DNA of 64,000 bases, taken from assembly GCA_913052475.1 (NCBI GenBank), contig CAJXEJ010000001.1:60751-124750 (forward strand), read 5' to 3'. This DNA is from an uncultured Dehalococcoidia bacterium. Lineage in GTDB: Bacteria; Chloroflexota; Dehalococcoidia; Lucifugimonadales; Lucifugimonadaceae. Position 1 is the stretch's first letter. Every line of letters starts with the position of its first letter. Positions 1 to 64,000 of this stretch are shown here, piece by piece. The position numbers were made by a program, and so were the translations under genes. The notes beneath the pieces are model-generated. The model was not told where the DNA came from, did no database searches, and saw only the letters and a program-made list of their open reading frames with translations.

Positions 1-896
1 TCGAGCTCTTCACGCATGTAGATGACCAAAAACACCTGGAACGAATTGTGAATCGCGCCTCTGAGCGCGCCGATTAATGCCATTCCCAGGACGCCGGGAT
101 TAGTGAGAAGTCTCTTTGCTGAGCCGAAATACTCTCGAAGGCTAACATCGCCTGACGATTCCGCACCGGCGGTTTTGAACTTTGCAACGACTGCCAGACC
201 GGTCAGGAACATCGGAATGGAGATGATCACCGCGAGCCAACGCCAGTCGATTCCGCTAAACACGACCCACGTTCCGATCGTTCCAGCAAGAAGGAATCCG
301 ACAATCAACGGCGATGTCGTGTTGCCTATCTGAGCACCCGTCAAGTGAGCTGCCATCGCAAAGCCGCGCCGCTCCGGATATCGGGCAGCGAGCGTTCCAA
401 ACGCCGGTGCGTGCCAGAGCGATGTACCAAATCCGACGATCGTCACACCGATTAGGAGGGTCCAGTAGACGGGGGACGCGCCAATGATGATGTAGCCGGT
501 ACCGACCATGAGCATAGAGGCGAGAAGAATCCAGGCGATCTTCTTGCGGAACATATCGGTGAGGATGCCCGCTGGTATGTTCGCTATTCCCGAAGAGATC
601 GACTGTGCAGACGACATTCCGCCGATCGCAACGTCACCGAGTCCGAGCGTCGCCCTGATACTCGGGATCATCACCAGCAAAGCACCCTGCCCGAAGTGTT
701 TTATCCCGTGACCTGCCGACAGCCCGTACATGAGACCGAGTCCGGAAGTTTTTGCGGCGCTGTCCGACTTCTCATTCGCTCCAACGCCATCCTGAGCTTG
801 ATTCAGAGCCTCGTCTTCCGACTTCTCGACCGTAGTGGAGAGATCTTCGGTAGGGCTGTCGAGTTGTGTGCTGTCTGTCGGGTCAGTATTAGGCAA
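1..896 (-). CDS. MFS transporter, C-terminus truncated by window edge
   Basis: Minus-strand translation from ATG at 731 (MYGLSAGHGIKHFGQGALLVMIPSIRATLGLGDVAIGGMSSAQSISSGIANIPAGILTDMFRKK...) is MFS-like and runs off the left edge. An in-frame TTG at 896 would add 55 aa; 731 is the more likely start. Confidence 0.75.
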   Translation of the reverse strand, partial: MPNTDPTDSTQLDSPTEDLSTTVEKSEDEALNQAQDGVGANEKSDSAAKTSGLGLMYGLSAGHGIKHFGQGALLVMIPSIRATLGLGDVAIGGMSSAQSISSGIANIPAGILTDMFRKKIAWILLASMLMVGTGYIIIGASPVYWTLLIGVTIVGFGTSLWHAPAFGTLAARYPERRGFAMAAHLTGAQIGNTTSPLIVGFLLAGTIGTWVVFSGIDWRWLAVIISIPMFLTGLAVVAKFKTAGAESSGDVSLREYFGSAKRLLTNPGVLGMALIGALRGAIHNSFQVFLVIYMREEL

Positions 897-1051
897 GGCG
901 AGAGCAGTGTACCCCTACCCAGTACGCTCGGCGTAATCTTCTATACTCTGCATCCAGACGGCGTTTCCGAAGAATTACGTCTAACAAACGCCCACAACAT
1001 CTGATTGGCTACCATTTAAGGAAGCTAACAATAGCTACTTACGTAACGCTA

Positions 1052-1282
1052 ATGAAGTACGCGGCGCAGGGAACTGCCGATGTGAAGAACTCACCGAGCC
1101 AGGTCGACGCGGCAAGGGCCGGTATCGAAGCGATGGGCGGCAAGATGATTAGCTTCCACGTCACGATGGACCAGTACGACGGAATCGTCGTGTCGGAATT
1201 TCCAAGCGACGAAGCTGCCGCCACCCTACTTCTGACGACCGGCATTCAGAGCAACCGAGGCCATGCCCACCGTGGGTGGTGA
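1052..1282 (+). pseudogene. GYD-domain-like protein, apparently 3'-truncated
   Basis: KYAAQGTADVKNSPSQVDAARAGIEAMGGKMISFHVTMDQYDGIVVSEFPSDEAAATLLLTTG matches the typical GYD pattern, but the C-terminal part after GIQSN is lost. Confidence 0.5.
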
Positions 1283-1732
1283 TCGCCGAGGTCCGATCGA
1301 GATCGTCGATCTCGACTGCTGCGAAGGCGAGTCCGCTGACTATCACCGCCACGATGATGGTAATGATCGCAAACTGCTTGATCCGGTTTATTCGGAGGGC
1401 GTTCGTTCGTGCCCACGAGCTCGCGCGGTTTCGTTCCTTGCCTTGCGGCGTATCCGTCGTTCTAAAGTTCCCACATCGCGGTGTCTTTCCCGCTAGCCCC
1501 TACGGGTTCTGTGTTTGATGCAGGGAGCGGGAGAGAGGATGTGACTTCCCTTCCTTGATGGAAGGGGCTGAGAGTAGGTGAAATGCGCCGCGCGACCAAG
1601 TCGTTCGACGACGCCCGTAACAAACACCTGGCGACCAGTGTCATCCTGGTACTCGGGAAACGACAGACATGAGCAATTGTGGGTTTACACTTCGCACTCT
1701 AAAACGATCAGTCTCAAACAGGGCAAATCAAT

Positions 1733-2524
1733 ATGAATCTCGGTATCTCAGGACGCGTCGCAGTAGTAACTGGCGGCAGCGAAGGCATCGGCAAGGCTTC
1801 GGCGACCATACTCGCCGAAGAAGGTGCGAACGTTGTGATCCTAGCTCGAACGCAGAGCAAGTTGGACGCTGCGGTTGCTGAGATCAGCTCTACTGCTGTG
1901 GGATCCATCGAAGCGGTTAGCTGCGACGTGAGTGACCAGGCAAGTGTCGAATCGGCGTTCGGCAAGGTGCTGGAGAGACACGGGAATGTCGACCTTCTCG
2001 TTAACAATGCCGGTCACGGCAACGCCAATACATTCGACGCTCTTGACCAGGAAATGCTCGATGAGGATCTTCATTTGAAGGTTCACGGTGCGATGTACTG
2101 CTCGAAGCAGGTTTTGCCGGGCATGCGGGCGAACAGGTGGGGGCGGATCGTGAATACCACTACAGCTGCAGGTAAGGCGGCTGGCTACTCGACACTCCCG
2201 ACTGCGATGTCGAGGGCTGCTGGAATCGCCATGACCAAATCGATGTCGAAGGAATACGGCGTCGATGGGATTCTGGTGAACACCGCCTGCATCGGTTCAA
2301 TTCGCAGCGCCCAGAACATGCACCACGCCGAGGCGGCGGTTGCTTCGGGTGAGGTAGCCGCCACCGAGGAGTACTACACGAAGCGTTGCGAAAACGTTCC
2401 GGTGCGACGGATCGGCGAGGCTCGTGAAGCTGGCGATCTGATTGCGTTCTTGGCGTCAGAACGGGCTTCGTACATATCCGGCACAGCCGTGAATATGGAC
2501 GGCGGTGCGGCGCCGGTCGTATAG
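1733..2524 (+). CDS. SDR-family NAD(P)-dependent oxidoreductase
   Basis: 263 aa; VVTGGSEGIGKA cofactor motif, LVNNAGH, C-terminal SGTAVNMDGG typical of SDRs. The usual YxxxK appears altered (YSTLPTAMSRA). Confidence 0.85.
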   Translation: MNLGISGRVAVVTGGSEGIGKASATILAEEGANVVILARTQSKLDAAVAEISSTAVGSIEAVSCDVSDQASVESAFGKVLERHGNVDLLVNNAGHGNANTFDALDQEMLDEDLHLKVHGAMYCSKQVLPGMRANRWGRIVNTTTAAGKAAGYSTLPTAMSRAAGIAMTKSMSKEYGVDGILVNTACIGSIRSAQNMHHAEAAVASGEVAATEEYYTKRCENVPVRRIGEAREAGDLIAFLASERASYISGTAVNMDGGAAPVV

Positions 2525-2841
2525 CTCCCAATCCGGATTGGAAAGAGCTGGAGATAGGAGAATAGCGACCAAGTAAGTCGATGACGCCCGGAGCTAAACG
2601 CCGAGGGAGCTAGATGGCGCGCTTCCCCCTCCCTCCCAGAGAGAGGGGGCAAATCACGGTCGAAATACGTGTGCACCTATCAACTTCCCGACTTTGTGTA
2701 TCCTGAGCAAGTCGAAGGGCTGGAGGCCTCTTCGGTTGGGTTGGGAATGGGGCACCCCATATATGTCCAACAGTCGATCGCTGCACCCACTCTCGCACAT
2801 CCACCGCAGGTCCGTACAGCAGGGTCGAGACATCAGATACA

Positions 2842-3807
2842 TTAAACCTTTACACCAAACTCCGCTCCGAAGGTATCCCAGACATCATCCGGGATGGTGG
2901 TGATCGCATCGTTGTAGGTTTCTTCGATTTCGGTTGGATTCGAAGCCCCCGTCAATACAATGCCGTTGCCCTTGACAGGTGCGTGCAGCGCGAACTGCAA
3001 AGCGAGGGTGCGGATATTAACGTCGGTGTCAATGCACCACTTCCAAATCGCGTGCGCTGGCGGGAACGCTGCAGGATCGAGGTGGCTACCGGCCGCTGCC
3101 GGAACTAGCTTGCCATCTTCGCCGTGGGTTCGTGTTTCGTCTGTCTGAATCGGCTCGGGACCAGCGAACAGCCCGTTTGCAAGTGGACTTCCTATTATGA
3201 CTCCGACATCGTTTTCTATCGCAAACGGGATCGCTTCTTCGGCGTAGGTTTGATCGACGAGCGTGTAGTTCAGGAACGACAGGATGATGTCGGCACCCTC
3301 TTCGATCGCTCTTTTGTGGAACTCGGGCTGGCGAACTGCGACGCCTATTGCGCCGATGCGGCCTTTGTCCTTCCAGTCTTTCATCACGCCGAAACACTCG
3401 TCGAGCGGTGCTTCGATATCGTGGCGAGGCCCGTGGATGAGAACGGAATCGACATAATCGACCCGCAGCAACTTGAAGCTGTTCTCGAGACTCCAGGTCG
3501 TCGCTTCCTTCGACCAGTCACGCAAATAATCGGGATGGGAGCCGACCTTGGTCTGTAGATAGGCCCTTTCTCGCCATTCGCCCTTGAGCGCCTTGCCGAT
3601 CCGTTCTTCGCTCAGACCGTACGCAGGAGCAGTGTCGATGAAGTTGATGCCCAGATCGATCGCATGATGAATCGTATCAATCGAGTTCCGTTCCGACAGA
3701 TGCTCCCAACCAAGGTGCCCACCACCTAGCCCGAGCGCCGTCGGTTTTATTTCGGATTTGCCGAGTCGCCGGATTTCAAGTTGCTGTGCTTCCTTACCGG
3801 TAGCCAT
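2842..3807 (-). CDS. Aldo/keto reductase family protein
   Basis: ORF 2842..3933; likely start MATGKEAQQLEIRRLGKSEIKPTALGLGGG at 3807; FIDTAPAYGLSEERIGKAL and GAIGVAVRQPE typical of AKRs. Confidence 0.85.
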   Translation of the reverse strand: MATGKEAQQLEIRRLGKSEIKPTALGLGGGHLGWEHLSERNSIDTIHHAIDLGINFIDTAPAYGLSEERIGKALKGEWRERAYLQTKVGSHPDYLRDWSKEATTWSLENSFKLLRVDYVDSVLIHGPRHDIEAPLDECFGVMKDWKDKGRIGAIGVAVRQPEFHKRAIEEGADIILSFLNYTLVDQTYAEEAIPFAIENDVGVIIGSPLANGLFAGPEPIQTDETRTHGEDGKLVPAAAGSHLDPAAFPPAHAIWKWCIDTDVNIRTLALQFALHAPVKGNGIVLTGASNPTEIEETYNDAITTIPDDVWDTFGAEFGVKV

Positions 3808-4108
3808 GGTGGGAAGGTTATCCGAGCACGCATAACTCGTCATCCCGACCGCCAGCGGAGGGATCTTCAGATCACAAACACCACGGACGTCAACTTCTCT
3901 ACCAATGTGGAGAGATCTTCGGACGGACAGCACTGAGTATCCATTTCAAGCCACAAAGCCTCATCACAACCCAACCACCGAAGGTATCTCCACTACGCTG
4001 TATCGCAGCCTACTCCGATGAAATTTGGGTCGACACATCCAGATGAGCGTCGCCATGTGCCCACTTGGTAGTCTCAAAAAATAGCGGAACTGCTACTACC
4101 CAATTGTC

Positions 4109-5491
4109 TTAGCCAACCCCCAACCTCGACTCAACGGCACCAAGGGCTTCGTCGATTGTGGACATTAGGGTGTCAGTTTCGTCGGCTGTGATTGTTAGTG
4201 GTGGGGCGATTGGGAGAATGTAGGCGGGGACTCGGATCCAGACGCCTCGGGTGCGGAGTTCTTCGGTAAGCATAGCGTTTACTCCAACTGAGGAGTCGTA
4301 GTGTTCACGGGTTTCACGGTCTTTTACGAATTCGATGCCCTGGATTAGGCCTACGCCTCGGGTGTCGCCGATTATGGGGTGTTTCGCCTTCATTTCATCG
4401 AGCGCTTCACCGATTTGCTCGCCTCGTACTCGGGCGTTTTCTACTAAGTTTTCTCGATCTACTATCGCCAAATTGGCGAAGGCGGCGGCGGCTCCGCCGG
4501 GGTGGGCTGAGTAGGTGTACATGTGGGACCAGACCTTGTCGGGTCCACCAGCAAAGGCGTCGGCGATCTTCTGGGTCGAGATTGATCCACCGACTGGGAA
4601 GTAGCCGGAAGTGATGCCCTTTGCGAACGACATGATGTCGGGAGTGACCCCAACGAAATCGGCACCGAACCACTCGCCTAACCTGCCGAATCCGGTGATG
4701 ACCTCATCAAAAATCAGTAGCACACCGTATTTATCGCAAATCTCGCGAACCATTGGCCAGTAGTTGGAAGGCGGCACGACTCCGCCTAAAGGCTGTGACA
4801 CCGGTTCGCCAATAACTGCCGACACGGACTCGGGCCCCTCGAACAGAATCGCCGTTTCGATTTCCTGCGCTGCCCGTTCGCCGTTTTCTTCGGGTGACGA
4901 AGCACCGTAAGTGTCGTGGTAGTAATGGGGTTGTCCGACCGTAACAACGTTAGCCGGTTTCGGCTGGTAGTCGATGCGTGGAAAGCCGGGATGGCCTCCA
5001 AGCCACATCGTGCCGTAGGTACTTCCGTGGTAGGAGCCTTCTCGTGAGATGACCTTGTATCGTCCTTTGTCACCCCTGCGCACCTGATACGCCTGCGCCA
5101 TTTTGAGTGACGATTCGTTGGCTTCGGATCCGCCTTGGCAGAAGAACGTGCGCGAGAGGTCGCCGGGTGCGATTTCGGCGAGCTTAGCCGCCAGCTGAAT
5201 TGTTTTCGGGGTGGCGCCTGAATAGACGTTCATGCTGATGTTGGTCAGCTGGTCGTAGATAGCTTTGGCGATCTCTTCTCTGCCGTGTCCAGCGTTGCGG
5301 AAGTACATGCCGGAGATGCCGTCGATGAATTTGTTTCCTTCGACGTCGGTGATGTAGATACCTTCGGCTGACTCCATGAGGAGGGGTCCGCCCTCTTCGG
5401 CAAGGATGGTGTGGTTGGTCATGCCGACGTGCATGTGGTCGAGGACGGCTTGTCTTAGTGCGACGGGGTCTTTTTCGTTAGGGATTGGCAT
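4109..5491 (-). CDS. Class III aminotransferase (PLP-dependent)
   Basis: 460 aa; FCQGGSEANESSLKMA, LLIFDEVITGFGRLGEWFG, PDIMSFAKGITSGYFPVGG PLP-lysine region. Confidence 0.92.
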   Translation of the reverse strand: MPIPNEKDPVALRQAVLDHMHVGMTNHTILAEEGGPLLMESAEGIYITDVEGNKFIDGISGMYFRNAGHGREEIAKAIYDQLTNISMNVYSGATPKTIQLAAKLAEIAPGDLSRTFFCQGGSEANESSLKMAQAYQVRRGDKGRYKVISREGSYHGSTYGTMWLGGHPGFPRIDYQPKPANVVTVGQPHYYHDTYGASSPEENGERAAQEIETAILFEGPESVSAVIGEPVSQPLGGVVPPSNYWPMVREICDKYGVLLIFDEVITGFGRLGEWFGADFVGVTPDIMSFAKGITSGYFPVGGSISTQKIADAFAGGPDKVWSHMYTYSAHPGGAAAAFANLAIVDRENLVENARVRGEQIGEALDEMKAKHPIIGDTRGVGLIQGIEFVKDRETREHYDSSVGVNAMLTEELRTRGVWIRVPAYILPIAPPLTITADETDTLMSTIDEALGAVESRLGVG

Positions 5492-6003
5492 GGTGGTTGG
5501 CTGATTTGTGAGTTGTGGGGACGATTGAGCCCGCTCCCTAGCTCCATCCCGTGAAAGGAGGTAGGAATGAGATCAGGAATCACATGAGTATAAAGGCGAG
5601 AAGGGTGTGGGTGGGTTAGTAGCGGTTGAACGTTGACGTTCCACCTCACCCCACCCTCTGCCTAATGGATAGGGAGTTTCGTGACTGAGGACACACTCAA
5701 GTGCCGCAGGATGAAATGCAGGTACTGCCACCGGGTGGCATAGGCTACAGCAGGGATTCGAATTGGACGTTTGCGCGCGTATTAAGCCCAAGTTTGGGTC
5801 ATTTTCTAACTCGGTTAGTACGCAGGTTGGCAGATGCCTCTAGTCGAACAACTCAGATTAGCTGTCATCCATTTGCATGACACCATGTGGTTCTGACGAG
5901 GTTCGGACGGTGTATCTCTTGAAGACACAGATTAGGATCAATCGATCATGTATCGGAAAAGTGGGGAATTGATGCGATGAGCCGATTTTGGCAGTAGTGT
6001 TGA

Positions 6004-6339
6004 GTGACAATGCTTAGTTTTATTTTCAGAAGACGGCCTGCCGTGGCAGGTTTGATGATCGGTTCAATCGCGGGCTTGCTAGTCGCAGGTGGTTATGGCC
6101 TGACCAGCGCCTGGCTCTGCTCGGGGATCAGGAAGTGCCCAGCTAGTTGGGAGCCGTTCGTATTCGTTTCAGTGATCATCTTTGTGGTGATCGTTGTTGT
6201 CGCTGTGATCGTATCGATATTAGGTGCAAAGGCGTACAAGATCTTCGATACGTCGATCGGCGGCGACAAGGCGTATGCAAATGCTGGCGGTCGCGGGCGC
6301 AGTTCTGAATCAGGCGGAAGTTCAGAGATCAATAGCTAG
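6004..6339 (+). CDS. Small membrane protein, unknown function
   Basis: 111 aa with two hydrophobic helices (GLMIGSIAGLLVAGGYGL; FVFVSVIIFVVIVVVAVIVSIL). Confidence 0.5.
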   Translation: MTMLSFIFRRRPAVAGLMIGSIAGLLVAGGYGLTSAWLCSGIRKCPASWEPFVFVSVIIFVVIVVVAVIVSILGAKAYKIFDTSIGGDKAYANAGGRGRSSESGGSSEINS

Positions 6340-6660
6340 ACGTGTTTCGGCCCTGAGTTGTGCGAGACGTTGGCGATTGCTGACACGGTGAAGGTTGCAG
6401 TTGTATCAACGTCGACAGTACTCTCGATCGAGATGCAGCCACCGTGTAGTTCCACGATAGACTTGGTGATACTAAGCCTAAGACCGGCGCACGGGCACGG
6501 CGCGAACATGCTGTCTATCGACTCGAAACAGTGGCGTGAAGATATTTGCGAGATCTTGTTGCCTGATCCCGCATCCACTGTCGTCGACTTTTACAATGAG
6601 GACCTGTATCGAGCGTATAATCGGGCGGTTGATTTTGTGAATCGCGAGGATCTTTACTAG
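6336..6660 (-). pseudogene. Remnant of sensor histidine kinase HATPase domain
   Basis: Minus-strand VKVDDSGCGIRQQDLANIFTPLFRVD in one frame, then GLRLSITKSIVELHGGCISIESTVDVDTTATFTV in another: N/G1 and G2 box remnants separated by a frameshift. Confidence 0.65.
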
Positions 6661-6742
6661 GTTATTCGGGAGAGGTTCGCGGTCGGGCTGCAGTATTAGG
6701 GTTTCTCGTACCGGAGAGACCTCTCGCTAGGATTTTTTTGGA

Positions 6743-8152
6743 ATGGCAGAAACTAGTTTTGATCTCGTTGTTATTGGTGCGGGACCCGGCGGCTACCACG
6801 CCGCCATCCGAGGAGCCCAGCTTGGGCTGACTGTGGCGGTTGTTGAAAAAGACGATGGCACCGGTATCGGCGGACTCGGTGGAGTTTGTTTGAACTGGGG
6901 CTGCATTCCTTCGAAATCGCTTCTGAAGAATGCAGAGGTTGTGAATCATCTTTCGCACGCAGAGAGCTGGGGCATTGAGGTTGGCGAGTGGTCGGCAAAC
7001 ATGAGCAAGGCCGTTGACCGCTCTCGTAAGGTTTCGAAAGCCCTCACCAACGGAATCGGTTTTCTGTTCAAGAAGAACAAGATCGCCCTTGTTCAGGGCA
7101 AAGCGACACTGAAATCGTCGACACAGATCGATGTCGAAGGAGGCGAGACGCTTACTGCCAAGAATATTGTTATTGCAACGGGCGCACGGGCACGGAGTCT
7201 GCCCGGTCTTGAGATCGATGGTGAAAGCATCATCACGTCTCGGCACGCACTTGAGCTTCGAGAGCAGCCTGAGGCGGTCGCTGTTATTGGCGCTTCGGCA
7301 ATCGGCTGTGAATTCGCCTACTACTTCAACTCTTACGGTGTGAACGTAATGATGTTCGAAATGCTCGATCACTTGGTTCCGCGTGAAGACGAGGAAGTTT
7401 CGGTCGAGCTGGAGCGCCAGTTTGGTCGCCAGGGAATCGAATTCGCCACTTCCGTAAGCGTTTCTGGCGTCGAGAAGAAAGACAGCCGTCTTGCTGTTCA
7501 ATACGAAGTGAATAGCGAAAAGCAGGAGTACATTTGCGACAAGGTGCTTCTCGGAGTCGGAGTTCAGCCAAATACCGATGGTATTGGTCTTGAGAACGTC
7601 GGCATTACTACAGCGGAATCCGGCTTCATCGAGGTCGACGGAAATATGCGCACGAACGTGAGCGGTGTCTACGCTGTCGGCGATGTAAACGGAAAGCTAA
7701 TGCTTGCGCATGTGGCGTTCGATCAGGGAGTCGTAGCTGCCGAGACCATTGCGGGTCTTGAACCGGAGCCGATCGAAGACTACGTAAACATGCCCCGGTG
7801 CACGTACGCTGAGCCGCAGATCGCCTCGATCGGTCTTACCGAGGTACAGGCGCGTGAGAGCGGGATCCATGTGAAGGTCGGCAAGGTTCCGTTTGCGGTT
7901 GCGGGTAAGTCGGTTGCGATCGGCGAGTCGCAGGGCTTCGCGAAGGTGCTAGTCGATGATGATTCAGGTGAGGTTATCGGGGCGCACATCATTGGTCCTG
8001 AAGCTACCGAGTTGATCGCCGAGATTGGCATGCTCCAGCTTCTGGAAGGCACAAACCTCGAACTCCACAAGATGACTCACGCCCACCCAACGCTTTCGGA
8101 AGCGGTGAAGGAAGCCGGTGCGGCGGTTACGAACGAGGCGATTCACTTCTAG
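6743..8152 (+). CDS. lpdA: Dihydrolipoyl dehydrogenase (E3)
   Basis: 469 aa; GAGPGGYHAAIRGAQLG, GGVCLNWGCIPSK redox-active CxxxxC, C-terminal HAHPTLSEAVKEA. Confidence 0.95.
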   Translation: MAETSFDLVVIGAGPGGYHAAIRGAQLGLTVAVVEKDDGTGIGGLGGVCLNWGCIPSKSLLKNAEVVNHLSHAESWGIEVGEWSANMSKAVDRSRKVSKALTNGIGFLFKKNKIALVQGKATLKSSTQIDVEGGETLTAKNIVIATGARARSLPGLEIDGESIITSRHALELREQPEAVAVIGASAIGCEFAYYFNSYGVNVMMFEMLDHLVPREDEEVSVELERQFGRQGIEFATSVSVSGVEKKDSRLAVQYEVNSEKQEYICDKVLLGVGVQPNTDGIGLENVGITTAESGFIEVDGNMRTNVSGVYAVGDVNGKLMLAHVAFDQGVVAAETIAGLEPEPIEDYVNMPRCTYAEPQIASIGLTEVQARESGIHVKVGKVPFAVAGKSVAIGESQGFAKVLVDDDSGEVIGAHIIGPEATELIAEIGMLQLLEGTNLELHKMTHAHPTLSEAVKEAGAAVTNEAIHF

Positions 8153-8280
8153 GTGACAGAGTCACGTTTTCTGAGTGATCACTGTTGAAGCCTGAGTCGT
8201 TAGATTCGGCCTTCTGTACGTTTCCGTCAAACCATGTCCCTTCTCCCGTGGAGAAGGTGGCGTTGAATTAAGGAAGTCGC

Positions 8281-8643
8281 TTGATGACGAAAAGGACGAA
8301 GATTACCCGGCTGTATACGGGTGACGATGGGCAATCGCACTTCGAGGATATCGAAGTGGAGATGGAGCCGAATATCGTTGGCCACATCTCAGAAACGCTC
8401 CATGCGACCGGGTTGGTATTTCGAGAGACAAGCGGGGCATACGACTACGATTTCCATACCGCGCCAGCTCGTCAGTACGTTGTGAACCTCGATGGTGCGG
8501 TTGAGATTACCGTTGGCAGCGGCGAGAAGCGGATTTTCGAAGCGGGTGAAGTGTTTATTTGCGAGGACACCACGGGCCAGGGTCACATTAGCCGTGCGGT
8601 GAATGGAAAGATCCGGCGGTCGTTATTCGTAACGCTCGAGTAG
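8281..8643 (+). CDS. Small cupin-like protein
   Basis: 120 aa; RQYVVNLDGAVEITVGSGEKRIFEAGEVFICEDTTGQGHISR, cupin-like. Confidence 0.6.
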   Translation: MMTKRTKITRLYTGDDGQSHFEDIEVEMEPNIVGHISETLHATGLVFRETSGAYDYDFHTAPARQYVVNLDGAVEITVGSGEKRIFEAGEVFICEDTTGQGHISRAVNGKIRRSLFVTLE

Positions 8644-9946
8644 CCAATCACCTCCTGCTTCCTGTTACGAAGACGAAGCAGCATTTGCGAATATTTGGGC
8701 GATTTCGCTTTTGGCTTGCGGAGAACTGTGGTGTTGACGTGGAGCAATGGCACGGGCCATTCGCTGCTGGGCCAGTTAAGAACGATTTCGGATTCCAAAA
8801 GTTTCTCGCCGAATCGGCCGGTATCGATGCTTTCGTCGAGGATCAGTTCAAAGATGTTCGACCCGTGTTCGAATTTTCTGATCGACACTTTTTCTAGCTG
8901 GTTTATCTCTGTGAATAGCCCCTCTGCCTTCACGAATGCTTCGGCGAACCTAGCTTCAAAACCTTCAAGACCGTTTAGCGAAAGAGCGGCGGCCAGGTAG
9001 CCAAAGGGAATACCACCACCGAACATGCGCCGGTCGTGGTGCAAGCCTTCGATGAAATCACCCGTGCCGGCGAGGATCCCGCGAACGGCGCCCCGAAGTA
9101 TTTGTAGCTTGAGACGTAGACGCTATCGAATAACTCGCTGTATTTCTTGATGCTGATACTGGTTGCTACCGCCATCATGTAGAGCCTTGCGCCATCGAGG
9201 TGTGATGGGATTGATCGATCTCGGCATAGCTGAGTGACGACTTCCATCTCGTCCCAGGGGACGATCTGTCCAGCCTGTCGTCGAACCGGGCTTTCTACGG
9301 AAACTGCGGCGACCGGATTCAGTACACGCCCAGTCACCGACTGTTCGAGAAGTATTTCGAGTTCGCCAGTGGTGAAATATGGACGACCCGGCGCGAGTGG
9401 CACGGCATTGAGTCCGCAAAGCCGGGCGAGTGCGTCGCCTTCATCCTGATAGATGTGGCTTTCCTCTTGCAGCACGACTCGGGCAGCCGTTCCGGCGTGC
9501 TTTCGAAGAGCGAGGATATTGGCCATTATTCCCGTCGGAAACCAGACTGCGGCTTCTTTGCCGAGTTCGGCCGCCATTCGCTGTTCGAACTCCTGCACCG
9601 TACCTCCGAGCGAATAGTTGTCGGGCTGAAGTTTGTCCTGCGCAAGCAGATCGCTGAGCCGTCCAACGGTTGATTCGGGCGTGTGCGGTTCACCGTCACC
9701 CGCGAACACGATGTCTCCGGGAATGCTTCGCTGGTTGGCCGGGCGGGATTGGGCGCTAGATGTTTGGGAAGGAGTTGCCATTCGTGTTGTTTCGCTTATC
9801 GCTCGAGCTGTAGCTTGCGGATTCGTTTGTGCGTTGGAGAGTGTAGCCCTGAAATCGCGCAAGGGTCGAAGATTGGGAGTATCGGCAGGGTTGACGTTGG
9901 TTAACTCGGGCGACCGCTCTACTTTTGGCTTTGATTGCTGCGTCAC
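8583..9946 (-). pseudogene. Threonine aldolase / beta-eliminating lyase-like gene with single-base frameshift near 9075-9085
   Basis: Frame 1 (8975..9946) reads to SSYKYFGAPF; the frame shifted by one base continues GILAGTGDFIEGLHHDRRMFGGGIPFGYLAAALSLNGLEGFEARFAEA (ORF 8583..9044). Confidence 0.8.
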
Positions 9947-9974
9947 ACCGCTGGCTCTTCGCTATAACGAAAGG

Positions 9975-10517
9975 CTAATCGGTGTTCAGAGCCTCGTTGC
10001 GATCAACTTCGAGCATTTCGTCTAGTTGGGATTCGTCTACACCGTACTCTTTTGCGGCTTCGGCATCGTTGATGGATTCTTCGGTGTTGCCTAGTTCGAG
10101 ATGGATTACGGCTCGATTTGCGTAGGCTTCTGCCCAGTCAGGTTTGAGTCGTATTGCTTCGGAGAAATCTTTGAGGGCGGTTTCGAGTTGGTTGAGTTGA
10201 TAGTGGGCGTTGCCACGGTCGAGATAGGTGTCGGGGTATAACGGGTTTAGTCGTGCAGCAGTGTCGTAGTCGACGATAGCCTGTTCGTAGTCGCAGTTGA
10301 GGGCGTAGGCATCGGCTCGATAGTGGTGGAACTTGGCGGACTGGGGCGACGCCTTGATGGCTTCGGTGAATCGCTGGGCGGCGCGCTTGTGGTGCCTTTT
10401 TTCGATGTCGTGGATGCCTTTGTTGAAGGTGTTCAGCGTTCGTTCGGGTGTCGAGAGATTGCGACCGCTGAATCGTTCGAGGAGCTTGTCGAGCCACGTT
10501 AGGGTGAGGTTTGGCAT
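9975..10517 (-). CDS. TPR-repeat protein
   Basis: 180 aa; repeats such as AIVDYDTAARLNPLYPDTYLDRGNAHYQLNQLETALKDFSEAIRLKPDWAEAYANRAVIHLELGN. Confidence 0.85.
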   Translation of the reverse strand: MPNLTLTWLDKLLERFSGRNLSTPERTLNTFNKGIHDIEKRHHKRAAQRFTEAIKASPQSAKFHHYRADAYALNCDYEQAIVDYDTAARLNPLYPDTYLDRGNAHYQLNQLETALKDFSEAIRLKPDWAEAYANRAVIHLELGNTEESINDAEAAKEYGVDESQLDEMLEVDRNEALNTD

Positions 10518-10532
10518 GGGTAGAAGGCGCGG

Positions 10533-11012
10533 CTAGTTGCGGGTTGAGCCTTCGGGTTTGGGATTGCGGGAGACCATTTCGAGCCAGTTGCCGTCGGGGT
10601 CCTGAAAGTAGATTGCGTAGCGAGCCCACGGGTATTCGAGGTCGCGTTCGTATTTGGGGCCGAAGGTTTTTACACCTTCGGCTTCGAGTCGTTCGCGCCA
10701 GTCAAGGACGCTGTCGACGACCATTGCGGCGTGTGCAGAGCCGGGTCGATTGCGGTCGAACTGGTCGGATCGTTTTTCGCCACGTGGTCGCATGTACTCG
10801 ATCAGCTCGATCGAATGACCATCGCCAACTCCAACGTACGCCTGCCGCATTTTTACGTTTTCGTAGCCGACTACTTCGGATATCCAGGGCGTTTCGGATA
10901 TGGCGGGTTCACGTTCGATCACCATGCCGAGGACTCGGGTGTAGAAGTCGAGTGTGTCATCGAGGTTTTCGACAATGAAGCCGGTGTGGTAGATGGTTTT
11001 AACTGTAGCCAT
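10533..11012 (-). CDS. Glyoxalase/VOC-family protein
   Basis: Start MATVKTIYHTGFIVENLDDTLDFYTRVLGM at 11012; PWARYAIYFQDPDGNWLEMV C-terminal VOC motif. Confidence 0.85.
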   Translation of the reverse strand: MATVKTIYHTGFIVENLDDTLDFYTRVLGMVIEREPAISETPWISEVVGYENVKMRQAYVGVGDGHSIELIEYMRPRGEKRSDQFDRNRPGSAHAAMVVDSVLDWRERLEAEGVKTFGPKYERDLEYPWARYAIYFQDPDGNWLEMVSRNPKPEGSTRN

Positions 11013-11216
11013 TGTGGAGTCGTCTGGATTTCCTCTTCTCAACCGCAGCGATAGCAGAGTGGAAAGATCTTGGTCGAGATTGTGCGCATGCGATCCCGCA
11101 ACTCTATACTTTGTGGGTCATCGGCATCCTTGGTGTCGCACACGTCGCAGGCCCTGCCGCTACGCCTTGCTTCGGTCGGGACGCGGTGTTTACGTCTTGC
11201 TCGATTGATCGTGTGA

Positions 11217-12125
11217 TTAAATTCGGTAGTTGTGTTCAGCATTGGCTCGGAAGAGTTTTACTCGATCTACCTCGTTGAAATCGGAGGTGATTTCGTCGTA
11301 GGCGTTCCAGAGCGTTTCGTAGTCGCTGAAGAGGCTGTCGACAGGAAAGTTCGAGGCGAACATGCAGCGGTCGACGCCGAGGATATCGATCATGTCAAGT
11401 ACGAACGGGGCGATCGAATCGGTGGTCCACTGCTGATCGAGCATTCCGAGTGCCGATATTTTTGCTGAAACGTTCGGAGCCGTACCAAGAGCTTCGATTC
11501 CTTTTCGCCACTCTCGCAGTTCACCGGGGCTTCGCCCTATCGGCATCGCAGTGTGACCGAGAATTATTTGCACCTCGGGAATATCGTTCGCAAGTTTTGC
11601 GGCCTCTTGAAGCTGCCAGGGCCAGATCTGCATTTCAAACGCGCCATTAAATTTTTCGAGAAGGCGGAATCCTGAACGCCACTGCGGATCACTCATCAGG
11701 TCACCAGCTTCGGCGAACCGGAAGTTTGGCCTATCGTCCGACCAGTTGAGCATGTGACGAATGCCGCGCCAGTTGGCGTGCTCGGCGTGCCGTGCGAGCG
11801 TGTTTTCGACGTTTGGATCGGAGAGATTGGCGTAGCCGATGATGGCGTTCGGCATACCTCTTGAATTAGGATCGGCGGCGACCGATTGGAGCCATGCGGT
11901 TTCGCCAACGGGATCGGCGTTGTAGTCCCACTCAGCCTGAACGTGAACCGATTTCACGAGCGGAATGTTTTTCGCGCCTTCGTGCAAGTCACCAATCAAC
12001 CATGATTTTCGGATAGCTGCGTAGTCACCAACAAAGTGATCGATAGGATCGACTAACCACGGATAGGGATTGTTCTCTAAGTCCCAGAGGTGGTGATGAG
12101 TATCGATAAATGGAGGTAGCGTCAC
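11217..12125 (-). CDS. Amidohydrolase (TIM-barrel Amidohydro_2-like)
   Basis: 302 aa; PPFIDTHHHLWDLENNPYPW, VQIILGHTAMPIGRSPGELREWRKGIEAL, RCMFASNFPVDSLF. Confidence 0.88.
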   Translation of the reverse strand: MTLPPFIDTHHHLWDLENNPYPWLVDPIDHFVGDYAAIRKSWLIGDLHEGAKNIPLVKSVHVQAEWDYNADPVGETAWLQSVAADPNSRGMPNAIIGYANLSDPNVENTLARHAEHANWRGIRHMLNWSDDRPNFRFAEAGDLMSDPQWRSGFRLLEKFNGAFEMQIWPWQLQEAAKLANDIPEVQIILGHTAMPIGRSPGELREWRKGIEALGTAPNVSAKISALGMLDQQWTTDSIAPFVLDMIDILGVDRCMFASNFPVDSLFSDYETLWNAYDEITSDFNEVDRVKLFRANAEHNYRI

Positions 12126-12276
12126 GAGATGGCTCTTGATGATGCCGTGGACCGGATTTCTACGAACACCTTAAATGATATTTGAATCGAAGGACCATTT
12201 TCAGGTCGGTTGGCGGGCACAGTTTAGTCAGTTGCGAGTTATCACGGTGACTCTTACTCAACAGTAGGGAAAGACA

Positions 12277-12749
12277 ATGAAATATTCGGTTTATATAGCG
12301 ATGAGCTTGGATGGGTTCATTGCTCGTTCGGACAGTAGTCTCGATCGGCTTGAGGCTTCATCCGGCGGCGTATGGGGATTGAATTCGTCAGTGCATGCCG
12401 TATCGACGGATGATTTCGGGTAGGCGAGTTTATGCGTCGATCGACACGATGGTGATGTGCGAGGCACTTGGTTGGCAAGGTTGAGTTTCTATCGATGGAG
12501 CCGGTTAAGTTAGCGGCGAAATTTAATGACGAAGGTGCACATCATATTTATGTCATTGGTGGCGTGACGATTCAGCGTTTTATGCACGCTAGATTGATTG
12601 ACGAACTGACTCTGACTTCGCGTGTCAGTGGTATTGGCTTCGGGAATTCCGCTGTTTGCGGGTTGGATGGCGATGTGCACTGAGGCACGTTGAGTCGCAA
12701 GGGTTTCGAATGGGAATGGCGAAGTCGAAGTACGTGGTGGAGCGGTAGC
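12277..12749 (+). pseudogene. Decayed dihydrofolate reductase / RibD-C-like gene
   Basis: MKYSVYIAMSLDGFIARSDSSLDRLEA, then stop/frame disruptions, then EGAHHIYVIGGVTIQRFMHARLIDELTLT and HVESQGFRMGMAKSKYVVER* in different frames. Confidence 0.75.
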
Positions 12750-12814
12750 TGATCGACTAACAGGGTTGGCCGGTTGGGATTACGGACGATGTTCGATTAT
12801 TCAACGCAAGGTTA

Positions 12815-12845
12815 GGTGATCCTGAAATAAATTCAGGATGACATT
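12815..12845 (+). repeat. Dispersed repeat family C (ATCCTGAAATAAATTCAGGATGACA)
   Basis: Palindrome ATCCTGAA-ATAAA-TTCAGGAT; related CCTGAGC/TCGAAG-type units near 789..815, 2698..2720, 15445..15472, 23248..23272. Confidence 0.65.
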
Positions 12846-12874
12846 GTTTCTGATCCGATTGCCAACCGAAATAG

Positions 12875-13438
12875 CTATTTTCTGCGTGCGAGGAGCGAGC
12901 CGATCACTTGCGGAGCAGCTTCGATGGCCCGTTCTCGGAGCTGTTCGGGGGTCAAACTGCCGATCGGGTGCTGGATGACCGCGAACGGGTAGTCGGGCAT
13001 GTCACCGAGGTTGGCGATTGCTTGCGCACCAGATTCGAACGGCTCAGTACAAATTGCGATTGCGGGGACGCCGAGGGCTTCTAGTTTCATCGAGTCGTAC
13101 ACACTGGACGACGAGCAGCTTCCTCAGTCGCCGTTGGCCAGTAGTGCCACATCGACTTCTTTGGAGAAATCACTCAGAAATTTCGGTTCGGCGGGCCGGG
13201 ACGCTTCGCCTTTGTCAACTTTGTAAGCACCGGCTACGTCAAATCGCTCAGCTAGAACGTCGTAAATGGCATCGAGTAACGGTTCCGACTTCATCTTGGA
13301 GTTACGCATGAGGCCAACTCTCATCCCTGCGAGCGATTCGGGACGATCCGCCATGCCATCGGTTGCGATCGACAGCGGTGCCGTAGGGTCTAGGACTCGG
13401 ATTGTTTCTTGTGTCATGTGACTCTCCTGAGCGAACAT
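12875..13438 (-). CDS. UGSC-motif putative selenoprotein with in-frame UGA (Sec) at 13124..13126
   Basis: ORF 13124..13438 ends ...EVDVALLANGD then TGA, and the same frame continues GSCSSSSVYDSMKLEALGVPAIAICTEPFESGAQAIANLGDMPDYPFAVIQHPIGSLTPEQLRERAIEAAPQVIGSLLARRK*. Reading UGA as Sec gives U-G-S-C. Alternative start MTQETIRV at 13417. Confidence 0.85.
13094..13112 (-). promoter_or_regulatory. Candidate bacterial SECIS hairpin for the UGSC gene
   Basis: Downstream of UGA: GTCGT-CCAGTGTGT-ACGAC. 5-bp stem, one C/U mismatch, then CA/UG pairs closing a GUG loop. 19 nt lie between UGA and the loop. Confidence 0.5.
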
Positions 13439-13439
13439 G

Positions 13440-14504
13440 TTACTTGCTTAGATTGATTGCCCGAGTGACGATCTTTGCCCGTGAGCCGTTCGACCAAGTT
13501 GGGATCACAGCGCTCCATCCACCTCCAGCTCCGCCTACGACAATAGGGATCGCTGATTCGGGAGAGCTTAGAACGCTAATCGGTCGATCGCGCTCGATGG
13601 CGTCGAGTTTGGTGTTGTTTTCTTGTTGCGCTCCGCTCTGGAGCCCCATAGCGGTCCATTCAGATGCGGTTTTACGGGCGTTTTCGAATAGGTAGTTGCC
13701 TACTTGCTCCTTCTGCCATCTAGCCTTTTCGAGGTAGGCCGCGTGTTCGGGAGAGATGATGATTGCGACTTCATCGAGGCCGGGTCCCAGTGGGTAGAGA
13801 CGTTGAGCGAACGCGTCGAGGATGCCTTCGGGTGTGTTGGCTTCGTGTTCTCCGAACTGCGTTGCGCTCAAACCCGGGAAGACCGTTACCGCACTTTTGC
13901 CTTCTTCCACACCTCGCGTGACGTGCATTGGGGTCCAACCATAAGGCAGATCGTCTTCGTTCTCGGCGATGCACCAGGAATATTTGCCGGGATGGCCGAG
14001 GGTTGCTTTGTCGAGTCCGTCGTCCGTTCTCGTACCAAGCACGTTGATGATTAACAGCCGGATCGCTCTGCCGATGGTGGCGTTGGCACGGTAGCCGGGT
14101 CCGAAGGCCGAGGTTTTGGAGTTGATGCCTAGTTCTTCGGTGATAGGTCCGTTTACAACCAGAAGAATCGCTGCGCCCATCGTGGAAACCGTTATGCCGT
14201 GGAGATTGAACTCCGGCTGCGTGATGGCGCCGATCGCAGCAACGACAACAGGCATATATTCGGGCTTGCAGCCTGCCATGATGGCGTTGATGGCAGCCTT
14301 TTCGGCGGTGATAACTGCGCCTTTGACGGGTTCGATGCCGAGGATGGCATCGGGACGGAGGTTCGCCGCTTCAAGTGTGGCGGTTACCGCTTCGGGCGTT
14401 GGCGGCACAACGGGTAGACCGTCGGACCAGCCGTTTTCGAAGTAGGTTTCGATGGCTTCAAGCACGCCGGGCAGTTCGATGGAGTTGGAGGTCAGGCGGG
14501 TCAC
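13440..14504 (-). CDS. Conserved protein of unknown function, immediately upstream of the UGSC gene
   Basis: 354 aa; VLEAIETYFENGWSDGLPVVPPTPEAV...FNLHGITVSTMGAAILLVVNGPITEELGINSKTSAFGPGYRANATIGRAIRLL...; 2-bp-scale junction with the downstream gene suggests translational coupling. Confidence 0.75.
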   Translation of the reverse strand: MTRLTSNSIELPGVLEAIETYFENGWSDGLPVVPPTPEAVTATLEAANLRPDAILGIEPVKGAVITAEKAAINAIMAGCKPEYMPVVVAAIGAITQPEFNLHGITVSTMGAAILLVVNGPITEELGINSKTSAFGPGYRANATIGRAIRLLIINVLGTRTDDGLDKATLGHPGKYSWCIAENEDDLPYGWTPMHVTRGVEEGKSAVTVFPGLSATQFGEHEANTPEGILDAFAQRLYPLGPGLDEVAIIISPEHAAYLEKARWQKEQVGNYLFENARKTASEWTAMGLQSGAQQENNTKLDAIERDRPISVLSSPESAIPIVVGGAGGGWSAVIPTWSNGSRAKIVTRAINLSK

Positions 14505-14629
14505 TATTGACTCTTTCTGAGGGTGAAGGTTGGCGGCTAAGTTGGAATTCTTGGTTGCCTGCCGTCTTTCGACGGGGCTGTGGATGATATTGCCAGTAGC
14601 TAGGCGGCCCTCAAGAAAAACCTGACTCG

Positions 14630-14953
14630 TCAGTCAGCGTGGAAGACTTCTCGCCATTGGATCATGTTTTGATCAGGGTGGGCGCCTACGGGTAGCTGGA
14701 AGAAGGTTGACATGTCGTCTTGCCACTTCTGGTTGACGTACTCGGTCGACATTCCGGCGAGTGAAGCCTCGAACGATTCGTCGCACTCAACGTATCCGAA
14801 TAGGGTGCCGTCTTCTTTAAAGAAGATGGTGTAATTGCGCCATCCGGTTCGCACGAGAGCGTCGGACATTTCGGGCCAGATATCGTCGTGGCGTTGCTTG
14901 TACTCTTCGACTACTTCGGGGTGGATTTTCATCTCGAATCCGACTCGTTGCAT
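14630..14953 (-). CDS. L-rhamnose mutarotase family protein (RhaM-like)
   Basis: 107 aa; QRVGFEMKIHPEVVEEYKQRHDDIWPEMSDALVRTGWRNYTIFFKEDGTLFGYVE. Confidence 0.9.
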   Translation of the reverse strand: MQRVGFEMKIHPEVVEEYKQRHDDIWPEMSDALVRTGWRNYTIFFKEDGTLFGYVECDESFEASLAGMSTEYVNQKWQDDMSTFFQLPVGAHPDQNMIQWREVFHAD

Positions 14954-15059
14954 GCTGCTGCTCCTAGTTTAATTGAAATTTCAGATGCCGCAGAGTGTAG
15001 GCTATGCGCCCAGTAAAATGCAGCGATCTGTGTGCCTATTTCAGCAGGAGAGATGATTA

Positions 15060-15404
15060 GTGTCGAAGTCGATTGCCCAGGTACTCGATTTGAAAGATGA
15101 TCCGGCGATTATCGCCGAGTACGAGGAGTACCACCGAAACGTGTGGCCCGAGGTGCTTGAGGCACTGAAGGGAATCGGTATCGAGCGGATGGAGATATTC
15201 CGAAATGGAAACCATCTGTTTATGTATTGCACGGTTCCTGATGATTTCGATCCACGACGAGATTTCCAGAGTTACACGGCTTCGAAACGTGCCGAAGAGT
15301 GGAACGATCTGATGTCGACTTATCAGCAAAAAGTTCCGCAGGCTACTGAAGGTGATTGGTGGTATCCAATATCGTTGGCGTTCGACTCAGAGTGGTTCAA
15401 CTAA
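15060..15404 (+). CDS. Second L-rhamnose mutarotase-like protein
   Basis: 114 aa; VLDLKDDPAIIAEYEEYHRNVWPEVLEALKGIGIERMEIFRNGNHLFMYCTVPDDFD. Confidence 0.85.
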   Translation: MSKSIAQVLDLKDDPAIIAEYEEYHRNVWPEVLEALKGIGIERMEIFRNGNHLFMYCTVPDDFDPRRDFQSYTASKRAEEWNDLMSTYQQKVPQATEGDWWYPISLAFDSEWFN

Positions 15405-15496
15405 GGGCTAAGTGTTGAACATGAGACTGAATTCGCTAGCCGGCAGCCCTTCGACGTGGCTCAGAACGATAGTTGTTCGCCTTCCCAACCGAGAAG

Positions 15497-15907
15497 ATGC
15501 ACTTGAAGAAGCTTGACCGCGGGTGGCTGTGGGCCGTGCTCGCTATTGTGTGGATGGGATTGATCTACGCATTGTCGGATCGGCCTGGTGGTTATTTTGA
15601 CGATGCGAGCGAAGCGACTTCGTGGTTGCCGTTTGCAACCACGGTCGCTCACGTTGGTCTGTACCTAGTTCTGAGTGCATTCGTATTGCGCGCACTCGTG
15701 TTGCTCAAACCGGTTTCTGAAGGACTTATTGCCTATTCGACCCTGTTTGTTGCGCTCGTTTACGGCGTGCTGGACGAACTTCACCAATCGGATGTTGAAG
15801 GCAGGACAAGCGAAGTCATTGACGTCGTTGCAGATGTTTCCGGAGCGGTGCTTGTAGTGGTATTTTGGTTTTTCCTCAAAAAGTACCGGGCGAATTCGAA
15901 CGAATAA
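15497..15907 (+). CDS. VanZ-like membrane protein
   Basis: WMGLIYALSDRPGG..., YGVLDELHQSDVEGRTSEVIDVVADVSGAVL is the VanZ signature. Confidence 0.8.
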   Translation: MHLKKLDRGWLWAVLAIVWMGLIYALSDRPGGYFDDASEATSWLPFATTVAHVGLYLVLSAFVLRALVLLKPVSEGLIAYSTLFVALVYGVLDELHQSDVEGRTSEVIDVVADVSGAVLVVVFWFFLKKYRANSNE

Positions 15908-15915
15908 ATAGTGAA

Positions 15916-16248
15916 ATGCCGATAAGAGAAGCCGAGGATCTCTGGCCGACGGGGCCGGAGGTTCTACATACCCTCGAAGAAGCGGTCCAGATGGCCGAAG
16001 AGATTGCCGCGCCGCCGGCTGAACGATGGGTTGCTCGAACGATTAGCGACAAGCTGATTCCGAGCCTGTACAACGCTCGTACTTACCTCGAAGTCGGGCA
16101 GTTGCAGTCGCCAGAAATTCGACTGGGCATTTTGAATGCCCGCCTCGAAGCGGGTGAGCTGGCAAACGTCGACTCGAGATACGCACCGCTTTACTCGAAA
16201 ATTCGCGTGCTCGCCGAAGAAGCCGAGATCGCCTCGAAAATGGGCTGA
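15916..16248 (+). CDS. Hypothetical protein
   Basis: Likely start MPIREAEDLWPTGPEV at 15916, directly after the vanZ-like gene. Confidence 0.5.
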   Translation: MPIREAEDLWPTGPEVLHTLEEAVQMAEEIAAPPAERWVARTISDKLIPSLYNARTYLEVGQLQSPEIRLGILNARLEAGELANVDSRYAPLYSKIRVLAEEAEIASKMG

Positions 16249-16306
16249 ATTTTTGGGTGACGATGGCGTTCGAATTCGGTCGTGAGCATGCTAGGATGAC
16301 GGTGCT

Positions 16307-16840
16307 TTGAAGTCCCCTACCGACACCGATTCGTTTTTATCTGAAGATGGCCGTGTTGAGGTCGTATTCGATCTCGATCAACTGGCATATTCGCAGATTG
16401 CGCTGGTGATGAAGGCTGCAGTAACAGGTCTTGATTCCGAGCAGTTCGATGGGCCGGATCACATCACGGTGATGATCACTGGTGACGAACAAATCAGGGA
16501 GTTGAACAGGGATTTTAAAGGCGAGGACGAAATCACCGACGTGCTGTCGTTCAACGTCGACGACGTAAGCGACCCTTCTGGTAATGATAAGTGGCCTGAG
16601 TTTGCGGAAAGTGCCGATTCGGGAGAAGTGGCAACGGATCGTCTCGGCGATATTGCGATCTCGCTTCCACAGGTGGTTCGGAAAGCAACTAAGAATGGAA
16701 AATCAGCGGATCGAGAGTTGGCGATGCTCACGATCCACGGTGTGCTTCACTTGCTCGGGTACGATCATGCTGAGTTAGATGAAGAGAAGGAAATGTTCGG
16801 TAAGGCCGATGTGGTTTTGGCTGACATATTCGGGGAATAG
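16307..16840 (+). CDS. ybeY: Endoribonuclease YbeY
   Basis: LTIHGVLHLLGYDHAELDEEKEMF matches the HGxLHLxGYDH metal-binding motif; start codon may be TTG/GTG. Confidence 0.93.
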   Translation: MKSPTDTDSFLSEDGRVEVVFDLDQLAYSQIALVMKAAVTGLDSEQFDGPDHITVMITGDEQIRELNRDFKGEDEITDVLSFNVDDVSDPSGNDKWPEFAESADSGEVATDRLGDIAISLPQVVRKATKNGKSADRELAMLTIHGVLHLLGYDHAELDEEKEMFGKADVVLADIFGE

Positions 16841-16869
16841 ACGCCCCGATTGGCAAGACTGGTTTTAGA

Positions 16870-18588
16870 GTGACGAATAGCCAGGTTTTTTACAGGAAAT
16901 GGCGCCCTGCTCGTTTCGACGAAGTAGCCGGGCAGCAACACGTCACAAACACTCTCAAACGTGCTATCGCAACCGATCACGTGTCGCACGCCTATTTGTT
17001 CACTGGCCCACGTGGAGTCGGCAAAACATCGACCGCCCGGATTTTGGCTAAAGCCCTGAATTCTGAGACCGACGACGACGGCGAGCCGATCACCGATTCC
17101 GAGACTTCTGTAGCGATCGACGAAGGTCGGTTCATGGACCTCATCGAGATCGACGGTGCTTCGAACCGCGGCATCCAAGATATCCGCGATCTGCGAGACA
17201 ACGTGCAGTTCCGACCGGTAGAGGGTAAATACAAGGTCTACATCATCGACGAAGTGCACATGTTGACCGCTCCGGCGTTCAACGCACTGCTGAAAACCCT
17301 AGAAGAGCCGCCGCCTGGAATCGTAATGATTCTCGCAACGACCGAGGCTTCGTCACTACCGGCGACCATCATCAGTCGATGCCAGCGCTTCGATTTTCGT
17401 CGGTTATCAAACGATGATGTGATCGAACGACTGATCGAGGTTTGCGAGGTTGAGGAGATTGAGGCAGTACCGTCCGTTCTGGAAATGATCGCCCGAGCCG
17501 TATGGGGCTCGTTACGCGACGCAGAAAATCTGCTTGAGCAACTATATGTTTCCTATGGTCAACCAGACGAGGGCGGTCAACCATCGGAGATAACCGAGGC
17601 GCAGGCGCGTGAGTTGCTTGGCCTCGGTGATACGGCGATAAGTACCGAGCTTGCTACTGCCCTGCTGGGTAAGGACGCCGCAGCGGCGCTAACTGTCATC
17701 AATCGAGAGGCGCAGCGCGGGGCTGACTTGCGGGCGCTACGATCGGGAGCGGTGGATGCTCTTCGTGTGGCGCTGCTGTTGAAAGCCGGAGTTGAAGACT
17801 CAATCTCACAGGATTCTGAGTTCTCGGAAACGATGCTGGCGGCAGCACGACCTGCTCGACTCAATCAGATATTGCACATTTTAACCGCACTGGGGCAGGC
17901 GGATATGAAGGCCAATTCGTCTTCGCCATTGCCGTTAGAACTGGCGGTTTTGAAGGCAACAACGAAGCCGGAAGCTGCCGCTGCGGCAGCTTCTGCGCCT
18001 GCATCTTCGGGTGCGGTTCCTTCACGTCCCGCTGCGGCTCCACAGACCAGTTATCAGCAGCCTGCTGCCCAGACATCCCAGCAGGCCGCACCTACTCCGC
18101 GGCGTGATCGCACGCCTGTCGAGAAACAGTGGGATGAGGTTGTGTGGGCGATGCGCCGGACAAAGAACCGCAAGTACGTGGTGGGCCCGATTCTTCGCAA
18201 CGTCGAAGTTCCAGACGAACCGGCTGGCGGAAAGATTTCACTGCGCTTCAAGAGCAACGCCCTGAAGAACAACTTTATGGAGGAGATGCAGGATCAGCGA
18301 TCCCGAGACGAGCTGAAGGCTGCGATTACCGATGCCTACGGGTCGGAACTCGAATTGGAAGTGCGTTCACCGCACGAAGTAGCCGAAGAAGCTAAGGCAA
18401 ACGGTGGCAACGGGAATGGCAGCTCGGGTGGCATCACGGCTACAGGAAACGATCAGCCGGGAACGTCAGCCGCTCAGGAAAGCGCGATGGTTCGGGCTGC
18501 TATGGCGATGGGAGCGACCGTGGTCGCTGAAGAATCGGCTGAGGATGAGGATGCACCTTTCGATTCGACCGAGGAATCGGGAGATTAG
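16870..18588 (+). CDS. dnaX: DNA polymerase III subunit gamma/tau
   Basis: FYRKWRPARFDEVAGQQHVTNTLKRAI, FTGPRGVGKTSTARI, YIIDEVHMLTAPAFNALLKTLEEPP; GTG start at 16870. Confidence 0.95.
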   Translation: MTNSQVFYRKWRPARFDEVAGQQHVTNTLKRAIATDHVSHAYLFTGPRGVGKTSTARILAKALNSETDDDGEPITDSETSVAIDEGRFMDLIEIDGASNRGIQDIRDLRDNVQFRPVEGKYKVYIIDEVHMLTAPAFNALLKTLEEPPPGIVMILATTEASSLPATIISRCQRFDFRRLSNDDVIERLIEVCEVEEIEAVPSVLEMIARAVWGSLRDAENLLEQLYVSYGQPDEGGQPSEITEAQARELLGLGDTAISTELATALLGKDAAAALTVINREAQRGADLRALRSGAVDALRVALLLKAGVEDSISQDSEFSETMLAAARPARLNQILHILTALGQADMKANSSSPLPLELAVLKATTKPEAAAAAASAPASSGAVPSRPAAAPQTSYQQPAAQTSQQAAPTPRRDRTPVEKQWDEVVWAMRRTKNRKYVVGPILRNVEVPDEPAGGKISLRFKSNALKNNFMEEMQDQRSRDELKAAITDAYGSELELEVRSPHEVAEEAKANGGNGNGSSGGITATGNDQPGTSAAQESAMVRAAMAMGATVVAEESAEDEDAPFDSTEESGD

Positions 18589-18734
18589 GTCGTTACTTCC
18601 AAACCCTGTACCAAGCAGCCACTCGAACTTCTCCAACCGACTGGCAAGCACGTATGATTGTGTAATTCAAATTTCGTCGTCTTATTCCGTGCTAGTCGCG
18701 AGTAAGACGCTCTCGATTGTCAGGACTCATTCCG

Positions 18735-19043
18735 ATGATGAACAAAAACATGCTCAAGCAGGCTCAGCAGATGCAGGCCCGACTTGCTGCTGTACAGGAA
18801 GAAATCGCTGTTGCACGTACCGTGGCGACAGTTGGCGGTGGGATGATCAAGGTCGCTGTTATTGGCGGCTCAAAGGTCGAATCGATTGAGATCGATCCCG
18901 AAGTGGTCGACCCGGGCGACGTTGAGATGCTCCAGGACCTGATCCTCGCAGCAATCAACGAGGCAATGGAAACCGCCCAGAAGCTGGCTTCCAACAAGAT
19001 GGGCGAGATCACCGGCGGGATGAACATTCCCGGCCTTATGTAG
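18735..19043 (+). CDS. YbaB/EbfC nucleoid-associated protein
   Basis: MMNKNMLKQAQQMQARLAAVQEEI...GGGMIKVAVIGGSKVESIEIDPEVV; between dnaX and recR as usual. Confidence 0.92.
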   Translation: MMNKNMLKQAQQMQARLAAVQEEIAVARTVATVGGGMIKVAVIGGSKVESIEIDPEVVDPGDVEMLQDLILAAINEAMETAQKLASNKMGEITGGMNIPGLM

Positions 19044-19072
19044 TCGGAGTTTTCCAGAGCCCGAAGGAACGC

Positions 19073-19717
19073 ATGGCCCAATCCGATATTGCACCTTCCA
19101 CCGCGCCGCCAGTCGCTCGATTAATTGAGGCGTTTCACAGGCTGCCCGGAATCGGACCCAAGAGCGCCCAGCGCCTTACATATCACCTGATTAGAATGCC
19201 CGCCGAAGAGGCTGAAGAGTTCGCTGCAGCAATTCTCGGCGTGAAGGAACGTGTGGTTCTCTGCAACACCTGCGCGAACATCGCTGAATCGGAGGAGTGT
19301 GGTATCTGCGGCGACCTGCAACGCGACTACACTCGAATTTGTGTAGTCGAAGAGCCGCTGGACGTTGTCGCTGTCGAAAGGGCACGGGTCTACTCAGGCA
19401 AGTACCACGTGCTGCATGGCGTCATTTCGCCGGTGAACGGGATCGGACCGAACGATCTGAAGCTTCGCGAGTTGCTTGAGCGACTGCGCGACGGCACGGT
19501 TACCGAGGTGATCGTTGCGACGAATCCGAACCTCGAGGGCGAGGCGACTGCGATGTACCTCCAGCAGCTGATAGGTCCGCTGGGCGTAAAAGTTACCCGC
19601 CTAGCCCGTGGACTGCCGAGTGGATCGGATATTGAATATGCCGACGATTCGACGCTTGCCCACGCACTGGAAAGTCGGTCAGAAATATCGGGCCAGCAGG
19701 ACAGTTCGTCCGGGTAA
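19073..19717 (+). CDS. recR: Recombination protein RecR
   Basis: LIEAFHRLPGIGPKSAQRLTYHL, CNTCANIAESEECGICGD zinc motif, TOPRIM region. Confidence 0.96.
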   Translation: MAQSDIAPSTAPPVARLIEAFHRLPGIGPKSAQRLTYHLIRMPAEEAEEFAAAILGVKERVVLCNTCANIAESEECGICGDLQRDYTRICVVEEPLDVVAVERARVYSGKYHVLHGVISPVNGIGPNDLKLRELLERLRDGTVTEVIVATNPNLEGEATAMYLQQLIGPLGVKVTRLARGLPSGSDIEYADDSTLAHALESRSEISGQQDSSSG

Positions 19718-20035
19718 GTGCTGGGGGCACATTTTCTGCGAGATCGGTTGAGTGTTGGCTGATTGGCATGGGTAGCTCCGCTATTCGCGACGGACGTGCT
19801 ACACGTTGCAGTGTCAGTGCATTTCTCGAAGAGATTCGTCAGTTGTTACACGGTTTCTGCGGTGTGGAATGGCACTCGGCTGAGTGCTACACGGTAGCGA
19901 GATACCAGTTTCCGTATAGGACGGTGTGCTGCATCCCGTCAGCAATCCAACGACCTGTCCTCGTCTCGACCGAAACGAGAGCGGAGATGTCTCAATTAAA
20001 TGAGCTCATCTCGATCTATAGCTTTCGTCTGTGCA

Positions 20036-20066
20036 CGCCACGCCACCACCACCACCACCACCCCCG
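20036..20066 (+). repeat. CAC/CCA trinucleotide tract in intergenic region
   Basis: cgccacgccaccaccaccaccaccacccccgaagg. Confidence 0.7.
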
Positions 20067-20383
20067 AAGGTCTCTCCACTCCGCTGTCGCTGCGGTCGCG
20101 AGAAATCAGTGTGGGTGATTGGATGTGGTGGGCGGAAAAGGTGTTTCGGATCCCTCCACTTCACTTGGCTTCGGTCGGGACGAAGGTATGGCGGTCGTAG
20201 TTGCTAATAGGATGATTCGCTGATTGCCACGTCGTCGGACTCCTCGCAATGACGGAGTGACACCAGTATCCCTCACCGGCCAGTGAACAACGTCGATGAC
20301 AGATGACTGGTTGACGTTTACTGTGTAGGCATCAACGCTGGATCGGCTGCATATGATTCTTGCCAGTTGCCGTATCGGGAAAT

Positions 20384-21562
20384 ATGAACTTCGTCCTGAA
20401 AAAACGCATTCGCACTCTGAACGCTCTGCTTCTGCTGACCGTCGGAGCGGTGTTGTTTGCTGGCTGTGTTTCCGAGCCACTACCGACGGTCGGTCGACCC
20501 GATTTTCCTCAGCCCACATTTGTAGCAAGGCAGGTAACACCGGCTCCTATCGATCCCACCGCAACGCCGTGGCCGGCTTTGAAAGATGACAATGTTCGTG
20601 TGCTCCCGGCGGGCCTAGATCCCGAGTACTACTCATCAGTTGGTTCCGACGAGGTCGTTGCTCTGTGGGAGCAGTTCCTCACCGGATCAAAAACGCAGGC
20701 GAGTTCAGGTCGGTTCTACTGGAGGAATAGACGAGCGTTCGAGGGTGAGATTCATTTCTGTCCAGATGGCAAAGGCTATTTGGAGGGGGATCCTGAAGGT
20801 GCGCTTGAGTGGGCAGTTAACCCTTCGGCCGGATACTGGTACGAAGTGACACTGATGCATGAAATACCGTTCACCGGTCGGGATGTGACCTTTGCCATCG
20901 GCATCTATGATGGTCAGCCAGCGCGATCTGGCAGCACCACGCCGATGGAGTTTCGAGCAAGTGATCGGTGCCAAAACGCCGAGGCACGAATTCAGTACGC
21001 ATTTACCGCCGATGAACGCAAACTCGCCGAACGAGCCAAAGTTGTCGAGATAGTGATCGATGAGATTCCATGGATCGATGGATCGAGGGTGTTTCCAGAC
21101 GAAATTACAGTCGCTGGTTCTGAGGGAGTCAGTCAAGCGATGGGTGTGAACTACTGGAACGCCTATTTGTCGGGTAGCGTTCTCAATGCCGAGGCGTTCA
21201 ACTACTCGTCGTACTCGGTGACGCAGGCCTTTTCGGGTTCGCTGCATCTCTGCGATGAGAGGGTTGCCGTTCTTGAGGGTGAGCCCGAGGGCATTGGCGA
21301 ATGGGTGATTCAATCGACAGGGTCGAATCCGTACGACGCCAAGATTGTTTTTACGTTGCCGAGTGATCCGACGTTCAGAACGATCGTTCTAGGCGTTGAC
21401 GGCAATTCGCCTGTAAGTATGGGTCGTAGCAAGGAAACAGGTTTGATCCGGGCGACTCCATTGCTGGTGAGCGAATCGATGGAGTGCAAAGGTTGGATAA
21501 GGTGGCCGAATGAGTCAACAGAACCCCGGAACGCAGATACGATTCGAACTCGCAACGCTTGA
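20384..21562 (+). CDS. Predicted lipoprotein, unknown function
   Basis: MNFVLKKRIRTLNALLLLTVGAVLFAGCVSEP: signal peptide with lipobox LFAGC; two internal repeat-like modules (SDEVVALWEQFLTGSK.../SEGVSQAMGVNYWNAYLSGS...). Confidence 0.7.
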   Translation: MNFVLKKRIRTLNALLLLTVGAVLFAGCVSEPLPTVGRPDFPQPTFVARQVTPAPIDPTATPWPALKDDNVRVLPAGLDPEYYSSVGSDEVVALWEQFLTGSKTQASSGRFYWRNRRAFEGEIHFCPDGKGYLEGDPEGALEWAVNPSAGYWYEVTLMHEIPFTGRDVTFAIGIYDGQPARSGSTTPMEFRASDRCQNAEARIQYAFTADERKLAERAKVVEIVIDEIPWIDGSRVFPDEITVAGSEGVSQAMGVNYWNAYLSGSVLNAEAFNYSSYSVTQAFSGSLHLCDERVAVLEGEPEGIGEWVIQSTGSNPYDAKIVFTLPSDPTFRTIVLGVDGNSPVSMGRSKETGLIRATPLLVSESMECKGWIRWPNESTEPRNADTIRTRNA

Positions 21563-22013
21563 CGAAGTTCCTGAACTTACGCCAGTGATGACACGTGCGT
21601 TTGATGATGACTCACGTCGTTTTCGGAGGCGAAAAGGGTGGCCCTACCGGCTACGACGGTGGCGGGTTTTACCGCAAGTAGTTCCCGCTTGGCAAGGCGT
21701 ACAAGGTGCTAGACGGCGATCAGATCATTGGATCGTTCATCCTGTTTCTTGAAAATCCCTCAGACGGCGCAACCTGGGTTGGAAATATCTTTATCAATCG
21801 TGACGATCAAGATCTCGGCGCTGGTACAGCAGCGATGGAATTCATCCACGAAACGTATCCCGCAGAAATCTGTCGATTGGAAACTCCGGGCTGGGCGATT
21901 CGAAATCACCACTTTTACGAAAAGAGCGGTTATCGCAAGGTGAAGGAATCCTAGGACGAGGATGAAGAGTTGATTTCGTACATGTTCGAGAGGATCACGG
22001 ACGGGAATTCGTG
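21510..22013 (+). pseudogene. GNAT acetyltransferase, inactivated
   Basis: IRFELATLDEVPELTPVMTRAFDDDSRRF, then frameshift to GGEKGGPTGYDGGGFYRK*FPLGKAYKVLDGDQIIGSFI...YPAEICRLETPGWAIRNHHFYEKSGYRKVKES*DEDEELISYMFERITDGNS*: one frameshift and two in-frame TAG codons. Confidence 0.8.
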
Positions 22014-22039
22014 AACTGATCCGAGTTGAATCAGCATCT

Positions 22040-23154
22040 AGTATCTATGCCCTTCATGTTGGGGAGCGAGCAAGACGACTGGGCAGATCCCGATTAGCAC
22101 TAGGGATCTCGTTCCTGTTCATCTCGTTCGTTGTAACTGCATGCAGTTCTGAGTTGGCACCGTTCCCGAAACGCAGCGACATTCCTCAACCGACGTTTGT
22201 GGCATTAGCAATTACGTCTGCTCCCGAATTCGTCAACTGATACACCGCAGCCGTTCTCTGGTGAAGTCGAAGGTATAAGAGCGATCTCGGAGAGGCTCGA
22301 TCCCGAACTGTTCTCTCCCGCAGGCTCGGAAGAAGTGGCGAATTTGTGGACAGCATTCCTGACGGGTTCGACAAGGCATGTGACATCGGACCTGCGCCAT
22401 TTTAGAGGAAATCCACGATTCGATGGCCAGTTACACATGTGCCCGGTCGAAGCCGGCTACATCGATGGCAACACATCAGGGAGCGCAGCATGGAGTATGA
22501 GCCCGTCGGTCGTAAACTGGTTCGAGGTTGCGCTGACTCATTAAGTCCCCGGCAGGCTTGATCCAGCGGCGTTCTTGCTCAGCATCAAAGGCGGTTTGCC
22601 AGTTCGCACGGGCAATCGGGAAGCATTGGAGCTCGCTGAGAGTGACTACTGTTCCATCACCGATCCAGATATTGAGCGGCCTTTGTTTACAGTTGAAGAA
22701 CGCGACTTGAGGAGCGAGTAGATCTTGTCGGTGCTGAGATCGACGAAATTCCGTGGAATGACGGTGAACGGGAATTCCCTTCCGAGCTGAACACCGGAGT
22801 AACTAGTGGTGTGGACAGGGACTCTGCGGCTGGTTACTGGAACGCTTCTGATAAGTGGGGTGGTCGACGCGGTTGCGCATGATTACGGAACGTTCGTCCT
22901 GGACAAGGTTTTTTTGGGTCGCTTCACATGTGCGACGGTCGAGTAGATGTACTCAAAGGCGAACCGTCGGGGATCAGCGAATGGCCGGCGCAGCCGACGG
23001 GCACAAGCACTCGTGACGCGAAGATATTTTCACGCTATCGGACGATCGCACGTTTCGTACGTTGGTGTTACGAGTTACTCCAGAGGGTCCAGTTCTGATT
23101 GGGCGCAATGAAGATACGAGATTGATTGCGCCGAGTCGGTTGGAGTTACGGTAG
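22040..23154 (+). pseudogene. Decayed paralogue of the 20384..21562 lipoprotein
   Basis: PAGSEEVANLWTAFLTGSTRHVTSDLRHFRGNPRFDGQLHMCPVEAGYIDGNTSGSAAWSMSPSVVNWFEVALTH* aligns with SVGSDEVVALWEQFLTGSKTQASSGRFYWRNRRAFEGEIHFCPDGKGYLEGDPEGALEWAVNPSAGYWYEVTLMH; several stops/frameshifts follow. Confidence 0.75.
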
Positions 23155-23405
23155 TTGAGCGAGTGTGGTGCGGTGGCTAGGACGCTTTTTTGCGAGGTGG
23201 CTCGATCGTTTCAACAACCTCAATGGGCGAACGTCTCTTTCTCACGTCATGCTGAACTTGATCCAGTATCTCGGTCGACCACACGCCGTGCCCGTCTATC
23301 ACAATGCGGGTATTCGTCCACTCCGCCACGCCCACCGAAGGCCCCTCACTCAGCTTTGCTTCGCTCGGGACGAGGATTTGGGATTAACTACTGCCGAATG
23401 CAGCC

Positions 23406-24881
23406 TCAGAATATGGGCGATTCGTTATTGCGGGCTTTTGGTGGCACGGGTTGGCGTTCGTACCCAGGTAGGAACGATGGGGTTGGGCCGTCGAGTTTTG
23501 CTAACGCTCCGTTGACCACAAAGTTTTCAGGCCGACCTTCGAGTTCGCTAATGAGGCGTGATCGGTTTAGTTCGATCCGGTCGGCATAGTCGGGATCGTC
23601 GCTCAGGTTGGTCATCTCGAAAGGATCGTTGACCAAATCGAAGAACTGCTCTTCGCCACGACCCGGATAGTAGATGTACTTTTCCTTGCCATCGGTGATG
23701 AACTGCATTCCTGAGTTGATCGTCTCCATCGGTGTACATTCACCGTGGATGTAGTCGCGCCAATGTTCGATTTCGCCCTGTAGCAGTGGCATGAGGCTGC
23801 TGCCATCGACTGATTCGGGGATTTCGACCCCGGCCGCATCGAGGATGGTGGGCATAATGTCCATAAGCTCGACAACGTTGTCGACCGACTGTCCCCGCTC
23901 AACACCCATCGAGTCGGGCAATTTGATCAAGTACGGGATTCGCGCCGATCCTTCGAATGCAGAACGTTTTCTGATCCACTGGTGCTCGCCGAGCATTTCA
24001 CCGTGATCCGACGTGAAGATGATGATGGTGTTTTCCGGAACGTGGTTCAGAACTCGTCCGATCTGGTGGTCGGCGTGCTCGATCGAGCCGTAGTAGCCCG
24101 CCATATATTGCTTCAGCACTTTGGGCTCAAGGGCGGTTCGCCACGATTTCACCGAAAGGCCGCGCTGAGGACCATCGAAGACTCGCGCCCACTCAGCGAC
24201 AACAGGTTCGGGAATGTCCATCGCCATGTACTTATCGAAGTAGTACTTAGGTGGAGCGCACGGTGCGTGTGGTGCGTGAATACTCATCTTCAGGAAGAAC
24301 GGAGTTGTAGGGTCGCGTCGTTCGAGAAATCGCATCGATTTTTCGGCGCACCAGTTCGTGAAGTGGTACCGCTCATCAAGGTGATAAGGGCGCGCAACCC
24401 AGCCGTTTTCGTCAACACCATGTGCACGGGCGATATCGGGTCCATAAAGACCGTGTTCTTGTAGGAATATCTGGAAATCGTCGTCGACGATAGAGGTATC
24501 GTGCTGGGCTGGATTGTCGGCCCAGTCGGTTGAATCGAACCCGTATTTCTTTCGCGCTGGATAAAGATGCAGTTTGCCAACGAGATGGGTTTGGTACCCG
24601 GCTTCCGAGAGGGTTTCCGGCAGGGTTGGCTGATCGAGGTGCGTCGCGTAGTTCATGAATACGCCGTGCGTCGAGGCTTTTGTGCCGGTCATGAGCGTGC
24701 GACGAGCCGGGATGCAGACGGGAGTTGCGCTGTACCCCGAAGTGAAGTGCGTCCCCGAAGCTGCGATGGCGTCGAGATATGGCGTTTCGACGATTGGGTG
24801 GCCTTCGATGCCGAGAGCATCACCGCGGTGTTCGTCAGTCATTATCAGCAGGATGTTCGGGCGGTTGTCGGTCGCTGGCAT
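23406..24881 (-). CDS. Sulfatase (arylsulfatase/choline-sulfatase type)
   Basis: RPNILLIMTDEHRGDALG; C-I-P-A-R formylglycine signature in SATPVCIPARRTLMTG; FTSDHGEMLGEH. Confidence 0.93.
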   Translation of the reverse strand: MPATDNRPNILLIMTDEHRGDALGIEGHPIVETPYLDAIAASGTHFTSGYSATPVCIPARRTLMTGTKASTHGVFMNYATHLDQPTLPETLSEAGYQTHLVGKLHLYPARKKYGFDSTDWADNPAQHDTSIVDDDFQIFLQEHGLYGPDIARAHGVDENGWVARPYHLDERYHFTNWCAEKSMRFLERRDPTTPFFLKMSIHAPHAPCAPPKYYFDKYMAMDIPEPVVAEWARVFDGPQRGLSVKSWRTALEPKVLKQYMAGYYGSIEHADHQIGRVLNHVPENTIIIFTSDHGEMLGEHQWIRKRSAFEGSARIPYLIKLPDSMGVERGQSVDNVVELMDIMPTILDAAGVEIPESVDGSSLMPLLQGEIEHWRDYIHGECTPMETINSGMQFITDGKEKYIYYPGRGEEQFFDLVNDPFEMTNLSDDPDYADRIELNRSRLISELEGRPENFVVNGALAKLDGPTPSFLPGYERQPVPPKARNNESPIF

Positions 24882-24960
24882 TCGGTGGGTGTCTTTCGGG
24901 TGGGCTTAAATATGTAAAAAGATCATATCGCGATAGACACGCAGTATCGTAACTAACCTC

Positions 24961-25010
24961 ACCCCGCCGAAGGTCTCGCCACTCCGCTTTGCTTCGGTCG
25001 GGGTGAGGGG
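24961..25010 (+). repeat. Dispersed intergenic repeat family A (CCGAAGGTCTCTCCACTCCGCT...GCTTCGGTCGGGxCGAGG), representative copy
   Basis: Variants at ~3979..4010, 11151..11185, 20063..20100, 20148..20187, 23335..23375, 52594..52634, 62666..62716; outer arms CCGAAG/CTTCGG can form a hairpin. Confidence 0.75.
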
Positions 25011-25040
25011 TTTCGGCATTCTGACGGATATCATTGCGGA

Positions 25041-25862
25041 ATGACTTCGAAGCGGCGGCCGGTTACATATACGACTGATGCGGTGATTGTGCGGTCGAGC
25101 AATCTGGGCGAGGCTGATCGGATTATCACACTGGTTACGCCGATCCACGGATTGGTCCGTGGTGTTGCTAAGGCGGCACGAAAACCAGGTTCGAAGCTTG
25201 GTGGCCATCTTGATTTGCTCAAGTACGTGAGCGTTTCGGTTCGTGAGACTAGAACCCTGCACGGCTTGAGCCAGGCTTCGACGGTGAACGGCTTTCGTGG
25301 GCTGCGGGACGATCTCGATCGCTTCTCTCGGGCTTCTTATGTTTCTGAAATGGCGGAATGGTTTTCAGTTGAAAACGGTGCAAATCAGCCGTTGTTTCGA
25401 TTGCTGCTGGATGTATTGGAATCTCTAGAAGCGACCGATAACCCGGAAATGACTACCCGCTTTTTCGAGATGCGCCTGCTTCAGCTAAGCGGTTTTGCGC
25501 CCGAGCTTGCACGATGTGTCGAGACCGGAGCAGGGCTGGAGCCAGCGAATCACCTCTACTCGGCTGATCGCGGCGGGCTGGTCAGCAATGATGCACGACC
25601 TGTTGGCGAATCGGCTTTACTGCCAGCGAGCCTGAACACGATCAAGTTGCTTCGATTTCTGTCCCGTACCGACATTGCCCAGGTGGGTGTGATGAAGCCC
25701 AATGAAGACGAAAACAGGCAGCTTTCTCGAATTCTGAGGGCGCAAATTCATCACGTACTCAGTCGTAGGTTGCATTCAGAGGCGTTCATGGACGAGGTTC
25801 GTGCTCGACCTGCCTCAGCCCAAGAACCAAGCCTGCCGGAACGACCCATTTCGAGTGAGTGA
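25041..25862 (+). CDS. recO: DNA repair protein RecO
   Basis: TTDAVIVRSSNLGEADRIITLVTPIHGLVRGVAKAARKPGSKLGGHLDLLKYVSVSVRETRTLHGLSQASTV. Confidence 0.92.
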   Translation: MTSKRRPVTYTTDAVIVRSSNLGEADRIITLVTPIHGLVRGVAKAARKPGSKLGGHLDLLKYVSVSVRETRTLHGLSQASTVNGFRGLRDDLDRFSRASYVSEMAEWFSVENGANQPLFRLLLDVLESLEATDNPEMTTRFFEMRLLQLSGFAPELARCVETGAGLEPANHLYSADRGGLVSNDARPVGESALLPASLNTIKLLRFLSRTDIAQVGVMKPNEDENRQLSRILRAQIHHVLSRRLHSEAFMDEVRARPASAQEPSLPERPISSE

Positions 25863-26017
25863 CATCGTCCCCGGAGAACTTGCGTCGGGTTGTTACACTC
25901 GGCTGAACAGGTCCTTTTCTTGCGCGAATCCCGTGTTCTCTAGGCTTCGCTTCGCTCGTAATCTGTTCATCAAAATCGCTACTTGCTCGCACCTGTATTA
26001 AGTTCGACAATCGAGAC

Positions 26018-29000
26018 ATGCACGAATCTAACATCGTCATCCGCGGCGCTCGCGAACACAATTTGAAGAACTTCGACATCAGCATCCCTCGGGATACGCT
26101 GACTGTCATCACGGGCGTCTCGGGATCGGGCAAGAGCAGCCTTGCGTTCGACACGATCTTTGCCGAAGGGCAACGACGATACGTGGAATCGCTCTCGGCG
26201 TACGCCCGGCAATTTCTGGGACGGATGGAAAAGCCTGATGTCGACCACATTGAGGGCCTTAGCCCGTCGATCTCGATCGACCAGAAGGGCGTTTCTCGAA
26301 ACCCACGATCCACGGTCGGAACGGTTACTGAGATCTACGACTATTTGCGCCTGTTATTCTCAAGGGCGGGTCGACCGCACTGTCACAGCTGTGGCCGACC
26401 GGTTCAGCGCCAGACCGTTCAGCAAATCGTCGATTCGATCCTGAGCTGGGACGAGGGAACTCGCCTGCAGGTGCTCGCTCCGCTTGTGACTCACATGAAG
26501 GGCGAACACGTTCAAATCTTTGAGACAGCTCGCCGGGACGGCTTCGTTCGGGTGCGAGTTGATGGCGAAACGCACGACTTATCTGAAAAACTGAAGCTCG
26601 CTAAGGCCAAGTGGCACGACATCGAGGTTGTTGTCGATCGAATAATCGTTCGTGAAGACACCGACGGCGGACGACTTACCGAGTCGGTCGAGGCGGCACT
26701 TCGGTTGACGGGCGGGAACCTGATCGCATCGAAACTGGGGCGGAACGGTGCTAAGGATGACGATATCGTCTATTCAGAGCACTTCGCCTGTGTTCACTGC
26801 GATATTTCAATTGCCGAGCTCGAGCCTCGCAACTTTTCGTTCAACACACCGTTCGGCGCTTGCCCAACTTGTACCGGCCTCGGCTACAAACTCGAAGTCG
26901 ATCCCGAACTGGTGATCCAGAACAAATCGCTCAGTCTGAACGATGGTGCGATTACGCCGTGGGCGAGGTCAGGCACGAATTCTCCGTGGTACCACTCAAC
27001 GCTCGAATCGCTTTCGCAGCATTTCGGATTCTCGATGGATACACCCGTTCGTGAGATGGATCCCGAGCACCTGACGGTGATTCTGTACGGGACGGCCGGA
27101 AAGAAGCTCGAGGTTTCGCACCAGACGCAAAAAGGCCGGGTTTACAGTTGGAATACGGCGTTTGATGGCGTGATTCCGAATATGGAAAGACGGCACGTCG
27201 ATACCGAATCGGACGCAGTTCGAGAAGATATCGCCCGCTATATGACTCAGCGCCCGTGTGCGACGTGCGGCGGTGCTCGCCTGAAGCCAGAAGTGCTGGC
27301 AGTAACGGTGCTTGGAATGAACGTGATGGACGTCACGGGCCAGTCGGTTGAGAACGCTCTACGGTGGGTCGAGGCGTGCCGAACCGGTGTTTGGCCGGAT
27401 GAAGGCGAGCATTCCGGTAAAGCGGTCGATCCGCTCAGTAACCGTGAGCAGTCGATCGCAGCTCAGATTTTGAAAGAAGTAGAAGCTCGGCTGGGCTTCC
27501 TGTCACGAGTTGGACTCGACTATCTGACGTTGAACCGCGCAGCTGCAACGCTCTCGGGTGGTGAAGGGCAACGCATCAGACTGGCGACGCAGATAGGGTC
27601 GGGCTTGATGGGCGTTTTGTACGTTTGCGACGAGCCAACGGTGGGTTTGCATCCTGCCGACAATGATCGGTTGATCGGAACGCTTCAAAACCTGCGCGAC
27701 GTTGGGAACACGGTGTTGATCGTCGAGCACGACGAAGCCGTGATGCGAGCCGCCGATCACATCGTCGACTTAGGGCCAGGTGCCGGTCAGTTTGGCGGGC
27801 ACGTGGTCGTCGAAGGTCCGATTGGCGCCGTGCTTGAGAACGATGAATCGCTTACAGGGGCGTACCTGAGCGGTCGAAAGTCGATTCCGATACCGAAGAA
27901 ACGACGTAATGGTAATGGGAACGAGTTAGCGGTTATCGGCGCCCGTGCCAACAACCTCAAGGACGTCTCGGTAGCCATTCCGCTGGGGACGCTTACCTGT
28001 GTTACCGGCGTATCGGGATCGGGCAAGAGCACGCTCGTAAACGAGATTCTCGCGAAAAAGCTTTCGCAGCATTTCTATCGTTCCAAAGACCGACCGGGCG
28101 ACCATGACGAGGTAATTGGGCTCGAACACGTCGATAAGGTAATCAACATCGATCAATCGGCAATTGGCCGGACTCCTCGTTCAAATCCAGCTACGTACAC
28201 AGGCGTGTTTACGAACATTCGAGATATTTTCGCCTCGATGCCCGAGGCGAAGGCACGTGGGTACAAGCCGGGGCGGTTCTCGTTCAACGTGAAAGGTGGT
28301 CGTTGCGAGGCTTGCAGCGGGGCAGGTTACGTTCAGATCGAGATGCAGTTCCTGCCGGATGTGACGGTACCGTGTGAGATTTGCATTGGCGCCCGATACA
28401 ACCGAGAGGCACTTGAAATCAAGTTCAAGGGCAAGTCGATCGCTGAAGTGCTTGATATGACGGTTTCTGAGGCGGCAGAGTTGTTCGAGAACATTCCGTC
28501 GATTTCTAACAAGATGCGAACCCTGACCGATGTTGGTCTCGGGTATGTCCACTTGGGTCAGCCGGCGACGACACTTTCGGGTGGTGAAGCTCAGCGAATC
28601 AAACTGGCTTCTGAACTGTCGAAACGATCGACGGGCAAGACGATCTATATTCTCGATGAGCCGACTACGGGTCTTTCGTTCGACGATGCTGCGAAGTTGA
28701 TGATTGTGCTGCACAGGTTGGTAGATGCCGGAAATTCGATCATTTTGATCGAACATCACCTCGATTTGATCAAAAATGCCGACTGGATTGTTGACCTTGG
28801 CCCACTGGCCGGAGAACGCGGCGGAAAGCTTGTTGCCGAAGGCACGCCTGAGTACGTGGCATCGGTGAAGAAATCGTCGACCGGGCAGTATCTGGCGGGG
28901 GTAGACGGGGTCAAGCCCAATGCGAAAGCTCCAGGTCGTGTAAAGGCTCGCAAATTCAAGACGGCTGTGAACGGAACGGCTGTCAACGACATCGCGTTAC

Positions 29001-29098
29001 CGGATAGACCTCCCACCTCCGCCAACGGTGCCACGAAGTCGCGTAGAAACTCTCGTATGTACCGAAGACGCAGGCGCGGTGCTGCAACGGCTGGTTAG
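26018..29098 (+). CDS. uvrA: Excinuclease ABC subunit A
   Basis: IVIRGAREHNLKNFDISIPRDTLTVITGVSGSGKSSLAFDTIFAEGQRRYVESLSAYARQFLGRMEKPDVD; duplicated ABC signatures and zinc motifs. Confidence 0.98.
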   Translation: MHESNIVIRGAREHNLKNFDISIPRDTLTVITGVSGSGKSSLAFDTIFAEGQRRYVESLSAYARQFLGRMEKPDVDHIEGLSPSISIDQKGVSRNPRSTVGTVTEIYDYLRLLFSRAGRPHCHSCGRPVQRQTVQQIVDSILSWDEGTRLQVLAPLVTHMKGEHVQIFETARRDGFVRVRVDGETHDLSEKLKLAKAKWHDIEVVVDRIIVREDTDGGRLTESVEAALRLTGGNLIASKLGRNGAKDDDIVYSEHFACVHCDISIAELEPRNFSFNTPFGACPTCTGLGYKLEVDPELVIQNKSLSLNDGAITPWARSGTNSPWYHSTLESLSQHFGFSMDTPVREMDPEHLTVILYGTAGKKLEVSHQTQKGRVYSWNTAFDGVIPNMERRHVDTESDAVREDIARYMTQRPCATCGGARLKPEVLAVTVLGMNVMDVTGQSVENALRWVEACRTGVWPDEGEHSGKAVDPLSNREQSIAAQILKEVEARLGFLSRVGLDYLTLNRAAATLSGGEGQRIRLATQIGSGLMGVLYVCDEPTVGLHPADNDRLIGTLQNLRDVGNTVLIVEHDEAVMRAADHIVDLGPGAGQFGGHVVVEGPIGAVLENDESLTGAYLSGRKSIPIPKKRRNGNGNELAVIGARANNLKDVSVAIPLGTLTCVTGVSGSGKSTLVNEILAKKLSQHFYRSKDRPGDHDEVIGLEHVDKVINIDQSAIGRTPRSNPATYTGVFTNIRDIFASMPEAKARGYKPGRFSFNVKGGRCEACSGAGYVQIEMQFLPDVTVPCEICIGARYNREALEIKFKGKSIAEVLDMTVSEAAELFENIPSISNKMRTLTDVGLGYVHLGQPATTLSGGEAQRIKLASELSKRSTGKTIYILDEPTTGLSFDDAAKLMIVLHRLVDAGNSIILIEHHLDLIKNADWIVDLGPLAGERGGKLVAEGTPEYVASVKKSSTGQYLAGVDGVKPNAKAPGRVKARKFKTAVNGTAVNDIALPDRPPTSANGATKSRRNSRMYRRRRRGAATAG

Positions 29099-30309
29099 CG
29101 TTTTCCAGCTGCGAGATTCGTTGATTCGGGCAGAGAGCGCAGTCGAAGCATTGCTGCTGTTCCCACTGCAGGTCCTAGCGCAAGCATCGCGAATGCCCAA
29201 CCCCAACCCGAGGAATCTTTCACGATGGGCAGTAGCCAGATTGATACCGCGGTTAGTGCGAATCCGACGCCTGTCTGGAAGGTCAGCATCGTCCCGCGAT
29301 AGGCCGGGTCGCTGAGTTCGGTCATGGCGGTGGAGAACTGCGCGGAGTCGGCGATAACCGATGCACCCCAGATCATTGCGAGGATCACAATCAATATCGA
29401 CATCTCTGGTGGCATAAATCCGATAACCGCCGCCACCCCCCCACTGATGACCATTGCGATGCTGCTGACAGCGGTTCGACCGATTTTTTCCGACCACGCA
29501 CCTGCATATGAGCTCGCCACAGCCCCGAGTGCGAACACGAGGAACGTTAGCGCGCTTGCAAGATCAAGACTGTCGCCGATCAACGATTTCTCACCGATCA
29601 CGTAGACCATGTAGCTACCGATCCACGCCCACATTGCGTACAACTCCCACTGGTGACCAAGATAGCCAGCAAGGGCAAGTCGGGGTCCACGCTCGGCGAG
29701 TGCTCCGAGCAGGTAGCGTGGGTTGAACCTGGCTCCGTTCACATCGTGCGGACCGTCGGTGACGACGAATCTGAGAATGGCTCCTCCAGTAATCGCCAGG
29801 ATCGAGCTTCCGACAATGACCGCCTGCCAGTTGTCGGAAAAGATCGATCGCAGCAGATGTGGCGATCCAGAACCAATTGTTAGCGCTCCGACCATCGTCC
29901 CAAGCGCGAATCCTCTTCCCTTTGTGTACCAGCCGGAAATAACTTTCATCGCCGGAGGGTAGACACCGCCCAAGAATGCACCCGTGATGAATCGGGCACT
30001 GATGATAGCTGGTGTTGAATCAAGCGGTATTACGAGAAGATTTGTGAGTGCAGCGAGTACCGCCGAAACTGCGAATAGCGTCCGGGTGTTGACAAGGTCG
30101 GAAAGGTTCGTAACGGCGATGAGCAGCGTCCCAAACACGAACCCAAGCTGAACAGCGATCGTTAGAAGCGCTATCGATGACTCCCCGATCGATTTTTCGA
30201 GCTCAAGCGCACCCGAAATCGCGTTGGTGGAAAACCACACTGACAACGATAAGAACGTAGCGGCGGATACGAAAATGAGAGCTTGTGATCGTGTTTCAGC
30301 TTTGAGCAT
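29095..30309 (-). CDS. MFS transporter
   Basis: 404 aa, multiple hydrophobic segments; ISARFITGAFLGGVYPPAMKVISGWYTKGRGFALGTMVGALTIGSGSPHLL. Confidence 0.85.
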   Translation of the reverse strand: MLKAETRSQALIFVSAATFLSLSVWFSTNAISGALELEKSIGESSIALLTIAVQLGFVFGTLLIAVTNLSDLVNTRTLFAVSAVLAALTNLLVIPLDSTPAIISARFITGAFLGGVYPPAMKVISGWYTKGRGFALGTMVGALTIGSGSPHLLRSIFSDNWQAVIVGSSILAITGGAILRFVVTDGPHDVNGARFNPRYLLGALAERGPRLALAGYLGHQWELYAMWAWIGSYMVYVIGEKSLIGDSLDLASALTFLVFALGAVASSYAGAWSEKIGRTAVSSIAMVISGGVAAVIGFMPPEMSILIVILAMIWGASVIADSAQFSTAMTELSDPAYRGTMLTFQTGVGFALTAVSIWLLPIVKDSSGWGWAFAMLALGPAVGTAAMLRLRSLPESTNLAAGKR

Positions 30310-30459
30310 GTGGGTTTGATGTGGTTCTGGCCGTGTGGGATTCGCTATGGATGATTGGTCGGATCACGGTATACGGATCACTACCGAATCGAAACAAGAG
30401 CAGATATTGTTTGGAAAGTTGTACCGAGTGCTAGAAAAAACTCAGATTTGAGGAGCATT

Positions 30460-30966
30460 ATGAGCCAGAGCGAACTAGAGCGCACTTACTTTCAGGACGG
30501 TCTTCACGGTAGCCATTGCTACGGGTGTGGTGCATGGAACGACAAGGGATTGCGCATCAAATCGTTTTGGGATGGCGATGAATCGGTTTGCATTTACCAG
30601 CCTGAGCCCTATCACGCAGCCATGCCGCCAGACGTGATGAACGGCGGGACCATTGCCGCTATCATCGACTGCCACGGCCAGTGCTCGGCAATCGCTAACG
30701 CATATCGAACGGAGGGCCGAGAGGTCGGTGATGGCGACAAGATCTGGTACGCAACAGCTTCGCTCACTGTGAATTATCGAAAACCAACCCGAATCGACGG
30801 TCCTGTAACGGCAAGAGCGCGCCTGGCTGAAAAGACCGACCAGAAGACGCTTTTCGCAATCGATTTCTTCTCGCATGACGGTATGCTGACGTGTGACGCG
30901 ACCGTGCTTTCGCTGCGAGTTCCTGATGAGTGGACCGATCCTACCGGATTGTTCCAACATCTGTAG
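30460..30966 (+). CDS. Hotdog-fold / PaaI-like thioesterase
   Basis: CYGCGAWNDKGLRIKSFW...YHAAMPPDVMNGGTIAAIIDCHGQCSAIA; start at 30460 preceded by GGAG. Confidence 0.8.
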   Translation: MSQSELERTYFQDGLHGSHCYGCGAWNDKGLRIKSFWDGDESVCIYQPEPYHAAMPPDVMNGGTIAAIIDCHGQCSAIANAYRTEGREVGDGDKIWYATASLTVNYRKPTRIDGPVTARARLAEKTDQKTLFAIDFFSHDGMLTCDATVLSLRVPDEWTDPTGLFQHL

Positions 30967-31590
30967 TTCACAAGAATCGAGTGGCGCGCCATTTGAACCG
31001 ATTTATGGCCGTGCAAACGAGCAGTGTATTAGGCAAATTCGTTATGTTCTCGCCGGGCTGATCCGAAAAATCCTGAGAGAGAATTCAGATGATGGCTTAT
31101 TCACTAGTCGAAGTTGGTCTCGACCGTCGCGCATCGCCCTGCTGATGGGTCTCATCGCCACCGGAGTCGACTCAGTTTCGGCTGAGGCGTACTCCCTTGA
31201 GTACAAAATGGCTATAGAATCACATCGTGCTTCGAAGAATGTCCGTACCTGCGTGCCGAAGCTAATGTGGCAGACCTTTCGTATGAGGGCTCGCGTGCGT
31301 TAGTCACGGCGTCTCAATTCGAAACCTGTTGCCGTTAGTTGCGGATCACCGTCGTTCTATAACCATTCGCTATTTGTGTGGAACATGCCTTGGATAGCGC
31401 TAAAGAAATTGGCTGTAACGCGGCCGACTCCCCGTCCCGACCGAGAAGCATTTTAAGTGCCAGCCACTGCGTGTCTGTGGTGCCAGCACGCATATTTTCA
31501 CTTATTACTCGAAACTGAGACCCCATACGGACTCTTTTTCGAGCAATTTACGCGAATACGCCTGCGCGTCGGGTGATAAGGAATTCAATT

Positions 31591-32787
31591 CTAATACTTG
31601 AGTTCGGTCTCTGATTCGATCTTTGATTCGTCGATATCGAAACCAAATCCCGGATGTTTGCTTACGGACAATTCGCCATCTGCAAAATTCGGTCCGCCGT
31701 TGGCATCGAAGTAATAGCTCATCGCAGCATGCTTCACTAGCATTTCAACGTATGGTGTGTGGATTGGTGACTGTGCTGATGACCAGGCCATTCCTGGAGG
31801 TGAAACACCCTGATGGCAAATCGTGATCAAATCGTAGGCCGTTGCGAGAGCGGCGATTTTCATCACTTCAGATAGCCCCCCTGCCCAGTTGAGATCTGGC
31901 TGGATGATATCGAGCGCTTCGGCGTCGATGAATCGCTTGAATCCCCAGCGGGTATACTCGTGCTCGGCACCGGAGATCGGGATGTTGGTGGCTTCTCGAA
32001 TCTTGCGATACGAATCGATCCGATCAGGCATTGCGACTTCTTCGAGCCATCGCGGGTGAAGATCCTCGATATGCTCGGCTAATTTGACGACGTAGTTAAC
32101 GTCCATCGACTGCCAGCAATCGAGCATGATGTCGTCATCGTCACCAAGGGTTTCTCGAATGGTTTCGACCATCTCGACGTTCTTTTTAAATCCCGCTGGA
32201 CCAGACATGGGGCCGTGTCGGAAGAACCATTTCTGAGCTTTGTAACCGCGGATCTGCATTTCTTGTGCGCGTTCTTTGACGAGTCCGAGGTCCTGCGTGG
32301 CGTATCCGAGCATCGAGGCATAAGCAGGCATCGAATCCCTTGTCGGACCGCCGATCAAGGTCGATACCGGTTGCTTGAACCATTTGCCCTTGAGATCCCA
32401 GAGTGCGTTGTCGATCAGGCTGATCGCCATCATCGGCTCGCCTTGCCTGCCGTGAACCGATTTGCGGTGCATGATGTCCCAGAGGAACTCGGTTGCGAGT
32501 GGATCGCGACCGATCAGGAAATCTCGCATCTGCCAGACGTGGAAAGCCGTTCCACCGGGCGTTGTGGGACCGGCGATACCGGAGACTCCTTCGTCAGTAT
32601 CGATCTGCACGAACACCGGGTTGAGCTGGTAGTGCGAATCATCGATCTGCGTTCCGGCTGCGGGTGGACCTTGCACTCGAAACTCTTTGTAGACATCGAG
32701 CGGCATTACGAGCCGCTCTTCCATAAAGGGTCCGTCGACCTCCATGGTTCCGGTTAATTGGCGTAGGCGTATGTCGGTGATTTTCAT
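31591..32787 (-). CDS. Mandelate racemase/muconate lactonizing enzyme (enolase superfamily)
   Basis: 398 aa; IMLDCWQSMDVNY, ISGAEHEYTRWGFKRFIDAEALDIIQPDLNWAGGLSEVMKIAALA. Confidence 0.92.
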   Translation of the reverse strand: MKITDIRLRQLTGTMEVDGPFMEERLVMPLDVYKEFRVQGPPAAGTQIDDSHYQLNPVFVQIDTDEGVSGIAGPTTPGGTAFHVWQMRDFLIGRDPLATEFLWDIMHRKSVHGRQGEPMMAISLIDNALWDLKGKWFKQPVSTLIGGPTRDSMPAYASMLGYATQDLGLVKERAQEMQIRGYKAQKWFFRHGPMSGPAGFKKNVEMVETIRETLGDDDDIMLDCWQSMDVNYVVKLAEHIEDLHPRWLEEVAMPDRIDSYRKIREATNIPISGAEHEYTRWGFKRFIDAEALDIIQPDLNWAGGLSEVMKIAALATAYDLITICHQGVSPPGMAWSSAQSPIHTPYVEMLVKHAAMSYYFDANGGPNFADGELSVSKHPGFGFDIDESKIESETELKY

Positions 32788-32983
32788 GGTGGCGTGATGC
32801 TCCGGGCGTCACTAGCGTGACTTGGTCGCGCGTCGCATTTCACCTTTCCTCTAACTCCTTTCCATCAAGGAAAGGAGGGCTGGTTAGTAGCTGAATAGAC
32901 GTTGTCGTCTGATCTGTCGCTCTTCGAGTGCCCCAAAATGACATATGTGATCGATTATTTCGACGCAAACGTGAATTTCGCTT

Positions 32984-34186
32984 TTACGAACCGAAGTTTG
33001 GTTCTTCTTCTTTTTCGATTTTGCCGGTGTCGAGATCCATCGTCATGCCAACACCTGTCGGGGTGTTGATCATGCCGTTTACAGGGTTGACCGGGTCTTT
33101 CAGGAAGTGCTGGTGAACTGTGTTCCACTTGATCAGGTATTCCTGATACGGAGTGTGGATCGGGGACTGCGCTACTGAGAAATGAATTCCGGCGTTGGTC
33201 GAGTGACCGTGCGGAATTGTGATCAAATCGAACGCTGTTGCAAGAGCTGCGATTTTTAACACTTCCGAGAGCCCGCCTGCCCAGTAGATGTCGGGCTGGA
33301 GAATATCGAGCGCTTCGGCGTCGATGAATTCCTTCATACCCCAGCGGGTGTAGTGGTGCTCGGCTCCAGAGAGAGGAATATTGGTCGCTTCTCGAATCTT
33401 GCGATACGAATCGATGCGATCTGGCATTGCGCACTCCTCGAGCCAGCGCGGGTGAAAATCCTCGATCTGTTCGGCGAGTTTGATTACGTAATTGACATCC
33501 ATCGATTGCCAGCAATCGAGCATGATGTCATCATCGTCTCCGAGACTTTCTCGAAGGGTTCGCACCATATCAACGTTCTTTTTGAGGCCTTCGGCGCCTG
33601 ACATCGGTCCGTACCGGAAAAACCATTTCTGTGCTGTGTAGCCTTCATCCTGCTTCTGCTTGGCACGCTCATTGACGAGCCCCATATCGAGAACGTTGTA
33701 GCCAAGCATCGAGGCGTAGGCAGGAACTTCGGTGCGTGTCGGGCCACCAATGATTGAGTAGACAGGAACGTTCAGGTAGCGACCTTTGAGATCCCACAGG
33801 GCGTTGTCGATCGCACTGATGGCGATCATGGTGTTGCCCTGACGACCGTGAACTGAGCCACGGTGCATGATGTCCCACAGGAACTCGATGGCGAGCGGGT
33901 CGCGGCCGATCAAGTAATGCGCAAGTTCATTTTCGACAATGAAGGCGATTGCCTTGTCCATCGGGCCACCGATACCGATCACACCCTCGTCGGTTTCGAT
34001 CTGAACGAAGTAGGCGTCGTGGTTCATGTGGCTTTCTTCAACCTGATCACCCCACTTCACTCGTTTCGATGTGTCACGAAATTCCGAGTAGACATCGAGA
34101 GGCATGACCAGGCGTTCTTCCCAGAACAGACCGTCAGTCTCGATTGTTCCAAATACGTGGCGGAGTCGAACTTTCTCGATCTTCAT
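32984..34186 (-). CDS. Mandelate racemase/muconate lactonizing enzyme, tandem paralogue
   Basis: 400 aa; IMLDCWQSMDVNYVIKLAEQIEDFHPRWLEECAMPDRIDSYRKIREATNIPLSGAEHHYTRWGMKEFIDAEALDILQPDIYWAGGLSEVLK, near-identical block architecture to 31591..32787. Confidence 0.92.
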   Translation of the reverse strand: MKIEKVRLRHVFGTIETDGLFWEERLVMPLDVYSEFRDTSKRVKWGDQVEESHMNHDAYFVQIETDEGVIGIGGPMDKAIAFIVENELAHYLIGRDPLAIEFLWDIMHRGSVHGRQGNTMIAISAIDNALWDLKGRYLNVPVYSIIGGPTRTEVPAYASMLGYNVLDMGLVNERAKQKQDEGYTAQKWFFRYGPMSGAEGLKKNVDMVRTLRESLGDDDDIMLDCWQSMDVNYVIKLAEQIEDFHPRWLEECAMPDRIDSYRKIREATNIPLSGAEHHYTRWGMKEFIDAEALDILQPDIYWAGGLSEVLKIAALATAFDLITIPHGHSTNAGIHFSVAQSPIHTPYQEYLIKWNTVHQHFLKDPVNPVNGMINTPTGVGMTMDLDTGKIEKEEEPNFGS

Positions 34187-34310
34187 TGATTACTTCTTCT
34201 GGTGGTTGAGGGATTTCGCACTGATTTTTTTTCGACCGTAGTGTCGCTGTTGAATTTGATGAACGCGACTTTACCGGACTTATCAGTTGCATGAGAGGGA
34301 TCAAACAAAA

Positions 34311-34340
34311 AGAAAGCGCACCCGGATAGGTGCGCTTTCT
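34311..34340 (-). terminator. Rho-independent terminator for 34362..35213
   Basis: 12-bp perfect inverted repeat agaaagcgcacc-cggata-ggtgcgctttct; on the minus strand followed by TTTTTGTTTG. Confidence 0.85.
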
Positions 34341-34361
34341 GATTTACAATCATCGAAGAGA

Positions 34362-35213
34362 CTAGCTCTGTGGGGATGTTTCTGGTTCTCGGATGTATGG
34401 AATGAGACGAGGAGACTCGAACTGCTCTTCGCCTTTAATGTCTTCGAGCATGTCGAACGCCGCACGGACATCGGTTTCCGCGCCAGAGAGTGAAAGCATC
34501 ACAGCGCCTTCTGATCCAGCAACACCGCCAGATGCGATGTGGGTTGCCTTGACGCCGGTAAGAATCGCGATTGCCTCTACTTCGGTCACAACCTGGGCGT
34601 TTACAACGGGCATAAGGCCTGCCGACTGACCCATCGTGAGATCCCAGAGGTGGTTACCGCTGACTCGGGCTGCCTCGACTACATCGGGAATCAGTCGTTC
34701 GAGGCTGACCGGTGCGACCCAGTGTGAACCACGTGCTGTGAGGGTGCCCCAGATTCCTCCGACTGTTCCACCGCCGCCATCGGCCGCCAGAACACCAATG
34801 TTCCCATTGGGGTCGACTGCATTAGCACCTTTGATAGATACATCGCATGCGCGGAATTGACCGAGGGCTTGTGGCGCGGGAATTTCAGATGGCTTGCCGT
34901 TTTCGAACACCCATGGACCGAGTCGGTCTTCTTCGACAACGCTGGCGAGTCGACCTTCCGCCACGATTCCAGCGGTGCTATTGCCCTTATCACCGGCCTG
35001 CCCGGTGAGTTCTTCGAGAAGGTAGGCAGGTGTGACTCCGCGGGAGATAACGAACCAGCCGTCTTCGAGGGATCGTTTTACTTCAGGCATTTGAAGAACC
35101 GCCTTAGCGAGAAGTCGCTTCGATTCGCGAGGAAGGAGCATCACGAGGGCGTGGAAGCGGTCGTCACGCAAATGCGGAGCCGGCTTAATAAAGCTAGAGG
35201 TATCGTAGAACAT
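34362..35213 (-). CDS. Conserved protein of unknown function
   Basis: 283 aa ORF with own terminator; C-terminal TEVEAIAILTGVKATHIASGGVAGSEGAVMLSLSG. Confidence 0.75.
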   Translation of the reverse strand: MFYDTSSFIKPAPHLRDDRFHALVMLLPRESKRLLAKAVLQMPEVKRSLEDGWFVISRGVTPAYLLEELTGQAGDKGNSTAGIVAEGRLASVVEEDRLGPWVFENGKPSEIPAPQALGQFRACDVSIKGANAVDPNGNIGVLAADGGGGTVGGIWGTLTARGSHWVAPVSLERLIPDVVEAARVSGNHLWDLTMGQSAGLMPVVNAQVVTEVEAIAILTGVKATHIASGGVAGSEGAVMLSLSGAETDVRAAFDMLEDIKGEEQFESPRLIPYIREPETSPQS

Positions 35214-35397
35214 TCGTTATTTACTCCGCTCAAGGTCGACTGGCTTGCCACCAGTTTTGAAGGTTCGCGTCGTTGACTCGACAGTCATTGTTTGCGAACC
35301 AAAGTGAAAATCAGCGGTTTTGGGCACCGCTGCTCGTAAAACAGCATGGATGTTACGTGAGGATTGGAGGCAATGCCTCGTTTTAGATGAGTTCTAA

Positions 35398-36207
35398 CTA
35401 AATGGAGGCGATGACGTCTCGGGCGATTGCTGGCCAGTCGACGGTAGTACCTGCCACGCCCGACCGATACGCCCGGCGTAATACCGCCTCTGAATCGCCG
35501 ATGCCCCAGGTTCGAACAACGAGTCCCGCTTCGTTGGCATCGGTAATTTGCTTCTGGGTGACTTTGCCAGCGTTCGGGTATATACCGGAAAGACCGAGTT
35601 CGACAGCTGCTTTTAGCGACGCTTTGTCGATTTTCTGGAGAAGCCAGCCGTGGGCAATGTTCGGCATGAGCGCGATCGAACGTTCGAGTTGTTCGAAGCG
35701 GAACGACGAGATTGTCAAGCCGGGAGCGATGCTGTCGCCGGTGTGCTGATCAAGCCAACCCCACTGCTCCAGTGATTTTTTAGATGTGGCTGCCAGATCC
35801 GGCTGTGTTGACTTGAGTTCGAGATGGACGTGAACTCTCCCGGTATAGCGTTCTAGGAACTCATCGAGGGTTGGAACGAATGCCTCCGGGTAAGCCAGCG
35901 GACCGTGAGCGCCGGCGCCATCGGCAGGTCCCTCAAACCACAGTCCGGCATTCAGCGATTTGATCTTGGCAATGCTGGTTTCGGCCACGAGTCCAGTGGC
36001 GTCGGTTGTCCGATCGAGGGTGTCGTCGTGAACGAGAACAGCCGTGCCATCACTTGTTAACTGGACGTCGGTTTCGAAATTATCGAAGCCGAGTTCGAGT
36101 GCCAGATCGAACGACTCGAACGTGTTTTCCGGAGCATCATAGGAAGCACCGCGATGAGCAATGAGTGTGAAGTCGTTGTTTGATAGATTGGTCGTTCGGC
36201 TGGGCAA
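35398..36207 (-). CDS. Glycerophosphodiester phosphodiesterase family protein
   Basis: FTLIAHRGASYDAPENTFESFDLALELGFDNFETDVQLTSDGTAVLVHDDTLDRTTD; no nearby ATG, candidate TTG start at 36207. Confidence 0.88.
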   Translation of the reverse strand: MPSRTTNLSNNDFTLIAHRGASYDAPENTFESFDLALELGFDNFETDVQLTSDGTAVLVHDDTLDRTTDATGLVAETSIAKIKSLNAGLWFEGPADGAGAHGPLAYPEAFVPTLDEFLERYTGRVHVHLELKSTQPDLAATSKKSLEQWGWLDQHTGDSIAPGLTISSFRFEQLERSIALMPNIAHGWLLQKIDKASLKAAVELGLSGIYPNAGKVTQKQITDANEAGLVVRTWGIGDSEAVLRRAYRSGVAGTTVDWPAIARDVIASI

Positions 36208-36314
36208 TTTAATAGACGGAGTTCGCCGTGGTGTTCGTATGCGAGCATTTCGGGACAAATAACCAGCGCAGTGTAAGCGACATCCAGGAAAAAGACCGTA
36301 CAATCTGGCGCGTC

Positions 36315-37046
36315 ATGCCTATCAACAAGACCACCAACTCGTTTGCCGATGCCGTCGCCGATATTCCGTCGGGTGCGTCGATCATGATTGGCGGATTTGG
36401 TGGTGCAGGGGGTCAGCCGACTAGGCTCATGATGGCTCTTCGGGATCTTGGTGTTGGCGACCTTACGATTATTGGCAACGTTGCGGGAATATCGAAGACG
36501 ACCGGATATGGCTGGCCCGATCATCTCGATCCGATCGACCAGGGAATGTTTTTCGAGAGTGGCCAGGCGACAAAAATCATCTGCTCGTTTCCCGTACCTG
36601 GCACCACGAACCCTCTCAGTGACATCGAAAAGGCGTGGCGAGAGGGCAAGGCCGACGTCGATATCGTTCCGCAGGGCACTTTGATCGAGCGCATTCGAGC
36701 CGCCGGTGCTGGCATTCCCGGCTTCTACACCCCAACGGGTGTTGGAACGACAGTTGCCGAGGGGAAAGAACATCGCGAATTCGATGGCAAGGCGTATTTG
36801 CTTGAGGAAGCACTTTCTGCCGACTACGCACTGATCCGTGCACAGAAAGCCGATACCAGAGGCAATTTGCAGTACATCGGCACTTCGCGTTCGTTCAACC
36901 CTGCGATGGCGACCGCTGCGAAAACGACGATTGTCGAGGTGGATGAGATCGTCGAGCCGGGTGGAATTGATTCCGAACGGGTTGGCACGCTCAGCACATA
37001 TGTCGATCGAATTGTGCAGCGCGAATCGGGAGACCCGTTGCCGTAA
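36315..37046 (+). CDS. 3-oxoacid-type CoA-transferase subunit A
   Basis: SFADAVADIPSGASIMIGGFGGAGGQPTRLMMALRDLGVGDLTIIGN; FYTPTGVGTTVAEGKE. Confidence 0.92.
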   Translation: MPINKTTNSFADAVADIPSGASIMIGGFGGAGGQPTRLMMALRDLGVGDLTIIGNVAGISKTTGYGWPDHLDPIDQGMFFESGQATKIICSFPVPGTTNPLSDIEKAWREGKADVDIVPQGTLIERIRAAGAGIPGFYTPTGVGTTVAEGKEHREFDGKAYLLEEALSADYALIRAQKADTRGNLQYIGTSRSFNPAMATAAKTTIVEVDEIVEPGGIDSERVGTLSTYVDRIVQRESGDPLP

Positions 37047-37741
37047 TGACTTCTGTGCACCCCAACGGAAACGACCCTGCACCACGACTCGATCGTGCGG
37101 CGATAGCGAAACGGGCGGCACGCGATCTCGTGGACGGATCTACGGTGAACCTCGGCATTGGCATCCCGACTATGTGTGCCGACTTTCTGCCTGACGGAGT
37201 CGAACTGCTCTATCACGCAGAGAACGGAATTTTGGGGTTCAAAGAACTGTCAGCACCCGGTGAGGGTGATCCGAATCTGATGGACGCCGGTGGTAAGTTC
37301 CCGAAGCTGGTGCCGGGTATGGCGTTCTTCGATTCGGTGGAATCGTTCAGCCTGATTCGAGGCGGTCATATCGATGTCACCGTTCTCGGCGCTCTTCAAG
37401 TGTCACATACCGGCGATCTTGCGAACTGGATGATCCCAAAGCGCGGAATCGGCAGCATTGGTGGTGCGATGGATCTCGCCGCCAACTCGAAACGCGTGGT
37501 CGTCGCCATGGAACACACCGCAAGAGACAATATCGCGAAGATTGTCGACGAATGTTCATTCCCGCTTACGGCACCCGATTGCGTTGACGAAATTGTCACC
37601 GACATCGCTGTAATTGAGATCGATCGGAAGAACGATCGGCTGGTTTTGCGAGAAGTCGCACCGGGGTGGTCGTGTGATGATGTTCAGGCGCACACAGAAG
37701 CCAGGCTTGAACTTGATGGCGAGCCCGGCCTGATGGCGTAG
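37046..37741 (+). CDS. 3-oxoacid-type CoA-transferase subunit B
   Basis: TVNLGIGIPTMCADFL, HAENGILGFKELSAPGEGDPNLMDAGG; overlaps subunit A stop. Confidence 0.93.
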   Translation: MTSVHPNGNDPAPRLDRAAIAKRAARDLVDGSTVNLGIGIPTMCADFLPDGVELLYHAENGILGFKELSAPGEGDPNLMDAGGKFPKLVPGMAFFDSVESFSLIRGGHIDVTVLGALQVSHTGDLANWMIPKRGIGSIGGAMDLAANSKRVVVAMEHTARDNIAKIVDECSFPLTAPDCVDEIVTDIAVIEIDRKNDRLVLREVAPGWSCDDVQAHTEARLELDGEPGLMA

Positions 37742-37805
37742 CACCTAGTCGGAACCGACGAGTGGTCGTCCACATCGTGCCGACGAAGGTTGGTAAGCTC
37801 TCGAC

Positions 37806-38807
37806 ATGACTAATACTGGCAACCGCTCAAATCATGAACCTAGCAAAGAGACGTTCGACGAGTTTCGCAACTCGTTCAGCTACGGCTCACGCACCGATCT
37901 GTTTTTCAAGTGGATGAAATCCGGTTCGGCAGATCTAGCTGCTGGTTTTCTCCAGGAACTTCTCGATCTGACTGGGCACTTGATCGACGACGGTGATACT
38001 AGGCCGATCGTCGAGACGATCATTAATGCTCAAGCCGAGGCTTATGCGGGACCAGGTAGCTTCGAATACGAAGACGGGCCTTTCACAAAGCTCGATCAAC
38101 CGGTGTCCGAAAGTCGTGTCGCACTCCTCACTACAACTGGGCATTTCGTCAAGGGCAACGACCCAAATCCGTTTGGAATTGAGAACCTGACCCAGGAACA
38201 GGCGACAACAATGACTGCGGAGTTCGGCAGGGCTGATCCCGTTCTATCGGAGATTCCAACAACGACTTCAGCTGCCAACACCCGGGTTCGCCATGCTGGC
38301 TACGATATCCGTGCATCGGCGTCTGACAGAAATGTTTCGCTACCGATCGACAGAATGAACGAACTGGCCGATGAGGGGGTCATCGGAGGGTTTGTGAGTC
38401 CGGCTTTTTCGTTTGTGGGACTCACGTCTCAACTTCGTTTACGGAACGAGATAGGCTTCGAGTGGGCGGCACGGGCGAAGGCGGCTGGTGCTCAAGCCGC
38501 ATTGCTAATCCCGATATGACCGTTATGTCACGTGTCGGTCGGGCACGTAGCAAGGGCGTTCGAAGCGGCAGGCATCCCGAATGCCATAATCATGTCAAAA
38601 GTGTTTAGAGATCGAACTGCGGCGATGAGTCCGCCTCGCGTATTGTTAACCCGCCATCCAATGGGCCGGCCAGTGTCGGCACCGTTTGATGTTGAAAAGC
38701 AGCGAGGCGTGCTAAAAGCGGGTTTGGAATTACTCGATTCCGCGACAGAAGGTGGAACGATCATCGAGTACGAGAAGCCATATCGCACAGGACCGTTCGA
38801 CAACTGA
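37806..38807 (+). CDS. Glycine/sarcosine/betaine reductase selenoprotein B-family protein, in-frame UGA (Sec) at 38517..38519
   Basis: ORF 37806..38519 ends ...ARAKAAGAQAALLIPI then TGA; same frame continues PLCHVSVGHVARAFEAAGIPNAIIMSKVFRDRTAAMSPPRVLLTRHPMGRPVSAPFDVEKQRGVLKAGLELLDSATEGGTIIEYEKPYRTGPFDN*. Gives U-P-L-C-H at the position where Cys homologues have CPxCH. Confidence 0.88.
38530..38548 (+). promoter_or_regulatory. Candidate bacterial SECIS hairpin
   Basis: ACGTGTC-GGTCG-GGCACGT: 7 pairs (one G-U), loop GGUCG, 17 nt between UGA and the loop. Confidence 0.6.
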
Positions 38808-38890
38808 GCCAGCAATGAACGAAAAGCACGCGGCTCCGGCAAAACATAGTCGCCCAGAACAAGTTTCCGTTCCGAAAGCGCTACGAAGCT

Positions 38891-39055
38891 ATGTGCTGCT
38901 GGGTGATACTCGGTATCGCGCTTGCGTCAATCATCTGGTTCCTGGTGGCGGCGGCAACTGATCGAGGCGAATCGAAGGATGCCGAAGCAAAAGTGGTTGC
39001 AACGTTGTTCGTTCCCGAGACCGCGACCGCCGAAGAAACTCTCGCCGCAGAGTAG
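38891..39055 (+). CDS. Small single-TM protein
   Basis: 54-aa ORF MCCWVILGIALASIIWFLVAAATDRGESKDAEAKVVATLFVPETATAEETLAAE*, below the ORF-track length cutoff. Confidence 0.4.
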   Translation: MCCWVILGIALASIIWFLVAAATDRGESKDAEAKVVATLFVPETATAEETLAAE

Positions 39056-39131
39056 GTTTTGTCCGGACACGTTGCGACCAGAGGCATGTAAAAAGCCGGT
39101 ATTGCGACAGATCGGCGTGTAAACTCGAAGT

Positions 39132-40469
39132 ATGTTTGAGTCACTTTCCGCCAAGCTTGACGGAGTCTTCGGCAAGCTAACCAATAGCGGCAAATTATCC
39201 GAAAAAGATGTCGACGCGTCACTTCGCGAGGTGCGACTCGCCCTTCTCGAAGCCGATGTCGATTTCAAGGTCGCTCGTCAGTTTGTAAAAAGCGTCAAGG
39301 AGCGAGCGGGTGGCGAAAAGATTTATGCCTCGCTAACGCCGGGACAGTCGGTCATTCGAATAGTCCGAGACGAACTTGCGGAGATCCTCGGCGGAGAAAC
39401 GGTCGAACTGGAGAGAGTCGATAAGCCACCGAGCGTGATCATGCTCGTTGGATTGCAGGGTGCCGGGAAGACCACGCTTGCGGCCAAGCTAGCCCTTTCT
39501 CTTCGAAAAGAAAAGCACCCAGTAATGATGGCGGCTTGTGACCTGCAGCGTCCTGCTGCGGTCGACCAACTCAAGCAACTTGGCAAGCAAATCGATCTTG
39601 CTGTCTACTCGGAGGAGCCTTCAAGATCAACACCGGTCAAGGTCGCCAAGGCCGCGGTCAAAAAGGCGACCGACGAAAATATCCACTACCTTATTCTCGA
39701 CACCGCTGGCCGACTCGCTATCGACGACGATCTGATGGGAGAACTTGAGGAGATTCGGGATGCGACCTCTCCCGTAGAAACATTGCTCGTTCTCGATGCC
39801 ATGACGGGTCAGGACGCCGTCCGCTCTGGTGGTGAGTTCAATGACCGAATCGGCATTACCGGCATAGTGCTCACCAAAATGGACGGTGATGCCCGGGGCG
39901 GGGCTGCGCTTTCGATGCGTTCGGCGACGGGCGTTCCGATCAAGTACATCGGTGTTGGTGAACGACCCGACCAGTTCGAGGTTTATCATCCCGACCGTAT
40001 TGCTTCTCGAATTCTTGGAATGGGCGACGTTGAGTCGCTCATTGAAAAGGCGGAAACTCAGTTTGATACCGATCAGGCGGTGGAACTCGAGCAGAGGCTG
40101 CGAAAGAACCAGTTCGACCTGAACGACATGCTTCAGCAATTTCAGGCCATCAAGAAGATGGGCTCGATGACCGACATTCTCGGGATGATTCCGGGGATGA
40201 GTGCGCTGCGAGGTAAGTTCAACCCAAAGGATATCGACGAACGGCAGATGGCACACGTCGAGGCGATCATTTCCTCGATGACGACGGCGGAGCGCGAGCA
40301 GCCGACGATCATCAACGGTTCACGGCGTAAACGTATCGCTGAGGGTTCAGGGACGTCCCCAGCCCAGGTAAACCAGCTTCTGAACCAGTTCACACAGATG
40401 CAGAAGATGATGAAGAAGATCTCGGGCCCGGGCGGCAAACGCGCGCTGATGGGCATGCTGAACAAGTAG
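39132..40469 (+). CDS. ffh: Signal recognition particle protein Ffh
   Basis: MLVGLQGAGKTTLAAKLAL, DTAGRLAIDDDLMGEL, methionine-rich C-terminal M domain. Confidence 0.97.
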   Translation: MFESLSAKLDGVFGKLTNSGKLSEKDVDASLREVRLALLEADVDFKVARQFVKSVKERAGGEKIYASLTPGQSVIRIVRDELAEILGGETVELERVDKPPSVIMLVGLQGAGKTTLAAKLALSLRKEKHPVMMAACDLQRPAAVDQLKQLGKQIDLAVYSEEPSRSTPVKVAKAAVKKATDENIHYLILDTAGRLAIDDDLMGELEEIRDATSPVETLLVLDAMTGQDAVRSGGEFNDRIGITGIVLTKMDGDARGGAALSMRSATGVPIKYIGVGERPDQFEVYHPDRIASRILGMGDVESLIEKAETQFDTDQAVELEQRLRKNQFDLNDMLQQFQAIKKMGSMTDILGMIPGMSALRGKFNPKDIDERQMAHVEAIISSMTTAEREQPTIINGSRRKRIAEGSGTSPAQVNQLLNQFTQMQKMMKKISGPGGKRALMGMLNK

Positions 40470-40615
40470 TGGCCTGGCTGATCTGACGCTCGCACTCCTC
40501 CCCTAAGCGGGAGAAGGATTATTGGTGGGCGACCTTCCCAGCTAGATCGTGGTTAGAATCAGTTTGCTGATTATTATTTACTGGGAAGCCGTTCGCTTTC
40601 GGAGTGACTTGAACA

Positions 40616-40909
40616 ATGGCCATTGCTCATCTGCGCACGTACACGATCAACAAGGGAATGCTGGACGACTGGCTCAAGTTGTTCCCGAAGCTGGTTTCTC
40701 TGATGGAAGAGGCTGGCATTACCGTAGAAAGCACATGGGTGAACGCTGAACGCACTCAGTTCATCTGGATTCGTTCATATGGCGATTCGATCAACAACAT
40801 CAAGAAGTGCGAGGCTGCGTTCTACGGCAGCGACTGGTGGATCGCCAACGTCAATCACGTTCGAAGCCACATCTCGCATCGTGAGATCGTTCAGATCGAA
40901 ACTGCGTAG
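40616..40909 (+). CDS. NIPSNAP-like small protein
   Basis: 97 aa; AHLRTYTINKGMLDDWLKLFPKLVSLMEEAGITVESTWVNAERTQFIWIRSY. Confidence 0.7.
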   Translation: MAIAHLRTYTINKGMLDDWLKLFPKLVSLMEEAGITVESTWVNAERTQFIWIRSYGDSINNIKKCEAAFYGSDWWIANVNHVRSHISHREIVQIETA

Positions 40910-41002
40910 TTTCGAGTTGTGCGCTCGGTAGTTGCCAGTTGGCCGTTGTGGGCGGCACGTGCGCCTCAGGGCCCTCCGCAATGTTGGGACGAGGGATGGT
41001 CG

Positions 41003-41935
41003 CTAGTCGCCCAGAATCGCGCCGGCGAAATCTGGTTGACCGCGTAGGAAGTCGGCGGCGGCGATTGCCTGGCGGCCTTCAAGCTGAAGTCGTTTGAGTT
41101 CGATTGACCCTTCCCCGGTTCCTACAACGATCCGATCGTCGTAGGTCGAAACAACCCCGGCACCAGATGACGGGTTTCGGCTGAGCCTTGCGTCAAGGAT
41201 TTTCAAGCCCTTGCCGTCCCAGCTGGTGAACGTGCCCGGCCACGGATCGTAGGCTCGGACCATACGATCGATCTGTTCGGATGTCATTGACCAGGCGATC
41301 TCACCATCTGAACGCTCAAGCAGGCTTGTCACTGTCGCCTGAGACTCATCCTGTGGCGTGGGCACTATCGACCCATCCCGCAGGCCCTCAAGCACACCGG
41401 GAAGCAACGCCCCCCCTTCCTTAAACAGAGAAGCCTGAAGCTCAGCTCCTTTTTCATCGCCCCTGAGTCGGATCGGTTCCGATTGCGCAAGAATCGGCCC
41501 AGTGTCCATTCCCTCATCCAGCAGCATCACCGTCACACCAGTTTCTGCTTGCCCGTCGAGAATGGCAGTGACGACCGGACTCGGGCCCCGGTAGAGCGGC
41601 AGCAGCGACGGATGGATGTTCACGATGCCTACCGATGGGATCTGCAGTATCTCGGGCGGTAATATGCGACCGTAGGCGACGACAACAAAGACATCGGCGT
41701 TCATTTCAACGAGGCGCGCCAGGTCTTCTTCGTTGTCTTTGAGGCTTTCTGGTGTGAAGACTGGCAGTCCGTGCGTCTCAGCGATGATTTTCACAGGTGT
41801 CGGGGTTAAGGCTCGCCCTCGACCGGACTTTCGGTCGGGCTGGGTGTACACCGCGACAACCACATGCTCTGCGCCAATAAGCGATTCGAGCGAGTCGGCG
41901 GCTTCCGCAGGCGATCCAAAGAAAATGATTCTCAT
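41003..41935 (-). CDS. fmt: Methionyl-tRNA formyltransferase
   Basis: MRIIFFGSPAEAADSLESLI, GIVNIHPSLLPLYRGPSPVVTAILDGQAETGVTVMLLDEGMDTGPIL. Confidence 0.96.
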   Translation of the reverse strand: MRIIFFGSPAEAADSLESLIGAEHVVVAVYTQPDRKSGRGRALTPTPVKIIAETHGLPVFTPESLKDNEEDLARLVEMNADVFVVVAYGRILPPEILQIPSVGIVNIHPSLLPLYRGPSPVVTAILDGQAETGVTVMLLDEGMDTGPILAQSEPIRLRGDEKGAELQASLFKEGGALLPGVLEGLRDGSIVPTPQDESQATVTSLLERSDGEIAWSMTSEQIDRMVRAYDPWPGTFTSWDGKGLKILDARLSRNPSSGAGVVSTYDDRIVVGTGEGSIELKRLQLEGRQAIAAADFLRGQPDFAGAILGD

Positions 41936-42095
41936 GCAACCACTTTATAAGCGTCGCTCCCGCCGCGCTGCACCGAAACCGGCTGCGCGGTCGGGGCTTG
42001 GATTGGTGGAGAAATGATAATTGTTGCGGTTGCTCAAACTGAGTCGTGAACATTGTCACAATGTTGCTGGGAAATTGGTCAAGAATCTGAGCTAA

Positions 42096-43661
42096 TTGAC
42101 CCAGCTGAGGGGTTGCATACCCCAACCCCTTGCATGGTACGGTTGCCCTCAAGTCAGCACCACCTCAGGCAACGTCCAGCTGCCGAAATTGCTGATCAAG
42201 ATAATCCACATACCTGGTCGATGTTTTAACAAGCCATCATGTCTGGCTAAGAGGCTTTTTGCGCCTAATAATAGTGAGGGTTCGGAGACGGACAATGCAC
42301 GGAAAATCTGGTCAGCAGCACTTGGCCAGCTCCAACTAGAAATCCCCAGGCCCAACTACGAAACGTGGTTAAAACCTACATCTACAGTAGGTCTGGTTGA
42401 CGACATCCTCATTATTTCAACCCCCAGTCCTTTCGCAGCAGAAATGCTCGAAAAGCGACTTTCGGGAACCATCCTAAGAGCCGTGTCTCGCGTCGCTGGA
42501 AGGAAGCTGGAAGTACAGTTCAAGGTCCAGGGTTTAGTCACCGAAAATAGAGCCGAAAATCCGCAACCTGAAACCGTCGAAACCCCGGACTCAACGTCCG
42601 AATCTTCGACTGGGAAAATCGACTACGCAAAGTCGTACGCACTCAAGCCCATATTTAACTTCGAAACCTTCGTGGTAGGCCCTTCAAACAGGCTTGCACA
42701 GGCGGCCGCGGCCAAAGTCGCCGAGGCGCCGGGCAACGTCTACAACCCGCTATATATTTATTCGGAAGTCGGGCTCGGTAAAACTCACCTGCTTCACGCC
42801 ATTGGCCACTCGCTGGGTCAGCGTGGCTTAAAGGTGATGTACGTCTCCAGTGAACGATTCACGAACGAGTACATCAGCGCGATACGTGAAGGAACGGCGA
42901 ACAAGTTCCGCAGCCGTTACCGACGTGCCGACGTGCTTCTGGTTGACGATATCCAGTTCATTGCATCGAAGCCGCAGACCCAGGAAGGCTTCTTTCATAC
43001 GTTCAACGAGTTGCACATGGCCGGCAAGCAGATCGTGATTACTGGCGATGAGCCAGCGAGCAAGAGCCTGCTCCAAGAACGCATTCAGTCGCGTCTGGCA
43101 GGCGGGCTCGAAGTAGATCTACAGCCGCCCGACTATGAGTCCCGTTACGCCATATTGCAGAGCAAGGCTCCTGATCTCGAACCCGCCGTACTCGACCATA
43201 TCGCTCAACGAGCGCATCAGAACGTTCGCGAGCTTGAAGGCGCTCTCAACCGACTGATCGCTTACTCGCAGCTGGTTGGAAGTCAGGTTACGACCGATCT
43301 TGCCGACCAGGCTCTAAAGAGCTTGCTGGACGAAACACCGAAAGACGTTGCTTCAGTCGACGAAATCCTGAGTTCCATCTCCGATTTCACTGGCGTTGCT
43401 ACCGATCGAATAATCGGCAAGCGTCGAGACAAAGCGACTGCTGAGGCACGTCGTATGGCGATGTACATGCTGCGCGAAGACGCACACTTAACCTCCACAC
43501 GAGTTGGAAAAGCCCTCGGCGGCAAGGATCACTCGACTGTGTTGTACGCACAGAAACGGTTCGAGGAGTTGATGGAAAACGATAGCTCAATGCGTCAGCA
43601 TCTAGCGGCAGTTCGGGACATCATCGTTCGTGCACGCAGAGTCAAAGTTTCAGTCGGCTAG
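42096..43661 (+). CDS. dnaA: Chromosomal replication initiator DnaA (start uncertain)
   Basis: NVYNPLYIYSEVGLGKTHLLHAIGH, VLLVDDIQFIASKPQTQEGFFHTFNELH, C-terminal GKALGGKDHSTVLYAQKRFEEL. Recognisable N-terminal domain starts near NARKIWSAALGQLQ (~42295), so 42096 may be too far upstream. Confidence 0.95.
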   Translation: MTQLRGCIPQPLAWYGCPQVSTTSGNVQLPKLLIKIIHIPGRCFNKPSCLAKRLFAPNNSEGSETDNARKIWSAALGQLQLEIPRPNYETWLKPTSTVGLVDDILIISTPSPFAAEMLEKRLSGTILRAVSRVAGRKLEVQFKVQGLVTENRAENPQPETVETPDSTSESSTGKIDYAKSYALKPIFNFETFVVGPSNRLAQAAAAKVAEAPGNVYNPLYIYSEVGLGKTHLLHAIGHSLGQRGLKVMYVSSERFTNEYISAIREGTANKFRSRYRRADVLLVDDIQFIASKPQTQEGFFHTFNELHMAGKQIVITGDEPASKSLLQERIQSRLAGGLEVDLQPPDYESRYAILQSKAPDLEPAVLDHIAQRAHQNVRELEGALNRLIAYSQLVGSQVTTDLADQALKSLLDETPKDVASVDEILSSISDFTGVATDRIIGKRRDKATAEARRMAMYMLREDAHLTSTRVGKALGGKDHSTVLYAQKRFEELMENDSSMRQHLAAVRDIIVRARRVKVSVG

Positions 43662-44004
43662 CGTCATGCTGACGTGTTTCAGTTACCATTTGACCGTTTT
43701 CACCACGTGAGGTGTCTAGGTCTCTCAGTGCCAAAGTTCGGTTCTATGACTAGCAGCGCGAAACGAACGACCATCTGTTCGATATCGCCGGGCATATTTC
43801 AACTGATTATTTCACCTCATTAGCCGTCAAAGTACTACCATCGATTCGGGATACCTCTGTACACATGATCTCGTCAGGTTCATCTTTCCTGGTGGGATGG
43901 ACTGTTAGGCATCGTTTGCACAACAGTTTCCACCACAGGAGTACCAGATATTTCGGTAGTGAAAATATTCTGTAACGGCGTAGAAAACCAACTTCAAATC
44001 TTTA

Positions 44005-44196
44005 TTTGATTCACGCAATTTGATCACGGAGCTGGAGCGCGAATACACCCGTAATCTTGATAGCGGTGAAGTTCGGATCAGGCCTCTGTGGGAGCTGATG
44101 CTGCACGTTGTAAATTACGGCACTCAGCATCGGAGTGAGGTGGAAATGATGCTTACCAAATTCGGCCACTCACCCGGTGATATGGACATTCTGTAG
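44005..44196 (+). pseudogene. DinB-family C-terminal remnant
   Basis: FDSRNLITELEREYTRNLDSGEVRIRPLWELMLHVVNYGTQHRSEVEMMLTKFGHSPGDMDIL* without an N-terminal part. Confidence 0.65.
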
Positions 44197-44199
44197 ATC

Positions 44200-44519
44200 T
44201 CTAGAAATTCTTCTGTGAACAGGCTGTGAATTCGTCGAGTGGAGATAAATCTAATATGTGGAAAAAGACCCACATCTATTGTCATAACTCCGATTAAATT
44301 CAGAATTTATTTTTTTAATAACTTGCCCGCAAACAACCCGACAGAAACCACTCACATTCGAGTTCTTTCCCACAATACAATTTTCCGTTTATTGGTCCGC
44401 TACCAACGAATTACCAATAGCCGCTTTATACTCAGTCTAGGTATGTTGTTCACATATCAACATTGCTTACTAATAACACGATTAACTAATAGTAAGAATT
44501 TATTGGTTTAGTTTTCCAG
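44200..44519. other. AT-rich spacer downstream of dnaA, candidate oriC
   Basis: Markedly AT-rich compared with its surroundings; TGTGGAAAA (44257..44265) is a perfect match to relaxed DnaA-box consensus TTWTNCACA (complement); TTTCCCACA and TTGTTCACA are near matches. Confidence 0.4.
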
Positions 44520-45809
44520 ATGCTTGATTCTGCAGTAATAGAAGTCAGAGCTGGTAACGGCGGACACGGACTGGTAGCTTTCATCCGAGAGGCACTTCTT
44601 CCGCGCGGCGGTCCAGGCGGTGGTGATGGAGGTCATGGTGGCGATGTTGTCCTAATTGCCGATCCATCGATCAACACTCTTGCGAAATTTCACTGGCAGC
44701 CTCATTTCATCGCGAAAAACGGCACGAAGGGTGATGGCCATCGTCGCAACGGGGCTAAAGGCGAGGCGATCGAGACGACTGTTCCGGTTGGAACAGAAGT
44801 TTGGATCTGGGAAGACGGCGAAGACAAAGAGTTAATTGGCGACCTGAATCAGCCTGGTCAGCGGATGATTGTTGCCGAGGGTGGTCGTGGAGGGTGGGGC
44901 AATACGCGCTTTGTGAGCGCTACGAATCAGGAACCATTGCTGGCCGAGGCAGGAGGTGACGGTGAAATCCGGCGGGTACGTCTGAATTTGAAGCTGCTCG
45001 CTGATGTCGGCTTGGTCGGGATGCCAAACGCCGGTAAATCGAGCATATTGACCGCTATCAGCGCCGCTCAACCCAAAGTAGCCGACTATCCGTTCACGAC
45101 GCTTGAGCCAGTGCTTGGTGTTGTCGAGCACGGTCCGCAGGCGTTTGTGGCTGTCGATATTCCCGGACTGATCGAGGGTGCTCACGAGGGGATTGGTCTC
45201 GGTGACGAATTTCTCAAACACGTACAACGAACTAGGGTGCTGGTGCACGTTGTCGATGGTAGCGAGGACGATGTGCCGGGTCGGATAAAGGCCATCAACG
45301 ATGAGCTCGAACAGTTCGATCCGAAGCTAGCGAAAAAACCTCAGATACTGGCGATTAACAAGCTAGACCTCGACGAAGTATCGGTGTTGATCGATGAGAT
45401 AAAGGAAAACCTGAAATCGGCCGACGGACTTCACTCAGAAACTCATTTTGTATCGGCAGCTACTTACGACGGGCTGGATGAGCTGAAGCAATCGGTGTTC
45501 CATCTGCTGAGGTCGACCTACGAGAACGAAGAGCCGGCTGTGGAAGTTGCTGTCGAGGATATTCCGGTTCTGCGACCGAGCGTCCAACAATCGACCGACG
45601 TGGTAGTTCGCGATCCCGATGGACCGCTTCGAATTGTTCATCAAAAAGCGGTTCGACTCGCAAAAGGCAGCAATCTGGAATCGCACGAAGCTCGCTTGCA
45701 GTTTCACCGGCGTCTCGAGCAGTTGAAAGTGACGAAGGCATTGCGAGATGCGGGCCTCGAAACAGGCGACACCGTTCTGGTCGGCGACTGGGAGTTCGAT
45801 TGGGACTAA
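44520..45809 (+). CDS. obg: GTPase Obg/CgtA
   Basis: Glycine-rich Obg fold (GNGGHGLVAFIREALLPRGGPGGGDGGHGGDVVL), GMPNAGKSSILTAIS, C-terminal OCT domain. Confidence 0.96.
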   Translation: MLDSAVIEVRAGNGGHGLVAFIREALLPRGGPGGGDGGHGGDVVLIADPSINTLAKFHWQPHFIAKNGTKGDGHRRNGAKGEAIETTVPVGTEVWIWEDGEDKELIGDLNQPGQRMIVAEGGRGGWGNTRFVSATNQEPLLAEAGGDGEIRRVRLNLKLLADVGLVGMPNAGKSSILTAISAAQPKVADYPFTTLEPVLGVVEHGPQAFVAVDIPGLIEGAHEGIGLGDEFLKHVQRTRVLVHVVDGSEDDVPGRIKAINDELEQFDPKLAKKPQILAINKLDLDEVSVLIDEIKENLKSADGLHSETHFVSAATYDGLDELKQSVFHLLRSTYENEEPAVEVAVEDIPVLRPSVQQSTDVVVRDPDGPLRIVHQKAVRLAKGSNLESHEARLQFHRRLEQLKVTKALRDAGLETGDTVLVGDWEFDWD

Positions 45810-46423
45810 TGGCTTCATCACGCATCACCAAACGATTGGGTGTGTTTGGAGGCACGTTCGATCCGATCCACAAAGGCCACGTCGCTGTGGCGGAGGCTGC
45901 CCTAGAATCCCTGAATCTCAACGAGGTGATGTTCGTCGTCACTTCCGATCAATGGCTACGTGGAAATCCGCCACAGGCTACGGCTGAAGATCGATTCAGA
46001 ATGGTCGAGTTGGCTGTGGAGAACGTACTTGAATTTATCGCTTCCGATGTGGATATCCTTCGTGAAGGATCGACTTACACAGTCGACACCCTTCGTGATT
46101 TACGAGCGCAACTCGGTGATTCGTCCGAGCTATTTTTGATCGTCGGTGCCGATTCAGCGATATCAATGGATCGGTGGAAAGAAGCCAGTGTAATCGCCGA
46201 ACTGGCAACGATTGTTGCCGTGGGCCGTCCCGCTGAGCAATTCGATTCGGGATTGTTCGATAACTCACACCCGGCGAGCGGGGCAGAGTATGTTGAAGGT
46301 CCGATGATTGATGTATCGGCAACCCGCGTGCGGGATTTATTTTCGACTGGCCAGGCTGTGGGTGATTTGGTCGACGAAAAGGTATCCGGGTACATTGAAA
46401 AACGGAATCTGTATCACGGTTAG
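45809..46423 (+). CDS. nadD: Nicotinate-nucleotide adenylyltransferase
   Basis: RLGVFGGTFDPIHKGHVAVAEAAL, SGYIEKRNLY; start 45800 or 45809. Confidence 0.94.
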   Translation: MASSRITKRLGVFGGTFDPIHKGHVAVAEAALESLNLNEVMFVVTSDQWLRGNPPQATAEDRFRMVELAVENVLEFIASDVDILREGSTYTVDTLRDLRAQLGDSSELFLIVGADSAISMDRWKEASVIAELATIVAVGRPAEQFDSGLFDNSHPASGAEYVEGPMIDVSATRVRDLFSTGQAVGDLVDEKVSGYIEKRNLYHG

Positions 46424-46425
46424 GA

Positions 46426-47022
46426 GTGCTCGAACTTATGCCAGAAATCGGTCGATCTGAACTCAGGGATATTGCGACACGTTTGTACGATCGAGCCATG
46501 GAGCTTGATTCGCTCTGTTTCGGCGATTTCACACTGTCGTCTGGCCAAAAAAGCACATACTACTTCGATGGTCGGATGCTCTCGACCGATCCCGAGGGCG
46601 CCGATCTGATTTCGAAGGCGTTTAGCGCGGCTATCGACGATGCAGGAGCAGAGGCGTTTGGTGGTCCGACGGTGGCCGCTGTACCGATCGTGGGGGCACT
46701 GGCGCTACGATCGCAGTTGGACGGCAAGAAACGGACCGGGTTTTTTGTTCGACCCGAGCAGAAAGAGCACGGTGCCGGCAAGCAGATCGAGGGCAATCTT
46801 CAGCCGGGGATGAGGGCGGTTGCGTTCGACGATACGGTTTCGACCGGCGGGGCGTTACTTTCTGCGATCGACGCGGTTGAAGCGTTCGGGTGCGAGGTTG
46901 TGATGGTGATGGCGATACTCGATCGCCACCAGGGCGGGGGCGGCGAGCTCGAACGTCGTGGCATCCCGTTCTTCAAGCTGTGGGAATCGACACCCGAAGG
47001 CAAAGTAACGATCGCGGTTTAG
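46426..47022 (+). CDS. pyrE: Orotate phosphoribosyltransferase
   Basis: FTLSSGQKSTYYFDGR, AVAFDDTVSTGGALLSAIDAVEAFG PRPP motif. Confidence 0.92.
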   Translation: MLELMPEIGRSELRDIATRLYDRAMELDSLCFGDFTLSSGQKSTYYFDGRMLSTDPEGADLISKAFSAAIDDAGAEAFGGPTVAAVPIVGALALRSQLDGKKRTGFFVRPEQKEHGAGKQIEGNLQPGMRAVAFDDTVSTGGALLSAIDAVEAFGCEVVMVMAILDRHQGGGGELERRGIPFFKLWESTPEGKVTIAV

Positions 47023-47066
47023 GAGGACGAGGCGCACTACGCCGCCCCAGACCCCTCGGAAGCCTC

Positions 47067-47084
47067 GGGAAATCTGCATTTCCC
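47067..47084. other. 7-bp perfect hairpin between convergent pyrE and gyrB
   Basis: GGGAAAT-CTGC-ATTTCCC; possible bidirectional transcription end, no clear T-tract. Confidence 0.35.
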
Positions 47085-47147
47085 AGAAGCCTTATCTGCC
47101 CGAATCAGCCACCGCATCCGGTCTCTCGGAATAGGTGGCGATGCCAC

Positions 47148-49679
47148 CTACACGTCTAGGTTTTTGACTTCCAGGGCGTTGGCCCGGATGAAGTTTCGGC
47201 GGGGTTCTACGTCGTCACCCATCAGGGTTCGGAACATATCGTCTGCCGCCATCGCGTCATCAGCCGTCACTCGCAGCATGACCCGTTCGTTCGGGTCCAT
47301 CGTGGTCTCCCACAACTGTTCCGGGTTCATCTCGCCGAGACCCTTGTAGCGCTGAACGTTCACGCCTGATCGATCGGAATTGGCGTCGAGTGTCGCCGGC
47401 AAGGCGTTCCACGCTACGCTGGCTGCGATTTCGTTGCCGTCCTTGGTGACCGTAAACGTGTCCGCCTCCATAACCTGCTGAATCACAGGGAAGATCGCAC
47501 GGAGGCGTTGGATAGCCGGGTTCTGGTAGATGTCCTTTGTAAGCGTGTAACCATCGATATCGAATGTTCGGTCTGGAAGCGGCTCTGGATCGATTTCTTC
47601 GATTTCGGCAATTGCGTCCAGAGGATCGGCTGAATCATCAGGCTCGTCCATCGGCGAATCGGCATTGGCATCGTCAAACAACGAAGTCTGGCCTGTTTCG
47701 GTTGGAGTTATTTCTTCGACAATTTCCGGCTCGGTCGGACGCTCAGGACGGAAGTCTAGCGCGGCGTATTCGGGATCCTTAACCAGCTTTTCAATCACGT
47801 TTTCGGGAATGTTGAGAACACGTGCTACCTCGAGCGAATCGAGGTACTCACGAAGTGGTGTCAGCACCTTGCCCAGCTTGCCGTTCTTGAACGAAACGGA
47901 CCCATCACCGGAAGCGACCGTGATCTTGCCGTACAGGCGATTAGCTGTCCATTCGTCAAGTTCGCCCTCGGAATAGAGCCATCTGGCAGATCGACCCTTC
48001 GAGGCTCGGTACAAAGGCGGCTGGGCGATGTAGAGGTGGCCGTTACCGATGAGCTGCGGCATGTTGCGGAAGAAGAACGTCAGGAGCAAGGTTCGAATGT
48101 GCGCTCCGTCCACGTCAGCGTCGGTCATGACGATCACACGGTGGTAGCGAAGCTTATCCTCGTCGTAATCTTCTCCCAGGCCTGCGCCGAGCGCGGTGAT
48201 CAAGGCTGCGATTTCTTCGTGTGCTAGCATTCGTTCCGGTCGCGCCTTCTCGACGTTCAGGATCTTGCCACGGAGCGGCAGGATTGCCTGGAATTGTCGA
48301 TCGCGGCCCTGTTTTGCCGAGCCGCCGGCGGATTCACCCTCAACGATGTAGATCTCGGACGACTCCGGATCTTTTTCCGTGCAGTCGGCGAGTTTGCCTG
48401 GCAGTGATCCACCGTCCATCGCGTTCTTGCGAATGACTAGGTCACGTGCCTTCTTGGCGGCGGCTCGTGCGCGAGCAGCAGTCGTCGACTTGTTGATGAT
48501 CTGGGCACCGTCGCCGGGGTTGTCTTCGAGGAATTCAACCAGCTTACGGCCGACAACCTGCTCGACGGAACCTTTTACTTCAGGGTTGCCGAGTCGGCCC
48601 TTGGTCTGACCTTCAAACTGAGGATCCTTGACCTTCACGCTGATGACCGCCATCAACCCTTCACGGGTGTCCTCACCCGACAGGCTCTTGATGTCGTCCT
48701 TGCCCGTCCCGAGCAAATTGTTCTTCTTTGCGAAATCGTTCAACACACGAGTCAGGGCAGAACGGAAGCCGGTGACGTGCGAACCGCCATCGGCGGTGCG
48801 AATGACGTTGGCGAACGAGAGACAGTTTTCGATAAACGACTCGTTGTACTGCATGGCAACTTCGACTACCACATCATCGATAGTTTCCTGTGCGTGCATG
48901 ACGTTCGGGTGGACGCTTCCACGACGTCGGTTGAGCGACCTGACAAAGCTCTGTACACCACCATCGAACATATAGGTCACGTCGTTGAACGGCCACACGT
49001 CGTCGTGCCAATCGGAATGGAGATGAATGGTGAGGCCCTGATTCAGGTACGCCATTTCTTTGAATCGGGTAGAAATGGCATCCCATTCGTAGGCAATTTC
49101 GGGGAAGATTTCGGAATCAGGCATCCAGGTGACTTTGGTTCCTGTGCCTGGAATGTCGTTCTTGTCGGGCTTGCGAACGTCCATGTCGCCTACCGACTTG
49201 CCGCGTGCGTATCGCTGAGTGCAGACTTTCTTATCGCGACGCACTTCAACTTCGGTCCATTCAGATAGCGCGTTCACCACGGAGGCACCAACTCCGTGAA
49301 GGCCACCTGAAACCTGGTAACCCTTATCGCCGAATTTTCCTCCGGCGTGAAGGGTCGTCATGACCGTTTCTAAAGCGGAAAGACCGGTTTTCCTGTGCTT
49401 ATCCACAGGAATTCCACGACCGTCGTCAACAACGCTAACTGAGCCGTCTTTGTTGACAGTGATATCGATTCGGCTCGCGAATCCGGCCATCGCTTCGTCG
49501 ACGCTGTTGTCGACGATTTCGCGGATGAGGTGGAAGACTCCCTCGACGCCGGTTGTACCGATGTACATTCCCGGTCGTTTTCGGACGGCTTCCATACCTT
49601 CCATAACGGTGATGTCTTCGGCGTTGTATTTGGCCGAGCCGCCGGTGATGTCGGCGCCGTTAGCTTTTCGCTTTGCCAT
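47148..49679 (-). CDS. gyrB: DNA gyrase subunit B with extended acidic insertion
   Basis: EGVFHLIREIVDNSVDEAMAGFAS, YQVSGGLHGVGASVVNALS, IVEGESAGGSAKQGRDRQFQAILPLRGKILNVEKA, VQRYKGLGEMNPEQLWETTMDP. Confidence 0.97.
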   Translation of the reverse strand: MAKRKANGADITGGSAKYNAEDITVMEGMEAVRKRPGMYIGTTGVEGVFHLIREIVDNSVDEAMAGFASRIDITVNKDGSVSVVDDGRGIPVDKHRKTGLSALETVMTTLHAGGKFGDKGYQVSGGLHGVGASVVNALSEWTEVEVRRDKKVCTQRYARGKSVGDMDVRKPDKNDIPGTGTKVTWMPDSEIFPEIAYEWDAISTRFKEMAYLNQGLTIHLHSDWHDDVWPFNDVTYMFDGGVQSFVRSLNRRRGSVHPNVMHAQETIDDVVVEVAMQYNESFIENCLSFANVIRTADGGSHVTGFRSALTRVLNDFAKKNNLLGTGKDDIKSLSGEDTREGLMAVISVKVKDPQFEGQTKGRLGNPEVKGSVEQVVGRKLVEFLEDNPGDGAQIINKSTTAARARAAAKKARDLVIRKNAMDGGSLPGKLADCTEKDPESSEIYIVEGESAGGSAKQGRDRQFQAILPLRGKILNVEKARPERMLAHEEIAALITALGAGLGEDYDEDKLRYHRVIVMTDADVDGAHIRTLLLTFFFRNMPQLIGNGHLYIAQPPLYRASKGRSARWLYSEGELDEWTANRLYGKITVASGDGSVSFKNGKLGKVLTPLREYLDSLEVARVLNIPENVIEKLVKDPEYAALDFRPERPTEPEIVEEITPTETGQTSLFDDANADSPMDEPDDSADPLDAIAEIEEIDPEPLPDRTFDIDGYTLTKDIYQNPAIQRLRAIFPVIQQVMEADTFTVTKDGNEIAASVAWNALPATLDANSDRSGVNVQRYKGLGEMNPEQLWETTMDPNERVMLRVTADDAMAADDMFRTLMGDDVEPRRNFIRANALEVKNLDV

Positions 49680-49956
49680 TCGTGATCCTTACGATGTGGT
49701 GCGGTACGCGAACCGCCTCGATTTGACCCCTGTGAAGACCCTGATTTCATGCACAGCTTGAGCTTTTGTTATGCATTTACAAAAAGAAGGAAAACTGAGG
49801 TTGAATCCGACCTGATTCGCGTGCGTCTACGTAATCTGTAAACGACACCACGGATTCTAACATTTATAGGCGGTCTTCGCCCAGTTTGATGCCAGTATAA
49901 AATCAAGGCAAATTTTCGACCGTACAAACCTGATTCTTGAGCACCCCGGAGTTGTC

Positions 49957-50253
49957 GTGGATTATTCACTTCCGCAAATAGCGCTTTTCATGGCCGTTTT
50001 GCTGACTGTGATCAACTTCGGATCGGCGGGCGCCATTTGGCGGGATAAACGCCGAGCAACCAGAGACCAGTGGCGAGTGAAAGAGGAGACTCTTTTAGTT
50101 TGGGCTCTAGTTGGAGGTTGGCCGGGCGGGATATGGGCAATGCGCAAATTTCGGCACAAGACCCAGATGGGCTCGTTCATCGCAAAGTACGTGATCGCTG
50201 TTGTACTGAATCTGGGCAGTGTAGGCGCTATTGCATTCGCGTTGATCGCGTAA
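49957..50253 (+). CDS. DUF1294-like membrane protein
   Basis: AIWRDKRRATRDQWRVKEETLLVWALVGGWPGGIWAMRKFRHKTQMGSFIAKY is typical of DUF1294. Confidence 0.85.
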   Translation: MDYSLPQIALFMAVLLTVINFGSAGAIWRDKRRATRDQWRVKEETLLVWALVGGWPGGIWAMRKFRHKTQMGSFIAKYVIAVVLNLGSVGAIAFALIA

Positions 50254-50437
50254 CTGAACTGTACTGAACGGGGCACACATTGCATTCTGGCGGGTCTATA
50301 ATCTCGCAATTCCACCGGGGTTAACTGTTCCCCTGAACTCGTTGTTTCCCCGGATTTGTGATTGGACACGTACCGAGTCGTAGTTGCCGCAGCAGGCGGC
50401 AATCAGGCTTTATTTTTAGAGATCCGAGAGGCTAACC

Positions 50438-51427
50438 GTGGATATCGACCGCGATCTGTTGTTGCTGATGCTTCGCCGCATGTGGATGATTCGAAATTTC
50501 GAGTTGAAAGTTATGGAAGTTCACGCCGCTGGCGAGTTCACCGGTCCAGCCCACCCGTATATCGGTGAAGAGGCTGTCGCGGTCGGTGCTTGTGCGGCTC
50601 TGGAGGACACAGACTACATCGCCGGTACCCACCGCTCACACGGCCACCCGATCGCAAAGGGCGGCCGGGTTGATAAGGCGATGGCGGAGCTCTACGGTCG
50701 AGTCGACGGCTACTGCAAGGGCAAGGGTGGATCGATGCACCTTGCCGACTATTCGATCGGCATTCTCGGTGAATCGGGAATTCTGGGCTCGTCAGTGCCT
50801 GTGGCGGTAGGGGCAGCGCTGGCTGCGCACATCAAAGGCGAGGAGTTTGTATCGCTCGCGTTCTTTGGCGATGGTGCTTCTAATCAAGGTGCGCTCCACG
50901 AGTCGATGAACCTCGCATCGGTCTGGAACCTGCCCATGATCTTTCTATGCGAGAACAACCAGTATGCCGTTACAACTTCGTATGCCGACACGGTGGCTGT
51001 GGAGCATGTATCCGACCGAGCGTCGGCGTACAACATGCCCGGACTGCTCATTGACGGTCAGGACGCTATTGCGATGTACGAGGCGACCCGAGAAGCGGTG
51101 AGGCGTGCACGTGCGGGCGAAGGGCCGACACTTATCGAGGGTCTGACATACCGATACGAGGAACATTCGCTCGGATTGGGACGGGTACGACGCGGTGAGT
51201 ATCGAACCGAAGAGGAGATCGAGAGTTGGCGACAACGTGATCCTCTGGTAATCCTCGAGGGCACTCTAATTTCACAGGGCATCGCAACTCGAGAAGAGTG
51301 CGACGCGATAAACGGCGAAACGGTCGAAGAAGTAGAAAAAGCAACCGACTTTGCACGGAACAGTCCGTTCCCTGAGGCGGAGGACTTGTTCGAAGACATG
51401 TGGGCGAATCCGATCCCGCTGCCGTAA
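50438..51427 (+). CDS. Thiamine-dependent 2-oxoacid/acetoin dehydrogenase E1 alpha
   Basis: HPYIGEEAVAVGACAAL, SLAFFGDGASNQGALHESMNLASVWNLPMIFLCENNQYAVTT; GTG start. Confidence 0.94.
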   Translation: MDIDRDLLLLMLRRMWMIRNFELKVMEVHAAGEFTGPAHPYIGEEAVAVGACAALEDTDYIAGTHRSHGHPIAKGGRVDKAMAELYGRVDGYCKGKGGSMHLADYSIGILGESGILGSSVPVAVGAALAAHIKGEEFVSLAFFGDGASNQGALHESMNLASVWNLPMIFLCENNQYAVTTSYADTVAVEHVSDRASAYNMPGLLIDGQDAIAMYEATREAVRRARAGEGPTLIEGLTYRYEEHSLGLGRVRRGEYRTEEEIESWRQRDPLVILEGTLISQGIATREECDAINGETVEEVEKATDFARNSPFPEAEDLFEDMWANPIPLP

Positions 51428-51476
51428 TTCGACAAACCTCTCTCCCAGAAAAACACTCAACAGGTAACAAATAACA

Positions 51477-52463
51477 ATGGCACAGACCGTATTCGTGGAA
51501 GCAATCAATCAGGCAATCGCCGAAGAGATGAGGCGCGATGAGAACGTGTTCATCATGGGCGAGGACATTCGCCGGGCCGTATATGGCGCTACTGCCGACC
51601 TCCTCGATGAATTTGGCGGCAAGCGAGTTCTCGATACGCCGCTCTCCGAGAACGGCTTCTTCGGGGCGGCGATTGGTGCGTCACTAGTGGGTATGCGACC
51701 GATCGTCGAGACACTGACCAGCTTCATGTGGGTTGGCATGGACCAGCTGATTAGCCAGGCGGCGAAGATGAGGTACATGTTCGGCGGGCAGGCGACTCTG
51801 CCGGTGGTCTATCGAGCGACGATGTTCTATGGCGGTGGTTCAGCTGCACACCACTCGGACCGCTCGTACCCGATGTTCATGAACATGCCCGGAATCAAGA
51901 TCGTAGTGCCTTCGAACCCTGCCGACATGAAAGGTTTGTTGAAGGCAGCGGTCCGCGATGACGACCCAACGATTATTTTCGAAGATGGAACATTGTTCGG
52001 TATGCGGGGTGAGGTTCCTGATGATGCGGATCTCCCGCAGGGCGAACTTGTAGTGCCGTTTGGCGAATCGAAGGTCGTTCGAGAGGGAACGGATTGCACG
52101 ATCGTTGGAATCGGTGGTGCCGTGAATCACGCAGCGGCGGTATCGGATCAATTGGCGCAGGAAGGAATTTCTGTTGAGGTGATCGACCCGCGCACGCTGG
52201 TTCCGTTTGACAAGCAGACGGTGCTTGAGTCGGTTGAAAAGACGGGTCGCTTGGTTATTGCCGATCCCGCACACAAAGTCTGCAGCGCGGCATCGGAGAT
52301 TGCTTCGATCGTTGCTGAAGAGGGTTTCTGGTCGCTCCAAGCACCGATTCAAAAGATTGCGTCCGAGCAGGTTCACATCCCGTACACCCCGTCACTCGAA
52401 AAACACGTCTACCCGGATGTACCCAAGATCACCGCGGCCGTGAAACGCACATTGGAGAGCTAG
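51477..52463 (+). CDS. 2-oxoacid/acetoin dehydrogenase E1 beta
   Basis: AQTVFVEAINQAIAEEMRRDENVFIMGEDI, EVIDPRTLVPFDKQTVLESVEKTGRLV. Confidence 0.95.
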   Translation: MAQTVFVEAINQAIAEEMRRDENVFIMGEDIRRAVYGATADLLDEFGGKRVLDTPLSENGFFGAAIGASLVGMRPIVETLTSFMWVGMDQLISQAAKMRYMFGGQATLPVVYRATMFYGGGSAAHHSDRSYPMFMNMPGIKIVVPSNPADMKGLLKAAVRDDDPTIIFEDGTLFGMRGEVPDDADLPQGELVVPFGESKVVREGTDCTIVGIGGAVNHAAAVSDQLAQEGISVEVIDPRTLVPFDKQTVLESVEKTGRLVIADPAHKVCSAASEIASIVAEEGFWSLQAPIQKIASEQVHIPYTPSLEKHVYPDVPKITAAVKRTLES

Positions 52464-52734
52464 TAGGCAGGTGGAGCGTGTGTTCTCTTCTTGATCCGGT
52501 AACCTCGCTCGATTGTCATTGTCAGGAGTGAGGAACGAGTGACATGGCAATCAACGGCTATGAGCAACGCTGGGCCCGATTTCAGACCATTGAGATCTCC
52601 CTCCGCTCCGCTATCACTTTAGTCGGGACGAGGGCGTGGACTGGTGTTTAAAATGGAACACTCAATGAAGTTCTCACAGTAGGCTTGTAGGTGCACCATA
52701 TTTTGTCTCAGCCAACCGTTAGAGATCTCATCCA

Positions 52735-53451
52735 TTGAATTCTGTGTTTAAGAACTGCAAGGCACTTACTTTTGATCTGTTTGGGACGGTTCTCGATCTT
52801 GGCGGATCGCTAACTCCGCACCTAAAATTTTTTCTTGACGGGCGAGGATCCTATCTCGATCCGGCAGCTATGTGGCAGCAATTGCGATACCGACAGCGGA
52901 TCGAGCAATACCAGGACACTCTGGTAGAGCTTGGCCACTCAGGCTATCTCGAAACGGTACAAAAGGCGTTTGTGTATGTTGCCCGCGCCAACAAGCTCGA
53001 TCCAACCTCCGCACAGACCGATAAGTTCATGTCTGGCTGGCAGGAACTTTCGCCATTTCCGGAGTGCGTTGCAGGTCTCGACCGACTACGTGCGCGCTAC
53101 AAACTGATCGCTCTCTCCAACGGTAATCCGTGGTTTCTTGATCATCTGGTTAAGAACCGGATTAAATATGATTTTGACGATGTAATGTCGGTCGAGCAGG
53201 CAGGCTATTTCAAACCGAAGCCGGGTGTGTACCGTCGGGCAGCCCGAAATCTCGGAATGGAGCCCGGTGAGTTGATCATGGTTTCGGCGAATTCGTTCGA
53301 TGTGATGGGTGCCCGAACGTGTGGCCTGCGCGGTGCGTACGTGAATCGGTACGATCTGCCGTTCGAGGACACGCACGAGATGTACGAGCCTGATGTCACT
53401 GTGGCCAACTTCACCGAACTTGCCAATGCCCTGTCCCGCGAGGACGACTAA
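52735..53451 (+). CDS. HAD-superfamily hydrolase, haloacid dehalogenase type II-like
   Basis: CKALTFDLFGTVLDLGGS, LIALSNGNPWFLDHLVK, VSANSFDVMGARTCGLRGAYVNR. Confidence 0.9.
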   Translation: MNSVFKNCKALTFDLFGTVLDLGGSLTPHLKFFLDGRGSYLDPAAMWQQLRYRQRIEQYQDTLVELGHSGYLETVQKAFVYVARANKLDPTSAQTDKFMSGWQELSPFPECVAGLDRLRARYKLIALSNGNPWFLDHLVKNRIKYDFDDVMSVEQAGYFKPKPGVYRRAARNLGMEPGELIMVSANSFDVMGARTCGLRGAYVNRYDLPFEDTHEMYEPDVTVANFTELANALSREDD

Positions 53452-53469
53452 GTGAGGACGGTTGGGGTG

Positions 53470-53760
53470 AGCGGTCGTTTTTGGCAACGCTTGTTTTATT
53501 GTTGGCGATAGGTTGTTCGGGTGGGTTTAATTCAGAGAGGGCTTCGACGCCGCGCAGACTGAAGTTCCGGTGCTCGAGACCGTTGCTATAGTTCCGGAAA
53601 ATCCATCGACGGCTGCTTGGTTCTATCGAACGGGGCGTTGAGGAGCTTCTCGGATTGGATGCAGGTGAAGGCTCAGATCGTATCGGCATTGCGATCACAT
53701 CTGATGCTAGAACGTAGCACAAGTTGAACTTTGCTTTGACCGATGGCTAGGTCAGTCATG
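53470..53760 (+). pseudogene. Frameshifted lipoprotein-like remnant
   Basis: LATLVLLLAIGCSGGFNSE in one frame, EGFDAAQTEVPVLETVAIVPENPSTAAWFYRTGR in the next, then VEELLGLDAGEGSDRIGIAITSDART. Confidence 0.55.
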
Positions 53761-53939
53761 GCAAGATGCCACGAGTATCGCCGCCGAACTGCACTGCATC
53801 TGCGCTAAACTAGCCGCCGGCGCGTTGTTTCTGATCCCATTTTCAGAGTTTCGTTCTTGCTCGTTATCCACGGCTGCGACGAAACAATACCGGTAAGCGT
53901 TGCGCCAGTGACCCGGTCAAAAGAACGGTAAACGGATTT

Positions 53940-55154
53940 ATGTCAGCACCTATCATCCTGCCTCAGTGGGGCATGGGGATGAACGACGGCGAAGTCATCA
54001 AGTGGCTGAAAGCCGTCGGTGATCCGGTCGCTAAAGGCGATCAACTTGTCGAAATCGAGTCTTCAAAAGTAAACGCGGAAGTCGAAGCGACCGCCGATGG
54101 CACGCTCGGCAGAATAGATGTCGAAGAAGGTAGAGTGGTCGACGTTGGAACCGTTCTAGGTTATCTACTCGAAGCCGGAGACTCTGAATCCGATCTCCCC
54201 GATGTCGCTCCTGTCGTCGGATCGGCATCTACCCCCGCCCCGATCGTGGCACAACCTGCCGCGGCGCCGGCCGCCACGCCGAAGGGTGGTAAGCAGATCG
54301 TTACACCACGTGCACGTCGTCTCGCCAAGCAGATGGGCGTTGACCTTGCGGGTGTGATAGGTACCGGACCCAGCGGTCGTGTGACCGAGGACGATGTAAG
54401 GGCAGATAGTGAAGCGGGTAGCGGTTCAGGCGCAGTGGCGGCAGCGTCATTGCCAGAATCGGCTGTGCCGGTCAAAGAGGTGGTCAAGCTGGCAGGTCTT
54501 CGCGGGACGATCGCACGGCGAATGTCCGAAAGCGCGGCGATCCCAAGAGTAACACTCTCGACTACTGCCGATGTCACCGACGCAATCGCGTTCCAACGTG
54601 AATTGGTTGGCGAGTGGCGAGAGCACAGGATTCGTCCGCAATATCAGGATCTTGTGATCGCTGCGGTCGCGAAGGCGCTCAAGGAAATGCCGATCGCAAA
54701 CGCTCACCTCGTCGGTGATGAAGTACGAATTTTTGACGAGGTAAACGTGGGAGTTGCAATGGCGATTCCCGAGGGCTTGTTGGTTCCAGTTATCAAGAAT
54801 GCCGACCAGAAATCATTGCTCGATATCGCCTTGGAAGTTCGCGACCTTGCCAAGAAGGTGAAATCGAACACGCTGTCGATCGACGAGATGACCAACGGCA
54901 CGTTCTCTATTACCAATCTGAGCTCGTACAACATCGAAATGTTCGACCCCCTTTTGAACCCGCCTGAAATCGGAATTCTGGGAGTTGGAACAGTTGATAA
55001 GCAACCCGCAGTCGTCGATGGTGAAGTTGCTGTTCGCTCGATTGCAAATTTGAATCTGGCGTTCGATCATCGAGCGTGGGACGGTGCGCCGGCAGCTGAA
55101 TTTGTCAGATCGGTCGCCAAGTTGCTCAGCAATCCCAAATGGATGAAGGCATAG
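53940..55154 (+). CDS. Dihydrolipoamide acyltransferase (E2)
   Basis: N-terminal lipoyl domain (DQLVEIESSKVNAEVEATADG), E3-binding domain (VTPRARRLAKQMGVDLAGVIGTGPSGRVTEDDV), catalytic LAFDHRAWDGAPAAEFV. Confidence 0.95.
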   Translation: MSAPIILPQWGMGMNDGEVIKWLKAVGDPVAKGDQLVEIESSKVNAEVEATADGTLGRIDVEEGRVVDVGTVLGYLLEAGDSESDLPDVAPVVGSASTPAPIVAQPAAAPAATPKGGKQIVTPRARRLAKQMGVDLAGVIGTGPSGRVTEDDVRADSEAGSGSGAVAAASLPESAVPVKEVVKLAGLRGTIARRMSESAAIPRVTLSTTADVTDAIAFQRELVGEWREHRIRPQYQDLVIAAVAKALKEMPIANAHLVGDEVRIFDEVNVGVAMAIPEGLLVPVIKNADQKSLLDIALEVRDLAKKVKSNTLSIDEMTNGTFSITNLSSYNIEMFDPLLNPPEIGILGVGTVDKQPAVVDGEVAVRSIANLNLAFDHRAWDGAPAAEFVRSVAKLLSNPKWMKA

Positions 55155-55206
55155 GCGTCGAATAAAGCCCGAAACGAGTACGATTACCCGAGATGAGCAC
55201 GACTAA

Positions 55207-56184
55207 ATGACGACTGTCGGAATAATCGCAAACCCGGCGGCCGGTAAAGATATTCGCCGCCTCGTAGCGCACGGGCGCGTTGTGTCGAATCAAGAAAAGG
55301 CCAACATACTCCGCAGGGTGTTTGCCGGGGTTGTTTCGACCAATGCTGATCGAATTCTGGTTATGCCCGACCATTCTGGATTGACCCGACCGGCGTCGCA
55401 CGACGTCGACGGCCGGATCAGCATCGAATATGTCGATATGCCAGTCGCCGACCATCAGGGTGCATCGACAAACGCTGCTCGGGCGATGGTCGATCAGGGC
55501 GCCGATTGCATCGTAACCCTCGGTGGTGATGGTACGAACAGGGTTGTTGCGAAAGGCTGTGCCGAAGTACCGCTGGTGCCGATTTCTACGGGAACCAACA
55601 ACGTTTTTCCGGCGAATACAGAAGGTACTCTGGCTGGTATTTCGGCGGGTGCGATGGCGACCGGGATTATTTCACGAGATGAGGCGTGTAATCGTTCGAA
55701 GAGAATCGATATTTACGTTGACGGCACACGTCGCGATGATGCACTCGTCGATGCTGCGGTTTCGACGCAGATGTTCGTGGGTGCGCGGGCTGTCTGGGAC
55801 ACAAGCACGCTTCACGCGATGTTCCTGACACGTGCGGAACCGGCAAGCATCGGACTTTCGTCGATTGGATCGAGGATCATGCCAATTCCCATCGATGAGG
55901 AGTACGGCCTGTACATCCGATTGGATGGCGAGCCCGGGCCAAACGCAACCACCGTCCGTGCACCTATCGCTCCTGGGATGATTTCAGATGTGAAAATTCT
56001 CGATTGGCGCAAGTTGTCGCCAGGCGAGAAGATTGAAATTGATCTCCAGCCGGGGACGATCGCCCTCGACGGTGAGCGTGAGGTGGAGTTGCTGCCGGAT
56101 CAAAAGGTGTACGCAAGTTTGAGCATGGACGGTCCGTGGGTTGTCGATGTTCCAAAGGCGATGAGGCTGTTGGCGACGCGTTAG
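55207..56184 (+). CDS. AcoX-like / ATP-NAD kinase-family protein
   Basis: VGIIANPAAGKDIRRLVAHGRVV, DCIVTLGGDGTNRVVAKGCAEVPLVPISTGTNNVFP. Confidence 0.88.
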   Translation: MTTVGIIANPAAGKDIRRLVAHGRVVSNQEKANILRRVFAGVVSTNADRILVMPDHSGLTRPASHDVDGRISIEYVDMPVADHQGASTNAARAMVDQGADCIVTLGGDGTNRVVAKGCAEVPLVPISTGTNNVFPANTEGTLAGISAGAMATGIISRDEACNRSKRIDIYVDGTRRDDALVDAAVSTQMFVGARAVWDTSTLHAMFLTRAEPASIGLSSIGSRIMPIPIDEEYGLYIRLDGEPGPNATTVRAPIAPGMISDVKILDWRKLSPGEKIEIDLQPGTIALDGEREVELLPDQKVYASLSMDGPWVVDVPKAMRLLATR

Positions 56185-56326
56185 GGCCCCTCTCGCAGGG
56201 AGGGAGCTAGAGGGTGGCGTGGCGCTGGTTGGGTGTGAACATGCTATCCGATCACGATCTCACCCAGACCCCAACACTCTCCCCCAAGGGAGAGGGAGGA
56301 ATGCAGAGCGGAAGTAAGCTGTTCAT

Positions 56327-57526
56327 ATGACATCGGATCGACTAAATATCGCTCTCGTCGGTGCGACCGGCAAGGTTGCAGCACCTGCTCACCTGAACGG
56401 ATTGGCTGGGGTGGCTAAAGCTAATCTTTATGGAGTGTGCGACATCGACGCGGATCGCGTTGCGAAGCTTGCTGAAGCAACCAGTGCGAAGGCATTTACG
56501 TCGTTTGAAGACGTACTCGCCGATCCCAATATCGATGCGATTGATCTTGTGACTCCACCGTTCGTGCATGCCGAGCAGACGATTGCAGCGGCACGTGCTG
56601 GTAAGCATGTTTATTGCGAGAAGCCGATGGCTCACTCGTTGGCCGATGCGGATGCGATGGTTACGGCTCACCAGGAAGCCGGCACAACCTTGATGATTGG
56701 CGAGAGCTATGTATTTCATGAGCCGATCGTCGTTGCACGTAAAGCGATCGAAAACGGCGATATTGGCGTCGTGCTGCATGTTCGTGAAACCAAAGGTCCG
56801 TGGCTAATGCGCATTGAAGAAGCGAGCCGTCTAGGCGGTCGCAGCCACGAAGCAAACGTCCCGTGGAGACTTGACCCGGAGCTATCGGGTGGCGGTCAAT
56901 TTCCGTGGATCATGGATCATGCACCGCATTTTTTTGCAACCGCTAGATATCTGGCCTCGGCGTCATCAGGGACGTTGACTGCTTCTACTGACGTTTCATT
57001 GGTTACGGCTCATTCACAGACAGGTGCAACTCCGAGCGAGAGGGTTTCCGGCACGGGTGCCCCGACAGGACAGGCAATTACCAACGTTGCCTGGAGTTTC
57101 GAAAATGAGGCTGAGAGTTCTTGGCACCAGATTGAATCGGGTGGACACGCGGTGCCCCGAATTGGGTTTCGTGTAAATATCCATGGTTCGAACGGATCGC
57201 TGTTTGTGTTTGGCGAAGGCGGCGGTAGCCCTCCGGGCGAACCGACAGTACCGGCAGTTGTGTTGCACAAGTACGGAAATCGCCAGGTGATTCTAGAAGA
57301 AGATCCGACCGATCGTGTGTGGTACTCGAACAACAATTACTACGACGCTTCGCACCAGGCGGCACTTGAACATTGGGTTGATTCGATTCTTGGAGGACGG
57401 CCAGTTCGGTACTCCGGCGAAGACGGTCGCACCGAGCTAGCGGCAACGCTGGCGACGATTAAAAGTGCGGGCGAACGCAGGTCGATCGTGCCGACAGACG
57501 TTCCATTGGATTGGACGGCGTACTAA
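56327..57526 (+). CDS. Gfo/Idh/MocA family oxidoreductase
   Basis: IALVGATGKVAAPAHLNGLAGVAKANLYGVCDIDADRV, GKHVYCEKPMAHSLADADAMV. Confidence 0.93.
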   Translation: MTSDRLNIALVGATGKVAAPAHLNGLAGVAKANLYGVCDIDADRVAKLAEATSAKAFTSFEDVLADPNIDAIDLVTPPFVHAEQTIAAARAGKHVYCEKPMAHSLADADAMVTAHQEAGTTLMIGESYVFHEPIVVARKAIENGDIGVVLHVRETKGPWLMRIEEASRLGGRSHEANVPWRLDPELSGGGQFPWIMDHAPHFFATARYLASASSGTLTASTDVSLVTAHSQTGATPSERVSGTGAPTGQAITNVAWSFENEAESSWHQIESGGHAVPRIGFRVNIHGSNGSLFVFGEGGGSPPGEPTVPAVVLHKYGNRQVILEEDPTDRVWYSNNNYYDASHQAALEHWVDSILGGRPVRYSGEDGRTELAATLATIKSAGERRSIVPTDVPLDWTAY

Positions 57527-57556
57527 GGATTTGGTGACGGAGGAATAGTAACGAAT

Positions 57557-58384
57557 ATGACAGGATCTATTTCGGGATCGAAATCGGAAAAATACACGCA
57601 TGGGCACCATGCTTCGGTTGTGGCGGCTCATGCTGTGAGACGAGCGAGTGAAGCGGCGGCATTCGTGTTGCCGCAACTCAAATCGCCGATGCGTTTACTG
57701 GATTTTGGGTGTGGGCCGGGGACGATTACGGTTGATCTGGCTGAGCACTTGCTTCCGAACGGTTCGGTGGTGGGAATCGACAGTTCGGATGCGGTTGTTG
57801 AGCAGGCTAGTTCTCACGCGGCCGAACGCGGCATTTCTAACGTCGAGTTCGAGGCGAACAGCATTTACGAAACCGGTTACGACGCCGAGAGTTTTGACGC
57901 CGCCTATGCCCACCAGGTCCTTCAACATCTCTCCGAGCCGGTGCGAGCACTGGTCGAGGCGAAGCGAGTTCTTAGGCCAGGCGGTATCTGCGCCGTTAGA
58001 GAGGTCGACTGGGGTGCGTCGGTTTTGTATCCGCCAGACGATCGACTCACGGAATTCTTCCAGGTCTACAACGGTGTCGCCGAACGAAACGGCGGCGATG
58101 CCTTCGCCGGTCGTCATCTAAAGCAGTGGTTTACCGAGGCTGGCTACTACGATCTGACCGTTACGACTTCGACGTGGACGTTCTCGGATGAGAATGGCCT
58201 TAAGTGGTGGGGCGAGCAATGGGCGGAGCGGATTTTGAGTTCAGATATTGCGAAACGGGCGGTCGAGTATGGTATCGCGACCGACGATGATCTTGCCGAG
58301 ATTTCGCAGGGCTGGCTCGACTGGGTTCAGGCCGAGGGTGCGTTCTTCGCGTTCATGCAGGTAGAGATTGTTGGCGTGAAGTGA
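57557..58384 (+). CDS. SAM-dependent class I methyltransferase
   Basis: LLDFGCGPGTITVDLAEHLLPNGSVVGIDSS, QVLQHLSEPVRALVEAKRVLRPGGICAVREVDW. Confidence 0.92.
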   Translation: MTGSISGSKSEKYTHGHHASVVAAHAVRRASEAAAFVLPQLKSPMRLLDFGCGPGTITVDLAEHLLPNGSVVGIDSSDAVVEQASSHAAERGISNVEFEANSIYETGYDAESFDAAYAHQVLQHLSEPVRALVEAKRVLRPGGICAVREVDWGASVLYPPDDRLTEFFQVYNGVAERNGGDAFAGRHLKQWFTEAGYYDLTVTTSTWTFSDENGLKWWGEQWAERILSSDIAKRAVEYGIATDDDLAEISQGWLDWVQAEGAFFAFMQVEIVGVK

Positions 58385-58513
58385 TGCGGTATACGCGCCT
58401 CCGTGATGTCAGCTTACCTGTCGTCCTTCTATTGTCTCAGAATGACATGTGATACATCGAGGCGGAATGACAACGAAGTCGTCGTATCAAGGCGGTCGGG
58501 AAGTGGGACGCCC

Positions 58514-58810
58514 CTAAGTGATTTCAAAAATCTCGGTGTTGTGGGTTTCGGCCAGGAGGGGGTAAATCTGGTCGAAGATCGTGGTGATACTGGGTGTTTT
58601 TCGAACTGCGCTCCGAGACGCTTCGTAATCGGTGATCGAATCCCACAGTTGCTCGGTCTGCACCATGCCGTGCGATCCATGCCAGCCCTTGTAGACCGCC
58701 GGCTTCTTGTACCCCGCAGCCTTCATCGCAGTACTCGCCTCGTGCACGAGTGCGGCCAACTTTCCACCGGTTCCGGGTTTGGGTAGGTATGTGCGTCGTA
58801 CAGCGATCAT
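58514..58810 (-). CDS. Small conserved protein (possible dimeric alpha-beta barrel)
   Basis: 98-aa ORF; MIAVRRTYLPKPGTGGKLAALVHEASTAMKAAGYKKPAVYKGWHGSHGMVQTEQLWDS. Confidence 0.6.
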   Translation of the reverse strand: MIAVRRTYLPKPGTGGKLAALVHEASTAMKAAGYKKPAVYKGWHGSHGMVQTEQLWDSITDYEASRSAVRKTPSITTIFDQIYPLLAETHNTEIFEIT

Positions 58811-58844
58811 TGAATTGGCTTCCTGTCCTGTAAAAATGTGAGCA

Positions 58845-60017
58845 TCAAATCCTGAAATTGCGCCAGTCGCGCTCGAATCGTTCCTTGTGTTTCATTCCCG
58901 AAACCATTGGTTCAGTGACGATGGTTTGCGGACCACCCTCGGCGAGAAACTCCCCGCCTACGGTGGCTGAACGGCCGCCCGAGTACGCCAGATAGCAGAA
59001 GCCGACGCCATCGTATGGTTCAGGCTCGTCGGTCTCGTTGATTCGACTTGAGATCACTTCGCCGACCTTGGTGCCCTGACCGGCAGCGAACACGCCTGCC
59101 TTTGGTATTGCGAATTCTCCTGACGGAACCACATTCACGTCGCCTATCGCAAAGACGTTCGCTATTGATGTTTCGAGAGTCGCTCGACTTACCGGTACCC
59201 AAGGTTTGCCGTTTGCGACCCCTGAAGCAGCAACGATATCTGGCATCTTGTGTACTGGAATCGTGGCGACAATATCGGCAGTGGTTGAGCTCCCATCAGC
59301 GAACGACACCTCGAATCCGTTGCGCGAAACTTCGGTCACACCCGCGGAGGAAACGAGTTCGATTCCACGTTGATCCAACGCGTTTCGAATTCGCATGGAA
59401 GCATCTTTGCCCGCGACCCCCAGCGGTCCCGGCTCCGGGATATACACCGAAATATCGATGTCCTTACGGATGCCTTTCCTGCGAGCCCACCAGTTGATGA
59501 TCATGGCGGTTTCGAGAGGTGCCGGTGGGCATTTGTAGGGCGGTTTTGCTGCGGCGAGCACGATCTTTCCACGTTTGAGGCGACTCAGGCGTCGACGCAG
59601 GTGACGGGCGTAGTCGAAATCGTAGAACGAGTAAGCATCTCTGGCGCCCGGAACAGCATCCCAGTCGTAGGCTGCACCGAGTGCGATCACAAGGTAGTCG
59701 TAGTCGAAGGTTCCAGCCGAAGTAACGACCTGCTGATTCGACGTGTCGATAAGATCGATGTTCGCCTCGACGAAATTAATGCCGCGGTTGGCGAGCCGAC
59801 CCAGCGATCGGCCGGTTTTGTTTGTTTCTCGCTCACCGACGATCATAAGCGGGTTCATTCCGCACAGATGTGGAACCCGGTTTCTATCGATAATTGTTAC
59901 TTCATGAAAAGCGTTGAGCGACGAGCGCGCACTGATTGCTGCTTGCACCCCCCCGAAACCACCGCCCAGAACGAGAATTTTGCTACCGGCCATACTTTTG
60001 GCGTCCCCAACATTCAT
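58845..60017 (-). CDS. NAD(P)/FAD-dependent oxidoreductase, sulfide:quinone oxidoreductase-like
   Basis: KILVLGGGFGGVQAAISARSSLNAFHEVTIIDRN, NVFAIGDVNVVPSGEFAIPKAGVFAAGQGTKVGEVI. Confidence 0.85.
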   Translation of the reverse strand: MNVGDAKSMAGSKILVLGGGFGGVQAAISARSSLNAFHEVTIIDRNRVPHLCGMNPLMIVGERETNKTGRSLGRLANRGINFVEANIDLIDTSNQQVVTSAGTFDYDYLVIALGAAYDWDAVPGARDAYSFYDFDYARHLRRRLSRLKRGKIVLAAAKPPYKCPPAPLETAMIINWWARRKGIRKDIDISVYIPEPGPLGVAGKDASMRIRNALDQRGIELVSSAGVTEVSRNGFEVSFADGSSTTADIVATIPVHKMPDIVAASGVANGKPWVPVSRATLETSIANVFAIGDVNVVPSGEFAIPKAGVFAAGQGTKVGEVISSRINETDEPEPYDGVGFCYLAYSGGRSATVGGEFLAEGGPQTIVTEPMVSGMKHKERFERDWRNFRI

Positions 60018-60089
60018 ACGCAGCCGCGTCAGAAATGCGGCTGCGGGCGAAAGCTTACCGGTTTTTTCACGTATCGGTGTGAGGTGCCT

Positions 60090-60494
60090 CTACTCGGGAA
60101 GGCTATTTGCGGCGCGAGTTAGCCGTTCTTTGGCATCATATGCGGTGTCGAACACTGCCGCGTTGTGGGTTTCGCGCTGGATGACTTCGGGATCCATGAA
60201 CGCGATCTGAGTTCCACCGTCGATCTCCTGCACGACCACGTTGCAGGGCAGGAGCAGGCCGGCCCACGGCTCGGCGTTGAGCACATTGTTGGCGAGGTTA
60301 GGGTTGCAGGCGCCGAGGATCAGGTATTTCGGACGATCGACATCGAGCTTTTTCTTCAGAGTCGCCTGAACGTCGATCTGAGTGAGGATTCCAAAACCTT
60401 CTTCGGCGAGAACGGCCGTTACCGTTTCGACTGCGTCATCAAATCCAAGACTGGTGTTTCGCAGTATTCCGTAATTGATCGTTGCCAGTGTCAT
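60090..60494 (-). CDS. DUF302-domain protein
   Basis: VTAVLAEEGFGILTQIDVQATLKKKLDVDRPKYLILGACNPNLANNVLNAEPWAGLLLPCNVVVQE. Confidence 0.9.
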   Translation of the reverse strand: MTLATINYGILRNTSLGFDDAVETVTAVLAEEGFGILTQIDVQATLKKKLDVDRPKYLILGACNPNLANNVLNAEPWAGLLLPCNVVVQEIDGGTQIAFMDPEVIQRETHNAAVFDTAYDAKERLTRAANSLPE

Positions 60495-60756
60495 CTAACC
60501 GTCCTGAGATGCTCGAAGGGATGCTTCACCTACCATGTCCCGGATGAAATTCCGACTCTGACCAAGATAGGTTGATATGCGTGCTGGCGGGGGGATACTC
60601 CATGAAGATGGTATGTAAGATTCCCGCGAGGTTGAATTAATGCCATCGTCCGAAAATCGTTTGACGAGAACCCTCTTTCTGCGTAGCCTCGGCAGGCGAT
60701 TTTCCTTTATTCATTTCCCCTACAAATTCCTGTGCATATCCAGAGTGAGAAAAAGC

Positions 60757-61146
60757 ATGCCGTTCAACGTCAATCACATCCACCTGAAGTCCAGCGACCC
60801 GAAGGCGACAGCCGACTGGTTCGTTGAGGCTTTCAACGTCGAAATTAAGACCGACAATGTTCGTCCGGTCGGCGACCGATTCATCACGACGATGACCGAA
60901 GGCGGACTGGCGATCAATATATCCTCAGAACGAACCGACGAAAAACTTGGTCCCGCAGATGCCGATCCTCACTACGGTCTGGAGCATTTTGGGTTCGATA
61001 CCGATGACATGGACGCCGATATCGCGCGGCTTCAGGTTCTCGGTGCCGAGCTGAAGGAAGGTCCGATCAATAACGGTGGTGGCGTAACGATTGCGTTCGT
61101 CGCAGCACCCGGCGACATCCGAATCGAACTGATTCACCGGCAGTAG
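60757..61146 (+). CDS. Glyoxalase/VOC-family protein
   Basis: MPFNVNHIHLKSSDPKATADWFVEAFNVEIKTDN...DIRIELIHRQ; start at 60757. Confidence 0.85.
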   Translation: MPFNVNHIHLKSSDPKATADWFVEAFNVEIKTDNVRPVGDRFITTMTEGGLAINISSERTDEKLGPADADPHYGLEHFGFDTDDMDADIARLQVLGAELKEGPINNGGGVTIAFVAAPGDIRIELIHRQ

Positions 61147-61239
61147 AACTGCGTTCGCTGCGATGACGATTGGAGTTGGCTGAATCGTTGCGGTGGCTCC
61201 GCTGGTCGCTATCGCGAAATAGACGAAACGAGAAGGCAT

Positions 61240-62502
61240 TTGACTATCAGGTTGGCAGTAGCTGGTGGAAACCGTGGTGCTCGATTTGATCAGGTGCTTG
61301 GCGGCCTGGAAGAGCAGATCGAGCTTGTGTCAGTCTGTGATCCTTCCGAGCAAATCAGGTCGGAATGGACCAATGGTCGACCTGAGCTAAAGGCGTTCGA
61401 GCAGTTCGAGGATCTGGTTGAAGATCCCGGGATCGATGCCGTGTTCATCGCAACGCCAATGCTGCTTCACGCGGGGCAGGCTCTCACGGCGCTCAACGCT
61501 GGCAAGCACGTGTTATCTGAAGTGATTGCCGCTGCCACTCTCGACGAGTGCCACGCTCTGGTAGAGACGGTCGAAAAGACTGGCATGACGTACATGATGG
61601 CCGAGAACTATTGCTACCGACGCGAAGCCATGATGGTAAAAAACATGGCAGATCAGAACGTGTTTGGCGACCTGACGTATGCAGAGGGTGCCTATATCCA
61701 TGATTGTCGTGATCTGATGTTCAATGCTGACCTCACGCGAACGTGGCGAGCCAATGGTTCTGTCGCAGGCACGCAAGGAGGCTTTGGCTCGACGCAATCA
61801 TCTCGTGGCAACGGCTATCCAACTCATTCGCTCGGTCCGATCGCCCAATGGCTCGGCATCAACCGTGGTGATCGTCTCGCCCGAACAACGACCTTCGTCA
61901 CGAAATCCGCGGCTCGACAGGAATGGGCGCGTTCGGTGCTTCCTGAGGGTCATTTCGACAGGAAGGACGCTGCTTGGGCTGACTTCACCGATTCGGCGAC
62001 CACGTTGATTGAAACCGAACAAGGGCGAGTGATCTGCCTGCGCAAGGATTCAGCCAGTCCACGACCACACAATATGGCACTTCATTCGTTGCAGGGCACC
62101 AATGGCGCATATCTTTCGGGGCGGTTCGATGGCGAGGGCCCGCTGGTGTGGCTCGATGGTGTTTCTGAAGGAGTTAGTCCGGCGAATCTTGGTTATCGCG
62201 ACAAGGCCCGTCCGGCTGGCGTAGCGAACTCAACACGAGCCGCGTGGCAGACATTGTGGGATTTGAGCGATCGGTACGAGCATCCGTACTGGAAGCAGTT
62301 TGGAGATGAGGCTATTCAGGCGGGTCACGGTGGGGGTGATTACTTCGTGATGTACGACTTCGCCCGAGCGGTAGCCGGAGAGATCGAACCTCCGATTGAC
62401 GTTTACGACGCGGTCACGTGGAGCAGCATCTTTCCGATCTCGATCGAGAACGTAAAACGCAACGGCGAACCGCTCGACGTACCCGATTTTCGAAATCGGT
62501 AG
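61240..62502 (+). CDS. Gfo/Idh/MocA family oxidoreductase
   Basis: RLAVAGGNRGARFDQVLGGLEEQIELVSVCDPSE, IDAVFIATPMLLHAGQALTALNAGKHVLSEV. Confidence 0.92.
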   Translation: MTIRLAVAGGNRGARFDQVLGGLEEQIELVSVCDPSEQIRSEWTNGRPELKAFEQFEDLVEDPGIDAVFIATPMLLHAGQALTALNAGKHVLSEVIAAATLDECHALVETVEKTGMTYMMAENYCYRREAMMVKNMADQNVFGDLTYAEGAYIHDCRDLMFNADLTRTWRANGSVAGTQGGFGSTQSSRGNGYPTHSLGPIAQWLGINRGDRLARTTTFVTKSAARQEWARSVLPEGHFDRKDAAWADFTDSATTLIETEQGRVICLRKDSASPRPHNMALHSLQGTNGAYLSGRFDGEGPLVWLDGVSEGVSPANLGYRDKARPAGVANSTRAAWQTLWDLSDRYEHPYWKQFGDEAIQAGHGGGDYFVMYDFARAVAGEIEPPIDVYDAVTWSSIFPISIENVKRNGEPLDVPDFRNR

Positions 62503-62747
62503 CGCGACACATTCGCATCGCTATTCTTCGTTCCGACGTGGTAGAGGGATCATGGTCGAAATGCTGGGTTCGGCGATTCTGGGAGCGGTTTTCTTGTAGC
62601 GTAGCGACCGGCGAGTGATGTTGTTTTGAGGTGCGATTTCTCCGTATTTCGCTGGTCCTCACGTCCCCGCCGAAGGTCTCTCCACTCCGCTGGCGCTGCG
62701 GTCGAGAAGTCGGGGTTGGCTGGTGATCAATTTGGGCTGTGTCGTAA

Positions 62748-62795
62748 TCTCCCACCCCCTAACTCCTTCCCACCATGGGAGGGAGAACTCATTGT
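62748..62795 (+). repeat. Dispersed palindromic repeat family B (CTAACTCCYTCCC...GGGAGGGAGAA), representative copy
   Basis: Related CT-rich/GA-rich palindromes at ~1547..1570, 2626..2652, 8230..8255, 32860..32885, 40493..40515, 56187..56215, 56265..56300, all intergenic. Confidence 0.7.
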
Positions 62796-62875
62796 GCCGG
62801 GCGTGCATTCGCACTTGGGCAGAAGGGCAGTCCAGCTTGCTGTTACTCCTAGCAGATTGCTTTGGTTGCGGTTGG

Positions 62876-64000
62876 CTACGGAATCGCCTGCCCTGCTAGA
62901 ACGCCGGTTACCGCTTCGTTTTCAACAGCGAATTTGCCGTTTACGAGAACGAACGGCACGCCTTCGGGGTGCATCTTGGGATCTTCGAACGAAGATCGGT
63001 CGATCACGTTTTGTTCGTCGAAAATCACCAGATCGGCGAATTTTCCTTTTGCAATGACTCCGCGGTCGGCGAGACCGAAGCGCTTTGCCGGATTCTGAGT
63101 CATTCGCTGAACGACCTGCTCGACCGGGTAGTTGTGGCGACGGCGAAGGCGTCCGAGCATTCGAACGAAGCAGCCGTAGGCACGTGGATGCGGCATGCCG
63201 CCGACTGGTATTGAGTCGGAGCCAACCATGTAGTCGGGTCGCGCCATCAGTTGCATCACGTCTTCCTCGACCTGACGCCACTGTCGAACGTTGCCAGGGG
63301 GTGCGACACGCATGCCGCACGCGAGCGATGTTTCGGCCATCATTCGAGTCATCATTTCCTGCACCGTGATACCCCACTCTTTTGCAACGTCTTCGAACAT
63401 CCATCCTTCGTAATCATTCTCACCGCCTGCGCCAATGTGGGTCCAGACGTTGCCTTCGGGCGGTGTGTAGGAAATTTCGCTCATCCTGTCGATGAGTTCG
63501 GCTCGTTTGTCTTCGTCATTGAGGATTTTGAGCATTTCTTCCGGGCCACCCTCGTGGAAGTAGCCGGGGAAGAACGCCTGCGGGAACGACGATCCGACCG
63601 GGTACGGGTACGTTTCGAGCGTGATATCGACGCCCTCTGACTTTGCCTTGTCGATCGGCTCCATCAGCTCATCGATGTTGCCGGCTGAGTTGACGAAAGT
63701 GCGGTAGTGCTCGAAGTGGAGTTTCGTGCCGGTGCGCCGGGCGACTTCGATTGCTTCCGGTACGCCGCCGCCCCCGAACGCGCGATCGCCGTTGTGGTTG
63801 CGAAGGTGGATCGACATCGGCTTGTCGCACTCTCCAGTAACTTCCATAAGGGCGCAAAGTTCATCAGTGTCGGACCAGCTGTTAGGGTAGTACGAAAGCC
63901 CGGTGGCGAATCCGGCCGCACCCTGTTCGAGCGACTCTTGAAGCAATTTTTTGGCAGCTTCGAGTTTGTCGCCAGTGAGTGGCACATCGTTCATGCCAGC
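62876..64000 (-). CDS. N-acyl-D-amino-acid deacylase/D-aminoacylase-type amidohydrolase, 5' end beyond window
   Basis: GAAGFATGLSYYPNSWSDTDELCALMEV..., FGLADRGVIAKGKFADLVIFDEQNVIDRSSFEDP; frame open to the window edge. Confidence 0.9.
   Translation of the reverse strand, partial: AGMNDVPLTGDKLEAAKKLLQESLEQGAAGFATGLSYYPNSWSDTDELCALMEVTGECDKPMSIHLRNHNGDRAFGGGGVPEAIEVARRTGTKLHFEHYRTFVNSAGNIDELMEPIDKAKSEGVDITLETYPYPVGSSFPQAFFPGYFHEGGPEEMLKILNDEDKRAELIDRMSEISYTPPEGNVWTHIGAGGENDYEGWMFEDVAKEWGITVQEMMTRMMAETSLACGMRVAPPGNVRQWRQVEEDVMQLMARPDYMVGSDSIPVGGMPHPRAYGCFVRMLGRLRRRHNYPVEQVVQRMTQNPAKRFGLADRGVIAKGKFADLVIFDEQNVIDRSSFEDPKMHPEGVPFVLVNGKFAVENEAVTGVLAGQAIP

Follow-up and report, generated by a model that had tools for sequence, protein, structure and literature searches.

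A predicted stand-alone selenoprotein of the GRDB superfamily encoded beside a CoA-transferase pair in an uncultured Dehalococcoidia bacterium

In the 64,000-nucleotide stretch of DNA analysed here (the window), the gene at 37806-38807 can be called a selenoprotein gene with near certainty, an identity that rests on comparative evidence, and its predicted product is, by sequence, a GRDB-superfamily selenoprotein that does not pass as PrdB or GrdB proper. Our account of the whole, to which we give slightly less than an even chance, is that the protein would be a stand-alone selenocysteine (Sec) reductase acting outside the Stickland complexes, with a small acid or its CoA thioester as the favoured substrate. 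The features concerned are as follows.

37806..38807, + strand: predicted selenoprotein gene, GRDB superfamily, stand-alone branch (read-through open reading frame; Pfam GRDB E 7.8e-9; TGA/Cys homologues)
38517..38519, + strand: UGA codon almost certainly read as Sec, first residue of U-P-L-C-H (74 TGA and 13 TGT/TGC in 87 sequences)
38530..38548, + strand: predicted SECIS hairpin, 7-bp stem 38530-38536/38542-38548, loop GGUCG 38537-38541 (fold, covariation, rule-based hairpin)
37806..38075, + strand: N-terminal extension of about 90 aa, which marks a "long" clade (PrdB model match starts at residue 93)
36312..37046, + strand: CoA-transferase subunit A, scoA/pcaI, start uncertain (36312 or nearby) (PF01144 E 1.2e-56; TIGR02429 over cut-off)
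37046..37741, + strand: CoA-transferase subunit B, scoB/pcaJ (PF01144 E 1e-38; TIGR02428 over cut-off)

Comparative evidence for selenocysteine at the in-frame TGA

The reading frame begins with ATG at 37806, contains a single in-frame TGA at 38517-38519 and ends with a TGA stop at 38805-38807. Read-through of 37806-38807 yields a 333-aa product in which Sec is residue 238, in the context ...AALLIPI-U-PLCHVSVGHVARAFEAAGIPN..., and the coordinates, the protein of about 333 aa and the TGA position given in the original prediction were all correct. An open reading frame on the reverse strand (38528-38842) was discounted as shadowing the coding strand.

A homologue was present in 99 of the 400 phylum genomes scanned and in 126 of the 393 class genomes, and in both scans most homologues carried just one in-frame TGA. 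When 87 family members, the window gene itself included, were aligned, the column of the UGA, whose comparison with Cys homologues had been proposed as a check, held TGA (U) in 74 and TGT/TGC (C) in 13. The homologues do not end at the UGA, as they might if it were a stop; they read on through TGA or Cys. The Cys forms sit among the Sec forms, in one sub-branch, and parsimony requires four changes on the tree. Compared with two genes from the same genus, 75% and 74% identical to the window gene, pN/pS over 95 codons downstream of the TGA was 0.126/0.549 and 0.150/0.586, which indicates that these codons are under purifying selection. The genome (about 91% complete) also carries tRNA-Sec with a UCA anticodon, SelA, SelD and SelB, the last with its first 300 model positions on the contig and the remainder beyond the contig end, and the lack of SelB and tRNA-Sec that would have spoken against Sec is thus not the case. 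SelD itself has an in-frame TGA (L082 = G000:C70, match 769-1695) and is probably a selenoprotein too.

Folding of the 41 nt that follow the UGA gives -16.1 kcal/mol (z -2.95), a stability reached by 0 of 200 shuffles; when the UGA is added, the z-score becomes -1.95. One hairpin rule, used for every gene, Sec and Cys alike, detected a hairpin 3' of the column in 59 of the 74 Sec genes versus 1 of the 13 Cys genes, and in control windows elsewhere in the Sec genes in 23, 8 and 16 of 74. Since the folding z-score alone differs weakly between Sec and Cys genes (p 0.09), the case for a SECIS element rests on the position of the hairpin and on covariation. Over the 59 Sec sequences, pairing was found in 79.4% of cells versus 56.5±1.7 in shuffles, and the covariation score was 0.529 versus 0.181±0.020 in shuffles and at most 0.115 in slid controls, over which the hairpin is somewhat favoured because its structure was derived from the same sequences. 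An Rfam scan around the gene gave no relevant match.

Taken as a whole, the in-frame TGA almost certainly encodes selenocysteine. That it is instead a true stop, with a truncated gene or pseudogene behind it, or a sequencing error, agrees with standard gene calling, which ends the gene at the TGA, but we consider this negligibly probable: 74 sequences from many families share the codon and 13 have TGT/TGC there, selection continues past it, the SECIS hairpin covaries and the genome has the Sec machinery.

Assignment to the GRDB superfamily

The joined 333-aa protein matches Pfam GRDB (PF07355) with 35.7 bits, over the gathering cut-off of 22 bits (E 7.8e-9). This profile match, the Sec/Cys exchange, the covarying SECIS hairpin and the Sec machinery uphold the original claim of a selenoprotein of the GrdB/PrdB superfamily. 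The best NCBIfam model is PrdB (TIGR04483, E 6e-28), but the score of 97.8 bits is far below the equivalog cut-off of 300 bits. The window gene is the only GRDB gene in the source genome, in which, at about 91% completeness, neither PF09338 (alpha subunit of proline/glycine reductases) nor PF04723 (GrdA, selenoprotein A) found a match; both are likely to be absent. As a positive control, PF09338 matched 8 of 301 genomes of the phylum and PF04723 10 of 301, largely the same genomes, and in several of these a PF09338 gene adjoins the weakest-scoring GRDB matches (for example G019:C38, G252:C20, G065:C216 and G270:C11). The earlier impression that this is not a Stickland fermenter is thus supported.

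A phylogenetic tree separated, with 100% support, complex-linked proteins with a UG[TS][CG]x motif from proteins of the [U/C]Pxx or UG[IL]C type, which include the window gene. UPxCH, put forward earlier as a motif of the family, is typical of this stand-alone branch, whereas the complex-linked GrdB-type proteins read UG[TS][CG]x. With the low TIGR04483 score, the missing PF09338 and PF04723 matches and the separate branch, the protein does not qualify by sequence as PrdB or GrdB proper. It is homologous to PrdB over residues 93-326 and likewise has Sec in UxxC, but has about 90 additional N-terminal residues and no alpha subunit that could be found. With GrdB/GrdF/GrdH it shares a GRDB domain over the cut-off, and with a complex-linked homologue 27% identity across the Sec region, but it has UPLCH at the redox site, is shorter, and has no GrdA/PF09338 partner that could be found. 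A role as PrdB in D-proline reductase, or as a GrdB-type protein B in a complex resembling glycine reductase, would fit the common superfamily and the PrdB model as best NCBIfam match; given the sub-cut-off score, the genome without both partner families and the full support for a separate complex-linked branch, we consider it very unlikely.

Within the large stand-alone branch, the sequence comparisons place the window gene in a small long clade. The N-terminal extension aligns with sequences from a Desulfobacterales genome, HSG16 (L016), and from three family f44 genomes (L062-L064); it is also visible in further long members (L176-L181). Five long members were available for the tree of 87 proteins, and these grouped together with 99% SH-aLRT support (quick method). 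A contig scan for relatives returned one match, at 47%, in Desulfobacterales HSG16. The extension had no Pfam or PDB match, and neither the protein nor a five-row profile found a meaningful match among PDB sequences. The AlphaFold model built from a two-sequence alignment has a mean pLDDT of 35.6, too low for the model to be used.

Elsewhere among the homologues, one PrdB-like protein (L074:2910-2953) has UPIUH, both redox positions being encoded by an in-frame TGA, and a 16-kb stretch (L071, G388:C27:3000-19000) contains three TGA-bearing PrdB-like paralogues of about 445 aa each, about 285 aa of them from Sec onwards.

The CoA-transferase neighbourhood

Subunit B of the CoA-transferase ends 64 nt upstream of the selenoprotein gene on the same strand, and the order subunit A, subunit B, selenoprotein is kept in the four closest relatives identified (51-75% identity), two of them same-genus genomes and two from another genus of the family (51% identity). 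In the latter two, the outer flanking genes have no match to the flanks in the window, which argues that the trio is kept beyond general synteny. From spacing and conservation, the CoA-transferase pair and the selenoprotein gene probably constitute one operon.

No CoA-transferase pair was found by L016, L062-L064, L180 or L181, where some stretches are short, and no common gene neighbour was found outside the nearest group. L063/L064 have an old-yellow-enzyme-like gene upstream, and there are CaiB-like CoA-transferases near L180; both were named by eye, and neither generalises.

Other selenoproteins and genes in the window

A second selenoprotein gene, of the UGSC family, is present at 12875-13354 on the minus strand, with the Sec codon at 13124-13126 in the context ...ALLANGDUGSCSSSS...; it is probably the one that the original prediction counted as the first. 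The genome has three TGA-bearing copies of this family, two of them elsewhere. The UGSC family (NF041046) resembles the window protein in its Sec-containing UxxC and similar local context, but it is a separate family, the match of its model to the window protein being not significant (E 0.13). The next gene upstream of the UGSC gene (13440-14504, minus strand) encodes a 354-aa protein with no Pfam/NCBIfam match, a possible partner of the UGSC protein. Another protein of 283 aa (34362-35213, minus strand) has no Pfam/NCBIfam match either, and shows 91% identity in the same-genus genome G541.

Proposed function

SelB and tRNA-Sec almost certainly decode the UGA at 38517-38519, aided by the hairpin at 38530-38548, as the comparative evidence shows. 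By analogy with GrdB and PrdB, U-P-L-C-H would be the catalytic redox centre, in which the selenolate of U238 may attack or reduce a small substrate and C241, three residues on, may resolve the selenenyl bond. As neither a pyruvoyl alpha subunit nor GrdA was found, the protein would act outside the Stickland complexes. The 3-oxoacid-type CoA-transferase pair upstream, in this genus and a neighbouring one, points to a small carboxylic acid or its CoA thioester as the favoured substrate; the selenoprotein may be coupled to the CoA-transferase and may reductively remove an alpha-substituent from such a compound. Reduction of a small acid or acyl-CoA is thus put forward tentatively, as a candidate function that falls somewhat short of an even chance. 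To judge by a monofluoroacetate operon in Cloacibacillus, GrdB-type proteins may be open to recruitment for other leaving groups, although the evidence there is transcriptomic and the system includes a GrdE-like partner (PMC10838667).

A serious rival, itself a real possibility though below an even chance, is that the gene does encode a selenoprotein, but one that serves as a general UxxC thiol-disulfide or peroxide oxidoreductase and not as a substrate-specific C-X bond reductase. In its favour, thiol oxidoreductases usually have UxxC as their redox motif, some family members carry Cys, and outside the nearest group the stand-alone genes are mostly without a common partner; yet the sequence belongs to the GRDB superfamily and not to a thioredoxin-like family, and in the nearest group a metabolic CoA-transferase pair is retained alongside the gene.

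Going beyond the proposed acid or acyl-CoA reductase, one might regard the long clade as a distinct selenoenzyme group without pyruvoyl partners which here, with the CoA-transferase, would be a Sec-dependent acyl-CoA/keto-acid reductase outside Stickland fermentation. We consider this broader reading rather unlikely. If true, it would mean the removal of an alpha-substituent before or after CoA activation of a small acid.

Relation to marine selenoproteins and significance

Sec-containing "PrdB" (pfam07355, UxxC) was among the commonest marine selenoproteins in the 2008 Global Ocean Sampling survey, with 235 Sec and 110 Cys sequences according to the part of the paper that treats it (PMC2398784), and recent reviews also list a Sec-containing "PrdB" family. 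Compared by that description, the window gene agrees in pfam07355, in UxxC and in the occurrence of Sec and Cys forms; this part of the paper mentions neither a long clade nor CoA-transferase neighbours (PMC2398784). The window gene is a new member of a kind known from ocean metagenomes since 2008. In a partial literature search, we found no paper that treats SAR202 and selenoproteins together, and none that links a CoA-transferase to such selenoproteins.

Surveys label proteins of this kind PrdB or glycine/proline reductase selenoprotein B, while most of the carriers sampled are without the rest of those enzymes. Given a homologue in 99 of 400 phylum genomes but the alpha subunit in only 8 of 301, a widespread selenium-dependent GRDB-type family is probably misnamed. 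For this lineage, the CoA-transferase neighbour is the best clue, and the first testable lead, to the reaction that the protein may catalyse.
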